From positions 1 to 64,000 of the forward strand of contig LNDN01000003.1 in assembly GCA_001464065.1 (NCBI GenBank): a stretch of DNA of 64,000 nt, written 5' to 3'. The position numbers and the translations under genes were made by a program. This document shows, in pieces, positions 1-64,000 of this stretch. This DNA comes from Acidobacteria bacterium Ga0077522. GTDB lineage: Bacteria > Acidobacteriota > Vicinamibacteria > Vicinamibacterales > Vicinamibacteraceae. The first letter of the stretch is position 1; each line of letters begins with the position of its first letter. The notes beneath the pieces were generated by a model, which ran no database searches, was not told the DNA's origin, and worked only from the letters and a program-made list of their open reading frames with translations.

Positions 1-342
1 CGCGACGTAGTGGCGGGATCCCAGCAGTGCGTCGGCTCGACGAACTCGGCGGCCGTCAGCGGCACGGGCTGCAGGTAGCTGCCGGACTCACCACCGGGCG
101 CCAGTCCGATGCGCTTCATGCGATCGGCAATCCACGCTGCCGCCTTGTCCCCGCCAGACTGCAGGGACCCCCGCCCCTCGAGGCGGTCGTCAGCGAGGGC
201 TTTGGTCGCCTGACGGATGCTGCCGACTGACTCTGCGCACCAGGTCCTGTTCTGCCGGCGACAGTCCGCGCGGCGCCTGGGCCGCCACAGCGGCGATCGA
301 CACCAGCGACAGCGCGGCGCCGACCAGGGCGCGTCGCCACAC
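1..342 (-). pseudogene. M28-family-like peptidase, N-terminal part (runs off left edge), apparent frameshift near 236
   Basis: Minus strand from GTG 342 gives VWRRALVGAALSLVSIAAVAAQAPRGLSPAEQDLV (signal peptide), then in another frame AESVGSIRQATKALADDRLEGRGSLQSGGDKAAAWIADRMKRIGLAPGGESGSYLQPVPLTAAEF, typical of M28 peptidase N-termini. Confidence 0.55.
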
Positions 343-543
343 GGTGGTACTGGGTGTGGTCCGGATCTTCAGGGGTACGCCTCCAGCGCGCTGCCCTGCA
401 GCAGCAGGAGTCAGGTATCGGTGTTTCGGGTTTCGGCACGCTGTCGGGGGCAGCGCCCCGATGATCCCCAGCTCGGCCGGCGCTGGCAATGGCAGATTCA
501 GACACTTGACCCGGACCGGGGCCACCGTCACCATGCCGCTCGC

Positions 544-1914
544 ATGCCTCGACTCGGCCTCACCTTGCTGCTCGTGTGCCTTCTGCCTGCCGGTGTTCGT
601 GCGCAGGAGGCCGACCGCCCGAACGTGGTCGTGATTCTCACCGACGACCAGGGGTATGCCGATGCGTCCGCCTGGGGCGGCACCGACGTCCGCACGCCGA
701 ACCTCGATCGACTCGCCGCCGAGGGCCTGCACTTCAGCCGCATGCGATCCAACGGCACGGTCTGTTCACCGACACGCGCGGCGCTGATGACCGGCCGCGA
801 TGCCGATCGGGTCGGCGTCCCTGGCGTCATCCGCACCGCGCCGGACAACTCCTGGGGACGTCTGGCCCCCGACGCGCCGATGCTGCCGGCGGTGCTGCGG
901 TCGGCCGGCTACCACACGGCCATGGTGGGCAAGTGGCATCTCGGGCTGACGCCGTCCGATGCGCCCAATGCCCGCGGCTTCGATCTGTTTCGCGGCTTTC
1001 TCGGCGACATGATGGACAGCTACACGTCGCACCGGCGCCACGATCAGAACTACCTGCGACACAACGGCGCGCCGATCGAGGCGACCGGCCACGCCACCGA
1101 CCTGTTCACCGAGTGGGCGATCGCGTACCTCCGCGAGCGTGCCTCGGCCGCTGCCGCGACATCGGCCACCACGACGTCGTCGCGGCAGCCGTTCTTCCTG
1201 TATCTCGCCTACAACGCGCCGCACTTCCCCATCGAGCCGCCTGCCGAGTGGGTGGCCCGCGTGCAGGCGCGCGCACCGGACATGCCCGAACTGCGACGCA
1301 AGGCCGTGGCCTTCGACGAGCACCTCGACGCCGCGGTCGGTCGTGTGTTGGCGGCGCTCGACGAGACCGGCCTGGCGCGCGACACGCTGGTCGTCTTCAC
1401 CTCCGACAACGGCGGGTCGCTACCCCACGGCCAGCGCAACGATCCCTGGCGCGGCGGCAAGCAGCAGCACTACGACGGCGGCGTGCGCGTGCCCTTCGCC
1501 GTGCGGTGGCCCGGCCGCGTGACGGCAGGACGCAGGACCGATCACCCCGGGCAGACCTTCGACATCTACGCCACGCTGCTCGACCTGGCCGGCATCGCTC
1601 CCCCTGAGGGCATGGACGCCGTCAGCTTCGCCCCCGTGCTGCGGGGCGAGCCGATGGAGACCTCGACGCGTGCGATGTACTTCGTGCGGCGGGAAGGCGG
1701 AGCGGCCCACGGCGGCAATGCCTACCATGCGATCGTGCGTGGCCCCTGGAAGCTCCTGCAGAACACCCCGTACAGCCCGCTGGAGCTGTATCACCTCGAT
1801 CGCGATCCGCAGGAACGGACCAACCTCGCCGACACCGAACCGGACGTGCTGCGCGACCTGCAGGCGGTCCTGCAGCGGCGCATCCAGCGCGGCGGCGCCG
1901 TCCCCTGGCAGTGA
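544..1914 (+). CDS. Sulfatase (arylsulfatase family), secreted
   Basis: Signal peptide MPRLGLTLLLVCLLPAGVRAQ; PNVVVILTDDQGY; CSPTR formylglycine motif; GKWHLG; start chosen inside the longer ORF 217..1914. Confidence 0.93.
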   Translation: MPRLGLTLLLVCLLPAGVRAQEADRPNVVVILTDDQGYADASAWGGTDVRTPNLDRLAAEGLHFSRMRSNGTVCSPTRAALMTGRDADRVGVPGVIRTAPDNSWGRLAPDAPMLPAVLRSAGYHTAMVGKWHLGLTPSDAPNARGFDLFRGFLGDMMDSYTSHRRHDQNYLRHNGAPIEATGHATDLFTEWAIAYLRERASAAAATSATTTSSRQPFFLYLAYNAPHFPIEPPAEWVARVQARAPDMPELRRKAVAFDEHLDAAVGRVLAALDETGLARDTLVVFTSDNGGSLPHGQRNDPWRGGKQQHYDGGVRVPFAVRWPGRVTAGRRTDHPGQTFDIYATLLDLAGIAPPEGMDAVSFAPVLRGEPMETSTRAMYFVRREGGAAHGGNAYHAIVRGPWKLLQNTPYSPLELYHLDRDPQERTNLADTEPDVLRDLQAVLQRRIQRGGAVPWQ

Positions 1915-1996
1915 GTCGTCGCGGGCACGGCGCCGGGCTCCTGTGTGCGTCAGGTCACTGACGGGCGGGCGAAGGCCGACTACGCTCCGTGGCGCC

Positions 1997-4162
1997 ATGA
2001 GACACGCCACGCGCACGTCGCACGCGTCACGCCCGCCGATCAGGGACGGGTCGTCCGGAATCGGTCACGCGATCGCCCTCAGGATCGGCACGCTGCTGTT
2101 GGCGCTGCTCGTCACGCTCGGCACCGCGGTGGCCGCCACCACGCCACCGGTCCTGTGGACCGTGGGCGGCGCCGACGCGGGCAACGGCGGGGCGGGGCAG
2201 GCCAGCCGCATGGCCGTCGATGCGGCCGGCAACGTCACGGTGATCTCGGGCCCGGCCGGCGGTCGCCTGCTCGCCGTCACCTCGTACACCATCGACGGCG
2301 CGCTGCGCTGGCGCACGACGGTCGCCCCTGTCTCGGGGACGTTCGTCGGCGACTGGGTCGCCTCGACATCGAACGGAGACGTGGTCGCGCTCGGCCACAG
2401 CCTCGACTCTCGCGGCCGCACCTTCGCGGTGACGTTGCTGCGCGTCTCGTCGGCCGGCACGCTCCTGTGGCGGGTCGACTCGGCCGGCACGGTCCTGTCG
2501 TTCGGCCGGCTGCTGGTGGACCCGGCCGGCAACGCGTACTTCCGGTACAACTCGATCCTCTACAAGTACGCGCCATCGGGGGCGCTGCTGTGGTCGGTGC
2601 CGACCTCCGTGCCCGACGGCGCCGGCGCCTTCAGTCCTGATGGCGCCGACCTCGTGTTGACCGGTTCGCCGAGCGGGGGAGCCGTCTGGACCACCGCGGC
2701 GTTCAGCACGGCGACGGGATCCCGCCGGTGGCTGGCGTCGGCGGCCGAAGGCACGGGGGCGCTCGACGTCGCCGTCGATGGCGGACGTGTCTACGTCGCC
2801 GGCCAGGGCGTCACGGGCGCTGGCACGCCGGGCATCGCCTACCACATGACGGTCGTGGCCTACGACCGGGCGACCGGCGCGCGGCTCTGGCGTACCGACA
2901 GGAGACCGGCCGACGCCGCCAGCGCCGCCGGGCTGCGCATGGCGCTCGCGTCCGATGGCAGCCTGGTGGTCACGGGACAGGCGCTGCGCGGGTTCCTCGA
3001 CTGGTACACGGTCGCGCTCGAGACCACCGGCGCCATCCGCTGGGAGGCCGTGCGCGACGGTGGCTTGAACACCGATGAGATTCCGGCCGCCCTCGTGGCA
3101 CTTCCCGACGGCACCACCGTCGTCACCGGCCGCGGCGGGCCGAATCTTCCCGGAGGGTACATCCCCGGCGTCACGGTCGGTTACGACCTCGCCGGTCTGC
3201 CGGTCTGGGAGGCCTTCTCGCCGATGGCGACGGTCTGGGCCGTGGCGCTCCCCACCGGCGACGTGTGTGCCAGTGGTGGCTACGATGCGCTGGTGACCTG
3301 CTGGGCGGTCGGTGCGGCCGTCACGCCGCCTGCGGCGCCGACGGGGCTGACCGTCACGCAGCGGACCGGCGCGCTCGTCCTCGCCTGGCAGGACAACGCG
3401 ACCGACGAGACCGCCTACGTCGTCGAGCGGTCCGAGTTCACCAGCACCGGATGGTCGGCGTACGTCACTCGGGCGACGCTGCCGGTCGGCACCACGACCT
3501 GGGCCGACACCAGCTACCAGGCGCGCTCCTACAACTATCGTGTGCGCGCGACCAACGCGGCCGGCGACTCCCCGTACTCGAACGTCGCCAGCATCGCCAT
3601 CTTCAGCGCCAACGACCCTCCGACGGCGGTCCTCTCGGCGACGCCGTCCTCTGGAGCCGCGCCCCTCGGCGTCACGTTCAACGGCTCGGCCTCCTTCGAC
3701 CTCGGGGGCGTGATCACGGCGTGGACGTGGTCGTTCGGCGATGGCGCGGTCGGCACCGGCGCGATCGTCAGCCACACCTATGCCACCGCGGGGACCTACA
3801 CCGTGACGCTGACCGTGACCGACAACGGTGGCCTCTCGAACGCCGCCACGACGTCGGTGGTCGTCAGCGCGCCGGCGCTGCCATCGGCGCCGACCGGTCT
3901 GACGGCCACGGCGGTGTCCCGCCGGGCGGTTCGGCTGGACTGGACCAACACGGCCGTCGGCCAGATCGACGTGCGCGTCGAGCGCTGCCTCGGGTCCGGG
4001 TGTACGAACTTCGTGCAGATCGCCGTCGTGAGCGGCACCGCCACGACGTTCACCGACACCGGCCGCGCCTCGCGCACGACCTACACCTATCGGGTGCGTG
4101 GGCGCACCGCGGCGGGTGATTCGACGTACTCGAACACGGCGAGCGCCAGGACTGCACGGTGA
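1997..4162 (+). CDS. Secreted beta-propeller (PQQ-like) protein with fibronectin III and PKD domains
   Basis: N-terminal signal; repeated blade-like motifs; PAAPTGLTVTQRTGALVLAWQDNATDETAYVVER (FN3); WSFGDGAVGTGAIVSHTYATAGTYTVTLTVTD (PKD); second FN3 at C-terminus. Confidence 0.85.
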   Translation: MRHATRTSHASRPPIRDGSSGIGHAIALRIGTLLLALLVTLGTAVAATTPPVLWTVGGADAGNGGAGQASRMAVDAAGNVTVISGPAGGRLLAVTSYTIDGALRWRTTVAPVSGTFVGDWVASTSNGDVVALGHSLDSRGRTFAVTLLRVSSAGTLLWRVDSAGTVLSFGRLLVDPAGNAYFRYNSILYKYAPSGALLWSVPTSVPDGAGAFSPDGADLVLTGSPSGGAVWTTAAFSTATGSRRWLASAAEGTGALDVAVDGGRVYVAGQGVTGAGTPGIAYHMTVVAYDRATGARLWRTDRRPADAASAAGLRMALASDGSLVVTGQALRGFLDWYTVALETTGAIRWEAVRDGGLNTDEIPAALVALPDGTTVVTGRGGPNLPGGYIPGVTVGYDLAGLPVWEAFSPMATVWAVALPTGDVCASGGYDALVTCWAVGAAVTPPAAPTGLTVTQRTGALVLAWQDNATDETAYVVERSEFTSTGWSAYVTRATLPVGTTTWADTSYQARSYNYRVRATNAAGDSPYSNVASIAIFSANDPPTAVLSATPSSGAAPLGVTFNGSASFDLGGVITAWTWSFGDGAVGTGAIVSHTYATAGTYTVTLTVTDNGGLSNAATTSVVVSAPALPSAPTGLTATAVSRRAVRLDWTNTAVGQIDVRVERCLGSGCTNFVQIAVVSGTATTFTDTGRASRTTYTYRVRGRTAAGDSTYSNTASARTAR

Positions 4163-4253
4163 CGGCCGCCCTCCGCACCTCCCGGGTCGGCGAGATCCGG
4201 GCGGTGTGAGGGCGCCCCTATATCAGGCACGTCGGGGCGGCCCCTCATGAGGC

Positions 4254-5021
4254 GTGCTCACGCCGATCGCCATCCGACACCTGCTCGATGTCTACCCCGT
4301 GCTGCACGGGCTCGCGCCCCACGATCTCGCGGCCCTGGCCAGCGGAGCGACGGACCTCGCGTTCGCCCCCGGCGCCGCGGTGTTTCGCGAGGGTGACGAC
4401 GATCTGCCGCTGGTCCTGCTCCGGCGAGGCCACGTGCGCGTGTCACGCGCGCTGCCCACGGGCCAGCGTCTGACGGTCTATCACGTCGGCCCCGGCGCCT
4501 TCTGCGCGGTGAACGCGGCGCTCGTCTTCGGCGGCGGCCAGTCGCCGGCCAGTGGCCATGCCATCGACGACGTGTCCGCCGTGGCCCTGCCGCGACCGCT
4601 CGCCAACGGGCTGCTCGCGCGCTGCCACGCGTTTCGCCAGGCCGTGTTCGCGGCCTTCTCGACCCGCATGGACGCGCTGTTCTCGTTCGTCGACGATCTC
4701 GCCATCCACTCGCTCGATCGACGGCTGGCGACCCTGCTGCTCGCGCGTGCGCCCATCGTCGACGCCACGCATCAGACCCTGGCCGACGAACTCGGCACCG
4801 TGCGGGAGGTGGTCAGTCGCATCCTGCATCGCTTTGCGACCGACGGGCTGATCCGGCAGTCGCGGGCCCGGGTCGAGGTGCTCGATCGCGCCGGCCTGGG
4901 CCACGTCGCCGGTCGCCCGGACATGCCGCTTCCCACGCGCTGTTCGACGACCGCCGCCCTCGTCATCGATCGCACCCACTCGGTGACGCCAGTCACAGAC
5001 GCGGGCTGCGAAGTTCGCTAG
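4254..5021 (+). CDS. Crp/Fnr-family transcriptional regulator
   Basis: Cyclic-nucleotide-binding-like N-terminus (FREGDDDLPLVLLRRGHVRVSRALPTGQRLTVYHVGPGAFCAVNAAL) and HTH LADELGTVREVVSRILHRFATDGLI; GTG start. Confidence 0.88.
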   Translation: MLTPIAIRHLLDVYPVLHGLAPHDLAALASGATDLAFAPGAAVFREGDDDLPLVLLRRGHVRVSRALPTGQRLTVYHVGPGAFCAVNAALVFGGGQSPASGHAIDDVSAVALPRPLANGLLARCHAFRQAVFAAFSTRMDALFSFVDDLAIHSLDRRLATLLLARAPIVDATHQTLADELGTVREVVSRILHRFATDGLIRQSRARVEVLDRAGLGHVAGRPDMPLPTRCSTTAALVIDRTHSVTPVTDAGCEVR

Positions 5022-5049
5022 CGTGCATCCGCAGCCCCTGGAGGCCTTC

Positions 5050-6447
5050 ATGTCATACGCAGTCATCAGCAGTTCCGCGCGCGTCTTCCTGCAAGGGCGG
5101 TCGATTCTGGCCGCCGGCATCGTCGTCACCGCCGTGGTCGCCCTGTCGGCCACGCGGCTCGAGGCCCAGACCGCCGTCAACGGTCAGATCGCCTACGTCG
5201 CGTCTGGACCGTCCACCATCCCGTTCGGCCCGCCGACGCAGACCGACATCTGGGTCATGAACGCGGACGGGTCCAACCCGCGCAACCTGACCAACACCAG
5301 CGAGGTGGACGAGTTCACGCCCGCCTGGTCGCCCGACGGCACTCGCATCGCCTACATCTCGGATGCCTTCACCCAGACGCTGTCGGTCATGAACGCCGAC
5401 GGCAGCAACCAGACGCCCATCGCGACCGGCGCGACGTTCCCCACCTGGAATCCGGCCGGCACCGAGATCGCCTATGTGCGCGGGCGGGATGGCCTTCCCG
5501 TCAACATCGTCATCCGCACGCTGGCCACCGGCGCCGAGCGTGACGTGACGGGGCCCGTCGACTTCGGCAACGGCGTCTTCATCGACGTCGACGAACTCGA
5601 GCCGTCGTGGTCGCCGGCGGGCGATCGCATCGCCTTCACCAGCGTGCGACCCGAGACCATGCTCAACCCGGTGACGGGCGAGCCCGAGGTGGCGGCGCAG
5701 TACGAGATCATCACCGTGAACGTCGACGGCACCGATGAGCGGGTCGTCAGCCGAGGGGACCCGGGCAGCGATCGCGCCCAGTTCCTCGAGGAAGACCGGT
5801 CGCCGTCGTGGTCACCTGATGGCCGCCTCGTCGTCTTCATGAGCCAGAGCCAGGCACAGGGCTGCTGCGGCCCATGGCAGCTGTGGGCGGTCGGCGACGA
5901 TGGCACCGGGGCGACGAACCTGACCAACGACGACACGTTCAACGACCTGTACCCGACGTGGTCGCCTGATGGGACGCTGATCCTGTTCACGCGTGTCGAC
6001 GGCGGTGGCTCCAACCTGTACACCATGCCCGCGCCCACGGCGCCTGTGCCTGCGGCCGCGCTCGGCGCGCGGATGGCCGTGGCCCTCGATGCGCCGGCAC
6101 TCACCGCCGCGAGTGGCCCGGCCACGCCGCTCACGTTCGACGGCAACGCCCAGGACGGCGTCTGGGCGCCCGCGCCGCCGCCTGGACCGGCGGGGTTCAC
6201 GCTGACGGTGACCATCCAGGCGAGGCCCGGCGCCGACGGCAGCGTCGTCAGCCTGCCGCGCGGCATCGTGTGCGGCAGCGACTGCTCGGAGTCCTACGAC
6301 GATGGGAGCTATGTGGTGCTGTTCGCGGTGGCGAAGCGCGGCACCCGGTTCACCGGCTGGTCCGGCGCGTGCCACGGGGCACTGCCGGTGTGCGTGGTGA
6401 AGATGGACCAGGCGCGCACGGCCGTCGCCTCGTTCCGACGACGGTAA
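5050..6447 (+). CDS. TolB/PD40-like WD40 beta-propeller secreted protein
   Basis: Repeated IWVMNADGSNPRNLTNTS...PAWSPDGTRIAYIS motifs; C-terminal Cys-containing bacterial repeat; GGAG upstream of ATG 5050. Confidence 0.85.
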   Translation: MSYAVISSSARVFLQGRSILAAGIVVTAVVALSATRLEAQTAVNGQIAYVASGPSTIPFGPPTQTDIWVMNADGSNPRNLTNTSEVDEFTPAWSPDGTRIAYISDAFTQTLSVMNADGSNQTPIATGATFPTWNPAGTEIAYVRGRDGLPVNIVIRTLATGAERDVTGPVDFGNGVFIDVDELEPSWSPAGDRIAFTSVRPETMLNPVTGEPEVAAQYEIITVNVDGTDERVVSRGDPGSDRAQFLEEDRSPSWSPDGRLVVFMSQSQAQGCCGPWQLWAVGDDGTGATNLTNDDTFNDLYPTWSPDGTLILFTRVDGGGSNLYTMPAPTAPVPAAALGARMAVALDAPALTAASGPATPLTFDGNAQDGVWAPAPPPGPAGFTLTVTIQARPGADGSVVSLPRGIVCGSDCSESYDDGSYVVLFAVAKRGTRFTGWSGACHGALPVCVVKMDQARTAVASFRRR

Positions 6448-6495
6448 CTGGGAGCGCTGGGTAGCGCCCGGAATACTCCCCACCGGGGCGACCCG

Positions 6496-6527
6496 CCGGT
6501 GCACTCGTTTCAAAACGAGTGCACCGG
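6496..6527. repeat. Perfect inverted repeat, 15-bp arms, 2-nt centre
   Basis: CCGGTGCACTCGTTT-CA-AAACGAGTGCACCGG between the PD40 protein and the PEP-CTERM gene. Confidence 0.85.
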
Positions 6528-6634
6528 TCGTGTGGACGGCTTTACCACCGCCGTCCTCGTCGGTCCGATGCGGCTGCCGCGCTGAGTCGTCCGGCGGTGT
6601 TCGAGGCAGGCCGGAATGGCGTAGACTCCCGGCC

Positions 6635-7339
6635 ATGTTCCACCGACGTCTGATCCTGCCCCTCGTGCTCCTGCTCGGCGCGGCGCCTTCGGTCGTCCAC
6701 GCGTCGAGTCTCAGTATCCAGACCCTGAGCTTCGGCGGCATCGTCGACTCGATTGGCGCGACGCGTTTCGATCCGACACTCGGGACGCTGGACAGCGTCG
6801 GTGTGACCATCAACGGGGTGCTGACTGCCAGCGGGATGGCACCGCCGGTTGCCGGGACGGCCGGGCCCTATCTCTTCGCGGTGAGCGTCGAGCAGCGGTT
6901 CGGCGTATCGGCCGCTGAGCTCTTCGAGTTTGGCAGCCCCGCCCAGTTCCGGCTGGACGGTGTGAGCGCCGCTGCAGGCCAGCCGTTCACGCTGGTCGTG
7001 CCCTTCACGTATACCTTCACCTTCACGTCGCTGAGCGACATCCTCGGCTTCGTGCTGCCCGGTTTCAGCGGCCCGACGGTCCCGCCGGTCACGGTGAACG
7101 GGCAGCGCGCGGACTTCGTCGGCGATCCGGCCGTGCCTGGCGTGATCACCCTGACCCACGTCGGCACAGGTGTGGCCGTCACCGGCCCCGTGCCGGTGGT
7201 CACATCCGTCAGCAGTCAGGGCGCGATGATCCTCGAGTATCGCTATACGCCCGCGGATCCGTCGGTGCCTGAACCCGCCACCGCGCTGCTGCTCATGGGC
7301 GGGCTCTGGTTCGTGGTCCGGCGTCGCCGCGCGTCCTGA
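6635..7339 (+). CDS. PEP-CTERM sorting domain-containing protein
   Basis: Signal peptide; C-terminus VPEPATALLLMGGLWFVVRRRRAS. Confidence 0.9.
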   Translation: MFHRRLILPLVLLLGAAPSVVHASSLSIQTLSFGGIVDSIGATRFDPTLGTLDSVGVTINGVLTASGMAPPVAGTAGPYLFAVSVEQRFGVSAAELFEFGSPAQFRLDGVSAAAGQPFTLVVPFTYTFTFTSLSDILGFVLPGFSGPTVPPVTVNGQRADFVGDPAVPGVITLTHVGTGVAVTGPVPVVTSVSSQGAMILEYRYTPADPSVPEPATALLLMGGLWFVVRRRRAS

Positions 7340-7392
7340 CGCGTCCTGCGGCACGCCGCGCGGCGGCGGTGTCCTCGGTCGGCGAAGGGCGG

Positions 7393-7573
7393 TTCGCCCT
7401 CAGCGCGCGCCGGCGATCGTGTAGTCGACCAGCACCCCGCCGACGAAGCGCGCCGTGACCTGCTGGCCGTCCGTGGCGTACTGCCGCACCACGACCTCGA
7501 GGCGTCCGTCGGCGCGCTGGCATGGTAGTGCCAGGTGTCGTCGGTCGCCAGCGGCCACAGCACTCCCTTTGGT
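7393..7573 (-). pseudogene. 3' remnant of an unidentified coding sequence
   Basis: LWPLATDDTWHY in one frame, then RADGRLEVVVRQYATDGQQVTARFVGGVLVDYTIAGAR-stop in another; no start codon; abuts the stop of the next gene. Confidence 0.35.
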
Positions 7574-8197
7574 CTAGGACACCAACCGCCGCGTGTTCGC
7601 ATGTGCCTCGCGCCTCCCCAGCGCGGCCCGCATCGTCGCCTGCGCCAGGCGCTCACAGACGTCGGTCCACGCCCGCCCCAGCTGATCACCAGTGACCTCG
7701 GAGGCCTCGAACCTCGCGGCGCACTCCCGGCGCCACTCGGCCCCGGCCCGAGCGACGACCCACTGCTCGTACGCGGCCATCCAGCGAAGCGCCTTCAGGG
7801 CGGACCACCAGGCCGGCAACTGCCGGCCGGCGGCCTCGTGTGGCGGCAGGTCCTGCAGGCACCACACCTGCCGCAGCGCCTCGGTGTCCGCGACCGTTCG
7901 GGGCGTCGGGTCGTACCGCGGCAGCAGCACGCTCAGACCTGGCGACGGGACGCAGGCGACGCCGAAGCCCCACAGCACCAACCAGCCGCCACCGTCGAGT
8001 GCCACGTGGTATGCCGCCGAGCGCGAGTCCGAGGGGACGCGCGGCGGCACGCGGCGTGCGCCGTGCGCGACGAGCAGGTTCTCGTGGTGATGGCGGATGT
8101 CGCACCCCCAGCACCACAGCTGCTGATTCATCAACAGGCGGATCTCCCGACGGAGCGCTGACGGCGGCAGGCCTGTGGACGACGGCAGTGCGGACAT
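7574..8197 (-). CDS. Hypothetical protein
   Basis: ORF MSALPSSTGLPPSALRREIRLLMNQQLWCWGCDIRHHHENLLVAHGARRVP...; start inside the longer ORF 7574..9349. Confidence 0.65.
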   Translation of the reverse strand: MSALPSSTGLPPSALRREIRLLMNQQLWCWGCDIRHHHENLLVAHGARRVPPRVPSDSRSAAYHVALDGGGWLVLWGFGVACVPSPGLSVLLPRYDPTPRTVADTEALRQVWCLQDLPPHEAAGRQLPAWWSALKALRWMAAYEQWVVARAGAEWRRECAARFEASEVTGDQLGRAWTDVCERLAQATMRAALGRREAHANTRRLVS

Positions 8198-8328
8198 GTC
8201 GGCAGCACATCCCAGGCCGGCGGACGGCCGCGAGCAGATTCCGACGAATGGCGCCGCGACCACGACCGCCTGTCGCCGCCGAGCGGCGAGCGGCGCGGTC
8301 GACGTGCGACGTTCAGCAGATGCGCCAG

Positions 8329-9444
8329 CTACGGCGACACGGACAGGAACAGATACGTGGCGAGCAGCGACAGGTGGACGCCGGCCTGCAGCAGCGTGGC
8401 GCGCCCGGGCACGACCGTCAGCACCGACACCACCGCCGTCAGCGCCAGCAGCACCAGGTGCACGCTGCCCAGGCCCAGATGCAGCGGACTCGGCAGCCAC
8501 GGCGACACCAGCGCCATGACCGGAATGGTCAAGCCGATGCTGGCCATCGCCGATCCGTACGCCAGGTTCAGGCTGATTTGCAGCTTTCGGACGCGTGCCG
8601 CTCGCACCGCCGCCACCGTCTCCGGCAGCAGGATCAGCAGCGCGATCACCACCCCCACCACCGCGAGCGGCATGCCTGCGGCGAGGACGCCGCGCTCCAC
8701 CGCGGGCGACACCAGCTTGGCCGATCCCACCACGGCGACCAGCGCCACCAGCAGCAACGCCAGCGAGATACCCGCGACCCGCGCCGACGGTCGCTCGACA
8801 TGCGTATCGTCTGGCAGTGGGGCCCCCTCGTCGGTGGTCGGCAGGAAGTAGTCGCGGTGACGTCCCGTCTGCACGATGACAAACAGGCTGTAGAGCGCCA
8901 GCGAAATCACGGCGGCGAAGACCAGTTGCGTCGGCGAGAACACCGGGCCCTGCGCACTGGACGTGAAGGTCGGCAGCACGAGCGCCAGCGTCGCCAGCGT
9001 CGTCACCGTGGCCATCGCCGCGCCGGCGCCCTCGGCGCTGAACTGCGCGACGTTCTGTCTGATCGTGCCGGCCAGCAGCGAGAGGCCGACGATGCCGTTG
9101 CACGTGATCATCACCGCCGCGAACACCGTGTCCCGGGCCAGCGTCGCGGCATCGCCGCCACCACTGAACATCAGCGTGACGATGAGCGCCACTTCGATGA
9201 CGGTGACGGCGACCGCGAGGACGAGCGAGCCGTAGGGTTCTCCCACGCGCAGCGCCACCACCTCCGCGTGGTGGACGGCGGCCAGCACCGCGCCCCCAAG
9301 GAGCGCCCCAATCAACGCCACCGCCAGCAGCGGCAGGTCGCGTCCCCACGCGACGGGGACGGCCAGGGCGGTCACGATGGGCAGCAGCGTTGTCCAGCTC
9401 GTCGGTGAGACACGGGAGACATCGACCATTCCCCAGTGTTTCAC
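8329..9444 (-). CDS. Calcium/proton (sodium/calcium) exchanger, ChaA/CaCA family
   Basis: About 10 hydrophobic segments; two related motifs, GEPYGSLVLAVAVTVIEVALIV and NLAYGSAMASIGLTIPVMA. Confidence 0.9.
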   Translation of the reverse strand: MKHWGMVDVSRVSPTSWTTLLPIVTALAVPVAWGRDLPLLAVALIGALLGGAVLAAVHHAEVVALRVGEPYGSLVLAVAVTVIEVALIVTLMFSGGGDAATLARDTVFAAVMITCNGIVGLSLLAGTIRQNVAQFSAEGAGAAMATVTTLATLALVLPTFTSSAQGPVFSPTQLVFAAVISLALYSLFVIVQTGRHRDYFLPTTDEGAPLPDDTHVERPSARVAGISLALLLVALVAVVGSAKLVSPAVERGVLAAGMPLAVVGVVIALLILLPETVAAVRAARVRKLQISLNLAYGSAMASIGLTIPVMALVSPWLPSPLHLGLGSVHLVLLALTAVVSVLTVVPGRATLLQAGVHLSLLATYLFLSVSP

Positions 9445-9553
9445 GAGCGACCCACTCTGGTCGCGTGTGCCATGCCTTACGTGTCGGGAAGGACGCGCAC
9501 GTCTGAGGCTGCCCGGGAACCAGCGAGCCTCAGCCGTAAGGAGAGGGTTCAGC

Positions 9554-10018
9554 TCAGCGGCAGACGATGTCGCCGTCGTCGACGGCGCGGCCGATCAGGG
9601 CGCCGGCGCCGGCGCCGAGCAGGGTGCCCAGCGTCTTGGATCCGCCAGGGGCGATGACATGCCCCAGCACACCCCCGGCGAGACCACCGACGATCAAACC
9701 CGTGGTGCCATCGTCGCGCCGGCAGTAGTACCGGTTGTCCGAGCCGCGGTAGATCATGTCGCTGCGCCCCATGCGGCGCGGCCGGTAGCGCCGGTCATCC
9801 CGGCGGTAGTACTGCGCCGCATCCCAGCCACTGTAGCGGGCGTCGTAGCGCGGTCCGCCCCAGTCGCGGCGGTCGTCGTAGCGGTCGCGTCGATCGTCCC
9901 GGCGATCGTAGCGGTCGTCATAGCGATCGCGACGGTCACGGCGCTGGTCGTCGTCAGCCCTGACCGGCGTGGCCTGGAGAGCGATGACCGAGGCCAGGAG
10001 CGCTGCCACGGTTGCCAT
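9554..10018 (-). CDS. Glycine-zipper protein with Arg/Asp-rich region
   Basis: Signal peptide MATVAALLASVIALQATPVRA; RRDRRDRYDD repeats; GLIVGGLAGGVLGHVIAPGGSKTLGTLLGAGAGALIGRAVD. Confidence 0.8.
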   Translation of the reverse strand: MATVAALLASVIALQATPVRADDDQRRDRRDRYDDRYDRRDDRRDRYDDRRDWGGPRYDARYSGWDAAQYYRRDDRRYRPRRMGRSDMIYRGSDNRYYCRRDDGTTGLIVGGLAGGVLGHVIAPGGSKTLGTLLGAGAGALIGRAVDDGDIVCR

Positions 10019-10251
10019 TCTGATGCGATGCACGTCGACCTCTCGTTCGGCGGTCCCGATTGACCTTGCCCCGGGGAGTGCAAGCGATGTGCCGGCTGTG
10101 CGACGACGAGAACGACCAGCCGGGGGCTTCCGGACGACCCGAGTGGCCCCTCGGGAGGACGCCTCGCCGCGAGATCCGTCCTCGTTGGCGGAAACAGGGA
10201 TGTGTGCCACACACGACAGCGGATGGCCCAGGGCGCCGATACGCTGCGGCC

Positions 10252-11343
10252 ATGACATCTGTCGCGCAGGCTCTCACCACTCGTCGCATGCATGGGCTGG
10301 TCTACCGTGGCCCCGGTCAGCGTTCCTGGGAGGAGGTCCCCCGGCCGCAGCTGCGGGACCCCGGAGACGCCATCGTGCGGCTGACGACGTCCACCATCTG
10401 CGGCACCGACCTCCATATCCTGAAGGGCGACGTCCCCAGCGTCACCGCGGGGCGTGTCCTCGGGCACGAGGGCATCGGTGTGGTCACCGAGGTGGGCCCA
10501 GGGGTGTCGACGTTCGCGGTCGACGATCGGGTCCTGATCTCGTGCATCACGTCGTGCGGCCGCTGTGACTTCTGTCGCCGTCAGATGTACTCGCACTGCC
10601 GGCAGGGCGGCTGGATCCTGGGCAACACCATCGACGGCACCCAGGCCGAGTACGTCCGCATTCCCTTTGCCGACACGAGTCTCTACGCACTGCCGGCCGA
10701 TGGCGATGAAGAGGCCCTCGTGATGCTGAGCGACATCCTGCCGACGGGCTTCGAGTGCGGCGTGCTCAGCGGCCAGGTGGCGCCAGGCAACACCGTCGCC
10801 ATCGTGGGAGCGGGGCCCATCGGCCTGGCCGCCCTGCTGACGGCGCAACTCTATTCACCGTCCAGCGTGGTGATGATCGACATCGACGACGCACGCCTCG
10901 CGATGGCGAAGACCTTCGGCGCGACGACGCTGGTCAACAGTGCGGATGGCGGCGCGGTGCAGCGAGTGCTGGACCTGACGGACGGGCTTGGCGTGGACGT
11001 GGCCATCGAGGCCGTTGGCGTGCCGGCGACGTTCGACATCTGCCAGGCCATCCTGGCGCCGGGTGGTCGGCTTGCCAACGTCGGCGTCCATGGCGCGCCC
11101 GTGTCCCTGCACCTCGAGAAGCTCTGGGATCGCAACATCACGATCACGACGCGGCTGGTCGACACCGTCACCACGCCGAAGCTGTTGACCATGGTGGGGA
11201 CCGGTCGGCTCGAGCCGCGCCGGCTGGTGACGCACCGCTTCGCGCTGCACGACATCCTGCAGGCCTACGACACCTTCGAGCACGCCGCTCGAGAGGGCGC
11301 CCTGAAGGTCATCCTGCACAGTGATCCCGCCGCGTCGCACTGA
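10252..11343 (+). CDS. Zinc-dependent alcohol dehydrogenase (MDR superfamily)
   Basis: GHEGIGVV; CGRCDFCRRQMYSHC structural zinc; VGAGPIGL nucleotide-binding motif. Confidence 0.93.
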   Translation: MTSVAQALTTRRMHGLVYRGPGQRSWEEVPRPQLRDPGDAIVRLTTSTICGTDLHILKGDVPSVTAGRVLGHEGIGVVTEVGPGVSTFAVDDRVLISCITSCGRCDFCRRQMYSHCRQGGWILGNTIDGTQAEYVRIPFADTSLYALPADGDEEALVMLSDILPTGFECGVLSGQVAPGNTVAIVGAGPIGLAALLTAQLYSPSSVVMIDIDDARLAMAKTFGATTLVNSADGGAVQRVLDLTDGLGVDVAIEAVGVPATFDICQAILAPGGRLANVGVHGAPVSLHLEKLWDRNITITTRLVDTVTTPKLLTMVGTGRLEPRRLVTHRFALHDILQAYDTFEHAAREGALKVILHSDPAASH

Positions 11344-11420
11344 GCACCGGCCCTGGCGTCGCCGACCGACGTGTGCCCGATGGAACTGCGCCGCGCGCGC
11401 AGGTGCGGGATCCTCGTGGC

Positions 11421-11660
11421 ATGTGGAACAAGAAGGAACCCGACTCCCTGACCAGCATGCAGCCGGGGGACGTCCTCGTGTCGCACGGCAGCGCCGTCAC
11501 GGCCCATGAGATCAGCATCGTGCCGGATGCCCCGCACACGGCCGCCGCCACCCACGACGCCGCCGTCAGCGATGGCTGCGCGGAGGCCGAGGAACTCGGC
11601 GTCGATGCCTGGCTCACCGAGGATCAGACCCACGTCGTCAAGATCGCGTCCAATCGCTGA
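11421..11660 (+). CDS. Small hypothetical protein
   Basis: MWNKKEPDSLTSMQPGDVLVSHGSAVTAHEISIVPDAPH...; short ORF in an intergenic gap. Confidence 0.5.
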   Translation: MWNKKEPDSLTSMQPGDVLVSHGSAVTAHEISIVPDAPHTAAATHDAAVSDGCAEAEELGVDAWLTEDQTHVVKIASNR

Positions 11661-11750
11661 CCCGACCTGACCGCCGCGGCGCCCTGCCGATCCGGGGGGG
11701 CGCGACAACCGGTCGCAGGCAGGCATCGCGTTCCGTCGGACAATGGCCCG

Positions 11751-12977
11751 ATGCGCATCCTTCCGATGCTCGCCGTGCTCCTGTCCGCCTCGTGCGTGGG
11801 CGTCACCGCCCAGCGCCCCGTCGAGCTACTGGCCACGCCCGCCGGCGCCGGCAGCGGCATGTATGCCCTCGCGACGGGGGCTGATGGCCGGACCTACCTG
11901 ACCTGGCTCGAGCCCGTGACAGGCGGGGGGCACGCCCTGAAGTTCTCGCGGCTCGACGCCGGTGCCTGGGCGCCACCCAGGCAGATCGCGCAGGGCGCGA
12001 ACTGGTTCGTCAACTGGGCCGACCATCCATCACTCACGGCCACGCGCGATGGCCGCCTCTTCGTCCACTGGCTGGTCAACACCGGGCAGAAGGCGGGCGC
12101 CTACGGGTACGCGATCCGCGCCCAGTCGTCCGCTGACGGCGGGCAGACGTGGCAGACGGTGTTCGAGGAAGGCACGCAGAACGTGTCGGACTACTCCGGC
12201 TTCCTCTCGTTCCTGCCGACCGGTGCGGGCATGAGCGCGGTGTACCTCACCCCGCTGGCGCCAGACACCGCAGCGACACACGCGGCGCACGGCGGTGGGC
12301 ACGCCGAGGGCCACGTCAAGACGGTGGGCATCGCCAGCTTCGCGCCCGACGGTCGCGAGCTCGCACGCACGATCGTCGATCGCGACGCGTGCTCGTGCTG
12401 CAGCACCGACATGGCCGACACCGCGGACGGCCCCGTCGCGGTCTACCGCGATCACGAACCCGGCGAAATCCGCGACATCGCCATCGTCCGCCGCGTCAAC
12501 GGCACGTGGACGGCCCCGACGCCGGTGCACCGGGATGGCTGGATGATCCCCGGGTGTCCGACCAACGGTCCGGCCGTGGCTGCGGCCGGAAAGACGGTGG
12601 TCGTCGCCTGGTTCACCGCCGCCGGCGGCACAGCCAAGGTGCTGGCGGCCTTCTCGGACGATGCCGGGGCGACGTTCGCGGCCCCCATTCGCGTCGACGA
12701 CGGCGACCCGGTCGGCTGGGCGGGAGTGACCATGCTCGATGGCAGTCGCCCCATCGTCAGCTGGCTCGAACGCAAGGGCGGCGGTGGTGAGGTGCGGCTG
12801 CGCGAAGTGTCCGCGACCAGCCGATCGGAAGCCCTCACCGTGGCCGCCACCTCGAATGGGCGCGCGACCGGCATCCCGATGATCGCGCGCGCGGGCGACG
12901 ACCTGATCGTCGCGTGGCGCGACGGCCAGGTGAAGACGGCGCGCGTGCCGTGGCCGACACCGCGCCCGCGGCCGTAG
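11751..12977 (+). CDS. Secreted sialidase/BNR-like beta-propeller protein
   Basis: Signal peptide; SSADGGQTW and SDDAGATFAAPIRVDDG Asp-box-like motifs. Confidence 0.75.
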   Translation: MRILPMLAVLLSASCVGVTAQRPVELLATPAGAGSGMYALATGADGRTYLTWLEPVTGGGHALKFSRLDAGAWAPPRQIAQGANWFVNWADHPSLTATRDGRLFVHWLVNTGQKAGAYGYAIRAQSSADGGQTWQTVFEEGTQNVSDYSGFLSFLPTGAGMSAVYLTPLAPDTAATHAAHGGGHAEGHVKTVGIASFAPDGRELARTIVDRDACSCCSTDMADTADGPVAVYRDHEPGEIRDIAIVRRVNGTWTAPTPVHRDGWMIPGCPTNGPAVAAAGKTVVVAWFTAAGGTAKVLAAFSDDAGATFAAPIRVDDGDPVGWAGVTMLDGSRPIVSWLERKGGGGEVRLREVSATSRSEALTVAATSNGRATGIPMIARAGDDLIVAWRDGQVKTARVPWPTPRPRP

Positions 12978-12989
12978 GCGGCGTCCCAC

Positions 12990-14162
12990 TCACGGCACGG
13001 CGATGCCGTACTGACTTAGGACCGCCCGCACCTTGTCGAGCGGAAGGGCCTCGACGGTCCGGCCGTTGCCCGTCACGGTGGTCGCGGCGAACATCGAGTT
13101 GTAGATCGCCTCCTCGGTGGCTTCGACCACAGCCTGGAACAGGCCGGACATCGGCTCATTGGCCAGGTCCTCCACCGTGCGCTGCCGCGTGTCTCGGCCC
13201 GCGGTGCCCTGCGCCAGCGGTCGCCGACGCACCTCGCGGGCCGTCGAGAAGGCGAGCACGTAGTCGCCGCTGCCGTTGGAGGCCGATGACCCCGTGCGCG
13301 CGAGGCCCATGATGCCGCGCGCGGCCAGGCGCTCGAGGTTGCGATCGGAGAGCGGCGCGTCGGTCGCGACCACGATCATGATCGAGCCGTCGCCCCGCTC
13401 CTGGTCGGCGACGTCGCGGAAGGCGTACTGCCCCAGCGCCTTGCCGACGGGCGCGCCGAGCACCTGCAGCACGCCCCCGAAGTTGGATTGCACCAGCACA
13501 CCCACCGTCCAGCCCCCGAGCGCGACGGGAAGCACGCGCGACGAGGTGCCGATGCCACCCTTCCAGCCGAACGCCACCGTGCCCGTACCGGCGCCCACCG
13601 AGCCTTCCGCCACGGGACCGCTCGTGGCACCGTCCAGCGCGCGTCGCACGTGGTCGGCCCCGATCGGCCGCCGACGAATCGCGTTGAGTCCGCCGTCGTT
13701 GGTCTCGCCGACCACGGGGTTGATCGAGCCGACCGCCGCCATGACGTCCCGCTCGAGCATCCACTCGGTCATCGCGTCGGCGGCCTTCCACACACAGAGC
13801 GTGCAGGTCAGCAGGATGGGCGTCTCGAGTTCGCCGAGTTCACGCAACTGCGTCACGCCGAGCAGCTTGCCGTAGCCGTTGCCCACATGCAGGGCGGCCG
13901 GCACGCGCTCGAGGTACGGGTTGCCTTCGTGCGGAAGGATCGCCGTGACGCCGGTCCGCACGTCGTCCCCCTCGATGATGGTGACCTGGCCGACGCGTAC
14001 GCCAGCGACGTCGGTGATGCCGTTGAGAGGACCCGGTGCAAAGACGCCCGGAGCGACGCCGAGCTCACGCGCCCGTGCGCGCCCCTGGGCCTGAAGCCCC
14101 GACGGGGGCACGGTCACGACAACGAGCAGCAGGGCGACGGCGAGGGACTGACGACGCAGCAT
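12990..14162 (-). CDS. P1 family peptidase (DmpA/L-aminopeptidase-like)
   Basis: GPLNGITDVAGVRVGQVTIIEGDDVRTGVTAILPHEGN; VGEGSVGAGTGTVAFGWKGGIGTSSR-like motif (AEGSVGAGTGTVAFGWKGGIGTSSR). Confidence 0.93.
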   Translation of the reverse strand: MLRRQSLAVALLLVVVTVPPSGLQAQGRARARELGVAPGVFAPGPLNGITDVAGVRVGQVTIIEGDDVRTGVTAILPHEGNPYLERVPAALHVGNGYGKLLGVTQLRELGELETPILLTCTLCVWKAADAMTEWMLERDVMAAVGSINPVVGETNDGGLNAIRRRPIGADHVRRALDGATSGPVAEGSVGAGTGTVAFGWKGGIGTSSRVLPVALGGWTVGVLVQSNFGGVLQVLGAPVGKALGQYAFRDVADQERGDGSIMIVVATDAPLSDRNLERLAARGIMGLARTGSSASNGSGDYVLAFSTAREVRRRPLAQGTAGRDTRQRTVEDLANEPMSGLFQAVVEATEEAIYNSMFAATTVTGNGRTVEALPLDKVRAVLSQYGIAVP

Positions 14163-14233
14163 GGCCTCAGCCTCTCACACCGGGGTCGACGCGGCGGGCG
14201 CCGTCGTGCCCGGGGTGCCGCTACACTGCGCGC

Positions 14234-15433
14234 ATGTCTGCCGACGCCCTCGTCATCACCAACGCCACCGCCATCCTGCCGGACCGCCTCCTGCCCGATG
14301 CCCGCATCGTCGTGCGTGACGGCCGGATCACGGCGGTGGGCGGCGCCAGGACCCGCGTGCCTCGCCGTGCGGCGGTGATCGACGCGCGCGGCGGCTTCGT
14401 CTCGCCCGGCTTCATCGACGTGCATGTGCATGGTGGGGGCGGCGCCGACTTCATGGACGGCACGCCGGCCGCCGTCCGCACCGCCTGCGCCGTCCATGCG
14501 CGGCACGGCACCACCACGATCTTTCCGACGACGACCACCGGCGCCCCGCACGAGATCCACGCGATGATCGATGCGTGCCGGACGGTGCGCGACGAGGCCG
14601 TGCCGACGGGTGGCGCGCGCATCGCGGGCATCCACCTGTACGGGCCGTTCTTCGCGCCCGACAAGGTGGGGTGTCATTCCGCCGATGGCCGGCGCGACCC
14701 GACGCCGGCGGAGTTCGCCCGGTACTTCGCGACGGGCCTCATCCGCATCGCGACCTGCGCGGCCGAACTCCCCGGGGCGCTGGCGTTCTTCCGCACGGCG
14801 CGCCGCCAGGGGTGCTTCATCACCTGCGGTCACTCCAACGCGTCGTGGACCGAGATGGCGGCGGCGTTCCGCGCCGGCATGCGACACGTCGATCACTTCT
14901 GGTGCGCCATGAGCAGCGTGCCGTCCATCCGGGCCAGGCTGGGCACACCGATGCAGGGCAGCATGGAGCAGTACGTGCTGATGCAGGAGGCGATGAGCAC
15001 CGAGGTCATCGCCGACGGGCAGCACCTGGCGCCGGAACTGCTGCAGTTCGCCTGGCGGATGCTCGGCGCCCGCCGGTTGCTGCTCGTCACCGACGCCAGT
15101 CGTGCCGTCGACATGCCGCCGGGCCGTTACCGGTTCGGCCCCGTCGAGACGGGCACGGATTTCGATCACGATGGCAAGGTCGGGCGCGCTCCGCAGGGGG
15201 GCCTGGCCAGTGCCTCGGTGGGCATGGACCACATGGTCCGCACGATGCTCGCGGCGACGAAGGCCCCGCTGTGGGAGGTCGTCCGCATGGCCAGCCTGAC
15301 GCCGGCCGAGCGGACCGGCATCGCGCATGACACCGGCAGCCTGACGGTCGGCACGCGGGCCGACATCGTGGTGCTGGGGCGCCGCCTGGCCGTGACGCAC
15401 GTGCTGGTCGGCGGGGTGCTGCAGCCGCGGTAG
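14234..15433 (+). CDS. nagA: N-acetylglucosamine-6-phosphate deacetylase
   Basis: [39 protein letters not shown]; amidohydrolase fold. Confidence 0.9.
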
Positions 15434-15455
15434 CGAGACGCGCGGCCAGGCGCGC

Positions 15456-16115
15456 TCACTTCTTCTTCGCGGCCGTCCGTGTCTGCGGCACGATGGTCTC
15501 GGCGCGCGCCAGCATGTCGACCAGGCTGGCGATCTTGCGCGCGCGCCCCTCCGGCGTCTTCATGGCGTTGGTACGGAAGGCCAGCGCGAACAGGTTCACG
15601 CGTCCGAGCGTGGCGAAGGTGCGCCGGGCCTTCGGATTGGCGTCGATGGCCGCGCGCAGGTCATCGGGCAGCGCGTCGACACTCGCGCTGCGAATGGGGG
15701 CGTACGCCGCATCCCAGCGCCCATCGGCCTTCGCAGCATCGACCTGCGCCTGTCCGTGCGGCGTCATGCGTCCCGCCGCCGTCAGGCGGGCGATGTGATC
15801 GCGGTTGACCTGACTCCAGATGCTGCGGGCGCGGCGCGGCGTGTAGCGCTGCAGGAACGACTGGGCGTCGAGCGACTTCCTGATGCCGTCGATCCACCCC
15901 CAGCACAGCACGACGTCGAGCGCCTCGGCGTAGGTCACGGTGGGCAGGCCCGACCCCTTCTTGTACACGCGAAGCCAGAGCTCCGGCTCGGAGGCGTGGT
16001 GCTGCCGCATCCACGCCTCGAAGGCGGCCTCGGTTGGGAAGCTGTGGATGCGGGCGGGGTCGGGAACGATGGGCGCCATGGCGTGCTTCGGTACCACGAC
16101 CGCCAGCGGGGGCAC
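15456..16115 (-). CDS. YdeI/OmpD-associated family protein
   Basis: [51 protein letters not shown]. Confidence 0.88.
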
Positions 16116-16187
16116 AAGGGTCCGAACGACTGGTCATGGCCCCGAACGCGGGCCGCCCGCGCTATTGCCAGTGAGGTGCCACGCCAC

Positions 16188-19100
16188 ATGCGCTCCAGGA
16201 CTCTCCCGCTCGTCGTCTCGCTCCTGCTCGCCACCCCCCTCGTGCTGTCGAGTCAGGCTCCGCCGGAAGTGTTCGACTCCTGCCCGACCGCCGCCCAGGA
16301 CGCCATGCGCGCGGCCCGTGTCGAGTTCGAGCTCACCGGCATGAGCTTCGCGATGTCGACGCAGGGCACGCTGAACTGCGGCGGGGCCGTCGGCTTCGCG
16401 GATTCGGCGACCGGTCGGGCCATGCGGCCGACGACCATGCTGCGGATTGGCAGCATCTCGAAGCCCGTGACGGCCATGGCCATCCTGACGCTCATGGAGG
16501 CCGGGCAGCTGTCGCTCGACGACAAGATCATCGATCGGCTGCCTGACCTGGTGCCCCCTGGCGGCGTCGTCGATCAGCGGTGGACACGGGTGACCCTGCG
16601 CCACCTGCTGCAGCATTCCTTCGGGTGGGCCCGGGCCACCGGTGGCGAGCCCATTCAGAGCAGCCGCACCATCGCGCCGGCGCTGGGGATTCGCGGACCG
16701 GCGACGTCGACCGACGTCACCCGATGGATGTTCCAGCGGGCCCTGCACTTCGAGCCAGGCACCAGATACGAGTACACCGGCATTGCGTACGCCATGCTGG
16801 CGCTCGTCGTCGAACGTGTCTCGGGCATGCCCTACGAGAAGTACACGCGCGAGACCGTGCTGGAGCCGCTCGGCATCCGGACGTCGATGCGCATCGGACG
16901 GACGCTCGTCGAGGGCCGCTCACAGCCGGCGACAGCGAGCCGCCACGAAGCCGCGTACTTCGTCGCCCCCTCGGTCACGCCCGTCCCGAGTGTGTTTCCC
17001 TGGGTCACCGGCAACGTGCCCCGACCGTACGGCGAGTTCTACCTGGAGAGCATGGAAGGCTCCGGGGGCTGGTTGGCGACGGCGCCGGCCCTGGTCCGCC
17101 TCATCGATGGCGTGTTCGGTCGGCCGGGCCGCCCGTCGATCTTTCAGCCGGCGACGCTGACGGCGATTCAGGCGCTGCCGTCCTTCCTGCCCCCGGGCTC
17201 GTCCGGGTACATCGGCCTCGGCTGGCAGATCTTCCCGGTGGCGGCCGGCAATCGCATCCGGTTCGCTGGCGGACTGCGCGGGACGATCTCCGAGGTGTAC
17301 TACCTGCCCAACGGCCGCTCCTACGCCTACATCACCAACTCTTCGGGCGACGTCAACGACAGCGACGCCGGCCCGATCTCCAACCGCATGTTCAGCGCCG
17401 TCGCCGCCGTGCCGAATCCTGGCACCGATATCGGCAGCACTGCGGCCTACATCGACTCGACGGCGGTCGTGCCGCAGATCCGCGCGCAGCGGGGCGTGGT
17501 CGATGCCACCACAGGCCTGCCCGGCCTCACCCCCGGCCGTCGCTTCTCGATCCATGGCTGGCGTCTCGCCGGGACCTCTAACCAGTCGGTGGCACTGCCG
17601 ACGACGCTCTCGGGTGTGCAGGTGCGGATCAACGGCCAGGTCGCAGGGCTGTATTCGGTCAGTCCGGATCGGATCGACGCCCTCGTGCCAGCGTTGACGA
17701 CGGTTGGCACGGCCACGCTCGAGGTCGTGCGCGACGGTGTGGTCGGAGAACCGGAGCCCGTCGAACTGCAACTCGGCGCCGACGACGGCGATGGGCTGCC
17801 GACGGACTGGGAGGTGCAGTTCGGCCTCGACCCGGCCTCGGGAACCGGCCCCAACGGTGCGATCGGTGACGCGGATGGCGACGGCATCTCGAACGCGGCG
17901 GAGTACGCCGCCGGAACACATCCGCGGGGCACTGTCGTCCGCTACTTCGCCGAAGGCGCCACGTCGTCGCTGTTCGATTCGTCGTTCGCCATCGTCAACA
18001 CGTCGTCGAAGGCGGCCAACGTGCTGATGCGGTTCCTCAAGGCCGATGGCACGCGCGTCGGTCACTATCTGAAGGTGGGGCCGAGCACGCGCGCCACCGT
18101 CGCGGCCAAGGACGTCCCCGGTCTGGCCGTTGCCGAGTTCTCGACCATTGTCGAGGCCGACCAGACCCTCGTCGTCGACCGCACCATGCGGTGGGGTGAT
18201 GGCGGCTACGGTGCCCACGCCGAGACGGCCGTCGTGGCGCCAGCGCCGACGTGGTATCTCGCCGAAGGCGCGACGCACAGCGGCTTCGACCTCTTCTATC
18301 TGCTGCAGAACCCGTCGGACACCACCCGTCCGGTTCGGGTCCGCTATCTGCGTCCCGTCGGCGCACCGCTCGAGAAGACCTACACGCTCGCGCCGAACTC
18401 CCGCACCAACATCTGGGTCGACGTCGAGGAGTTCCCGGGCATCGGCCAGGCCCTCATCGACACCGACGTCAGCGCCGTCATCGAGTCGATCGACGCCGTG
18501 CCGATCATCGTCGAGCGGGCGATGTACCGGTCGAATCAGGGACGCACCTTCAATGCCGGGCATGAAAGCGCCGGCATCACCACGCCGGGCACCCGCTGGT
18601 TCCTGGCCGAGGGCGCCACCGGCGCCTACTTCGACCTGTTCGTCCTGTTGGCCAATCCCAACGGCGCCGATGCGCAGGCCGTCGTGACCTACCTGCTGCC
18701 CGACGGCACCACCTACACGAAGGCGATGACGATTCCGGCCAACTCGCGACAGAACATCTGGGTCGATGTCGAGACACCGGACGGGACCACCGGATTCCCG
18801 CTCGCGGACACGGCCGTCTCGACCACGGTGGAGGTGACCAACGGCGTGCCGGTCATCGTCGAGCGCGCCATGTGGTGGCCGGGCGATGGCAACTCGTGGC
18901 ACGAGGCACACAACTCTGCCGGCGCCACGTTCACGGGCACGGCGTGGGCGCTCGCCGAGGGCGAGATCGGCGGTGGCGGCGCCGCCTACGAGACCTACAT
19001 CCTGGTGGCGAACACGTCCTCGCGCACCGGGCAGGCCCGAGTCACGCTGATGTTCGAGGATGGCACCAGCGCGGTGCGGACCTTCGACCTGCCGGAGACG

Positions 19101-19283
19101 AGTCGGGCCAACGTCGCGGTCGCCGCGGAGTTCCCCGAAGCGGCCGGCCGCCGGTTCGGCGCGCTGATCGAGAGTCTGGGCACCACGCCCGCGGAGATCG
19201 TCGTCGAACGCGCCATGTACTCGAATGCCGGCGGTGTCACGTGGGCGGCTGGCACCAACGCGCTGGCGACGCGTCTGCGGTGA
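16188..19283 (+). CDS. Serine hydrolase (beta-lactamase class C/PBP-like) fused to TIGR03437-like, Ca-binding and four DUF5719-like repeats
   Basis: [12 protein letters not shown] (SxxK); [24 protein letters not shown]; four repeats opening [30 protein letters not shown] and ending VERAM. Confidence 0.85.
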
Positions 19284-19354
19284 CCGGCGCGGGAGATTGA
19301 CAGCCCGACCGTGCGCGTCATAATCGCCGCGACACCGGGCCTCGAGGTCCCCGC

Positions 19355-20014
19355 ATGAGGAAGACGCTGCTGGCTGGATTCGCAATGGTGGTGCTCGGCG
19401 CCGTGATCGTCGCCGGGGCACGCTGGACATCGGTGGGACAGCAGTCGCAGTTCGTCGTCGGCGGGGCGCTGATCGACGCCGGCTACGGACTGCAGGACGG
19501 CCTCGAGAGCTACGACTTCGAGCACCACCACGAGATCACGCCCGAGCAGGTCTGGGCCGAACTGCAGAAGCAGAACGGCCGGGCTGCGGGCATGCGGCAC
19601 ACCTTCCCGCGCACGCCGCGTCACGCACTCGTGGCGCTGGTCGTGTGCATGGACGCCCGCATCGACACCAACGAACTGGTCGGCGACACGCGTCACTACT
19701 ACTACGTGATTCGCACGGCCGGGTCGGTGATGAGCGAGCGCGAGGAGGAGATGCTGGAACTCGCCGTCGAGAACGGCGTCAAGCTGGTGGTGCTGACCAC
19801 GCACTCCGATTGTGCCGCCGAGCGCGTCGCGAAGACCGAGGCGCTGCGCGCCCGGTACCCGTCGCTGGCCTCCGCCGTCGACGAGCGCGAGTCCCGCATC
19901 GCCGAGTTCCTCGCCCGCCCGGCCATCAAGGCGGCCGTGGACACGGGCGCGCTGGCCGTCAAGCGCGTCGCCATCGACACGCTGCACGACGAACTCGCCG
20001 CCCGCGTGCCCTGA
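19355..20014 (+). CDS. Beta-carbonic-anhydrase-like protein with N-terminal membrane anchor/signal
   Basis: CMDARID (CxDxR), [30 protein letters not shown] (HxxC). Confidence 0.75.
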
Positions 20015-20068
20015 GACGGACCGCCAGGCGAGCGTGTGCCCTGCGAGGGGCTGCCAGGGCATCGGGGA

Positions 20069-21340
20069 TCAGAAGCAGCCGTCGGGCAGCGGCGCGTCCA
20101 TGGCACGGGCCGAGTCGCACCGCACGAAGGCGATGCGCGCGGCCGGAAACGCCAGAAGGGTCTCCCGCGCCGCCACGTGGTCGTCGTTGCTGTACGGCCT
20201 GGACGGGTCCTCGCGCATCGCGTCCGCGATGGCGTCGAGCTGGCGGCGCATCTCCGCCTGCAACCAGCCGTCGGTCTGCCCCTCATCGACCTGTGCCGCG
20301 GTCGCCGCCGCCTCATCGAGCACCGCGAAGTACTGGGCGCGCCACTCCGGCGTGGCGAGAAGCTTGCGCAGCAGGACGTTCTCGTCGTGACGCATCGTGA
20401 CGGGGAAGTCGGCGTTCTGGAAGGCGTTGTCTTCGTCCCACGCGATGAACACGTGCTGGCTGCGGTCCTCCAGGCGGTACAGGTAGAAATTGTTCATGCC
20501 GTCGTAGCCGAGGAAGCCGTCGTTCTGCGCGACGAAGTTCTGGAGCGCAACGTAGCGGATGAACGCCGGCAGGTCGAGGCGGTCGGCCAGGGGCGCCGTC
20601 AGGGACTCCGCGGGTGTCTCGTTGGCCAGCCGCACCAGTTCCTCGATCGGGCCCCACTTCTCGCCGTCGCTCCTGTCCTCCCTCGTCTTGGCATCGAACC
20701 GTTCGCCGTACGGCGCGAGGTCGGCGCCGAGGTACTCGAACCGCCAGGGCGCCCCGAGGACGTAGTTGTATTCGAACAGGTAGCCGTCGTTCTGGACGTT
20801 GCCGTCGATCTCGCCGAAGACGCGTGCCAGCAGGTCCTTGTCCACCGACTCGACGATGGCGTAGAGGCCGATGAGCTCGTTGTTGACGTAGAGCCGCGCA
20901 AAGGACTCACGCGAGGCCGGCACACCCATCCGGGCGAACAGCCGCATCGTCACGCTCTCCTTCACACCCGACGGGTCCTGCGTCAGGTTGTCGAGCACGA
21001 TCGACTTGAGGCCGAGGAAGGTCTGGGCGCTGGCGTAGCGATCGAAATCGACCCGCAGGCCGGGCTTGGTGGCACTGCGCGATCCGAGCCCGCGCGAGCG
21101 GATGCCGATGTTGCGGACCGTCAGGTCGTTCCAGCGCAGATCGGCCGGGTAGTAGGTGTTCTCCTGGAAGCTCTGCTTGAGCTTCTCCCAGTCCTGCGAG
21201 TGCATCAGCAGATCGACGCGGTGCAGCGTCGTGATGTCGAAGAGGACGTCGGTGCCCTGGGCCAGCGCCGGACGGGCGGTGCACAGGACCACGGCGACCA
21301 GCACCCCCAGCCAGCGGGCCAGCCGACCTGACGACGACAT
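20069..21340 (-). CDS. CotH-kinase family protein, secreted
   Basis: Signal peptide; NIGIRSRGLGSRSATKPGLRVDF; FARLYVNNELIGLYAIVESVDKDLL; FIAWDEDNAF. Confidence 0.85.
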   Translation of the reverse strand: MSSSGRLARWLGVLVAVVLCTARPALAQGTDVLFDITTLHRVDLLMHSQDWEKLKQSFQENTYYPADLRWNDLTVRNIGIRSRGLGSRSATKPGLRVDFDRYASAQTFLGLKSIVLDNLTQDPSGVKESVTMRLFARMGVPASRESFARLYVNNELIGLYAIVESVDKDLLARVFGEIDGNVQNDGYLFEYNYVLGAPWRFEYLGADLAPYGERFDAKTREDRSDGEKWGPIEELVRLANETPAESLTAPLADRLDLPAFIRYVALQNFVAQNDGFLGYDGMNNFYLYRLEDRSQHVFIAWDEDNAFQNADFPVTMRHDENVLLRKLLATPEWRAQYFAVLDEAAATAAQVDEGQTDGWLQAEMRRQLDAIADAMREDPSRPYSNDDHVAARETLLAFPAARIAFVRCDSARAMDAPLPDGCF

Positions 21341-21356
21341 GCGATCCCTCACTTCC

Positions 21357-22625
21357 TCAGAACACCACCTGCAACCGGACGACACCTGACAGGAAGGACG
21401 ACGCACCGGCCTTCGGAGTTCGTGTCGCATCCGTGAAAGTTTCGTGAAGCGCGTTGAGGACCACCTTCACGTGCGGCATCACGTACCAGTTCACGCCAGC
21501 GGTGGTGATGCGGGTCCTGTTCTCGACCAGGTGATCAGCGCGCGGATTGCTCAACGCCGGGCCGTCCCTGTTCACGCTGCCGAAGGCCAGTTCCTCGTAC
21601 CGCGCCGCCAGCTCGATGGCGCCCGGTCCGCCGCGCACCACCGAGCGCTTCATGCTGATGTTGTCGTCCTTGTCCTGGCCCGTGACCAGCCAGGTGCCAG
21701 CCACGTACCATCCCGTGCCGAGCAGATCGGACAGGTCCACGTTGCCGAGTCCCTGGCCGCGGCGGTCCTCGCGCGACTGGATCCACTCGGCGCGCAGGCC
21801 GTACGGACCCGGCGTCCAGTCGAGTTCCAGCCCGAGCCGCTGCCGGCGCCCGTTCACGTAGACGGGCTCGAAGTAGTCGTAGCCGTAGGGCGTCTCGCCT
21901 CGCAGGCTGTTGAGGCCTTCTGGCAGCTGGCCATTGGTATAGGCCGCTCCCACCCGCAGCGATCGCAGGACGGTGTCCTCGCCCACCAGTGGACGCAGGA
22001 GCGCCGCCGTGACACGGCCGGCGTAGGTGGGCCCCAGGTCATCCTCGGCGTCTGGCGTGAACTGAGGCTCGGTCAGCTTGCCGATGTCTCCGTCCGTGGC
22101 AAACGCGCCCACTTCGTAGGTGAGGCCGCGCCCGAATGCGCGCCCGTGCAGCAGGACGCCCGTGTCGCGCGCCGGCGTCAGCTGGGTGGAGATGCGGGCC
22201 CGGTAGATGAAGTCGATCTCCGTGCGCCCGAGATTCTGCTCGAACCCGAACGGGATCTTGAACCGGCCGGCCCTGACGCCGGCGCGGTCGAACGTGTCCC
22301 AGTTGACGTAGACGTCCTTCCAGTCCTCCCACTCGCCGTTGTCGTCGATCTCGCGCTCGATCTCGAAATCGACGTGCCGCGTCAGTTCGCCCTTGAGCCC
22401 GATGCGCGCCACGTCGAGCCGGTAGGTGTCCTCGTCGACGTCGGGGTCGAAGCCTCGCGTGTCGAACACCAGCCGTGATCGCAGCGTGACGTAGAGGTCG
22501 TCGCCGAAGATCAGGGCGGGGCGCTCGTTCTTCCAGCCGAACCCGCGGGCTGCGGGGGGCTGGGCGGACGCGGCCGGGGCGCCGCAGAGCAACGAGGTGG
22601 CAAGGAGCAGGGCACAGCGTCGCAT
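21357..22625 (-). CDS. Phosphate-selective porin O/P-like outer membrane protein
   Basis: Signal peptide; DVARIGLKGELTRHVDFEIEREI; RAGRFKIPFGFEQNLGRTEIDFIYRA; terminal F (LQVVF). Confidence 0.88.
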   Translation of the reverse strand: MRRCALLLATSLLCGAPAASAQPPAARGFGWKNERPALIFGDDLYVTLRSRLVFDTRGFDPDVDEDTYRLDVARIGLKGELTRHVDFEIEREIDDNGEWEDWKDVYVNWDTFDRAGVRAGRFKIPFGFEQNLGRTEIDFIYRARISTQLTPARDTGVLLHGRAFGRGLTYEVGAFATDGDIGKLTEPQFTPDAEDDLGPTYAGRVTAALLRPLVGEDTVLRSLRVGAAYTNGQLPEGLNSLRGETPYGYDYFEPVYVNGRRQRLGLELDWTPGPYGLRAEWIQSREDRRGQGLGNVDLSDLLGTGWYVAGTWLVTGQDKDDNISMKRSVVRGGPGAIELAARYEELAFGSVNRDGPALSNPRADHLVENRTRITTAGVNWYVMPHVKVVLNALHETFTDATRTPKAGASSFLSGVVRLQVVF

Positions 22626-22682
22626 GGACGTCACGTGAATCACCTGACAGGCCATGGTGTCATGCGATAGTGGTGCGACGCC

Positions 22683-23552
22683 ATGCCAGAGTGTGGCAGT
22701 GGTGTGAAAGAGGATGCTGCCATGGCCCGCCTGCTCGTCGTCCAGCAGATTGCCGACGACGACGAGATTCTCAACAGACTGCCAGGACTCGAGAATCTCC
22801 ACGTCGAGCACGTGACGACCGCCGCGGCCGCACTCCGTCGCCTGGCCGACACGCCCTTCGACGCGATGCTCCTCAGTCCGGCGTCGTCGTTCGAGGAGGA
22901 TCTCGCGTTCCTGGAGCAGGCGCGGGCGCTGCGCCCTGGCGTGCGCGCGGTGTTCCTCGCCGACGACGCCACGCCCGAGGCCGTCATCGCCGCGCTGCGG
23001 GCGCACGTCTTCGCCGTCTTCACCAGGCCCTTCCATCCCGATCAGATCGCCGACCTCGTGCGCAAGGCGGCCGACGACCACGACTGGGACAGTCATGGCA
23101 TTCGCGTGCTCGGCGCGTCGCCGCACTGGATCTCGCTGCGGGTCAGTGCGCACCTCGTGAGCGCCGATCGACTCGTCACGTTCATGGGCCAGCTCCATCG
23201 ACGGCTGTTCCCGGCGCCGACCATGGACCTGCTGCTGATGGCGTTCAGGGAGATTCTGCTCAACGCCATCGAGCACGGTGCGGGCTTGGATGCGGGGAAG
23301 GACGTCCGCGTCGATGCCATCCGCACGCAGCGTGCCCTGACGTTCTACTTCCGCGATCCGGGGCCGGGTTTCGTCGCCGGTGCGCTGCCACACGTGGCGT
23401 CAGCCGGCGATCCGATCTCGCACATCGAGCGACGCGAGCAGGCAGGCCTGCGGCCGGGGGGCTTCGGCCTGATGCTGTCGCGGCAGCTGGTCGATGAAGT
23501 GCTCTATCACCCGATGGGCAACGAGGTCCTGCTGGTCAAGCACCTGGAGTGA
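22683..23552 (+). CDS. Pseudo-receiver domain plus HATPase (anti-sigma kinase-like) protein
   Basis: Receiver-like N-terminus FDAMLLSPASSFEEDLAFLEQARALRPGVRAVFL; REILLNAIEHGAG (N box), FRDPGPGF. Confidence 0.75.
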   Translation: MPECGSGVKEDAAMARLLVVQQIADDDEILNRLPGLENLHVEHVTTAAAALRRLADTPFDAMLLSPASSFEEDLAFLEQARALRPGVRAVFLADDATPEAVIAALRAHVFAVFTRPFHPDQIADLVRKAADDHDWDSHGIRVLGASPHWISLRVSAHLVSADRLVTFMGQLHRRLFPAPTMDLLLMAFREILLNAIEHGAGLDAGKDVRVDAIRTQRALTFYFRDPGPGFVAGALPHVASAGDPISHIERREQAGLRPGGFGLMLSRQLVDEVLYHPMGNEVLLVKHLE

Positions 23553-23859
23553 GCGGATCGGCCGCCGCCTGACGCAGGAGGCGCTCGGTGGCGTCATCGG
23601 CCGGCACGTCCTGAGCGGTGCCGAAGGTCGCGATGACCGTGAACAGCGACAACCGCAGGCCGTCGGCCAGCTGCAGCAGCATCGCCCGGCTCGGGTGGGC
23701 GCGGCCAGACTCGAGGAAGCTCACGTGCCGCTGTGACACCACGGACTCGAGGGCGAGCCCGAGCTGCGACAGCCGGCGCTTCTGGCGCCACGAGCGAAGC
23801 AGGTGCGGGAAGGACACGGGCAGTCTGGCGTCGGACCCCTTCTCGAGGAGAACGCACAT
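23536..23859 (-). CDS. XRE-family HTH regulator, short form
   Basis: LLRSWRQKRRLSQLGLALESVVSQRHVSFLESGRAHPSRAMLLQLADGLRLSL; start uncertain (ATG 23859 or GTG 23817). Confidence 0.65.
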   Translation of the reverse strand: MCVLLEKGSDARLPVSFPHLLRSWRQKRRLSQLGLALESVVSQRHVSFLESGRAHPSRAMLLQLADGLRLSLFTVIATFGTAQDVPADDATERLLRQAAADPLTPGA

Positions 23860-24172
23860 GACGACCCGCCTGCTGGCCCTCTCCATGGTGATTGCGCTGT
23901 TCGGCGCCTTGACGGCGATCGCACTCGCCGACGTCGGCTTCATCGGCATCCTCGCGCCGCACTTCCAGAGCTGGGGCGCTGGCCAGGTGTTGGCCGACCT
24001 GGTGATTCTCGCCCTGCTCTCGTGCATCTGGATGGTCCGCGACGCCTCGGCGCGCGGCCTGAACGCGTGGCCGTTCGTCCTCGTCACCCTCGTGGCCGGG
24101 TCGTTCGGGCCGCTCTTCTACCTGGTGGTGCGCGAGCGTCGGGCCACGCGCCCCCTCGTCACGGCCGGATGA
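23858..24172 (+). CDS. DUF2834-like membrane protein
   Basis: Three hydrophobic segments; DASARGLNAWPFVLVTLVAGSFGPLFYLVVRER; GAGGAG upstream of ATG. Confidence 0.8.
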   Translation: MTTRLLALSMVIALFGALTAIALADVGFIGILAPHFQSWGAGQVLADLVILALLSCIWMVRDASARGLNAWPFVLVTLVAGSFGPLFYLVVRERRATRPLVTAG

Positions 24173-25526
24173 CCGTGCCGTCACGTCGTCGGGTCGTGCC
24201 CCACGAGTAGTCGAAGTTGGGGGGACCTGGCTTGAACGGGAACTTCGCGGCCAGCGCCTCGTCCACCTCGACGCCGTGCCCGGGCGCGTCGTTGGCCACC
24301 ATGTAGCCGTTCTTCTGTTCCGGCGCGCCCTTGAACACCTCGCGCGTCTCGGCGGGGAAGGCCCCGCCCTCGTGGATGCCGAAGTTGTAGGTGGAGAGTT
24401 CCAGCGCGAGCTGTGCCGCATGCGCCACCGGCGAGGCGTCGCCCGGGCCATGCCAGGCCGTGCGCACGCCGAAGAACTCCGACAGCGCCGCCACCTTGCG
24501 CGCCGGGCTGAGGCCGCCGATCTGCGAGATGTGGATGCGGATGAAGTCGATCAGGCGCTCGGAGATGAGCGGCAGGTATTCCTGCACGGTGTTGAACAGC
24601 TCGCCCATCGCGAGCGGGATGCTGGTCTGCTGGCGCAGCTGGCGGAACCAGGCGTTGTCCTCGGGCGGAAACGGATCCTCGAGGAAGAACAGGTTGTACG
24701 GCTCGAGCGCCTTGCAGAGGTTGATGGCTTCGTTGAGCTGCACGCGTTCGTGCACGTCGTGCAGCAGCTGCACCTCGTCGCCGAGCGCGGTGCGCAGGTG
24801 CGCGAAGAGCTTCGGCAGCATGCGCACGTACCCGGCCGATTCCCAGATCGCGCGCGGGTTGGTCGGCCCGATCGCTTCATCGGCGGAGCCGGCGGTCGCG
24901 GCGTCGCTGCGCGCGCCGTAGGTGGCCAGGCCGGGCACGCCGCCCTGCACGCGCACGTGGCGGAAGCCGGCGGCGATGCCCTTGCGCGCGTTGTCGGTCA
25001 CCTCGGCGAAGTCCCGGCCGCTCGCGTGGTAGTAGCAGTCGGCACCGTGCCGCACCTTGCCGCCGAGCAACTGGTACAGCGGCAGGCCGGCGCGCTTGCC
25101 GAGGATGTCCCAGAGGGCGATGTCCACGCCACTCATGGCGTTGAACAGCACGGGCCCGTTGCGCCAGTAGGAGCTCACGTACATCGACTGCCAGATGTCC
25201 TCGATCTCGTCGACACGGCGACCCACGAGGAAGGGCCGCAGATACTGGTCGATCGCGGTCTGGACGACGAGGGCGCGCTGGGTGAAGGTGGCGCAGCCCC
25301 AGCCGTGCAGGCCGGGCTGATCGGTGATCACCTTGACCACGACCAGACGGATGCCATTGGGCGCGGTCAGCACGACCTGGATGTCCCGGATGCGGATGGG
25401 GGGCAGCCCGCGAGGCGCGGGCGGCACCGCCGGGACCTGCGCGAGGACCTCGCGGCCGGTTGCGAGGGTGGCCCCGGCCATCGCGGGGGCCGCCGCGAGC
25501 TTGCGCAGCACGTCACGTCGATTCAT
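24159..25526 (-). CDS. Mandelate racemase/enolase superfamily (RspA/mannonate dehydratase-like) with Tat-type signal
   Basis: MNRRDVLRKLAAAPAMAGA; GVDIALWDILGKRAGLPLYQLLGGK; FLEDPFPPED; RIHISQIGG. Confidence 0.93.
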   Translation of the reverse strand: MNRRDVLRKLAAAPAMAGATLATGREVLAQVPAVPPAPRGLPPIRIRDIQVVLTAPNGIRLVVVKVITDQPGLHGWGCATFTQRALVVQTAIDQYLRPFLVGRRVDEIEDIWQSMYVSSYWRNGPVLFNAMSGVDIALWDILGKRAGLPLYQLLGGKVRHGADCYYHASGRDFAEVTDNARKGIAAGFRHVRVQGGVPGLATYGARSDAATAGSADEAIGPTNPRAIWESAGYVRMLPKLFAHLRTALGDEVQLLHDVHERVQLNEAINLCKALEPYNLFFLEDPFPPEDNAWFRQLRQQTSIPLAMGELFNTVQEYLPLISERLIDFIRIHISQIGGLSPARKVAALSEFFGVRTAWHGPGDASPVAHAAQLALELSTYNFGIHEGGAFPAETREVFKGAPEQKNGYMVANDAPGHGVEVDEALAAKFPFKPGPPNFDYSWGTTRRRDGTVIRP

Positions 25527-25587
25527 GCGGTCTCCTGGAGAGCCGCATCGTCTGTCGAGGCCCGGGGCGTGTCAAGCGCCGCGCGGG

Positions 25588-26253
25588 CTACTGCGCCGGG
25601 AAGATGGCGATCTTCTGGACGACCAGATGGTCCTTCGCGGGGCCGTCGGTGGCTTCGCCCACCATGTAGACGATGCCGCGCGGGTAGGCGTGGGTGTCGA
25701 ACCGCTCGTCGGCGGTGCTGCTGTCGGCCAGCCACAGGCCGCGGACGTCACCCGGGTCGCCCTCCTGCGCCTGCAGGTCGTCGAGCGGGGCGAACAGCGG
25801 CAGGTCGGCGTCGGTCCGACCCGTGTAGAACGTCTGCTCCGGCTCCGTTCCCGCGCTCACCGAGATGCTGCGCAGCGGCGCCGATCCACAGTCCGGATGG
25901 GCGGCGAAGAAGGCATCGGCGCGTCCCAGATCCGTCAACAGCTGCCGTGTGCGCGCCCCGACCTCCGAGGTGCAGCTCTCGTCCAGCACGAACAGGAACG
26001 CGAGCCCCTGGGCCGGGAACACCACTTCCACACCGGTTTCGTCGCCGACGACCGCCGCCAGACGTCCGCCGGGAAAGCCGGCCAGGAAGGGGCGCAGGGT
26101 CGTGGTGTCGAAGCGGAGGTCGCCGAGGCCCTCGCCGGCCGTGAGCGTCGCCGAGGCATACGGCGCAAGCGCGTCCGGGGGCGCGGGGGCCAGTCCGCAC
26201 GCCGAGGTCAGCGTCACCGCGAGTGTCGCCAGCAGAAGTCGTGGGTTCCGCAT
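25588..26253 (-). CDS. Hypothetical lipoprotein
   Basis: MRNPRLLLATLAVTLTSACGL lipobox. Confidence 0.65.
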   Translation of the reverse strand: MRNPRLLLATLAVTLTSACGLAPAPPDALAPYASATLTAGEGLGDLRFDTTTLRPFLAGFPGGRLAAVVGDETGVEVVFPAQGLAFLFVLDESCTSEVGARTRQLLTDLGRADAFFAAHPDCGSAPLRSISVSAGTEPEQTFYTGRTDADLPLFAPLDDLQAQEGDPGDVRGLWLADSSTADERFDTHAYPRGIVYMVGEATDGPAKDHLVVQKIAIFPAQ

Positions 26254-26254
26254 G

Positions 26255-26704
26255 TCAGGACTCCGTCCCGTCCGCAGGCGCGACGGGCGTCCACTGCCCG
26301 GCTGGTCCCCCACAGCGCGCGACCAGCGACTCGACGATCTCGGGTGTCAGGACATCGGGGTGGATGTAGTGGTGGACCCGGGTGACGGCATTGAGGCTCC
26401 AGGCCAGTCGCGTGTCCTGCTGCACCTCGCAGACGCCGACCAGGTGCCGGGTGGGGCAGCGCTCGACCAGCGCACCGCCGCTCTCGGTGCACTGGGCGAC
26501 CAGCGACAGCCGACGCGTGGCATCGAGGGGGTCGAGCTGTTCGAGGCACAGGCTGTGCTCGCCGCGCGCGACGTTGCACGACACCTGGTCGCGCGACGCA
26601 TCGGCGCTGGCGGTCGAGGCGGGGGCGGCGCCGGGACTGCAGGCAGACGCCATCAGCGCCAGTCCGCCGAGCACCGCCACCCAGGGAGGGGACACCGAAG
26701 CCAT
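26255..26704 (-). CDS. Hypothetical lipoprotein
   Basis: MASVSPPWVAVLGGLALMASACSPG lipobox; ends 1 bp before the next gene start, so probably co-transcribed. Confidence 0.65.
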   Translation of the reverse strand: MASVSPPWVAVLGGLALMASACSPGAAPASTASADASRDQVSCNVARGEHSLCLEQLDPLDATRRLSLVAQCTESGGALVERCPTRHLVGVCEVQQDTRLAWSLNAVTRVHHYIHPDVLTPEIVESLVARCGGPAGQWTPVAPADGTES

Positions 26705-26773
26705 GGCCCATTCATCGGACCCGCGCGCCAACTCATGAGCCGGGCCAGGTGTGGCGGCGAGGGCTCGAGGGGC

Positions 26774-27091
26774 TCAGGCCTCCGGCGCGGGCCGCCAGAG
26801 CACGATCACCCGGCCGACACTCTGCACCAGGGCGGCGCCCGTGCGGGCGCAGATGGCCGTCGTGGCCTCGGCGCGGTCCTCCCGCTCGCCTTCGCCGATC
26901 TTCACCTTGATCAGTTCGTGTGCCAGCAGGGCCCGATCGATGCTGCCGATGAGGGCGTCCGTGACGCCAGCGTGCCCCACGCGGACGACCGGTTCGAGGG
27001 CGTGGGCGCGGGCCTTGAGCCCGGCGCGCTCGCGTGTGGTCAGGGGCGGCGCGGGCGAGGCCGCAGGCGTCCGGTCAGGAGCGTCGGTCAT
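26774..27091 (-). CDS. yhbY: YhbY/CRS1 family RNA-binding protein
   Basis: LKARAHALEPVVRVGHAGVTDALIGSIDRALLAHELIKVKIGEGEREDRAE. Confidence 0.88.
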   Translation of the reverse strand: MTDAPDRTPAASPAPPLTTRERAGLKARAHALEPVVRVGHAGVTDALIGSIDRALLAHELIKVKIGEGEREDRAEATTAICARTGAALVQSVGRVIVLWRPAPEA

Positions 27092-27117
27092 GACGACGAT
27101 CGTACGCCAGCCGTTGA

Positions 27118-27237
27118 AGGGCTCAGGGCTCAGGCCTCAAGGCTCAAAGGGAAAGGCCCAAGGCTCAGGGCTCAAGGCCCAAGGCCCAAGGCCCAAGGCC
27201 CAGGCCCCAAGGCCCAAGGCCCCAGGGCCCCAGGGCC
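27118..27237. repeat. Degenerate heptamer tandem array (GGCCCAA/GGCTCAA units)
   Basis: aaggcccaaggcccaaggcccaaggcccaggccccaaggcccaagg...; starts 27 bp upstream of the yhbY start and runs to the stop of the malic enzyme gene. Confidence 0.85.
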
Positions 27238-27242
27238 GATGG

Positions 27243-28910
27243 TCACGCGTACTCGCGATACACCGGTTCGAACATCCGGGCTCGGATGTCCTGCGCCAGG
27301 TCCTCCGGCCGGGAGGCGCGTGCCAGGCCCGAGTCGTGGGCGTTGGCGGCCACCGCCGTGGCGATGCGCAGGGACACTTCCCGAATGCGGGTGAGTGCCG
27401 GATAGACGCGGCCGAGGTCGAGGTCGGCCGGGTCCACCATGTCGGCGAGGGTGCGCGCCGCGGCCAGGAACATCGCGTCGGTCACCTCGCGCGATTCGCT
27501 CGCCAGCACGCCCAGCCCGACGCCAGGGAAGATGTAGATGTTGTTGCCCTGACCCGGCACGTGTCGTCGGCCCTTGAACTCCACCTCCGCGAACGGACTG
27601 CCCGAGGCGAAGATCGCGCGCCCGTCCGACCAGGCGTAGGCCTGCTCGGCCGTGCACTCCGCCTTGGACGTCGGGTTCGACAGCGCGAAGACGATCGGCC
27701 GCTGATTCAGGGACGCCATCTGCTCGACGATCGGCTGCGTGAACGTCTGCGGCATGCCCGAGACGCCGATGAGCGCCGTCGGCTTCAGCGCGGCCACGGC
27801 CTCGGCCAGGCTCGGCAGGTACTCGTGTGCGTGCGCGTACGGGAGCTTGTGGTGCGCGAGGTCGGTGCGCGACTGCACCACCAGGCCCTTCGAGTCGACG
27901 AACCAGCAGCGGGCCCGGGCCTCGGCCTCGCCCATGCCCGCCGACGTCGCCGCGGCCACGTACAGATCGGCGATGCCGGTGCCGGCCTCGCCCGCGCCGA
28001 GGAAGAGCAGCTTCTGGTCGGCCAGCGTGCCGCCCGTGACCCGCAGCGCCGCCATCACGCCGGCCAGGGCGACCGCCGCCGTCCCCTGGATGTCGTCGTT
28101 GAAGCTCGGCAGCCGCTGCTGATAGGCGCCCAGCAGCCGGAAGGCATTCGTGTTGCCGAAGTCTTCCCACTGCAGCAGGGCCTTGGGAAACACCGTGGCG
28201 ACCGCCTCGACGAACTCCTCGATGAAGGCGTCGTACTCTTCGCCACGCGCCCGCTTCTGTCGCAGGCCGATATACACCGGGCCGTCGAGCAGGTCCTGGT
28301 TGTCGGTGCCGACGTCGATGGTGATCGGCAGCGTGTAGGACGGATGGACGCCCGCGCACGCCGTGTACAGCGACAGCTTGCCGACCGGAATCCCCATCCC
28401 GAGCGCGCCGAGGTCGCCGAGCCCGAGAATGCGCTCGCCGTCGGTCACGACGATGAGGCGGATGCCCTGCACCGGCCAGTGGCGCAGCACCTCGGCGATG
28501 CGGCCCTTGTCGCGCAGCGTCAGGAAGAGGCCGCGCGGCCGTCGGTAGATGGCGCCGTACTCGAGGCACGCCTGCCCGACCGTCGGCGTGTAGATCAGCG
28601 GCACCATCTCCTCGATGTGATCCATCACCACGCGATAGAACAGCACCTCGTTCCGGTTCTGGAGGTTGGTGAGGTAGATGTACTTCTCCAGCGCATCCGG
28701 CTTGCGGTGCACGGCCGCGAGACTCCGGCTGGCCTGCTCCTCGAGCGTGAAGATGCGGGGGGGCAGCAGGCCCCGCAACCCGAGCGCATCGCGCTCGCGC
28801 TCGGTGAACGCGGTGCCCTTGTTCAACAGCGGATCGGTGAGCAGCGCCGCGCCACGTGGTGGCATCGGGGCGCCCCACGCGGACAGATCGGCGGGAGACG
28901 GGGAACTCAT
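27243..28910 (-). CDS. maeA: NAD-dependent malic enzyme
   Basis: LIYTPTVGQAC; VTDGERILGLGDLG; FNDDIQGTAAVALAG; FLGAGEAGTGIAD. Confidence 0.95.
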   Translation of the reverse strand: MSSPSPADLSAWGAPMPPRGAALLTDPLLNKGTAFTERERDALGLRGLLPPRIFTLEEQASRSLAAVHRKPDALEKYIYLTNLQNRNEVLFYRVVMDHIEEMVPLIYTPTVGQACLEYGAIYRRPRGLFLTLRDKGRIAEVLRHWPVQGIRLIVVTDGERILGLGDLGALGMGIPVGKLSLYTACAGVHPSYTLPITIDVGTDNQDLLDGPVYIGLRQKRARGEEYDAFIEEFVEAVATVFPKALLQWEDFGNTNAFRLLGAYQQRLPSFNDDIQGTAAVALAGVMAALRVTGGTLADQKLLFLGAGEAGTGIADLYVAAATSAGMGEAEARARCWFVDSKGLVVQSRTDLAHHKLPYAHAHEYLPSLAEAVAALKPTALIGVSGMPQTFTQPIVEQMASLNQRPIVFALSNPTSKAECTAEQAYAWSDGRAIFASGSPFAEVEFKGRRHVPGQGNNIYIFPGVGLGVLASESREVTDAMFLAAARTLADMVDPADLDLGRVYPALTRIREVSLRIATAVAANAHDSGLARASRPEDLAQDIRARMFEPVYREYA

Positions 28911-29037
28911 CCGAGCAGGATAGGCGTCGGCACCGGGTCGTGTCTTCGCATCTCGCATGCCTTCATCGCCAGATGGGCATGTGTCGGTGGATCCTGCCGC
29001 ATTCTGTGGGAGAGTATCGCCCGGAGGAGTTCCGCTC

Positions 29038-29820
29038 ATGTACGTGCGTTCGACGTGGACCGCGATGGCGGTCGTGACGATTCTTGGCTGCAGCGTGTCG
29101 GCGGAGGTGCTCGCGCAGACCGCCGCCCCCAGGCCCCCCGCGGGCTTCACGGCGCTCTTCAACGGCAAGAACCTCGATGGCTGGCGCGGGCGACCCGGTG
29201 GCGGTGGCGTCTTCAGCCCGTACGTCGAGGCGAAGTTCACGCCCGAGGAGCGCGCGGCGAAGCAGGCCGAGTGGAACGCCGACCGCGACCTGCACTGGCG
29301 CGTCGACACCGCCACCGGTGAGCTCGTCTCCGACGGCAAGGGCGTGCACCTGGCCACCGCGAAGCCGTACGGCGACTTCGAGTTCCACGTCGACTGGATG
29401 CTCACGCAGCCCGGCGGCGACTCGGGCATCTATCTCCGCAGCTATCCGCAGGTGCAGATCTGGGATCCCGCCAGCGCCCGCGACAAGAAGAGCGGCGCCG
29501 ACAAGGGCTCCGGCGGGCTGTGGAACAACAACCCGGACAACCCTGGCCGCTGGCCGCTCGCCCTGGCCGACAAGCCGATCGGGCAGTGGAACCGCATGAC
29601 GATCAAGATGGTCGGCACGCGGGTCTGGGTCACCCTCAACGACACGCCGGTCGTCGTCGGCCAGGTCCTCGACAACTTCTTCGACCGCACGCAGCCGGTG
29701 CTGCCCACCGGCTCGATCGAGCTGCAGACCCACGGCTCCGAGGTCCGCTTCCGCAACGTCTTCGTGCGCGAGATCGGCGAGGCGGAAGGCCGGTCGCTCG
29801 TCGGCACCGTCGCGAAGTAG
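29038..29820 (+). CDS. DUF1080 (3-keto-disaccharide hydrolase-like) secreted protein
   Basis: GFTALFNGKNLDGW; GGDSGIYLRSYPQVQIWD; GGAGGAG upstream of ATG. Confidence 0.92.
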   Translation: MYVRSTWTAMAVVTILGCSVSAEVLAQTAAPRPPAGFTALFNGKNLDGWRGRPGGGGVFSPYVEAKFTPEERAAKQAEWNADRDLHWRVDTATGELVSDGKGVHLATAKPYGDFEFHVDWMLTQPGGDSGIYLRSYPQVQIWDPASARDKKSGADKGSGGLWNNNPDNPGRWPLALADKPIGQWNRMTIKMVGTRVWVTLNDTPVVVGQVLDNFFDRTQPVLPTGSIELQTHGSEVRFRNVFVREIGEAEGRSLVGTVAK

Positions 29821-29839
29821 CACGCCTTCCGGACTGCCC

Positions 29840-30760
29840 ATGTCGTCACCGCTGTCGGTCGCCGTGCTCGGCGCCGGGTTGATGGGCCATGGCATCGGCC
29901 AGGTGCTGGCCGCGGCCGGACATCGCGTCTGCCTCACGGACACCGATGCCACGGCACTCGGCAGCGCTCTCGGCCGGGTCACGCGCAACCTCGAGGAGGC
30001 GGCCGTGGACGCCGCTCCCGTGCTGGCCCGGATGCGCACGACGCCGTCACTGGCCGACGCCGTCCAGGGCGTCGACCTCGTCATCGAGGCCGTCGCGGAG
30101 GTCGTCGCCCTGAAGCAGGACCTGTTTGCCGAGGTCGCCGCGCTGGCCCCGCCCCACGCGATCCTCGCGAGCAACACCTCCGTGATCCCCATCACGCGCC
30201 TCGGCGCGCGCCTCGACGATGAGGCGCGCCGTCGTCTGGTCGGGACGCACTGGTGGAATCCCCCGCATCTGATTCCGCTGGTCGAGGTCATCCGCACGGC
30301 GTGGACCGGCGCGGAGGTGGTCGATCGGGTCGTGACGCTGTTGCGCGACGCCGGCAAGACGCCGGTCGTCGTCCACCGGGATGTCACCGGCTTCATCGGC
30401 AACCGCCTCAACCAGGCGATGTGGCGCGAAGCCCTCGCGCTCGTCGAGGCCGGTGTCTGCGACGCCGAGACCATCGACATCGTCGTCAAGAGCAGCTTCG
30501 GCCTGCGGCTGCCCGTGCTCGGCCCGATGGAGAACGCCGATCTCATCGGACTCGAGCTGACGCGGAACCTGCATGCCCTGCTGTTCCCGGACCTGGCGAC
30601 TGGCGCGGCGCCGTCGCCGCTGCTCGACGAGGCGATCGCGCGCGGCGACACCGGCATGAAGGCAGGCGCGGGCCTGCGGCGCTGGACGCCCGAGGAGGCC
30701 GAAGCGACTCGCGCCCGGCTCGCCGCGCATCTGCTCGCGCTGACCAGAGGCGAGGCATGA
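29840..30760 (+). CDS. 3-hydroxyacyl-CoA dehydrogenase NAD-binding family
   Basis: VAVLGAGLMGHGIGQVLAAAGH; GTHWWNPPHLIPLVEV; VTGFIGNRLNQAMWREA. Confidence 0.92.
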   Translation: MSSPLSVAVLGAGLMGHGIGQVLAAAGHRVCLTDTDATALGSALGRVTRNLEEAAVDAAPVLARMRTTPSLADAVQGVDLVIEAVAEVVALKQDLFAEVAALAPPHAILASNTSVIPITRLGARLDDEARRRLVGTHWWNPPHLIPLVEVIRTAWTGAEVVDRVVTLLRDAGKTPVVVHRDVTGFIGNRLNQAMWREALALVEAGVCDAETIDIVVKSSFGLRLPVLGPMENADLIGLELTRNLHALLFPDLATGAAPSPLLDEAIARGDTGMKAGAGLRRWTPEEAEATRARLAAHLLALTRGEA

Positions 30761-32160
30761 CGATGGGCCTCGGTCGGCGGCTGTGGGTGGCGGTGCTGCT
30801 TGCCATCGCCATGGGTGGACTGCGTGCCGGCCATCACCCTCTGGCGGCGCAGGTCGTGCCACCCGCGATGAACGTCGTGGTGCTGATCATCGACGACATC
30901 CGCTGGGACTCGATCGGCGCGGCCGGCAATCCGGTGGTCCGCACGCCGCGCATCGATCAGCTCGCCGCCGGAGGCGTGCGCTTCGAACAAGCGCGCGTCA
31001 CGACATCGATCTGCATGGTCAGCCGGGCGACGATGCTGACCGGTCAGTACATGTCGCGGCACGGCATCACCGCCTTCGGCACGCCGCTGACGCCCGAGGC
31101 CTTTGCCGCCACGTACCCCGGCGTGCTGCGTCGCGCGGGCTACTGGACCGGCCACGTCGGCAAGTACGACGTCGGCAGGCCGCGCGTCGACGACTACGAC
31201 GTCGTGCGGGCCTACCACGGCGCGCACTGGATGACCGACGCCGACGGCGCGCGGGTCCACGTGACGGAGAGGAACACGCGCGACGCCCTCGACTTCCTGC
31301 GCACGCGGCCGGCGGGACGACCGTTCGTCCTGACCGTCGGGTTCTTCGCGCCGCACGCCGAGGACAACGCGAAGGACCAGTACCTGCCCCAGGACTGGAG
31401 CCGCGCCCTGTACGACGGCGTGACCATCCCGCCCCCACGCCACGGTGACGCGGCGTACCAGCAGGCGCTGCCGCCCTTCCTCTCGGCCGACGCCAACGAG
31501 GGCCGTGTGCGGTATCACTGGCGCTTCGACACGCCCGACCGGTACCAGGCCTTCATGACGCGCTACTACCGCCTCATCTCCGAGGTGGACCGCGCCATCG
31601 GCCGCGTCGTCGACGAGCTGAAGGCACAGGGCGTGTACGACCGCACCCTCATCGTGGTGGTGGGCGACAACGGCTACTTTCACGGCGATCGCGGCCTCGC
31701 CGACAAGTGGTACCCGTACGAGGCGTCGATCCGGGTGCCGCTGATCGTCCATGACCCGCGGCTGGACGCCAGTCGCCGCGGCCGGGTCGAGCAGGCGCTC
31801 GCCCTCAACATCGACGTGGCCCCGTCCGTGCTCGCCGCGACCGGCCACCCGGTGCCGGCGTCGATGCAGGGGCGCGATCTCGCGGCGCTCTATCTGGGAG
31901 ACAACCCCGTCGCCTGGCGCGACGAGTTCTTCTACGAGCACCCGACGATCACGCGCCGGGAGCGCATTCCCTCGTCGCAGGCCGTGGTGCGTCGCGACTG
32001 GAAGTACGTCGAGTGGCCCGAGTGGGACCATCGGCAGCTCTTCGACCTGCGACGCGATCCCGAGGAACTGCGCAATCTCGTCGACGACCCAGCCCACGCG
32101 ACCGACCGCACCCGGCTGGCCGCCGCCCTCGCGCGCTGGCGTGACGACGTGCGCCGCTGA
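30757..32160 (+). CDS. Sulfatase, secreted
   Basis: MNVVVLIIDDIRWDSIG; SICMVSRATMLTGQYMSRHG; VGDNGYFHGDRGLADKW; ATGA overlap with upstream gene. Confidence 0.92.
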   Translation: MTMGLGRRLWVAVLLAIAMGGLRAGHHPLAAQVVPPAMNVVVLIIDDIRWDSIGAAGNPVVRTPRIDQLAAGGVRFEQARVTTSICMVSRATMLTGQYMSRHGITAFGTPLTPEAFAATYPGVLRRAGYWTGHVGKYDVGRPRVDDYDVVRAYHGAHWMTDADGARVHVTERNTRDALDFLRTRPAGRPFVLTVGFFAPHAEDNAKDQYLPQDWSRALYDGVTIPPPRHGDAAYQQALPPFLSADANEGRVRYHWRFDTPDRYQAFMTRYYRLISEVDRAIGRVVDELKAQGVYDRTLIVVVGDNGYFHGDRGLADKWYPYEASIRVPLIVHDPRLDASRRGRVEQALALNIDVAPSVLAATGHPVPASMQGRDLAALYLGDNPVAWRDEFFYEHPTITRRERIPSSQAVVRRDWKYVEWPEWDHRQLFDLRRDPEELRNLVDDPAHATDRTRLAAALARWRDDVRR

Positions 32161-32188
32161 CGACGTGAACCGCCAGTAGAATCGGCGG

Positions 32189-33043
32189 ATGCGTCTTCGC
32201 CTGGTCGTCGCTCAGCTGCTCCTGTGTCTGTCTGTGTCCGGACTTGCCGCGGCGCAGGCACGACCCGACTCGTACACCCGCACCGAGAACGTCGTCTATG
32301 GCCTGAGCAACGGCGTCGGGCTGGTGATGGATGTCTTCACGCCGACCGGCCCGAAGAACGGCAAGGCGATCGTCGACGTCCTGTCAGGGGCGTGGTTCTC
32401 GGAAGAGGCGCAGGTCCGCCAGCACCTGCAGGCGCGTCTCTTCGACATCTACTGCGCCCGCGGCTACACGGTCTTCATGGTGCGTCCCGGGTCGCGGACG
32501 CTGTTTCCGGCCGACAGGATGGTGGAGCACATCGGTCGCGCCGTCACGTTCATCCGATCGCGTGCCTCGACCTACGGCATCGACCCGACCCGGATCGGCA
32601 TGACGGGGGCCTCGGCCGGTGGACACCTGACGCTGCTGGCGCTCGCGACGGCGCCAGGGCTCGACATCAAGGCGGCCGCCGTCTTCTTTCCGCCGACGGA
32701 TTTGCTCGAGTGGGGGACCAGCGGCAGGCTCGTCGATGGCCTCGAGGGCCTGTTCTTCAGCGGCGGCCAGGCCGGGCGCACCCCGCAGGAGATCGAGCAG
32801 AAGGCGCGCGACCTCTCGCCGGCGCGGCGAGTGACGCGCGCGCTGCCGCCGGTGCTGCTGATCCACGGCGACGCCGACCCGACCGTGCCGCTGCAGCAGT
32901 CCGAGAAGATGGTCCGCGTGCTGAAGGAGGCTGGCGGCGACGCACGCCTCATCGTCAAGCCGGGCGGAGGCCATCCGTGGATGACCATCGCCGAGGAGGT
33001 CGCCGTCATGGCGGCCTGGTTCGATGAGCAACTCGCCCGGTGA
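32189..33043 (+). CDS. Alpha/beta hydrolase, secreted
   Basis: GMTGASAGGHLTLLAL; LLIHGDADPTVPLQQSEKM; PGGGHPW. Confidence 0.92.
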   Translation: MRLRLVVAQLLLCLSVSGLAAAQARPDSYTRTENVVYGLSNGVGLVMDVFTPTGPKNGKAIVDVLSGAWFSEEAQVRQHLQARLFDIYCARGYTVFMVRPGSRTLFPADRMVEHIGRAVTFIRSRASTYGIDPTRIGMTGASAGGHLTLLALATAPGLDIKAAAVFFPPTDLLEWGTSGRLVDGLEGLFFSGGQAGRTPQEIEQKARDLSPARRVTRALPPVLLIHGDADPTVPLQQSEKMVRVLKEAGGDARLIVKPGGGHPWMTIAEEVAVMAAWFDEQLAR

Positions 33044-33052
33044 CCGCGTGCC

Positions 33053-33789
33053 CTACCCGAGTCCGTTGGCGTCGGTGTCGACGGGATCGGCAACGAACCG
33101 GTAGCCGACACCGCGCACGGTGACGACGTGCCTCGGCGTGGCCGGGTCCTCGTTGAGGAAGCGTCGAAGCCTGACGATGAAGTTGTCGATGGCTCGCGTG
33201 TCGGTGTCCTCGTGCAGATCCCACACGTCCTCGAGGATGGCCTTGCGCGACACCACCTTGCCGGCGTTCTTCAGCAGGTACTGCAGCAGATCGGCTTCCA
33301 TCGCCGTCAGGTGGTACGGCAGCGTGCCGACTCGCAGTTCGAGCGTGGACGGGTCGAATGTGTTGCCGGCGAAACGGTAGATCTCCGGTGGCCGTTCCGG
33401 CGGTGGCGCGCTGCGGGCCCACGCGCTGCGTCGCAGCAGGCTGCGGACGCGGGCGAGCAGGATGGCGAGTTCGAAGGGCTTGGGCAGGTAGTCGTCCACG
33501 CCGGCGTCGAAGCCGAGCAGCACGTCCTCGGGGCGGCTGCGCGCGGTGAGCATCAGGATGGGGACGTAGTCGCCGCGCTCGCGCAGCGCGCGCGTCACCT
33601 CGAAGCCGTTCTTGCCCGGCAGCATCACGTCCAGCACCACGGCATCGAACGGCACGCGGGCCTCGGCGAGCACCCGCAGGGCCGTCTCGCCGTCTGCGGC
33701 CGCGTCCACCTCATGCCCGTCGGCCTCCAGGTTGAACTGCAGCCCCATGGCGAGATGCGGCTCGTCCTCGACCACCAGGATGTGCGGCA

Positions 33790-33790
<1 letters not shown>
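33053..33790 (-). CDS. OmpR/PhoB-family response regulator
   Basis: HILVVEDEPHLAMGLQ; VVLDVMLPGKNGFEV; C-terminal winged helix RAIDNFIVRLRRFLNEDPATPRHVVTVRGVGYRF. Confidence 0.96.
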
Positions 33791-34686
<896 letters not shown>

Positions 34687-34703
34687 GGGTGGATCTTACA
34701 GAA

Positions 34704-34778
34704 ATGCCGGAATGCCGGAATGTCGAAAGAGAAAGGGCGAAGGGCGAAGGACGAAAAGAGCGAAGGCCCAAGGCCGCC
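34704..34778. repeat. Degenerate short tandem repeats (gccggaat; gggcgaa/ggcccaa heptamers)
   Basis: gccggaatgccggaat...gggcgaagggcgaaggacgaa...gcgaaggcccaaggcc upstream of the kinase gene. Confidence 0.65.
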
Positions 34779-34784
34779 CTGACG

Positions 34785-34817
34785 CAGAAAGCCCCGGAGG
34801 TCGTCCGGGGCTTTCTG
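34785..34817. terminator. Intrinsic-terminator-like hairpin (14-bp perfect stem, 5-nt loop)
   Basis: CAGAAAGCCCCGGA-GGTCG-TCCGGGGCTTTCTG just downstream of the desaturase stop. Confidence 0.8.
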
Positions 34818-34839
34818 TGTTGCGCGGCTGACGTGACGC

Positions 34840-35763
34840 CTACTTCTCCATCATGAGCGGCTCGGCCGAGGAGATGTCCACGGCGTCGTCGGTCTGCTGC
34901 GGCATGCGATGGACGTGCTCGAGGCGGGCGACCTTGATGTCCCACGCGAGGCCGAGCATGCGCATGATGCTGATGTTGATGTAGTTGATGTCCAACTCGT
35001 ACCAGGCCAGGCCGTGGCGGGCCGAGACCGGGTGGGCGTGGTGGTTGTTGTGCCAGCCCTCGCCGAAGGTCAGCAGGGCGACCCACCAGTTGTTGGTCGA
35101 GTCGTCCCTGGTCTTGAAGCGGCGCGAGCCCCAGAGGTGCGTCGCCGAGTTCACGAGCCAGGTGGCGTGCAGGCCGTAGGTGGTGCGGAAGAACACGGCC
35201 CACAGCACGTACGGCAACCCGCCGAAGACGGCGAACGCGAGGCCGACGACCACCTGCGGTACCCAGTGCCACTCGGTGAGCCACACGTGGACGGGATCCT
35301 TGCTCAGGTCCGGCACGTAGCGACGCAGCACGGCGGTGTCGTGGTGCATGGCCTTGCCCATGAAGATCCAGCCCATGTGGGCCCAGAAGGTGCCCTCGCG
35401 CGGCGTGTGCGGGTCGCCTTCATGGTCGGAGTGCTGGTGGTGGATGCGGTGCGTCGCCACCCAGAAGATCGGGCCACCTTCGAGGGCGAGCGTGCCGCAC
35501 ACCGTCAGGAAGTACTCGACCCACTTGTAGGTCTTGTAGCCCCGGTGCGTCAGCAGCCGGTGGTACGCCATGCCGATGCCGAGGCTGCCGGCGACGAACC
35601 ACATGATCGCCGCCGCCAGCATGGCGCCGTAGTCGATGTAGAAAAAGGCCGCGATGGCGCCGATGTGGAACGCCGTCATCGCGACGATGGTGATCCAGTT
35701 GTAGCCGTGGCCGGCGGCAGCCTTGCGGCCATAGAGCGACGTGACTTTGACAGGGGCACTCAT
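34840..35763 (-). CDS. Acyl-CoA/fatty acid desaturase (delta-9 type)
   Basis: GMAYHRLLTHRGYKT (HRxxxH), ATHRIHHQHSDHEGDPH, EGWHNNHHAHP. Confidence 0.94.
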   Translation of the reverse strand: MSAPVKVTSLYGRKAAAGHGYNWITIVAMTAFHIGAIAAFFYIDYGAMLAAAIMWFVAGSLGIGMAYHRLLTHRGYKTYKWVEYFLTVCGTLALEGGPIFWVATHRIHHQHSDHEGDPHTPREGTFWAHMGWIFMGKAMHHDTAVLRRYVPDLSKDPVHVWLTEWHWVPQVVVGLAFAVFGGLPYVLWAVFFRTTYGLHATWLVNSATHLWGSRRFKTRDDSTNNWWVALLTFGEGWHNNHHAHPVSARHGLAWYELDINYINISIMRMLGLAWDIKVARLEHVHRMPQQTDDAVDISSAEPLMMEK

Positions 35764-35812
35764 GGAGTCACAACGATGCCACGGCCCGTGCCGACGCTCT
35801 GTAATAGTTCTG

Positions 35813-36838
35813 TCAGGGCACCGGACCACCCCCGGAGGCACCCCGTCCCGACGCCGGTCGGAGCGGCATGGCGATCGGGCGGAAGGGCGCGGCGGACGCG
35901 CCGCGGAACCTCAGTGAGGCCGCGACGAAGGCGAACTCGTGGAGTCCGTCGCGTGCCAGACCCTCGAGGTCCACGACTTCCACGATGGGGACGCCGCGCT
36001 GGGCGAGCAGGTAGGTGTGCACAGGCACCCACGAATGGCCGGGCTCGACGGGGAAGTGCTCGAGGCTCAGGTTGTCGCCGCCGATGACCATGGCCTGTCG
36101 GTCCTCGGCCAGCCAGCGCGCCGCCTCCAGCGACAGCCCCGGTTGCTGCAGGACATACCGGTCGACGTCGGGCCACGTCGTCATCCGCCCACCCCTGATG
36201 AGCACGACATCGCCGGGCTGGAGGGCCACGCGCTGCCGCCGGAGCGCGCCCTGCAGGTCCGCTGCCGAGATGCGATAGCCGTCGGGCAGCACCGGCACGC
36301 CCTTGAAGCCGGCCACGTCGATCAGCACGCCGCGCGCGACGATGGGCGGGAACTTCTCGACGCCGGCGCGCTTCCAGCCGCGGTCCCCCAGGTGTTCGTC
36401 GGCCGCGTATCCATTCCAGATGGCGCCCTGCAGGCCGAAGTGGTTCAGGGCGTCGATGTGCGTGCCGGTGTGGGTGTACATCGAGATCGCGTCACCGGTG
36501 TAGGCCACCGCGGCATTCTGCGCGGCGCCGACGCCCGCCGGATCGTCGACGGCGGTCCCGCGTGGCGAGTGCGTCAGCCAGTACTGGTAGCGCGGGTCAC
36601 CGAGCAGGTGCCAGCTGGGCATGCCCACGAAGTACTCGACCGAGAGGTCGTACAGGCGACTGGCGTCGGCCCGCGCCAGGATGGCCTGCCGCGACTGCGC
36701 CGTCATCATGTTCAGCGTGCCGATCTCGTCGGCTGGGCCCCAGGGACTGCGCGACGGGTGGGTGGGGGATGGCATCGGCGCGGCGTGCGCCGCGGCGATG
36801 GCGATGGTGAGCGGAACGGCCAGCAGACGGGACGGCAT
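35813..36838 (-). CDS. Cyclase family protein (kynurenine formamidase-like), exported
   Basis: HTGTHIDALNHFG; PGDVVLIRGG; signal peptide. Confidence 0.88.
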   Translation of the reverse strand: MPSRLLAVPLTIAIAAAHAAPMPSPTHPSRSPWGPADEIGTLNMMTAQSRQAILARADASRLYDLSVEYFVGMPSWHLLGDPRYQYWLTHSPRGTAVDDPAGVGAAQNAAVAYTGDAISMYTHTGTHIDALNHFGLQGAIWNGYAADEHLGDRGWKRAGVEKFPPIVARGVLIDVAGFKGVPVLPDGYRISAADLQGALRRQRVALQPGDVVLIRGGRMTTWPDVDRYVLQQPGLSLEAARWLAEDRQAMVIGGDNLSLEHFPVEPGHSWVPVHTYLLAQRGVPIVEVVDLEGLARDGLHEFAFVAASLRFRGASAAPFRPIAMPLRPASGRGASGGGPVP

Positions 36839-36885
36839 GAGGACACTCCTGAGGGAAGAGCGGCGACCAATGGACGGCATTCAAG

Positions 36886-36913
36886 TGTTGTCGACAACAT
36901 GTGTTGTCAACAC
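36886..36913. promoter_or_regulatory. Tandem palindromic operator candidates upstream of the cyclase gene
   Basis: TGTTGTCGACAACA (36886-36899) and GTGTTG-T-CAACAC (36901-36913); TTGACA on the minus strand inside the second site; marR next door. Confidence 0.6.
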
Positions 36914-36955
36914 GAAATAGAGACGGGAACTCGGCGCCGGAGGTTCCTGCCGGTG

Positions 36956-37414
36956 TCAGCGGGCGAGGGCGTCGAGCGTCGCGGCCAGCGCTTCGACCTG
37001 GGCGCGCCCGAGCGGCTTCAGCACGGCGTCCTGCAACGCGACCACCTCCGGATCCACGGCGGCCAGGAGCGTACGGCCCTTGTCGGTGATGCGTGCGACG
37101 GACAGGCGGCGATTGTCGGCCGCCCAGCCGCGCTCGACCAGCCCCTGTCGGTCCAGGCGATCGAGCAGCCGCGTGACATCCGGGGCGCGGGCGATCAGAC
37201 GATTGGCGATCTCGTAGCGCGGGTGGCCTTCGGGGGGCGCCCCCCGGAGGATGCGCAGCAGGTTGTACTGCGTGTGGGTGATCCCGTGCCGCTGGCAGAC
37301 CGCGTCGAGTTGCAGACCGACGCGCTCGGCCACGACGAGCAGGCCCACGAACGCCGACTCGCGGGCATTCCTGAATCGTCGCTGCTGCAGCGTGCCCTTG
37401 ATGCCCCCGGCCAT
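36956..37414 (-). CDS. MarR-family transcriptional regulator
   Basis: GITHTQYNLLRILRGAPPEGHPRYEIANRLIARAPDVTRLLDRLDRQGLVERGWAADNRRLSVARITDKG. Confidence 0.93.
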   Translation of the reverse strand: MAGGIKGTLQQRRFRNARESAFVGLLVVAERVGLQLDAVCQRHGITHTQYNLLRILRGAPPEGHPRYEIANRLIARAPDVTRLLDRLDRQGLVERGWAADNRRLSVARITDKGRTLLAAVDPEVVALQDAVLKPLGRAQVEALAATLDALAR

Positions 37415-37472
37415 GTCGCGTGTCGCACAGTATGTGGTGTGCACACACGCGTCAAGGCCGAGGGCGCGTGTG

Positions 37473-38918
37473 TCACCGCTTGCCGACGACCGTGATCGTG
37501 TCCATGCCATCGATCGCGGTGCCGCCGTATTCGGGCTTCAGCCGGCCGGTCAGCGTGAGTGACACCGGCCCCGCGGTCGTCGCCGGCAGCGTCGCGGCGA
37601 TGGCCTGCGACGAGAACCTGAGCAGCAGGTCCGGCGTCCCGTCGAGCCCCTGGCCGGCACACCCGGCGCCCACGCCACCGACGTCCACCGTGCGCCACCG
37701 CAGGGCCGGCACGCCGTTCAGGCGCAAGGTCTCCGGCGCGATCGCCCGGATGTCGACGCTGTCGCCGGCCAGCACCGCGGCTGGCAGCACGCCATGTGAG
37801 GCCCGGCTGAACGGATTGCGACAGCTGCCCGGCTTGATGTCGAGCGTCACGCGCCCCGGCATGCCCGTCAACGCGGCGCGGACGACGCGGCCGCGGTTGG
37901 TGATCCAGAGCGCGTGGTCGGGGCCGGTGACGATGGCGCGCGACACCCACACGTCGGCGGTCCCCGGCACGTCGGGCAACTCGTGCAGCGTGACCTGCCC
38001 GTTCCAGGTCATGCGTCCGATGACGTTGACCCGGCTGGAGGTGAACCACAGCGCATCGTCCGGCCCGGTCGTCAGGGCGCCCGGTGCCAGGTTGTTGTCG
38101 CCGTTGTACGTCGGCCTCGGGTAGAGCGGCAGCGGGAACGCGCTCATCACGCCAGCCGTCGTCATCCGCCCGATATGGTCATCCGGCCCGGCCGTGTCCG
38201 CAGCCGTGAACCACAGCGCGTCGTCGGGACCCACCATGAGGGCGCCGACCTGGACGATGAATCGATCGAACGCCGTCAGCTGACCGCTGGTCGTGATGCG
38301 CCAGAGACGGTTGTCGCCGAGGTTCGTGAACCACAGCGCCCCGTCCGGGCCCGCGACGATGTCCGCCGGGTGCGGCCTGCACGTCGGACCACACGGCGGC
38401 ATCGCGTACTCGGTCACCGCGCCATCGGTCGTGATGCGACCGACGCGGTCCGCGAACTCGGTGTACCACAGGGCCCCATCCGGCCCGAGGGTGATGTGCT
38501 GGGGTTGTCGACCCGGGGCCAGTGACAGCTCCGTGATGACGCCGTCGGTCGTGATGCGCCCGATCCGCCCCGGTGCGCTTTCGGTGAACCAGAGCGCTCC
38601 GTCGGGGCCGACGGTGATGTCGCCGATCCCCCGGCCGTTGGGATAGGTCTGGCCGTCGGGCGGCAGCGGGTGGTCGGTCATGACGCCGCTCGTCGTCAGG
38701 CGCACGATCATGTCGCCGGCCGGGAACCACAGGGCACCGTCCGGGCCGACCACGATGGCGGGGCTCCCGCCGCCGAGGGCCGGATGGTGGAACTCGGTGA
38801 AGGTCGGCGCCAACACGGGCTGAGCCCGCGCGAGTGGGGCAGTCGTCAGGACGAGGCTGCCGAGGACACACGTGCCTGCGCGCCGCAGGCGACCGAGCCA
38901 CCAGCGTTGATCCCTCAT
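37473..38918 (-). CDS. Virginiamycin B lyase-like beta-propeller protein
   Basis: Repeated GPDGALWFTE..GRIGRITTDG blades; signal peptide. Confidence 0.85.
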   Translation of the reverse strand: MRDQRWWLGRLRRAGTCVLGSLVLTTAPLARAQPVLAPTFTEFHHPALGGGSPAIVVGPDGALWFPAGDMIVRLTTSGVMTDHPLPPDGQTYPNGRGIGDITVGPDGALWFTESAPGRIGRITTDGVITELSLAPGRQPQHITLGPDGALWYTEFADRVGRITTDGAVTEYAMPPCGPTCRPHPADIVAGPDGALWFTNLGDNRLWRITTSGQLTAFDRFIVQVGALMVGPDDALWFTAADTAGPDDHIGRMTTAGVMSAFPLPLYPRPTYNGDNNLAPGALTTGPDDALWFTSSRVNVIGRMTWNGQVTLHELPDVPGTADVWVSRAIVTGPDHALWITNRGRVVRAALTGMPGRVTLDIKPGSCRNPFSRASHGVLPAAVLAGDSVDIRAIAPETLRLNGVPALRWRTVDVGGVGAGCAGQGLDGTPDLLLRFSSQAIAATLPATTAGPVSLTLTGRLKPEYGGTAIDGMDTITVVGKR

Positions 38919-39079
38919 GGTGTCCCTCCCTCCTGGTGCCGCAGTGTGCCGGCACGCATGCGTGCACCGGTACTGCTGCAAGTGCGACGCCAGAGGGAGG
39001 CCGCATCAGGACGGGCGCTTCGCGGGGGTGACACCCCGAGGTGGGGAGGATCCCGGAGCGGTGGCGGACTTTCGCCGGC

Positions 39080-40873
39080 CTACCGCCGTCTCGGAATCGC
39101 GTAGCGCTCGTCGTCGACGCCGAACACGTGCAGCATGCCGGACTCGGTGCCGACGTACACCTGCCCGAGGCCACTCCACAGACTGCCCGTCGACGCGCGG
39201 CCGGTCATCGTCGGACCGCTCGACCACAACCGCGTGCCGGTGGTGCCGTCGTAGGCGTGCAGCGTGGCGCCGGTGGCGGCCGCGCCGGCTCTGGCGGGTG
39301 CACCGGTGCCAAGCGCGAAGACCACGCCATTGACGATGAGGGGCGTGGCGGGAGCGGTGAGCGCGCCGGAGGTCCACACGGGGTCGAGCGCGAGCGTCCC
39401 GGACGTCTCGCGCACGGCGAGCGCGACGACACCGCCGCGCGCCGCGAGACCGTTCGTGCGCGGCACCGCCGTGGCCAGCGGCCCGCTCACGGGCACGAGG
39501 ATCTGCGTGGTCGCCTCCTGCTGCCAGAGGGCGATGGCGTCGCGGGTCACCGACGCGCCCCTGCCGGCAAGAGGGACCGAGGTCGCCAGCGCCGTGGCGT
39601 GGTCGGCGCCGCCGAGAGACGCGGCATCGAGCAGCACCACGCGGCCGTCCTTCGTGGCCGCAGCAACGATCTCGCGGTCACCCTGGCGGAAGACCGAGGG
39701 GCCGGTGGCGAAGTCGGCGTCGGGCCGCGTGAACCAGTCCGTCACGGCCAGGGTCTTCGGGTCGAGGGCCACGATGGCGTTGGCCTTGCCATCGCCGGTG
39801 ACGGTGCCCGCACCCACGGCGACGAGCAGCCTGCCGTGCGAGGTGACGGCGACCGGACCGGCCACGGGACCGCCGTTGGTCGGCCAGGACACGACCGGCT
39901 TGGCGTCGCTGTCGAGATCGATCGCCCAGACTGCGTCAGGCGTGCCGCCACAGGCGCCGGTGGTGGCGGCGTACAGGGTGGTGTCCACGGCCACCGGGGC
40001 CGTCCATCGCGCACCGCGCGGCAGGAAGCGCGCCGGGCGCTGCAGATCCTTGCCCGACGTCAGGCCGAGCACGCGCAACCGGCCGTCGCGCGCGATGACG
40101 TAGACGACCCCCGAGGGCCTGGCGAGCGCTCCCGTTGGGGGCGACGCTGGCGGCGGTGCGCCCGGGATGAAGCCCGGCGGGCGAGCGGTGGTGGTCGCCG
40201 TGGTGGTGGCGGCTGCCGACGAGGCTGCTGGAGCGCCTGCGGCTGGAGTGCCCGCTGCTGGCGAGCCCGCAGCGACCGCGCTGCCCGGAGGCGTCGCGGG
40301 CCTCGCGGCGGCCTGCGCCTGGCGGCGTACGACGTCCACCGGGGCCCCCTCACCGGGGCGCCCCAACTGGGTCCGGTAGCCGACGCCTGGAGGACCCGCG
40401 GGCCGCGCCAGCGGGTTGGCCGTTGCCGAGGCGTCGAGTGGCACGATGCGCGTCGCCGCGGCCGTCACCGCCCCCGCGCAGGCCGGCAGGGTCGCGGCCT
40501 CCTCGAGGTCGAGCGCGCGTTCCCACACCACGAAGCCGTTGTCGTTGTCGAGGCCGTAGACGCGGTCGCCCGCGCCGGTGACGACCGACATCGGCACGAA
40601 CAGCGTGACACCGCTCGCCGTCACGCCCTGGCCGAAGCCTCCCGAGACACCCGCGGCGCGTCCGAGCCGGGCGTGCCACTGCTCGGCGAAGCCGGGCCCG
40701 CTCAGTGCTGCGACCGAGATCTTGTCGTCCACGCGCACCCAGGACGTGCGCTGCGCATCGGCCAGCGGGACGAACCATCGCGTGCCGCCGCGCCCGACCT
40801 GGGCGAGGCCGACGCTGCCGGAGACGATGCACGCGAGTGCGAGCAGGGACCATCGATGAGCGCGCATGGTCAT
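39080..40873 (-). CDS. PQQ-binding-like beta-propeller protein, exported
   Basis: Signal peptide; blade motifs (VYGLDNDNGFVVWERAL, LHAYDGTTGTRLWSSGPTM); Ala/Pro/Thr-rich internal linker. Confidence 0.82.
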   Translation of the reverse strand: MTMRAHRWSLLALACIVSGSVGLAQVGRGGTRWFVPLADAQRTSWVRVDDKISVAALSGPGFAEQWHARLGRAAGVSGGFGQGVTASGVTLFVPMSVVTGAGDRVYGLDNDNGFVVWERALDLEEAATLPACAGAVTAAATRIVPLDASATANPLARPAGPPGVGYRTQLGRPGEGAPVDVVRRQAQAAARPATPPGSAVAAGSPAAGTPAAGAPAASSAAATTTATTTARPPGFIPGAPPPASPPTGALARPSGVVYVIARDGRLRVLGLTSGKDLQRPARFLPRGARWTAPVAVDTTLYAATTGACGGTPDAVWAIDLDSDAKPVVSWPTNGGPVAGPVAVTSHGRLLVAVGAGTVTGDGKANAIVALDPKTLAVTDWFTRPDADFATGPSVFRQGDREIVAAATKDGRVVLLDAASLGGADHATALATSVPLAGRGASVTRDAIALWQQEATTQILVPVSGPLATAVPRTNGLAARGGVVALAVRETSGTLALDPVWTSGALTAPATPLIVNGVVFALGTGAPARAGAAATGATLHAYDGTTGTRLWSSGPTMTGRASTGSLWSGLGQVYVGTESGMLHVFGVDDERYAIPRRR

Positions 40874-42453
40874 CAGTCCTGACGAGGAATGCCGAAGCAG
40901 TAGAGGGTGCCGTCGAAGGTGGCGAGGTAGACGCGACCGTTGGCCACGGTGAGCCCGCTGAAGTGATTCCAGGAGGCGATCTGGTCGCCGCTGGACCAGA
41001 GCTCCTTGCCGGTCTTGCCGTCGAGGGCGTAGATCGCCGCGCGTCTCGACCCGGCGATGCGCCGCACCGGACCCGAGCTCAGGCCTCCGCCATAGACGGG
41101 ACCGCCAGGCTCGTCCCAGCCCTTCTCGGGCATCACCTGCGAGGCGTCTTCGCCAGCGGCATACGCGAACACGATGCCGTTGGCGATGACGACTTCCTCG
41201 GCCAGATCCATGTCGCGCGAGAGCCATGCCGGCACCAGTCGCCAGCCCTCGGGGCGCTGACGCACCGTGAAGGCGGCGACGCCGCCGCCGCGGGGACGGG
41301 CGTGTTCGAGCGGCGCCTTGAAGGTGCGGCTCACCGGCCCCCAGAACGGCGCGAGAACCCACTGCGTGCCCGCCCCATCCTTCCAGGCGCCGAGCGCGCC
41401 CCACACACCCTGTCCATCGAACGCGGCCTGATCGTTGCAGATGAGCGGCGTCGTGTGCAGCGTCGTCCGGTGGTCCTCGCCACCCAGGGCATCGCGGTCC
41501 AGCAGCCAGAGGCGGCACTCCTTGCTCGTACCCACGAGGAAGCGACGGCCGCGGTGATCGAAGGCGATCGGCGTGGTGTTGACGTCGAGATCCCGCCGCC
41601 ACAGCCAGTTCGCGTTCGGCGCGCCGAAGAAGTCGGCCAGCTGCAACTGCTTCATCGCATCGAGCCGGACACCGACGATGCCGTTGCCGAGACGACGGGT
41701 GATCGGGTCGAACATCGCATCACCGGTGCCGAGGAACACGCGACCTTCGGCATCGATGGAGGCGCCGCGTCGTCCCCACAATCCGCCACCCGAGGGAATG
41801 AACGCGCTCACCACCTGACTGGCGAGATCGAACGAGTAGAAGGCGTTGGTGAGCCCGCCGCACCCCTGGGCCGTGGCGGTGTAGATCACGCCGTTGTGCA
41901 GGTTCAGCGCGTAGGGCTTGCCGCCCCCCGGAATGAACAGCGCCGGTGGCGCCGTGTCGGTCCCATCGGCGAGATTGAGCTGACGCAGGCGGCCGTCCCA
42001 GGAGACGGCGTAGATCGTGTAGGTGCCCGGCGACGTCTGCGCCATGGTCGGCACCGCCGTCAGGCCGCCAGGGCACAGCGTGTCGTCGGTGCGGCCCTCG
42101 CTCGTGAGCGTGCTGTCGAAGCGGCGGTGCCAGATCTGTCGACCCGTAGCCACGTCGATGCCCCACAGGTCGTCTGACACGCCGGCGACGACCGCGAGCT
42201 CCCGCACACCGGCCGTCGTCTGCACCTTCTCGGCCACCAGCGGCGCGAACAGGTTGTGCATCGCCCGCGGCTTGCTGTCCAGTTTCGTCGTCCAGAGCAG
42301 CGTGGACGCGCCCACGTTGGCTGGCGTGAAGACGCGTTCGTCGCGGACCCAGCCCGTCCGCTGCGTGTCTACGCCTTCGGTCAGGAAGTCGGAGGCCAGC
42401 CCCGTCGCCCCCACCGCCACCAGCCACACCAACGTCAGCTTCGCAGCCTGCAT
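40873..42453 (-). CDS. PQQ-binding-like beta-propeller protein, exported
   Basis: DDLWGIDVATGRQIWHRRFDSTL; AIYALDGKTGKELWSSGDQIASWNHFSGLTVANGRVYLATFDGTLYCFG; overlaps the start of the next gene. Confidence 0.85.
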   Translation of the reverse strand: MQAAKLTLVWLVAVGATGLASDFLTEGVDTQRTGWVRDERVFTPANVGASTLLWTTKLDSKPRAMHNLFAPLVAEKVQTTAGVRELAVVAGVSDDLWGIDVATGRQIWHRRFDSTLTSEGRTDDTLCPGGLTAVPTMAQTSPGTYTIYAVSWDGRLRQLNLADGTDTAPPALFIPGGGKPYALNLHNGVIYTATAQGCGGLTNAFYSFDLASQVVSAFIPSGGGLWGRRGASIDAEGRVFLGTGDAMFDPITRRLGNGIVGVRLDAMKQLQLADFFGAPNANWLWRRDLDVNTTPIAFDHRGRRFLVGTSKECRLWLLDRDALGGEDHRTTLHTTPLICNDQAAFDGQGVWGALGAWKDGAGTQWVLAPFWGPVSRTFKAPLEHARPRGGGVAAFTVRQRPEGWRLVPAWLSRDMDLAEEVVIANGIVFAYAAGEDASQVMPEKGWDEPGGPVYGGGLSSGPVRRIAGSRRAAIYALDGKTGKELWSSGDQIASWNHFSGLTVANGRVYLATFDGTLYCFGIPRQD

Positions 42454-42587
42454 GTGTCCCCGCCTCTCGCTGTCCACGGCCCGGGCATCATAGACGAGAC
42501 GTGGCGATCGCGGGGATGCCGTGGTCGGCTAGAATTCGCCTGTCGCGCAGCAGCCTCGGGGACCAGCGGTCGCGACGGAGGTGTGCA

Positions 42588-43133
42588 ATGGCGGTGCAGT
42601 GGGGAATGACAGGCGCCCTGGTGGCGGTGTGGCTCGCGTCGACCGTGGCAATGTCGGCGCGTCAGGTTCCGGCCTCGGCCCAGCCTCCGGCTCCCGGCGT
42701 GGTGATGCTGGTGCCGTCCGGCGAAGGCCTGCCCGACGGACCGGGCAAGGACGTCACCGTGCGGTCGTGCGGCACCTGCCACGAAGCGCGCCGCGCCGCG
42801 TCGGCGCGCCTGACCCGCGCCGGCTGGGCGGCGGTGATCGACAGCATGATGGGCCGTGGCGCCATCATCGCGCCCGATCAGGTGCCGGTCGTGCTCGACT
42901 ACCTGTCGACGCACTTCCTCGGCGAGGCGGCGCAGCCGCTGAACATCAACACGGCGCCGCAGATCGACTTCGAGTCCGGCGGTGGGCTGTTGCGCCGCGA
43001 GGCGGCGGCCGTGGTGCGCTACCGCGAGAAGTACGGGCGATTCAAGTCGGTGGACGACTTGCGGAAGGTGCCGGGCGTCGACTTCCGCAAGATCGACGCC
43101 CGTCGATCCGCCTTCATCGTCGTTGTCGGGTAG
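42588..43133 (+). CDS. Exported CxxCH (cytochrome c-like) protein with C-terminal ComEA-like helix-hairpin-helix
   Basis: Signal peptide; VRSCGTCHEARR; LNINTAPQIDFESGGGLLRREAAAVVRYREKYGRFKSVDDLRKVPGVD. Confidence 0.78.
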   Translation: MAVQWGMTGALVAVWLASTVAMSARQVPASAQPPAPGVVMLVPSGEGLPDGPGKDVTVRSCGTCHEARRAASARLTRAGWAAVIDSMMGRGAIIAPDQVPVVLDYLSTHFLGEAAQPLNINTAPQIDFESGGGLLRREAAAVVRYREKYGRFKSVDDLRKVPGVDFRKIDARRSAFIVVVG

Positions 43134-43243
43134 GGCCGGCTCCCGGGGTAGGGCTGGCTCTCCGAGCCGGCCGTCACGGCCCGTTCGGAGAACGGGCCCT
43201 ACCCTCACGCTGACGGCCCGTTCGGAGAACGGGCCCTACCCTC
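43128..43243. repeat. Cluster of REP-like hairpins: one partial, one inverted and two direct copies
   Basis: 43146-43175 GGGTAGGGCTGGCTCTCCGAGCCGGCCGTC; exact 31-bp repeat ACGGCCCGTTCGGAGAACGGGCCCTACCCTC at 43176-43206 and 43213-43243. Confidence 0.9.
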
Positions 43244-44771
43244 GACCAATCGTCGCGATCGCGCGATCGGCCGCCAGCACGCCGCGGTACTGTGCCTCCT
43301 CGAACAGCGGCAGGCCGCTGAGATCCGAGTGCGCGTAGAACAGCCGGTCCTGGCCGTCCTGCAGGGCGCGCCAGCCGGGGTTCGACAGGAGCCCGGGCGT
43401 CGGGCGCACCATCGCGTGCCCGAAGCGCATGATGTCCACGCGGGAGACGTGCTCGCGGATGTCCGGGTGGGGGCGGGACAGATCGTCCAGCACGCGGTCG
43501 CGCAGCGTCGCGTAGTCCTGCGCAAGCAGCCAGCGCCGCGCCTCGGCGGCCGGCTGGTGGGCAAGGGCCCAGTAGTAGGTCCACACCGTGCGAGGCACGT
43601 GCCGGCGCAGGTGCTGGTGCGTGGCGACCACGTATCCGAGCGCCGGCGAGTCGAACACCACGTTGTCCCACGCCATCGGGAAGCCCGTCTCGCGCGGCCA
43701 GCCCTCCAGCGTGAGGTTGGCCGTGACCCACGGCGATGACGTCACGCGCACCGGCGGCGCGCCCGCGACGATGCGGGTGGCCACGTGCAGCGGCGCGGCG
43801 ACGATCACCACGTCGGCCGTCCAGGCCGTGGTCGGCGTCAGCACGCGCCACGCCCGGCCTGCGCGCTCCACCCGGTACGTGACCTGTCCGGACTCGACGC
43901 GGGTGCCGAGCCGCTGCAGCAATCGGCGCACGATCCAGCCGTTGCCCTCCGGCCAGGTCAGCGGGCCCGAGTCATCGGCGTCACGCGCCGCGAAGTAGAG
44001 CACGCCGGCCCAGGCCGAGACATCGCGTGCAAGCCCGCCGTAGTCGTCCCGGCAGGCGTAGTCCACCATCCACCGCAACCACGGCGAGTCGAGGCGCTCG
44101 CGATCGAGCCACGCGGCCATCGAGAGCGCGTCCTCGGGCGGCACACCCTGCGGCCCCAGTCCGACCGCCATCGGAATCGTGAAGCGTCCGGTGGCGCGCA
44201 GTTCGGCCATGCGGGCCGTGAAGCGGACGAACTGGTCCCGATCGCGGCGCGTCGGCCCCACGGCCGGCTCGAGGCCCTCCTGCCAGCGCCCGTGCAGGAA
44301 CAGCCGCTCGTCCGGCGCGTGCACGAGGTGCCGCTCGTCCCACGTCTGGCCGTCGTACACGCCGAGGTCGGCGAAGATCTCGCGGACCAGACCCGCGGCC
44401 GCACCCGGGATGGGCACGTAGTGCGCTCCCCACGGGTAAGCCGAGACCTCGTTCTCGCCCCAGCGCGAGTTGCCACCGGCCTCGCGCTCCATCTCGAGGA
44501 TCACGAAGTCGTCGAGGCCCTGCTTGGCGAGACGCCATCCCGCACACAGGCCCGCCATGCCGCCGCCGACGATCACCACCGACGCGCGGCGCTGCTTCGT
44601 CGGTGCGGGCTGTCTGATGCCGTCGCGCAGCTGATGACCGGCGACGTGCGACTCGTTGACGAAGCCCCCGGCGATCGGGCGACCGGCCTTCTGCGTGAGG
44701 CCGACGAGCGCGGCCGACAGGAAGCCGCGGCGCGAGAGAGGGGTTGGGCGGGAACGGCCCGCGTCCGTCAT
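43236..44771 (-). CDS. FAD-dependent oxidoreductase (flavin amine oxidase-like), Tat-type signal
   Basis: SRRGFLSAALVGL; SVVIVGGGMAGLCAGWRLAKQGLDDFVILEMEREAGGNSRWGEN. Confidence 0.87.
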   Translation of the reverse strand: MTDAGRSRPTPLSRRGFLSAALVGLTQKAGRPIAGGFVNESHVAGHQLRDGIRQPAPTKQRRASVVIVGGGMAGLCAGWRLAKQGLDDFVILEMEREAGGNSRWGENEVSAYPWGAHYVPIPGAAAGLVREIFADLGVYDGQTWDERHLVHAPDERLFLHGRWQEGLEPAVGPTRRDRDQFVRFTARMAELRATGRFTIPMAVGLGPQGVPPEDALSMAAWLDRERLDSPWLRWMVDYACRDDYGGLARDVSAWAGVLYFAARDADDSGPLTWPEGNGWIVRRLLQRLGTRVESGQVTYRVERAGRAWRVLTPTTAWTADVVIVAAPLHVATRIVAGAPPVRVTSSPWVTANLTLEGWPRETGFPMAWDNVVFDSPALGYVVATHQHLRRHVPRTVWTYYWALAHQPAAEARRWLLAQDYATLRDRVLDDLSRPHPDIREHVSRVDIMRFGHAMVRPTPGLLSNPGWRALQDGQDRLFYAHSDLSGLPLFEEAQYRGVLAADRAIATIGRG

Positions 44772-46270
44772 CGATTCAACGCGCTCCACTCGCGCTCGTA
44801 GTAGCGCACCAGCTGCTGGGTGTGCAGGCGGTTGGGCTCCACCGGGACGCGGGCCATGTCGAGGGGGAACTCGAACAAATCACCCAGGGCGTCCGTGGTC
44901 AGGAAGCGCAGTCCCGACGGCAATGTCGTCGGTGTTGCCGGCGGTGTGCGCCCGGCAAGCACGAAGCCCCATTCACCGAACGACGGCACATAGACGTGAT
45001 ACGGCGCCGTGGCGAATCCGGCCTGCTCGATGGTGGCGACGATGCACCAGTAGGACTGGCGGGCGAACAGCGGCGACGTCGACTGCACCACGAAGGTCGC
45101 GCCTGGCGTCAGCCGCGCCATCAGCATCCGATAGAACGTCGTCGTGTAGAGCTTGCCGAGCGAGAAGTTCGACGGGTCGGGAAAGTCGACGACCGCGAAG
45201 TCGAAGGTCTCGCGGGTCTCGTCGATCCACGTGAACGCGTCGGCGTTGACCACCTGCACCCGCGGATCGCTCAGCGCATTGCCGTTGAGGCGGCGCAGTT
45301 CGCTGTGGGTGGAGAACAGTCGGGTCATCTCCGGGTCGAGATCGACCAGCGTGACCGCGCGCACGCCCGGGTAGCGCAGCACCTCGCGCAGCGCGAGCCC
45401 GTCTCCGCCGCCGAGGATCAGCACGCGCGCGGCCTCGGGCAGCGCCGCCAGGCCTGGATGGACCAGCGCCTCGTGATACCGGTACTCGTCACGCGAGCTG
45501 AACTGGAGGTTGGCGTTCAGGAACAGCCGGAGGTCGTCCTTCCACGCCGTCATCACGATGCGCTGGTACGGCGTCGTCCGCGACAGCACGACATCGTCTG
45601 CGTAGAGGTTGGCTTCGGCGAGGTCCAGCAGGGCGTTGGCCTTCCACAGGCCGACTCCGAGCAGGGCGAGCGTCACCACACACATCGCCTGCAGGGATCG
45701 CCGAACCACCGGCGCCAGCGACTCGCGCAGCAGGAACGTGGTCCACAGCGCCACGAGGATGTTGATGGCGCCGAAGAGCATGGGCGCCCGGACGAGGCCG
45801 AGCTTCGGCACCAGCACGATCGGGAACAGCAGCGAGGCGCCAAGGGCGCCGAGGTAGTCGAACGTCAGGACGTTGGCGACCACGTCCTTGAACTGGAAGC
45901 GGTCGCGCAGCAGCCGCATCAGCAGCGGGATCTCGAGGCCCACCAGCACGCCCACCACGAGCACGAGGCCGTAGAGCAGGAGCCGGAAGGCGCTGGTGTA
46001 CGCAAAGGCCAGGAACAGCAGCGCCGACGAGAAGCCGCCGACGACGCCGACCATGATCTCGATGAGGATGAAGCGGGCGACCAGGCCGCGCCCGATGAAG
46101 CGGGAGAGCCACGACCCGATGCCCATGGCAAACAGGTACGTGCCGATGACGGTGGAGAACTGCGTGACGCTGTCGCCGAGCAGATAGCTCGCGAGCGCGC
46201 CGGCGACGAGCTCGTAGATGAGCCCGCACGCGGCGATCAGCAGGACGGAGACGAGCAGGGCGGCTGTCAT
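44768..46270 (-). CDS. Membrane-fused spermidine synthase (polyamine aminopropyltransferase)
   Basis: Several N-terminal TM helices; VLILGGGDGLALREVLRYPGVRAVTLVDLDPEM; DAFTWIDETRETFDFAVVDFPDP. Confidence 0.92.
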   Translation of the reverse strand: MTAALLVSVLLIAACGLIYELVAGALASYLLGDSVTQFSTVIGTYLFAMGIGSWLSRFIGRGLVARFILIEIMVGVVGGFSSALLFLAFAYTSAFRLLLYGLVLVVGVLVGLEIPLLMRLLRDRFQFKDVVANVLTFDYLGALGASLLFPIVLVPKLGLVRAPMLFGAINILVALWTTFLLRESLAPVVRRSLQAMCVVTLALLGVGLWKANALLDLAEANLYADDVVLSRTTPYQRIVMTAWKDDLRLFLNANLQFSSRDEYRYHEALVHPGLAALPEAARVLILGGGDGLALREVLRYPGVRAVTLVDLDPEMTRLFSTHSELRRLNGNALSDPRVQVVNADAFTWIDETRETFDFAVVDFPDPSNFSLGKLYTTTFYRMLMARLTPGATFVVQSTSPLFARQSYWCIVATIEQAGFATAPYHVYVPSFGEWGFVLAGRTPPATPTTLPSGLRFLTTDALGDLFEFPLDMARVPVEPNRLHTQQLVRYYEREWSALNR

Positions 46271-46304
46271 GGAGGCAACGCGGGCAGGCGCCCCTGCGCC
46301 AGGT

Positions 46305-46517
46305 CTAGTGGATGGCGGCGGCGATGATCAGCGACATGCCGAGCGCCACCGCGCCGATGAGTACGGCCAGTGCGGTGTTGTGCTCGTCGATGATCTCGCG
46401 CCACAGCGTGTAGGGCGTCAGCCGATCGATGATGAGGAACGTCAGCAGGAACACGCTGATGCCGAGCCCCGCGAACACCAGCGCGGAGATGAGATTGCTG
46501 AGCAGCGTTGCTTCCAT
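46305..46517 (-). CDS. DUF350 membrane protein
   Basis: MEATLLSNLISALVFAGLGISVFLLTFLIIDRLTPYTLWREIIDEHNTALAVLIGAVALGMSLIIAAAIH. Confidence 0.85.
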   Translation of the reverse strand: MEATLLSNLISALVFAGLGISVFLLTFLIIDRLTPYTLWREIIDEHNTALAVLIGAVALGMSLIIAAAIH

Positions 46518-46520
46518 CGG

Positions 46521-46706
46521 TCACTTCCCTCCGAAGAAACGAGGCGCGCCGTTGTACAGCGACCGGTACGCCCCGGGGTTGTCGCGAATCGAGCGCGGGA
46601 CGTTGCGGACGACGGCCGGCTTCGTGGCCAGCCAGCCACGCATGTCGGCCATCGCCGAACTGCCCACCACCAGCGCGCCGAACGCGAGAAACAACAGGGA
46701 TCTCAT
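46521..46706 (-). CDS. Small exported protein in polyamine/DUF350 operon
   Basis: MRSLLFLAFGALVVGSSAMADMRGWLATKPAVVRNVPRSIRDNPGAYRSLYNGAPRFFGGK; short gaps to both neighbours on the same strand. Confidence 0.65.
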   Translation of the reverse strand: MRSLLFLAFGALVVGSSAMADMRGWLATKPAVVRNVPRSIRDNPGAYRSLYNGAPRFFGGK

Positions 46707-46720
46707 TGCGGTCTCACTCT

Positions 46721-48649
46721 CTACTCGTCCTCGTCGTCGTCACCCGACGATGCCGAGCCGTAGTCGCTCTCCTGCATCCGCGTGCCTTCGAAGGCGGCGT
46801 ACCGGATGCCCGTGTACAGCGGCGGGATGGCCAGCAGCACGAGCCCCAGCAGATAGGGCAGCAGACTCGGCACGTCGCGGCGCACGCGCAGCGAGTACGA
46901 GACCACGGGACCGTTGACGGGGCCCTCGGGCTCGACCCGCAGGTAGTACTGACCGGCCGGCACGGAGCGCAGCAGCGTGGACGCGCCGGAGGACCCTTCG
47001 GTCCACGATTCGCCGCCGTCGACGCCCTTGTAGAAGCTGACCTCGCGGTCGACGTTGAAGGCGTCGCCCGACTCGAGGTTGATCAGCGCGAGATCGAAGC
47101 CGAGCCACGAGTTGGACAGGTTCGTGTTGGTGGTGAGCTCCACCGTGCCCGAGTCGCGCAGCGTGAACGGCTCGGTGACGAAGGCGGACTCGGCCGTGCC
47201 CGGCTGGAACGTGTACTGCTGCAGGAACACCTGCTCGCGGTCGGCCGTGATCTGGCGCCCGATGCCGAACAGCAACAGCAGCGCCGCCAGCAGCGCGAAC
47301 GCCCCGACCATCGGCCAGACGCGGCCGGCGCGCGGATTGGGCTGGTTGGCGAACACGCCGACGGGCGAGGGCGGGGCACCGGGCAACTGGAACGCCTGCC
47401 AGACGACGTCGGGTGCCGTGTAGCGGCCGAGCGACCAGGTGCGCTCGGCATCCGTGCCTTCGCTCGACAGCATCAGCGGCGGGTCGATGAAGTCGTCGGT
47501 CTGCACCGTCTCGCCGACACGCACCCGCCACGGGAACTCGCCGAGCACGAAGTCGGTGCGGGCCTCGGCGTGCTGGAAGGCCTTGAACACCGTCGAGCCG
47601 TGCCGCCAGTTCGGGCGGTGGGCCCCGGCATGCAGCAGCCTCGGGCGCTCGCGCACCACCGTGACGTCGTTCCAGTGGCCGTTGTACGTCGTCAGGTAGC
47701 GGAAGCCGTGGTACGGGTTGAAGAGGACGTACTCGTCCCACGCGTAGCGCACGTCCTCGACCGAGATCGAGCGCTGCTGGAACCCGATGGCGTCGTAGGG
47801 CTGCCCGTGCCAGGTGCCGCGCGTGCCCAGCGGGATCACCGGCGTGATGGACTGCCTGGCGGCCGCGGCCTGCAGGATCGTGACGTTGCGGTCGCGCGCG
47901 TCGATGACCGCACCGCAGCTGGTGCAGGCCACGGCGCGTGTGTGCGCCAGGGCGCGCAGTTCGACGGCCGCGCCGCAGTTGGCGCAGTTGAAGCCCCGCA
48001 TGCCCGCCGACCGGTCGACGGCGTCGAAGGTCCGGACGTTGCCGAGGCCGAGTTCGTCGAACGAGACGAAGCGCCCGAGGAAGAGCATCGGCGCGCCGTC
48101 GCTGTAGTCGATGGTGCCGAAGGTCGCGTCGTGGCCGCGGAGGTCGGCAAACAGCACGTCCTCCTTGCCCCAGAACTCGAACGGCAACTCGCCTTCCACG
48201 CCCTTGTAGCGGGCGGTGGTCAGCGTGGTCACCTGGAGTTCGCGCTGATCCCAGGTGTAGTCCATGCCGAGGCGGACGGCGTCCGCTGCCGGCAGCGGAC
48301 GGGTCGGCTGCACGAGACTCGAGACGGCGAACTCGAGCTGCGCATCGGAGAGCCAGCCGCTCGTGCCATCCGCGTACACGAGGTGCCACTCGTTCCACCC
48401 ACCATCGTCGTACTCGTAGACGATGCGGCCGATCACGGTGAAGCTGCGGCCGTCGACGGCACCCGTGGTGCCGATCTGGATGGGCGAGGCGTCGGGTGGC
48501 AGGTCGGCGACTTCGCCAATCGTCTCGAGGTCGACGTCGTGGCGGACGATGACCGATCGACAGGCGTCGCACGTGGTCTGGATGGCGCTGGACCAGCGGA
48601 AGCGCACGGGGGCGCTGCAGTTCGGGCAACGCCCGGCCGGACCCCTCAT
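46721..48649 (-). CDS. DUF4178-type zinc-ribbon membrane protein
   Basis: CPNCSAPVRFRWSSAIQTTCDAC and CANCGAAVELRALAHTRAVACTSC; two TM segments; start overlaps speD stop (ATGA). Confidence 0.85.
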   Translation of the reverse strand: MRGPAGRCPNCSAPVRFRWSSAIQTTCDACRSVIVRHDVDLETIGEVADLPPDASPIQIGTTGAVDGRSFTVIGRIVYEYDDGGWNEWHLVYADGTSGWLSDAQLEFAVSSLVQPTRPLPAADAVRLGMDYTWDQRELQVTTLTTARYKGVEGELPFEFWGKEDVLFADLRGHDATFGTIDYSDGAPMLFLGRFVSFDELGLGNVRTFDAVDRSAGMRGFNCANCGAAVELRALAHTRAVACTSCGAVIDARDRNVTILQAAAARQSITPVIPLGTRGTWHGQPYDAIGFQQRSISVEDVRYAWDEYVLFNPYHGFRYLTTYNGHWNDVTVVRERPRLLHAGAHRPNWRHGSTVFKAFQHAEARTDFVLGEFPWRVRVGETVQTDDFIDPPLMLSSEGTDAERTWSLGRYTAPDVVWQAFQLPGAPPSPVGVFANQPNPRAGRVWPMVGAFALLAALLLLFGIGRQITADREQVFLQQYTFQPGTAESAFVTEPFTLRDSGTVELTTNTNLSNSWLGFDLALINLESGDAFNVDREVSFYKGVDGGESWTEGSSGASTLLRSVPAGQYYLRVEPEGPVNGPVVSYSLRVRRDVPSLLPYLLGLVLLAIPPLYTGIRYAAFEGTRMQESDYGSASSGDDDEDE

Positions 48650-49119
48650 CGCTCGGTGTCCCTCGACTCCCGACTCCCGACTCCCGACTCCCGTTCGTTG
48701 CCGTACCGGCGCTCGATGCGGCGGACGAGGGTCTCGGTGGCGCCGAGCATCTCGGCCATCAGGCCGGCGGCATCGAAGTCGTCGCGCGCCTTGCAGCAGA
48801 AGACGTTGACGCAGATCGAGCCGTATTCCGGGAACGTGTGGCAGGCCAGGTGCGACTCGGCCAGGATGACGAAGCCGGTGAGTCCACCCGGCGCCGGGAA
48901 CGTGTGCCAGGCGGCCGGCGCCACCGGCGTGAGGCGCAGGTCGGCGATGAGCCGGGCAAACAGCGCGCGCAGGCGGCCGGCATCGCGCAGCACGTCGGCG
49001 TCGCAGCCGCGGGCGTCGATCACCCACTCGGCGCCACGCATCGCCGCATCGGCGCTCGGAGCGGGCGGGGTCGCCATTCGGGGCTGGGTGACGTCGCGTT
49101 CCGGGGGAGACACGGCCAT
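48646..49119 (-). CDS. speD: S-adenosylmethionine decarboxylase proenzyme
   Basis: GFVILAESHLACHTFPEYGSICVNVFCC matches the AdoMetDC ESHxxxHTxPE site. Confidence 0.9.
   Translation of the reverse strand: MAVSPPERDVTQPRMATPPAPSADAAMRGAEWVIDARGCDADVLRDAGRLRALFARLIADLRLTPVAPAAWHTFPAPGGLTGFVILAESHLACHTFPEYGSICVNVFCCKARDDFDAAGLMAEMLGATETLVRRIERRYGNERESGVGSRESRDTER
48665..48692. repeat. GACTCCC heptamer x4 inside the speD 3' end
   Basis: Four exact 7-bp units; encode the ESGVGSRESR tail on the minus strand. Confidence 0.92.
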
Positions 49120-49134
49120 GGAGCTGTGGCCGGG

Positions 49135-49140
49135 ATTATA
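49135..49140 (-). promoter_or_regulatory. -10-like TATAAT upstream of speD
   Basis: Exact TATAAT on the minus strand 15 bp upstream of speD ATG; no clear -35 seen. Confidence 0.4.
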
Positions 49141-49201
49141 AGGCAGGGAAGGCGGAGCGCGGCCGAGCTATGCTCTCGCATCCCGAAAGGCGAGGTGCGG
49201 A

Positions 49202-50470
49202 GTGGAAATGAGTCAGTCGAGGCTGAAGGTCACGCTGTCCGCGTTCATGTTCCTCCAGTACTTCATCTGGGGCTGCTGGTACGCCAGCATGGGCACGTAC
49301 CTGGCCAACACCCTGGGCTTCGACGGCGGGCAGGTCGGCCTGGCGTACGGGGCGTTCGCCATCGGCGCGATGATCTCGCCGTTCTTCGTCGGCCTCATCG
49401 CCGATCGCTACTTCGCCTCCGAGAAGCTGCTGGCGGTGTTCGGGCTGATCGGCGGGCTCGTCCTGTGCCTGCTGCCGCAGATGACGACCTTCGCGACCTT
49501 CTACCCGGCGCTGATTCTCTACTGCGCCATCTTCGTGCCCACGCTCGCGCTCGGCAACTCGCTGTCGATGCACCACCTCGCCGACCCGGGGCGCGACTTC
49601 CCGCGCGTCAAGGTGCTGTCGGCGGTCGGCTGGTTCGCCGCCGGCATGGTGCTCAGCCTGCTCGCCGCGGAGCAGAAGGCCCTCCAGTTCTACCTGGCAG
49701 GCGCCTCGTCGATCGCCTTCGGGCTCTTCTCGCTCATGCTGCCGCACACGCCGCCGCGCAAGACCGGCGCCGACGTGTCGCTCGGCGACGTGCTGGGCCT
49801 CGACGCGCTGGCGCTGATGAAGCGGCCGCCCTTCGCCATCTTCATCGCGTGCATGTTCCTGATCTGCATCCCGCTCTACTTCTACTTCGTGATGATGAGC
49901 ATCTACCTCACCGAGCTCGGGTGGGAGCAGATCGCGGCCAAGATGACCCTGGCCCAGGTCTCCGACGTCGTCTTCCTGTTCCTGCTGCCGGTGTTCCTCA
50001 AGACGCTCGGCTACAAGAAGACCATCTTCATCGGCATCCTCGCCTGGGCGCTGCGGTACTTCGCCCTGGCCGGGAGCGTCCACGCCACCGGCCTGCAGGC
50101 GCCGCTCATCTTCGCGGCCATCGGCGTCCACGGCGTGTGCTACGACTTCCTGTTCATCGCCGGGCAGCTCTATGTGGATGACGAAGCCAACGAGCGCATT
50201 CGCGGCGCCGCGCAGGGCTTCATCGCGTTCATCCTGTGGGGGGCGGGGGCCTTCGTCGGCACCTGGCTCGCGGGACGCGTGCTGGCGGCCCATCAGCTGC
50301 CCACGGTAGCGGGCGCGCCGGTGACCTACGACTGGCAGGCCATCTGGAACCTGCCGGCGTGGGGCGCCGTCGCGGTGCTGGCGTTGTTCGTGCTGTTCTT
50401 CCGCAATCCCGTGCGGGCTCACACGCCGTCTGGCGCGGAGGTGGCCTCGAGCGTGACGACGGCGTTGTAG
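49202..50470 (+). CDS. MFS transporter, nucleoside:H+ symporter (NupG/XapB)-like
   Basis: LSAFMFLQYFIWGCWYASMGTYL; AIGAMISPFFVGLIADRYF; start may be ATG 49208. Confidence 0.88.
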   Translation: MEMSQSRLKVTLSAFMFLQYFIWGCWYASMGTYLANTLGFDGGQVGLAYGAFAIGAMISPFFVGLIADRYFASEKLLAVFGLIGGLVLCLLPQMTTFATFYPALILYCAIFVPTLALGNSLSMHHLADPGRDFPRVKVLSAVGWFAAGMVLSLLAAEQKALQFYLAGASSIAFGLFSLMLPHTPPRKTGADVSLGDVLGLDALALMKRPPFAIFIACMFLICIPLYFYFVMMSIYLTELGWEQIAAKMTLAQVSDVVFLFLLPVFLKTLGYKKTIFIGILAWALRYFALAGSVHATGLQAPLIFAAIGVHGVCYDFLFIAGQLYVDDEANERIRGAAQGFIAFILWGAGAFVGTWLAGRVLAAHQLPTVAGAPVTYDWQAIWNLPAWGAVAVLALFVLFFRNPVRAHTPSGAEVASSVTTAL

Positions 50471-52626
50471 TCGGGCTCCATCGAGGCGTGGTCGATGGCC
50501 GACGCCGCGAGCAGGACGTTGCCCTCGGGCCAGTGCACCTCGAGGTTGCCCGGGTGGATCGGCGCCGCCTTCAGCTGCCCGCGATAGGTCCCGGCCGTCG
50601 CGTACAAAATCACGCTGGCGCCGTCGGCCAGGCGCAACCGCGCGAGATCCTCGACGCTGATGAGGATGTCGTCACGGCGCGCGCCCGTCAGCGGATCGAC
50701 CTCGCGCTGGATCATCGAGTTGAACTGCTTGCCGCGGCGCGTCGACACGCGGAACGTCCGCGAGACGTCCGTCGCCCGGTCGAACTCGACGACGGCGGCG
50801 TGGGCCGGGCGGGTCGTGTCGAGGGCCGCGAAGTGCGCGCGGCCGTCCGGCGTGGCGAACGACCCATCGGCGTACAGCGTGGGGCCGCCCCACTGGAACT
50901 GATCGCCCTTGGCCGCCAGCCGCTCGATGCCGGCATAGAGCGGCATCGCGGGCGCAATCTCGCGCCGGATGTCGGCCGCGCTGGCAAAGCGCACCTGCGA
51001 TGCGCGATCGGGAAACGCGCGCGCCATCGCCTCACCGAACACCTGCCACTCGGGGCGTGCCGAGCCGATCCGACGCCCGGGGATCTCCGGCGAGAAGATC
51101 ACCCGCCGTTCCGTCGACGTCTCGGTGCCACCACCCGGGGACTCGTAGCGCGTCGTCGCCGGCAGGAGCAGCACGTCGCCGTCGCTGTCGGCCAGCATGC
51201 CGGAGGACAGCACGATGTCCTGATGCACGCGCAGCCGCGGCCGACGCAGGGCGCGGCGGGTCCGCGCCTCGTCTGGCAGCGTCTCGAGGAAGTTGCCGCC
51301 GACGATCCAGAACAGGTCCACGGCGCCGTCGGCCGACTGCTCGATCATCTCCGCGGTCGTCCAGCCTCGGGTCGTCGGGACGTCGAAGCCCCACACCGAC
51401 GACCAGCGCGCCGCCGTGGCCGCATCCACGCCCGGCACACAGCCCATCTCCGCGCCGCCCTGCACGCCCGAGTGGCCGCGGATGGGCACCAGGCCGCGAT
51501 TGGGACGGCCGGGCAGCCCGCGCGCGAGCCCGACGTTCATGAGCGCGCTCACCGTCTGCACCCCATGGGCATGTTGCGTCAGGCCCATCGACCACACGAG
51601 CACGGCGTTGGGGCGATCCATCAGCAGTCGAGCGAAGGCCTCGATGCGGTCGCGGGTCGCGCCGCTTTCGCGTTCGAGGGTCGGCCAGTCGGTGGCCAGG
51701 GCCCGCGCCCGCGCCTCCTCGAACCCCGTCGTGCGGTCACGCACGAACGACTCGTCGACCCCACCCGCCTCGATCAGGGCCCGCAGCACGCCGACCAGGA
51801 ATGCGAGGTCGCCACCCGTGTGGACGTCGAACCAGTGATCGGCGATCGCGGTGCCGAAGACGGCGCTCGAGGCAATCGACGGCACCCAGTAGCGATCCAG
51901 GCCCGGCTCGCGGTAGGTGTTGACCACGGCGACCTGCGCGCCGCGCTGCTTGGCGTAGTGCAGATACTTGGTCGTGACCGGCTGGTTGTTGGCGGCGTTG
52001 GATCCGAAGAAGACGATCAGATCGGCGCCGAGCCAGTCCGTGTAGCTGCAGGTGGAGGCGCCGTGCCCGAGCGCGGCCTTCATGGCGATGGTCGACGCGG
52101 CGTGACAGAGGCGCGCCGCGTTGTCCACGTGATTGGTGCCGAGGAAGCGGGCCGCCTTCTGCGCGGCGTAGTAGACCTCGTTGGTGATGCCGCGTGAGGT
52201 CAGGAAGAACGCGGCACGTGCGGGATCGACGTCCCGGAGCGCCTCTGCGAGCCGATCGAGCGCCTGGTCCCACGAGACCACCTGGAAGCCCGGCTCGCCC
52301 TGGCGGCGCAGCATCGGCTCGGGAAGCCGCCCGAGCGCGCGCAGGCCTGCCGACGTGGTGCCGGCGAGTGTCGAGAGGTCACGCAACGCCGCCGGATCGA
52401 GGGCGGGTGCCGTGTTCAGCCGCATCAACTCGAGTCGCACCATGCACAGGTGCGTGCCCGTCAGCGTCCAGTCCTTCAGGCCGGACGTGCCGAGGGCACA
52501 GCCGTCGCACACGCCATCCCGCAGGATGCGCCACGCATACGGCAGCTGGTCGCGGTTCTCCCAGGCGATGCGGAACATGTCGCGGAAGTGGCGGGGCTTC
52601 TGCTTGTGCAGACCGAAGAGGGGCAT
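50419..52626 (-). CDS. FdhF/YdeP-family molybdopterin oxidoreductase
   Basis: CDGCALGTSGLKDWT; GADLIVFFGSNAANNQPVTTKYLHYAK; RGHSGVQGGAEMG. Confidence 0.92.
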   Translation of the reverse strand: MPLFGLHKQKPRHFRDMFRIAWENRDQLPYAWRILRDGVCDGCALGTSGLKDWTLTGTHLCMVRLELMRLNTAPALDPAALRDLSTLAGTTSAGLRALGRLPEPMLRRQGEPGFQVVSWDQALDRLAEALRDVDPARAAFFLTSRGITNEVYYAAQKAARFLGTNHVDNAARLCHAASTIAMKAALGHGASTCSYTDWLGADLIVFFGSNAANNQPVTTKYLHYAKQRGAQVAVVNTYREPGLDRYWVPSIASSAVFGTAIADHWFDVHTGGDLAFLVGVLRALIEAGGVDESFVRDRTTGFEEARARALATDWPTLERESGATRDRIEAFARLLMDRPNAVLVWSMGLTQHAHGVQTVSALMNVGLARGLPGRPNRGLVPIRGHSGVQGGAEMGCVPGVDAATAARWSSVWGFDVPTTRGWTTAEMIEQSADGAVDLFWIVGGNFLETLPDEARTRRALRRPRLRVHQDIVLSSGMLADSDGDVLLLPATTRYESPGGGTETSTERRVIFSPEIPGRRIGSARPEWQVFGEAMARAFPDRASQVRFASAADIRREIAPAMPLYAGIERLAAKGDQFQWGGPTLYADGSFATPDGRAHFAALDTTRPAHAAVVEFDRATDVSRTFRVSTRRGKQFNSMIQREVDPLTGARRDDILISVEDLARLRLADGASVILYATAGTYRGQLKAAPIHPGNLEVHWPEGNVLLAASAIDHASMEPDYNAVVTLEATSAPDGV

Positions 52627-52631
52627 GAGAC

Positions 52632-53432
52632 CTAGGCGACGCGGTGCGGGTGCGTGTAGAGGTTGAAGGCGGCGCCGCGGACGAAGCCCGCCAGCGTGAG
52701 ACCGTGCCGGTGCGCCAGGTCGATGGCCAGCGTCGAGGGCGCCGAGACCGCGACGAGCATCGGGATGCCGGCGAAGATGGCTTTCTGCACGAGCTCGAAC
52801 GAGGCCCGTCCGCTCACGCACAGCACCTGCGACGAGAGCGGCAGCGCAGCGCGCAGCACCAGATGTCCGATGACCTTGTCGACGGCGTTGTGGCGGCCGA
52901 CGTCCTCGGCGCTGGCCAGCAGGGTGCCGTCCAGTCCGAACACGCCGGCGGCATGCAGGCCACCGGTCTGATCGAAAACGGATTGCTGAGATCGCAGTTG
53001 TTCGGGCAGTCGCGATATCGCCGTCGCGGGGAGCGTCCAGGTCGCGGTCAGCGGAGGCGCGGGTGTATCGAGGGCATCGAGAGTCTGGCGCCCGCACACG
53101 CCGCAGGCCGATGACGCCGTGACATGCCGCCGCTCGGCGAGCCGCGCCTCGAGCCGACCCACGGCCTCACCGCGCAGCGTCACGTCGATGGCGGACTCGT
53201 CGTCGGCCTGCGCCATACCGGCGATTTCGTCGGCCCCGCGCACGACCTGCTCGGAGAGCAGGAAGCCGGCCGCGAGGTCGCGGTCGGCACCAGGCGTCCG
53301 CATCGTGATGACGAAGGGCTGACCGTGCAGCCGGATGGCCAGCGGCGCCTCCGTGGCGGCGCGATCCTCGGCCCGCGACCGCTGGCCGTCGCGCACCCGC
53401 TCGACCTCGATCGCTCGCCAGGCACTGGACAC
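52632..53432 (-). CDS. fdhD: Formate dehydrogenase accessory sulfurtransferase FdhD
   Basis: DLAAGFLLSEQVV; SSACGVCGRQTLDAL; EDVGRHNAVDKVIG; SGRASFELVQKA. Confidence 0.95.
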   Translation of the reverse strand: MSSAWRAIEVERVRDGQRSRAEDRAATEAPLAIRLHGQPFVITMRTPGADRDLAAGFLLSEQVVRGADEIAGMAQADDESAIDVTLRGEAVGRLEARLAERRHVTASSACGVCGRQTLDALDTPAPPLTATWTLPATAISRLPEQLRSQQSVFDQTGGLHAAGVFGLDGTLLASAEDVGRHNAVDKVIGHLVLRAALPLSSQVLCVSGRASFELVQKAIFAGIPMLVAVSAPSTLAIDLAHRHGLTLAGFVRGAAFNLYTHPHRVA

Positions 53433-53476
53433 GCCGCGATCTTACCGTGCGGCTCCGCCGTGGCGCCGGCTCCGGC

Positions 53477-53532
53477 GGCCCGCTCCGCCTTCGCCGAGGC
53501 TTCGGCGGACACGTCGGCGAGCGGGCCCTCCC
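53477..53532. repeat. Composite REP-like hairpin
   Basis: GGCCCGCTC...CCGCCTTCGCCGAGGCTTCGGCGG...GAGCGGGCC-CTCCC: outer 9-bp arms enclosing nested stems. Confidence 0.7.
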
Positions 53533-53560
53533 AACTCCCGCGGTGCCGCTGCCCGGCTTC

Positions 53561-53616
53561 CGGTGCCCGGTGCCCGGTTCCCGGTTGCCGGTTGCCGGTT
53601 CCCGGTTCCCGGTTCC
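53561..53616. repeat. Heptamer tandem array CGGT(T/G)(C/G)C x8
   Basis: Eight consecutive 7-bp units ending 3 bp from the OMT stop codon. Confidence 0.9.
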
Positions 53617-53618
53617 CG

Positions 53619-54275
53619 TCACCCCCTCTTGTAGGTGATGGCCAGCCCGCCGCCGCGCTCGTCCACCGTGGTCTCCGTCTTGGGCACCGTCCGCAGGAAG
53701 GCGAGGTACTCGCGCGATCCCTGCGCGCCCCGTCGTCCGCGCTCACTGACGTTGTGGGTCGTGTAGCAGCCGCCGACGACGAGCTTGGGCAGGACGGCCT
53801 TGAAGTAGTTGGGATACCAGTCCTTGTCGGCATCGCTGAAGACGAAGTCGAACGGGCCCGGCAGCGCCGGCACGATGGCATGCGCATCGCCGAGGCGGGC
53901 GTCGATGATCGAGGCCAGCCCCGCGGCCTCGAACGTCGCCTTCGCCTCCCGGTGACGGCGCTCGTCGAGCTCGACGGTCACGAGCCGGCCGCCCGTCTTG
54001 CTCAGGGCCCACGCGATCCACAGGCCCGAGTGGCCGGTCGACGTGCCGATCTCGAGGGCACGCGTGTACTTGTGCTGCACGATGAGGTCGTGCAGGAGCT
54101 GGCCGTCCGACTCGGGCACGTTCAGATCGCGCCACGTGCCGGCGCGATCGGTGAACACCTTCCTCACACGCGCATCGAGCGCGGCCTGGGTCGATGGCGA
54201 TTGCGCGGACAGCCGGGCGGTCGGGACGGCAGCCGCCAGCATGGCCAGCGCCTGACGACGGGTCACATCGGTCAT
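53619..54275 (-). CDS. O-methyltransferase (class I SAM, COMT-like), exported
   Basis: ALEIGTSTGHSGLWIAWAL; GPFDFVFSDADKDWYPNYF; signal MTDVTRRQALAMLAAAVPTARLSA. Confidence 0.92.
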   Translation of the reverse strand: MTDVTRRQALAMLAAAVPTARLSAQSPSTQAALDARVRKVFTDRAGTWRDLNVPESDGQLLHDLIVQHKYTRALEIGTSTGHSGLWIAWALSKTGGRLVTVELDERRHREAKATFEAAGLASIIDARLGDAHAIVPALPGPFDFVFSDADKDWYPNYFKAVLPKLVVGGCYTTHNVSERGRRGAQGSREYLAFLRTVPKTETTVDERGGGLAITYKRG

Positions 54276-54358
54276 GGGACTCCCTCCGCCCGGCACTATG
54301 CGCGACACATGTGAAACGCGCGTGTCACGGCGAGCCGTCCCTCCCACCCGAGGTCACC

Positions 54359-54388
54359 TGAGCCGTGAGCCCTGAGCCCTGATCCCTA
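54359..54388. repeat. Heptamer tandem array TGAGCCC x4 at the trpB2 stop
   Basis: tgagccg tgagccc tgagccc tgatccc tac; runs into the trpB2 stop codon. Confidence 0.75.
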
Positions 54389-55765
54389 CCCGACCGACGG
54401 CAACCCGGCCAGCGCCATCGCGAGTTCGCTCTCGTCGTACGTCTGGTTCGTGAGCTTGCCGGCGAAGTAGTCCATGTACGCCTGCATGTCGAAGTGGCCA
54501 TGGCCGCACAGATTGAACAGGATGGCGCGCGACACGCCCTCCTCGCGGCAGCGGATGGCCTCGTCGATGGCGCCCCGGACGGCGTGGTTGGCTTCCGGCG
54601 CCGGCAGGATGCCTTCGGCACGGGCAAACTGCACCCCGGCCTCGAAGCACTCCTGCTGCAGCAGCGCCCGGGCCTCGATCAGGCCGAGCTCCTTGAGGTG
54701 CGACACCATCGGCGCCATGCCGTGGTAGCGCAGTCCACCGGCGTGGAACCCCGGCGGCATGAACGTCGACCCGAGCGTGTGCATCTTGGTCAGCGGCGTC
54801 ATGTGTGCCGTGTCGCCGAAGTCGTAGGCGTACCTGCCGCGCGTCAGGCTCGGGCAGGCGGCCGGCTCGACGGCCACGATGCGCACGTCGGGTCCGCCGC
54901 GCAGCTTCGCGCCGATGAACGGAAAGGCGATGCCCGCGAAGTTCGACCCGCCACCCGTCGCGCCGACGATGACGTCGGGGTAGTCGTCGGCACTTTCGAG
55001 CTGCTCGATGGCCTCCATGCCGATTACGGTCTGGTGCAGCAGCACGTGGTTCAGCACCGAGCCGAGCGCGTAGTTGGTGTCGGCGTTGGTGGCCGCCACT
55101 TCGACGGCCTCGGAGATGGCCATGCCCAGGCTGCCGTTGCAGTCGGGATCGCGCGCGAGCACATCGCGCCCGTACTGCGTCTCGGCCGAGGGACTCGCCA
55201 CACAGCGTGCGCCGTAGGTCTCCATCAGCGCGCGGCGATAGGGCTTCTGGTTGTACGACACCCGCACCATGAAGACCTGGATCTCGATGCCGAACAGGGC
55301 CCCGGCGAACGCCAGCGATGACCCCCACTGGCCGGCGCCGGTCTCGGTGGCGATCTTCCGGATGCCCGCCTCGCGGTTGTAGAAGGCCTGGGCCACCGAC
55401 GTGTTCGGCTTGTGGCTGCCGGCCGGACTCACGCCTTCGTACTTGTAGTAGATGCGCGCCGGGGTCTGCAGGGCCTGCTCGAGGCGCCGCGCCCGGAACA
55501 GCGGCGACGGCCGCCACTGGCGGTATACGTCACGGACCGGACGCGGGATCTCGATCTCACGCTCGGTCGAGACCTCCTGCTCGATGAGCGCCATCGGGAA
55601 CAGCGGCGCGAGGTCCTCCGGGCCGAGCGGCTGCAGCGTACCGGGGTGCAGGGGCGGCGGGCACGGCGACGGCAGATCCGCGGCGAGGTTGTACCAGGTG
55701 GTGGGCAGTTTCGTTTCGTCGAGCAGGTACTTCACACGGTCGGTCACGGCAGCCTCCGGGCACAC
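54386..55765 (-). CDS. Tryptophan synthase beta-like PLP enzyme (TrpB2 type)
   Basis: [18 protein letters not shown] (PLP Lys); [11 protein letters not shown]; long TrpB2-type N-terminus [15 protein letters not shown]. Confidence 0.93.
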
Positions 55766-55822
55766 GGCAGGATCCTATACCGAGCTGCGCCCGCAATGGC
55801 CCCGCGGCATAATTGACGGCAG

Positions 55823-56920
55823 ATGGCCTCACTTGGAAGACTCGGGATCCTCACCGCCGGCGGAGACTGCGCCGGGCTCAACGCCGTGATCTCCGCCGCC
55901 GTGAAGTACGGAACGAGGCTCGGGTACTCGTTCGTCGGATTCAAGCGTGGGTGGGAAGGCGTGCTTTCCCCGATGGACTACATGACCCTGGACGCCAGGG
56001 CCGTCAGCGGGATCGCCCACACCGGCGGGACCATCCTGCACACCACGAATCGCGGCCGATTCGCGGCGAAGAAAGGCACCGGCGAGGGCAAGGGCATCCC
56101 CAGGGAAATCCTGGAGGAAGCGAAACGGAACCTCTCCAGCCTCGGGGTGGACGGTCTGATCGTGATCGGAGGCGATGGCTCTCTGAGCGGCGCCCGGCAG
56201 CTGGGCGAAGCCGGCGTCCGCGTGATCGGCGTTCCGAAGACCATCGACAACGACCTCGCCGCGACCGAACAGACGTTCGGATTCAGCACCGCCGTCAACG
56301 TGGCCGTGGAAGCCCTCGACCGAGTCCACACCACCGCCACCAGCCACGACCGGGTCATCTTCGTCGAGGTCATGGGCCGCAACGCCGGCTGGATCGCCCT
56401 CAAGTCGGGCCTCGCCGGCACCGCCGACGCCATCCTTCTCCCTGAGTTTCCGTTTACGCTCCGAGGCCTGGTCGACTATCTGCGTGCTCGGAAGGCCACG
56501 GGAGGGAACAGCGCCGTCGTGGTGGTCGCGGAAGGCGCCAAGCTTGGCGAACACGTCGCGGCGGAAGGCTCGGGCGCTTCCGAGGAACTCCACTACGGCG
56601 GCATCGCCCACGCCATCATGGCCGCCGTCGAGCGGGCCGCGCCGGGCGAGTTCGAGATGCGCGTGAACATCGTCGGCCACATCCAGCGCGGCGGCTCTCC
56701 CAATGCGCGGGACAGGAACCTGGGCCAAAGCTACGGCGTGGCTGCGATCGACGCGTACCACCGGGGTGAATCCAGCGTGATGGTCAGCCTCAACAACAAC
56801 ACCATCGTCACGGTCCCCCTCCTGGATGCCACGTCAAGGCTGAAGATGGTGGAGGAAAGCTCCCTGGAACTCGCCACCGCCGCGAAACTGGGCGTCTTCA
56901 TCAGCGACCGGATGAGTTGA
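55823..56920 (+). CDS. pfkA: 6-phosphofructokinase (ATP or PPi dependent)
   Basis: GILTAGGDCAGLNAVI; IGGDGSLSGA; VPKTIDNDL; VEVMGRNAGWIAL; VGHIQRGGSPNARDR. Confidence 0.95.
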   Translation: MASLGRLGILTAGGDCAGLNAVISAAVKYGTRLGYSFVGFKRGWEGVLSPMDYMTLDARAVSGIAHTGGTILHTTNRGRFAAKKGTGEGKGIPREILEEAKRNLSSLGVDGLIVIGGDGSLSGARQLGEAGVRVIGVPKTIDNDLAATEQTFGFSTAVNVAVEALDRVHTTATSHDRVIFVEVMGRNAGWIALKSGLAGTADAILLPEFPFTLRGLVDYLRARKATGGNSAVVVVAEGAKLGEHVAAEGSGASEELHYGGIAHAIMAAVERAAPGEFEMRVNIVGHIQRGGSPNARDRNLGQSYGVAAIDAYHRGESSVMVSLNNNTIVTVPLLDATSRLKMVEESSLELATAAKLGVFISDRMS

Positions 56921-56931
56921 GCGAGCGCCCC

Positions 56932-57192
56932 CTACTTTGCGACGAGCAACCTCTCGACCGCCTCGCGCCCCGTCATGCCCGGTGTCACTCCCAGAGCTGC
57001 GGCCGCGTGGCTCACTTCCAGCAGACTGAACTCGTTCGCAGAGCGAATGTCGTAGATGCCGCAGCCGACAAGGCCATTGACGGTGTGAATCGCACAGTAT
57101 TGCCCGCCCGGCCACTGGTAGGTCGAGCCGACGGCCTGCCCGCCATCGAACTGCAGGGTGCGGTGCTCGGCATGAGGAAGCGACATGCTCAT
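56932..57192 (-). CDS. DUF1805 (YunC-like) protein, copy A with internal 24-aa deletion
   Basis: Near-identical to the ORF at 62667-62999 except for loss of the segment after NEFSL. Confidence 0.75.
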   Translation of the reverse strand: MSMSLPHAEHRTLQFDGGQAVGSTYQWPGGQYCAIHTVNGLVGCGIYDIRSANEFSLLEVSHAAAALGVTPGMTGREAVERLLVAK

Positions 57193-57207
57193 TGGGACAA
57201 CCGGCCC

Positions 57208-57666
57208 TTACCTGTTGTAGTTGCCCAGGTACAGGCGGGCGACCTCCGACAGGCGGAAGCGGCGCTCGCCCCCGGCCTGGAAGCTGACCGTGCGGGGCTC
57301 GCCCTCCTTGGCCGATCCCTCACCGCCCTCGATGTTGATCAACCGCCCCCGCAGGACTTCACCGCCGCGGGTCACCAGCACGTGGTCGCCGCCCCGCGCG
57401 GCCTGCGCCTCGCTGGCCGGCAGACCATCCGCACTCCCGCCGACGACGATCAACTGCACGTCGGCCATCGGGAACTTCTGCTGGTCGTTCTGCGACACGC
57501 GGACATAGACAGTGTCGTTGGACCGGTTCCAGTCCTCGAACCGGCCCGTGATCTTCTGGCTGCCGCGGCGGACGACCGTGACCTGCTCCTGGGCATGCGC
57601 GAGAGTGGGGGCGAGCGCCAGGGCGCCGGCGACGAGGAGGACGAGGCGAAGGAGACGTGTCTGCAT
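57208..57666 (-). CDS. Hypothetical exported protein
   Basis: MQTRLLRLVLLVAGALALAPTLAHAQ signal; RRGSQKITGRFEDWNRSNDTVYVRVS. Confidence 0.72.
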   Translation of the reverse strand: MQTRLLRLVLLVAGALALAPTLAHAQEQVTVVRRGSQKITGRFEDWNRSNDTVYVRVSQNDQQKFPMADVQLIVVGGSADGLPASEAQAARGGDHVLVTRGGEVLRGRLINIEGGEGSAKEGEPRTVSFQAGGERRFRLSEVARLYLGNYNR

Positions 57667-57744
57667 GAGCTGTGATCTAGCTCATCAGAGGACGCGACGC
57701 AATCCGGATCGCGTCGTTGGCGCCGTCACGCGCCGCAGGGCGGG

Positions 57745-58835
57745 TCAGGGCGCGCAGGTCCGCGCGGCGATCTGCGCCATCTTGTCGCGCCAGACGGCCA
57801 CCCACGCAGCCGCGCCGGTCGACGACACGCCCGTGCGCGGGTCGTGCCAGACCGAATCGGCGATCTGGTCGACGCGGGCGGCCTGCATCACGGCGTGCAC
57901 ATGGGCATCCGTCAGTCGGCCTGCCTGGGCCAGGAAGAACTGCCGGCCGGCCTCGCTCACCCGCGGGTGACCGCGCCCTCCACCCCGAGCGCTCAGCGAC
58001 ACGGTCAGATTGCCGCGGCACTCCGCCGGGGCGCCGCCCCTGTGGTTGATGGCGGGCTGGAACACCCGGTAGTGCGTCCGGCCCCGCCAAACGTGGCGCC
58101 GACGTCCTGCACGGTGACCACAGGATCGGCGCAGGCGCGCGCCCCGGGCCGCTCGAAGAACACCGGCGGACGGTAGCCGTGGCCGTCATCCTCTGCCAGC
58201 GGATGGACGTCGCCGCCGGCGGGGTCCACCGGACCGCCGCACGCCAACCGCTGCTGCTCCGGCTTGCGATCGCCATGCTGCAGGACCACCGCGGCCAGCG
58301 TCAGGGCGTCGAACTGGGCACGCTGCCGGTCGCGCTGCGGGCCCGCCGGCAGCGCATCGATGGCAGTGTCGAGGTCGGCCCAGCTCCAGCCCGCGTTCGG
58401 GTCGCTGCCGCTCACCATCACGACGTCGGCGATGGCCGGCTGGTAGATCGCGAGGTACTGCCGCGAGGCGCGCGGGCCCGCGCCCGTCATCGGGTCCTCC
58501 GGGCAGTCCTCACAGATCGGGTAGATCGGGTCGGCGCCGAACCCGAGCGCCCAGAGCAGGCGCGTCGCGGCGACCAGTGCGTACACCTCCCGGTTGCCGC
58601 CGGTCGTGTCGTCCGTGTACTTGACCCGCAGGCTCACATCCTGGGCCGTGCGGCACTGGAACTTCGGCGTGGCGCCGCCCAGGGGCGCGCCGGGGCGTGC
58701 GAAGCGGCAGGACACGGCGGGCGCCGCACCGTCCTGGCCAGGGTGATGAAGGCCGGACGCGCCGGTCCTCGCCGTGACGACGACCGCGGCCCACAGCACG
58801 AGACGGGCGACCCGGTCGCGGGGCCACGCCGTCAT
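57745..58835 (-). pseudogene. Hypothetical exported protein, frameshifted near 58090
   Basis: MTAWPRDRVARLVLWAAVVV...CADPVVTVQDVG in one frame; RHVWRGRTHYRVFQPAINHRGGAPAECRGNLTVSLSARGGG... in another. Confidence 0.6.
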
Positions 58836-58863
58836 CGCGCCGCCGCTGACCGGCGAGTCGACC

Positions 58864-59727
58864 TCACGGCCGACGGTTGCGGAACTCGTCGCTCTTGCGG
58901 AGTTCGTTGGCGACGTCGCGTTCGGTCCACTTCTCGCGCCAGACCCTCTGCACGTAGACGTCGGCCCCCGGATCGGGATCCCGACCGAGCACGCTCTGAT
59001 AGGCACGGGCGACGACCTCGCGCGCCTTCGCCTCGGTCATCGTGTTCTTCTCGCGATACTCCGGGCTGTCGCGCAGGGCGGTGCGGACGTCGGCCTCGGT
59101 CCACCCCTTCGTCTTCACCTGCCGGCGGAAGTCCGACAGGCCGCCCGCATCGGGGGCACGGCCGAGCACGTCGCGGTACGCGCGCGTGATCATCTGATCG
59201 ATCTGCGCGTCGCTGAGCTCGGCCTTCTCGCTGCTGCGGCGCAGGGCGTCGCGCACCTGCCGCTCGCTCCAGCCGTCGTCGAGCATGCGCCGGCGATACT
59301 CGCGCAGGCCCTGTGGATCGGGGTCGCGGTCCAGGATGTCCTGATAGGCGCGGGTGATGATGCGGTCGATGTCGGCCGACGACGGGCGCCTGTCGTCGTT
59401 GCCGGGCCGGTCGCGGTTGCCGTAGCCACCATTCCCACCGTAGCCGTTGCTGTTGCCATAGCGGTCGCGGTCGTCACGCTGGCGGCGCAGCTCGTTACGG
59501 ATGTCGCGGTCGGTCCAGTCGTCCTCGTACACGCGGGTTCGATACAGCCGAATCTCGCGGCTGTCCGGCCGGCGACCGAGGACATCGTCGAAGGCGCGCT
59601 CGATCATGCGATCGACGCTGCTGGCGCTCTGGGCCTGCGCGGCGATGGGCGTGAGCACGACACCGACGGTGGACAATGCCAACGTGGCCCCGAGCATCCA
59701 CGACAGGGGGAAGAGCGTTCTGGTCAT
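58864..59727 (-). CDS. Exported protein with four DUF4214-like repeats
   Basis: Repeats of AYxDxLxRxPDxxGxxxYRxxxxxxGWTExxVRxxLRxSxEYR; signal peptide. Confidence 0.78.
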   Translation of the reverse strand: MTRTLFPLSWMLGATLALSTVGVVLTPIAAQAQSASSVDRMIERAFDDVLGRRPDSREIRLYRTRVYEDDWTDRDIRNELRRQRDDRDRYGNSNGYGGNGGYGNRDRPGNDDRRPSSADIDRIITRAYQDILDRDPDPQGLREYRRRMLDDGWSERQVRDALRRSSEKAELSDAQIDQMITRAYRDVLGRAPDAGGLSDFRRQVKTKGWTEADVRTALRDSPEYREKNTMTEAKAREVVARAYQSVLGRDPDPGADVYVQRVWREKWTERDVANELRKSDEFRNRRP

Positions 59728-59803
59728 GTCATCACATCCTTTCGGGTCACTGCGGCCAGCTGAACCCTCTGCTCCAGAGCATACGTCGGGCTGGGCTTGC
59801 GAT

Positions 59804-59833
59804 GACGGACCGCTCGGAGAGCGGTCCCTACCC
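59804..59833. repeat. REP-like hairpin, dispersed copy
   Basis: GACGGACCGCTCGGAGAGCGGTCCCTACCC matches the 43.2-kb elements with compensated stem changes. Confidence 0.85.
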
Positions 59834-59851
59834 ATCGTCTCGGGCCGACGG

Positions 59852-60475
59852 CTACATGCCGGTCAGCCAGTCGGTGCCGAGCCAGTGGCGCTTGCGTTCG
59901 TCGAGCCAGCCACCCTCATGATGGAACGCCAGCCAGCTGTTGAGGAAGTTGAGGAAGTCGGCGTCGCCCTTGCGCACGGCCATCGCGGACCGCGTCACCT
60001 GGAGCGGCTGCTCGAGCGGCTGGACGAGGCGATCGGGCGCCTGCCGCACCACCAACTGCGGCGACGGCGTGGTGACGAGCACGCCATGCGCCTTGCCTTC
60101 GAGCACCGGGGCGAGCGGATCGGCGTCGGCCTGGACCTTGACGAGCGTCGCTTTCGGGAACGTACGGGCGGCGATGCCTTCCTGGCTCGTGCCGGCCATG
60201 ACCACGAGGCGCACGTCCGGCGTATTGAAGTCGGCGACCGACGTCTTCGTGCCCGCGAGGGACTTGCTGGCGATCAGGTGCATGGCCCCGACCGACGTGG
60301 CGTCGGTGAAGTTGACGACCAGGGCGCGGGCCGGCGTGATCCAGAGGCCGGTGGCGGCGACGTCGGCACGAACGGCTCGTTGGCCACGACGCCGACGCGC
60401 AGGGTGCCGCGTGTCGGGATGGTGGCCAGCGTGTCCACCGCCGGGCGGGCCCACACCGGAACGGCTGCCCGTGCA
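59852..60475 (-). pseudogene. Amino-acid ABC transporter substrate-binding protein, degraded
   Basis: DTLATIPTRGTLRVGVVANEPFV in one frame and TGLWITPARALVVNFTDATSVGAMHLIASKSLAGTKTSVADFNTPDV...LNFLNSWLAFHHEGGW in another; central part missing. Confidence 0.7.
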
Positions 60476-60575
60476 GGCGGATCTCCAGCGGCGCCTCGGT
60501 GGCGGCCCGGTCTTCTGCGACGGACCGCTGTCCGTCTCGGACGCGCTGCACCTCCATGGCCCGCCAGGCGTGGTT
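60461..60575 (-). pseudogene. fdhD 5' fragment (duplicate of 53.3-53.4 kb)
   Basis: AWRAMEVQRVRDGQRSVAEDRAATEAPLEIRLHGQPF vs AWRAIEVERVRDGQRSRAEDRAATEAPLAIRLHGQPF. Confidence 0.85.
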
Positions 60576-60680
60576 TACGGGACGGATCCAATCGGGGAAC
60601 GGGAGAGGAAAGGAGACAGGAGTCAAGGCCTGCTTCCTGCACGCTGTGTCCTTCCCGGATCCCTGACTCCTGAGTACTAT

Positions 60681-61328
60681 TCAAGGCTCTTTATCCGTGA
60701 TCGCGAGTCCGCCGCCGCGTTCGTCGACGGTGGTCTCCAGGTTTGGCGTCGCTCGCAGCAGCGCCAGGTAGTCGCGCGACCCCTGCGCGCCCCGTCGTCC
60801 GCTCTCGCTGACGTTGTGCGTCCTGTAGCAGCCCCCGACGACGAGCTTGGGCAGCACGGCCTTGAAATAGTTGGGATACCAGTCCTTGTCGGCGTCGCTG
60901 ACGACGAAATCGAAGGGGCCGGGCAGGGCCGGCACGATGGCGTGCGCGTCGCCGAGTCGGGCGTCGATGAACGTCGACAGTCCCGCCGCTTCGAAGTTCT
61001 TCAATGCCTCGCGATGCCTCGACTCGTCGAGCTCGACGGTAACCAGCTTTCCGCCGGTCTTGCTCAGCGCCCACGCGATCCAGAAGCCCGAATGGCCGGT
61101 TGAGGTGCCGATCTCGAGGGCACGGGTGTACCTGTGCTTGACGATGAGGGCGTGCAGGAGCTGTCCGTCGGAGTCGGGGACGTTCAGGTCGCGCCACGTA
61201 CCGGCCCGCTCAGCCAGGAACGCCTTGACGCGGGTGTCCAGCGCGGCCTGGTCGTGCGGTGGCTTCTGGGCCAGCAGCGTCGGGGGCCGGCAGCGCAGCG
61301 GCGATGACGAAGGCGAGCGAGGTGACAC
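60681..61328 (-). pseudogene. O-methyltransferase paralog, signal peptide apparently frameshifted
   Basis: TLLAQKPPHDQAALDTRVKAFLAERAGTWRDLNVPDSDGQLLHALIV... closely similar to 53619-54275; MTALTRVTSLAFVIAAALPAP sits in a different frame upstream. Confidence 0.7.
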
Positions 61329-61427
61329 GGGTCAGTGCGGTCATGGGTGGACCTCCTCGCACAGCATGCGCCTCGCCCTTACGGAGGCCGTGGCGTCGCC
61401 GTGAAAGTTCCGTGACGAGCCTCGACC

Positions 61428-61520
61428 GATCACGGTCTGGTGCAGCAGCACGTGATTCAACACCGGCCCCAGCTCGTAGTTGGTGTCGGCGTCGGTGGTG
61501 GCCACTTCGACGGCCTCGGA
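61428..61520 (-). pseudogene. trpB2 internal fragment (duplicate of about 55.02-55.11 kb)
   Basis: [31 protein letters not shown] vs [31 protein letters not shown]. Confidence 0.85.
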
Positions 61521-61806
61521 GCGGCGCGCCCGATGCCTTTCCATCAGTACCCGCATGAGCTGGCTGCTCGTCAGCATGCGCGCGCAACTTGCGATCCACC
61601 TCGCCATCGGCCTCTGGGTGTCTCGGCGACGTCACACGCTCGATCTGACCGGACGACCGACGTGAATCGCTCACGAAGGCTTCGTCGTCGAACCATCAGT
61701 CCACGCGCTCGCTATCAGTCCTGCCGGAAGTCTGACGGCCCGTTGGAGCTGGCAAGCGCGGGGTGACTGGGGCCTTCGTCATTTTTCTGATTGTCTTCTT
61801 GAGGGA

Positions 61807-62238
61807 ATGCACATGACTGACACAACACATGACATCGTCGACACGGCTGTTGCGGCTGGGTCGTTCACGACACTTGTTGCTGCCGTGACCGCCGCGGGTC
61901 TCGTCGACACCTTGAAAGGCGCAGGGCCGTTCACGGTGTTTGCACCGTCGGACGATGCCTTCGCCGTCCTGCCAGCTGGCACCGTGGAAGACTTGGTCAA
62001 GCCCGAGAACAAAGACAAGCTCACCGCGATCCTGATGCTCCACGTCGTGCCTGGGAAGGTCATGGCCAGCGATGTCTCTGGACAGGTCATGGACCCGGCG
62101 ACTGCCGGTGGCGCGACGATTCATGTCGACGGCACCGACGGTGTGACCGTCAACGGCGCCAAGGTCGTGACCCCGGATATTGCATGCTCGAACGGCGTCA
62201 TTCACGTCATCGACGCGGTACTGTTGCCCAAGGGGTAA
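61807..62238 (+). CDS. Fasciclin (FAS1) domain protein
   Basis: [89 protein letters not shown]. Confidence 0.93.
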
Positions 62239-62666
62239 GCGTTTCCGCAACGCAGCGACCGTGGGCAGAGATGCCCCCGGTCGTTGCCGTCAGGTCGCTG
62301 GCGGCCAGAGGACGTTCGCGTCCTCGACGTACTGCCTTGTCGATACGGCAGCGGGCGGCATCGGTCTCAGAAACACGCCCGCTCCGTCGTCATCGACGAC
62401 CTGCGTGGGGCAGCTCGCGCCAGATCGCCTTCATGAGCCGTCTCGTCCGACGACGGCTGCATCGCCGACGAGGCCGCACGCCGCAGGCGGTTCGCTTACC
62501 CTCTCCATCCACATGAACTGGCTGCTGCTCGGCAGGCTCGCGTACCTGGCGATCCAGCCAGCACCACCAACGAGTACATCGCGGAGTGGCAGGAGGCGCC
62601 TGCCACCAAATCCGATGCCTACCTGTTCGGCATCGGCTTCTGCCAGAAGCGGTTACCGGGCGCTCT

Positions 62667-62999
62667 CTACTTTGCGACGAGCAACCTCTCGACCGCGTCG
62701 CGTCCCGTCATGCCCGGTGTCACTCCCAGGGCTGCGGCCGCGTGGCTCACTTCCAGGATCGTGGCGCCGAAGAGATCCTCAGGCTCGCGCAGCGGTACGG
62801 CTGGCGTGCCGCGGGCAATCGCCACGGCCAGACTGAACTCGTTCGCCGACCGAATGTCGTAGATGCCGCAGCCGACGAGCCCGTTGACGGTGTGAATCGC
62901 ACAGTATTGCCCGCCCGGCCACTGGTAGGTCGATCCGACGGCCTGCCCACCATCAAACTGCAGGGTGCGGTGCTCGGCATGAGGAAGCGACATGCTCAT
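62667..62999 (-). CDS. DUF1805 (YunC-like) protein, copy B (full length)
   Basis: MSMSLPHAEHRTLQFDGGQAVGSTYQWPGGQYCAIHTVNGLVGCGIYDIRSANEFSLAVAIARGTPAVPLREPEDLFGATILEVSHAAAALGVTPGMTGRDAVERLLVAK. Confidence 0.8.
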   Translation of the reverse strand: MSMSLPHAEHRTLQFDGGQAVGSTYQWPGGQYCAIHTVNGLVGCGIYDIRSANEFSLAVAIARGTPAVPLREPEDLFGATILEVSHAAAALGVTPGMTGRDAVERLLVAK

Positions 63000-63127
63000 T
63001 CTCCTTGGCGAACGCTCACGACAGGCCGCGGACGAGACGTCAGCGGCGGCAGCACACCGCGGCAGCACGGCGTTCGTACACTGTAGCCTGAGAGCGACCT
63101 GCGCACGCTGACGCCCTCTCGTCCCGC

Positions 63128-64000
63128 TCACAGCAACGCGTCGCGGAGTCCACGCAGCAGCCAGAGCGCGGCGTCGAGCCGCGGCCACTCGAGGGTGAAG
63201 CGCCCAAGGGCGGCGCCGCGGTCCACCATCCAGTGCCACGCGGCGTGCGCCACGACCGCCGACAGGACGATGGTGCCGACGCGCTCGGAGGCCGCGCGCC
63301 GGAACAGCAGCGTCACTGGCGGCAGGATGAGCAGGAGCACGAGCACCTGTCCCAGCTCGACGCCGACGTTGAACGCCAGCAGTGACGCCACCAGATGCGT
63401 GCCGGCGAACTGGAGGGACTCGCGCAGCGCGAACCCGAAGCCGAATCCGTGGACGAGGCCGAAGGCGAAGGCCACCACCCAGCGATGGGTGAAGGTGGTC
63501 GCCATCATGTTCTCGACCGCCATGCAGACGATCGAGAGTGCGATGAGGGTCTCGATGAGCGGCGGGAACCAGAGGGCACGGGGCGCGAGGTCGAGCGCCG
63601 ATGCGATCAGCGTGATCGAATGCGCGACCGCGAAGGCGGTGACGACCGGCACGAGCGCCCGGAGTCGTCGCATCGGGATGGCCAGACCCAGAAGGAAGAG
63701 CAGGTGATCCGGGCCGCCGAGGATGTGGCCGAACCCCAGTTGCACGAACCGCCAGGCGGCCTGGTGCCACCGCGGATCGAGGCGGACGAGTCCAGGGTCG
63801 CCCACCAGTTCGAAGGCGCGGATGGCGCCGTCGGGTGGGAGAAACCGCAGGGCCGTGATGACACGCACGCCGAACCGCGCCACCGCCGGGTCGATCGCGA
63901 ACGCGGACCGGTCCGAACGGATGTCGAACTCCAGCAGCACGTCGAGCAACGCCTGGTTCCAGACGAGCCGCGTGTCGGCGTCGAGCGAAGGGCCCAGGAC
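63128..64000 (-). CDS. HupE/UreJ-like membrane protein (5' end outside window)
   Basis: FVQLGFGHILGGPDHLLFLLGLAIPMRRLRALVPVVTAFAVAHSITLIASALDL; VHGFGFGFALRE; FNVGVELGQ; frame stays open to the window edge. Confidence 0.88.
   Translation of the reverse strand, partial: VLGPSLDADTRLVWNQALLDVLLEFDIRSDRSAFAIDPAVARFGVRVITALRFLPPDGAIRAFELVGDPGLVRLDPRWHQAAWRFVQLGFGHILGGPDHLLFLLGLAIPMRRLRALVPVVTAFAVAHSITLIASALDLAPRALWFPPLIETLIALSIVCMAVENMMATTFTHRWVVAFAFGLVHGFGFGFALRESLQFAGTHLVASLLAFNVGVELGQVLVLLLILPPVTLLFRRAASERVGTIVLSAVVAHAAWHWMVDRGAALGRFTLEWPRLDAALWLLRGLRDALL

Follow-up and report, generated by a model that had tools for sequence, protein, structure and literature searches.

A conserved envelope gene cluster combining a membrane-fused spermidine synthase with a small tail protein ending in an invariant lysine

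Gene content and conservation of the operon

The window analysed is a stretch of 64,000 nucleotides from Acidobacteria bacterium Ga0077522 (contig LNDN01000003.1, positions 1 to 64,000). Six genes lie together on its minus strand, in the order SpeD, DUF4178 protein, small protein, DUF350 protein, membrane-fused spermidine synthase (named SpdF here) and a Tat-exported FAD enzyme with an amine-oxidase fold (Table 1). All six open reading frames of the initial annotation were recovered with the order and spacing it gave, including the ATGA overlaps at 48646-48649 and 44768-44771; the other gaps are 14, 3 and 34 bp.

Table 1. Features of the operon.
Feature	Position	Strand	Description
SpeD	48646..49119	-	Pfam AdoMet_dc, 85.5 bits; class 1b S-adenosylmethionine decarboxylase
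DUF4178 protein, 642 aa	46721..48649	-	116 bits, two DUF4178 copies
61-aa envelope tail protein	46521..46706	-	N-terminal signal/TM segment, motif VPRSIRDNPGAYRS, C-terminus FFGGK-COOH
Last codons of the tail gene, GGA GGG AAG TGA	46521..46532	-	
DUF350 small membrane protein, 70 aa	46305..46517	-	49.8 bits, about half of the model covered
SpdF	44768..46270	-	NCBIfam PRK03612, 687 bits (cut-off 472)
FAD enzyme	43236..44771	-	Weak Amino_oxidase/NAD_binding_8 match; monoamine/polyamine-oxidase fold; twin-arginine signal

The conserved linkage on which the initial annotation had staked its proposal was strongly borne out, both within the class and across phyla. Ten related loci from the same class keep the six-gene order, and the order persists across phyla as well, with SpeD moved or absent. 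Clusters of this kind are widespread among bacteria, and the operon is one example; they appear to employ polyamine-building chemistry at the cell envelope.

SpeD and the membrane-fused spermidine synthase

SpeD retains the processing and active-site motif AESHLACHTFPE, which fits the pattern ESH...HT[FWY]P; it has no export signal and is the only SpeD in the genome. SpdF consists of a 7-TM domain (residues 1-212) fused to a spermidine-synthase domain (226-500) that keeps the GGGDG, YHE and DFPDP motifs. Among aligned relatives, GGGDG, D362/D365 and Y265-H266-E267 are invariant or nearly so. The score against the TIGR00417 equivalog was 117.6 bits with the protein and 119 in the genome search, below the cut-off of 249.55, and SpdF falls outside the canonical soluble SpeE group. 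It shares the catalytic fold and motifs of soluble SpeE enzymes (Thermus PAPT, 1uir; Medicago TSPS, 6bq2; E 3e-17 by fold and 1e-46 by profile), whereas the N-terminal 7-TM domain is an addition, and it occurs where soluble SpeE is mostly missing: SpeD was present in 22 of the 22 SpdF genomes tested, a bona fide soluble SpeE in one. In the present genome, no SpeE-like enzyme other than SpdF has a complete active site. The other genes resembling spermidine synthase (three long membrane proteins and one 263-aa open reading frame) were rejected as true SpeE, none having the YHE/DxxDP set.

The active site resembles that of ordinary spermidine/thermospermine synthases, and no feature of the acceptor pocket could be singled out as peculiar to SpdF. 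A reading of K373, in the acceptor loop, as an SpdF-specific carboxylate binder was abandoned, since this lysine is also found in the aligned plant thermospermine synthase. Assignment to the anti-phage PADLOC model mad2 was likewise rejected; only the spermidine-synthase domain is similar (63.5 bits, residues 274-424), and the six products include no other MADS component, hence no complete MADS system. The positive-inside charge bias predicts, with moderate confidence, that the N-terminus of SpdF is cytoplasmic and its catalytic domain is outside the cytoplasm.

An enzyme of this kind might simply be a membrane-anchored form of ordinary spermidine or free polyamine synthesis, in which putrescine or agmatine is aminopropylated by SpdF and the tail protein is a structural or regulatory subunit. 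SpdF and SpeD form the only complete aminopropyl pair in the genome, the putrescine-site Asp pair and YHE are kept, and the NCBIfam name is polyamine aminopropyltransferase. The initial annotation was right that no putrescine-producing decarboxylase adjoins the operon, but the arginine decarboxylase SpeA (901 bits) is encoded elsewhere in the genome. We nevertheless consider this explanation rather unlikely, since it sits poorly with a catalytic domain predicted to be extracytoplasmic and leaves unexplained the invariant C-terminal lysine on envelope tails of several scaffolds described below. Spermidine is moreover said to be absent where such clusters were studied, and membrane spermidine synthase fusions reportedly did not complement a spermidine synthase mutant. 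Because of these reports, together with the wording of Ravi 2024 (PMC11237479), which speaks of "aminopropylation of other substrates", the earlier suggestion that the operon makes and turns over a polyamine is now less favoured.

A tail protein with an invariant C-terminal lysine

Purifying selection acts on the 61-aa open reading frame (pN/pS 0.30-0.82 in 15 pairs), which is therefore a real gene, although its product matched no family in Pfam, NCBIfam or PADLOC. A tail gene is present in every locus with DUF4178 and readable downstream sequence. The C-terminal residue was lysine in all 96 tail entries (95 distinct loci, at least seven phyla), which are not 96 independent events because the loci share descent, and part of which were selected for [GH]K ends. 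The preceding residue was G in 52 entries, H in 43 and V in one, the last a Tritonibacter tail that surfaced only once K alone was allowed. By comparison, 3.9% of the open reading frames of at least 250 aa in the same loci end in K and 1.0% in [GH]K, and a [GH]K end occurred in 0/91 SpdF, 0/56 SpeD and 0/64 DUF350 proteins. A held-out set gave the same picture. Seventeen genomes with SpdF lack an adjoining DUF4178 gene, all 17 have one elsewhere, and beside this distant gene a tail ending in HK or GGK was found in 15 of 15 readable loci.

Independent evidence comes from the several scaffolds that carry the lysine and from tails that cannot be aligned with each other. The tail may be a TM microprotein, a microlipoprotein, a 510-aa lipoprotein or a fusion to DUF4178. 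Comamonadaceae have no microprotein, and the DUF4178 protein itself ends in a TM segment followed by ...GGYTSGGSHK; Burkholderia has a microlipoprotein ending in GSHK, and the divergent Alteromonas cluster the 510-aa lipoprotein ending in SSGK. Flanking charges of +1.2 on the N-terminal and -0.3 on the C-terminal side place the tail, as a prediction from the positive-inside bias, outside the cytoplasm.

The GGK end could in principle be an artefact of an overlapping Shine-Dalgarno sequence (GGAGG.AAG.TGA) for the next gene. An SD-like 5-mer is indeed found in the last 15 nt of 33 of the 52 GK tails, including the one described here, where GGAGG likely doubles as the Shine-Dalgarno of DUF350. 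None of the 43 HK tails holds such a 5-mer, however, lysine codons are evenly used (47 AAA, 49 AAG), and the final K recurs in fused and lipoprotein tails. The artefact is thus largely refuted for the lysine, for which we regard it as extremely improbable, and may explain some of the glycine codons. The [GH]K end might also be a signal for assembly, proteolysis or localisation that is never chemically modified, in keeping with the frequent role of C-termini as recognition degrons or ligands and with the restriction of the penultimate residue to G or H. We hold this to be very unlikely, as it accounts neither for the association of the tail with an amine-transfer enzyme nor for the corresponding Gly-Gly tails beside an acid-amine ligase in E. 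coli.

Attachment of a polyamine to an envelope target, the other half of the initial proposal, has become its better half because the 61-aa gene proved to encode a conserved envelope tail with this invariant lysine.

The FAD enzyme, DUF4178 and DUF350

Starting from the ATG at 44771, the FAD gene encodes 511 aa with the twin-arginine motif SRRGFLS. A Tat motif is present in 38 of 44 FAD enzymes of the cluster and a lipobox in 13, and these sequence signals place the enzyme, by prediction, outside the cytoplasm. It has the MAO-type two-domain FAD fold, shared with monoamine and putrescine oxidases (8p84, 2yg7) and with SpdH, which also has a Tat signal, but identity in the fold matches is only about 14-19% and the enzymes form their own conserved family. 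The DUF4178 protein has two zinc-ribbon-like CxxC pairs and two TM segments (read by eye) around a predicted extracytoplasmic beta-rich domain.

SpdF might instead act on a membrane lipid or another small envelope amine, with the lysine tail as a cationic anchor or as the partner, in a Schiff base or cross-link, of an aldehyde made by the FAD enzyme. Aldehydes formed by amine oxidases classically react with lysine. The 7-TM fusion sets the active site at the bilayer, and the amine-oxidase-fold enzyme is exported to the same side. On the other hand, cross-linking does not need the lysine at the C-terminus, and the Alteromonas cluster lacks an FAD gene while keeping SpdF and the lipoprotein with its GK end, so that the FAD enzyme is not essential. 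We judge this explanation unlikely.

Proposed mechanism

Our best reading, with a probability of about 45%, is aminopropylation of the tail's C-terminal lysine by an envelope system. It builds on gene content, conservation, the invariant lysine in several scaffolds, the co-occurrence of SpeD, the catalytic motifs and the export signals of the FAD enzymes. SpeD would produce decarboxylated AdoMet (dcAdoMet) in the cytosol, and the spermidine-synthase domain of SpdF would transfer the aminopropyl group, once or repeatedly, to the tail lysine instead of putrescine. We have moderate confidence in the lysine as putative acceptor. The product would be a cationic, amine-extended tail on the inner membrane's outer face. 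The remaining roles are only weakly indicated: the Tat-exported FAD enzyme may then oxidise or trim the added amine, DUF350 and/or the 7-TM domain may bring donor or tail to the enzyme, and DUF4178 may organise or sense on the cytosolic side. If the predicted topology is right, dcAdoMet must reach the outer face, and we know of no dcAdoMet exporter; if the catalytic domain is in fact inside, the tail would be modified before export.

Bacteria that have SpeD and a membrane-fused spermidine synthase but reportedly no spermidine raise the question of what is aminopropylated, and the tail lysine is the first concrete candidate for the modified target, a one-residue answer. Neither a C-terminal lysine tail nor an aminopropylated protein turned up in literature searches. 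If correct, the proposal would imply a new protein modification, perhaps with dcAdoMet used beyond the cytoplasm, and a shared principle behind DUF350-linked systems that runs from Acidobacteriota to E. coli; many genes annotated "polyamine aminopropyltransferase" would then be misnamed as free-polyamine enzymes.

Comparison with known systems

Related clusters were described earlier in a report whose abstract is said to mention no tail protein, C-terminal lysine or extracytoplasmic catalytic domain. Most of the arrangement is already present in the literature, with no substrate assigned (Li 2019; Ravi 2024). The clusters of AdoMetDC, MFS/7TM-SpdSyn fusion and DUF350 of Li 2019 (doi 10.1042/BCJ20190561), as cited in PMC11237479, have the same SpeD, PRK03612 fusion and DUF350, and a non-putrescine substrate was proposed; the present operon belongs with them, having the AdoMetDC motif, the multi-TM-fused synthase, and DUF350 together with DUF4178. 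The PspA-CesT/Tir operon group of Ravi 2024 comprises 7TM-SpdSyn, DUF350, DUF4178 and a "novel lipoprotein". The synthase fusion, DUF350 and DUF4178 are common to both, whereas the operon here has SpeD and the FAD enzyme, and the 61-aa microprotein in the lipoprotein's place. The Alteromonas SSGK lipoprotein may correspond to the Ctha_1186-type lipoprotein of that group. A PspA link was rejected, as the 100%-complete genome has no PF04012 match. The 61-aa gene is a conserved cluster component that is unreported in the accessible parts of both papers.

A functional parallel is found in E. coli yjfIJKLMC and ygiBC, whose YjfC and YgiC are peptide-spermidine ligases (Pederick 2023, as cited in PMC12568646). 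These enzymes adjoin tail lipoproteins ending in HWGG and SMGG, and the yjf operon includes the DUF350 protein YjfL. Both systems thus combine a DUF350 partner, an envelope tail with a constrained C-terminus (in E. coli, a lipoprotein with a flexible Ser/Gly/Arg tail) and an amine-adding enzyme, which acts on peptides in E. coli and would do so here. They differ in that E. coli uses an ATP-grasp acid-amine ligase, of which there is none among the six products here, in place of an aminopropyltransferase, in the Gly-Gly instead of Lys end, and in having no SpeD in the operon. As a possible but doubtful extension, we put forward a new extracytoplasmic post-translational modification: an aminopropyltransferase outside the cytoplasm would draw on exported dcAdoMet and extend the terminal lysine of a membrane-tethered tail by one aminopropyl unit or an oligo-aminopropyl chain, parallel to ATP-grasp addition of spermidine to Gly-Gly tails. 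The two would then be members of one broader class, in which DUF350-linked systems add amines to the C-termini of envelope proteins. By analogy, the operon appears to work like the YjfC/YgiC-type systems without being a member of them.

Operon organization and conservation

The six minus-strand genes of the initial annotation were confirmed in order, coordinates and both ATGA overlaps; the remaining intergenic gaps are 14, 3 and 34 bp. SpdF is a 7-TM domain fused to a spermidine synthase domain, and the 61-aa product, like its counterparts at other loci, is called the tail. Locus comparison gave the same or almost the same gene order at ten further loci of the class Vicinamibacteria (handles L034 and L039 denote one locus).

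Coordinates of the operon genes and nearby features in the window
Feature	Position	Strand	Remark
speD	48646-49119	minus	operon gene
DUF4178 gene	46721-48649	minus	operon gene
61-aa ORF (tail)	46521-46706	minus	operon gene
DUF350 gene	46305-46517	minus	operon gene
spdF	44768-46270	minus	operon gene
FAD enzyme gene	43236-44771	minus	operon gene
GGGAGTC tandem heptamer	48664-48692		speD 3' end, ~4 copies; encodes C-terminal ESGVGSRES
HHH gene	42501-43133		divergent cytochrome-like/HHH protein
Two PQQ-binding-like beta-propeller genes	39080-42477		downstream of operon; one at 40873-42477

Among the other loci, L025 alone has the HHH gene and the 40873-42477 propeller gene next to the operon; these genes were therefore placed outside it. 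The three-repeat 21-mer of GGGAGTC occurs 106 times in the genome, versus 0 for the reversed control, and is a dispersed heptanucleotide repeat.

Scanning GTDB genomes with the SpdF alignment yielded at least 590 relatives. The best 80 of these loci came from Acidobacteriota, Gemmatimonadota, Pseudomonadota, Verrucomicrobiota, Elusimicrobiota, Myxococcota, Oligoflexia and Nitrospinota records, and profile annotation of their ORFs revealed a recurring core, DUF4178 - (small gene) - DUF350 - SpdF - FAD. SpeD leads the cluster in Acidobacteriota and Gemmatimonadota; other groups have it behind FAD or at another place. The initial annotation had named absent conserved linkage as refuting its reading; since the core is strongly linked across phyla at these 80 loci, that objection falls away.

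Three loci from more distant families of the class carry an additional gene between SpdF and FAD, WD40-repeat-like in L031 and L033 and a different protein in L028. SPFH (band-7) proteins with SHOCT-like C-termini adjoin DUF4178 in Novosphingobium and Ralstonia operons (L121:2583-3578, L122:4232-5281); the window operon has no such gene.

An invariant C-terminal lysine

Within the class, the tail aligns as a signal/TM segment, then VPxSIRDNPGAYRS, then a C-terminal GGK, and its gene shows purifying selection. Across phyla the region from TM to C-terminus is unalignable (e.g., MFKSYVAAGIFALSLFSYAQYHGWSVWSVSESKPQPGVARSAYHK in L084), but every tail finishes on lysine, with G or H before it in nearly all cases. 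All 96 tails found, one locus being entered twice, end in K (52 GK, 43 HK, 1 VK). As background, these loci hold 1,809 ORFs of 250 aa or longer, of which 71 (3.9%) have a C-terminal K and 18 (1.0%) a C-terminal [GH]K; no neighbouring SpdF, SpeD or DUF350 protein has the latter ending.

The tail is a TM microprotein at most loci. In Burkholderia cenocepacia it is a microlipoprotein (LFSC lipobox, C-terminus YGSHK), and in a divergent Alteromonas operon (SpdF 34% identical, FAD gene absent) a 510-aa lipoprotein ending GPSSGK. None of the five Comamonadaceae-type loci (L099, L105, L109, L114, L118) encodes the microprotein; there the DUF4178 protein has a C-terminal TM and a fused Ser/Gly tail ending GGSHK or GGGHK. 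That different scaffolds converge on one and the same last residue is the best argument for a functional role of this lysine. An Alteromonas mediterranea plasmid variant (L125:8988-13569) combines SpdF, SpeD, a single DUF4178, full-length DUF350 and the 510-aa lipoprotein (SSGK end) with a coiled-coil membrane protein and a TelA-type toxic-anion resistance protein.

Seventeen genomes with SpdF but no adjoining DUF4178 were held out, with the expectation of DUF4178 elsewhere, adjoined by a lysine-ended tail. DUF4178 was present in 17/17, and all 15 loci with readable downstream sequence had such tails (12 HK, 3 GGK).

In the window, the end of the tail gene (GGA GGG AAG TGA) doubles as a good Shine-Dalgarno sequence for DUF350. 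This overlap occurs in 33/52 GK tails versus 0/43 HK tails, and terminal Lys codons are AAA:AAG = 47:49; the overlap may contribute to fixing the glycine codons, but not the lysine.

Predicted topology and probable aminopropyl transfer

Loop K/R frequencies of SpdF, summed by hand over 88 sequences, are high at 57-66 (~2.7), 119-130 (~3.6) and 181-194 (~2.7), and low at 30-36 (~0), 91-97 (~0.9), 153-162 (~1.4) and 208-225 (~0.7). The AF2 model (pLDDT 91) has helices 2-31, 34-58, 63-91, 95-122, 127-180 and 187-209; taking 127-180 as two gives seven TM segments. Loop charge and segment number predict an N-in SpdF with its catalytic domain outside. Charge also orients the tails N-in/C-out (mean +1.2 versus -0.3; 81/88), in agreement with the lipoprotein scaffolds and the Cys pairs of Comamonad tails. 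The FAD enzymes, of MAO fold, carry a Tat motif in 38/44 cases and a lipobox in 13/44. Because of the charge bias and these signals, SpdF domain, tail and FAD enzyme are predicted to face the same side.

SpdF retains the GGGDG, YHE and DxxDP motifs and resembles a Thermus aminopropyltransferase in structure comparison, and SpeD retains AESHLACHTFPE; aminopropyl transfer by this system is therefore very likely. SpeD occurred in 22/22 SpdF genomes tested and soluble SpeE exceeded the cut-off in only 1/22. The window's genome has one SpeD only, and none of its further SpdSyn-like proteins has the active-site set. Three of these are long membrane proteins without YHE/DxxDP (L035, L036, L037, on contigs C7, C276, C176); in L035 and L036 an additional TM after the MFS-like part would, by eye, likewise put the SpdSyn-like domain outside.

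While the six-gene observation stood, its interpretation as polyamine synthesis and turnover at the inner membrane, or attachment to an envelope target, is supported only in part. The most likely mechanism, at a probability of roughly 0.45, is that the tail's C-terminal lysine would be aminopropylated at the envelope. Free polyamine synthesis is rather unlikely but keeps some probability, since arginine decarboxylase (SpeA) is encoded elsewhere in the genome, a possible source of putrescine or agmatine. Li and co-workers reportedly found a functional AdoMetDC with spermidine absent, and SpdSyn fusions are said to fail to complement a SpdSyn mutant. It is unlikely that a lipid or other molecule is the acceptor, and quite improbable that the invariant lysine is an unmodified signal.

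Comparison with known systems

The operon as such is not new, because its type is already known from Ravi et al. (2024; PMC11237479) and Li et al. (2019), whom the former cite. The operon group of Ravi et al. combines a 7TM-SpdSyn fusion with DUF350, DUF4178 and a 'novel lipoprotein'; in their proposal, other substrates are aminopropylated, with an effect on membranes. The tail, with its invariant C-terminal lysine, does not seem to have been reported before as a component of such operons.

Escherichia coli offers a parallel in yjfIJKLMC (PspA YjfJ, DUF350 YjfL, lipoprotein YjfM, ligase YjfC) and, as a second example, ygiBC. YgiC/YjfC are peptide-spermidine ligases by RefSeq product name and according to Pederick (2023), as cited in PMC12568646. 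YjfM ends in GHWGG and YgiB in SRSMGG; homologues adjoining related ligases end in SFGG, SMGG, SSGG, WGS, SGS or CCG. The acid-amine ligase pairs with a Gly/Ser carboxyl end and the SpdF aminopropyltransferase with a lysine end, which is the pattern expected were the candidate tails substrates.
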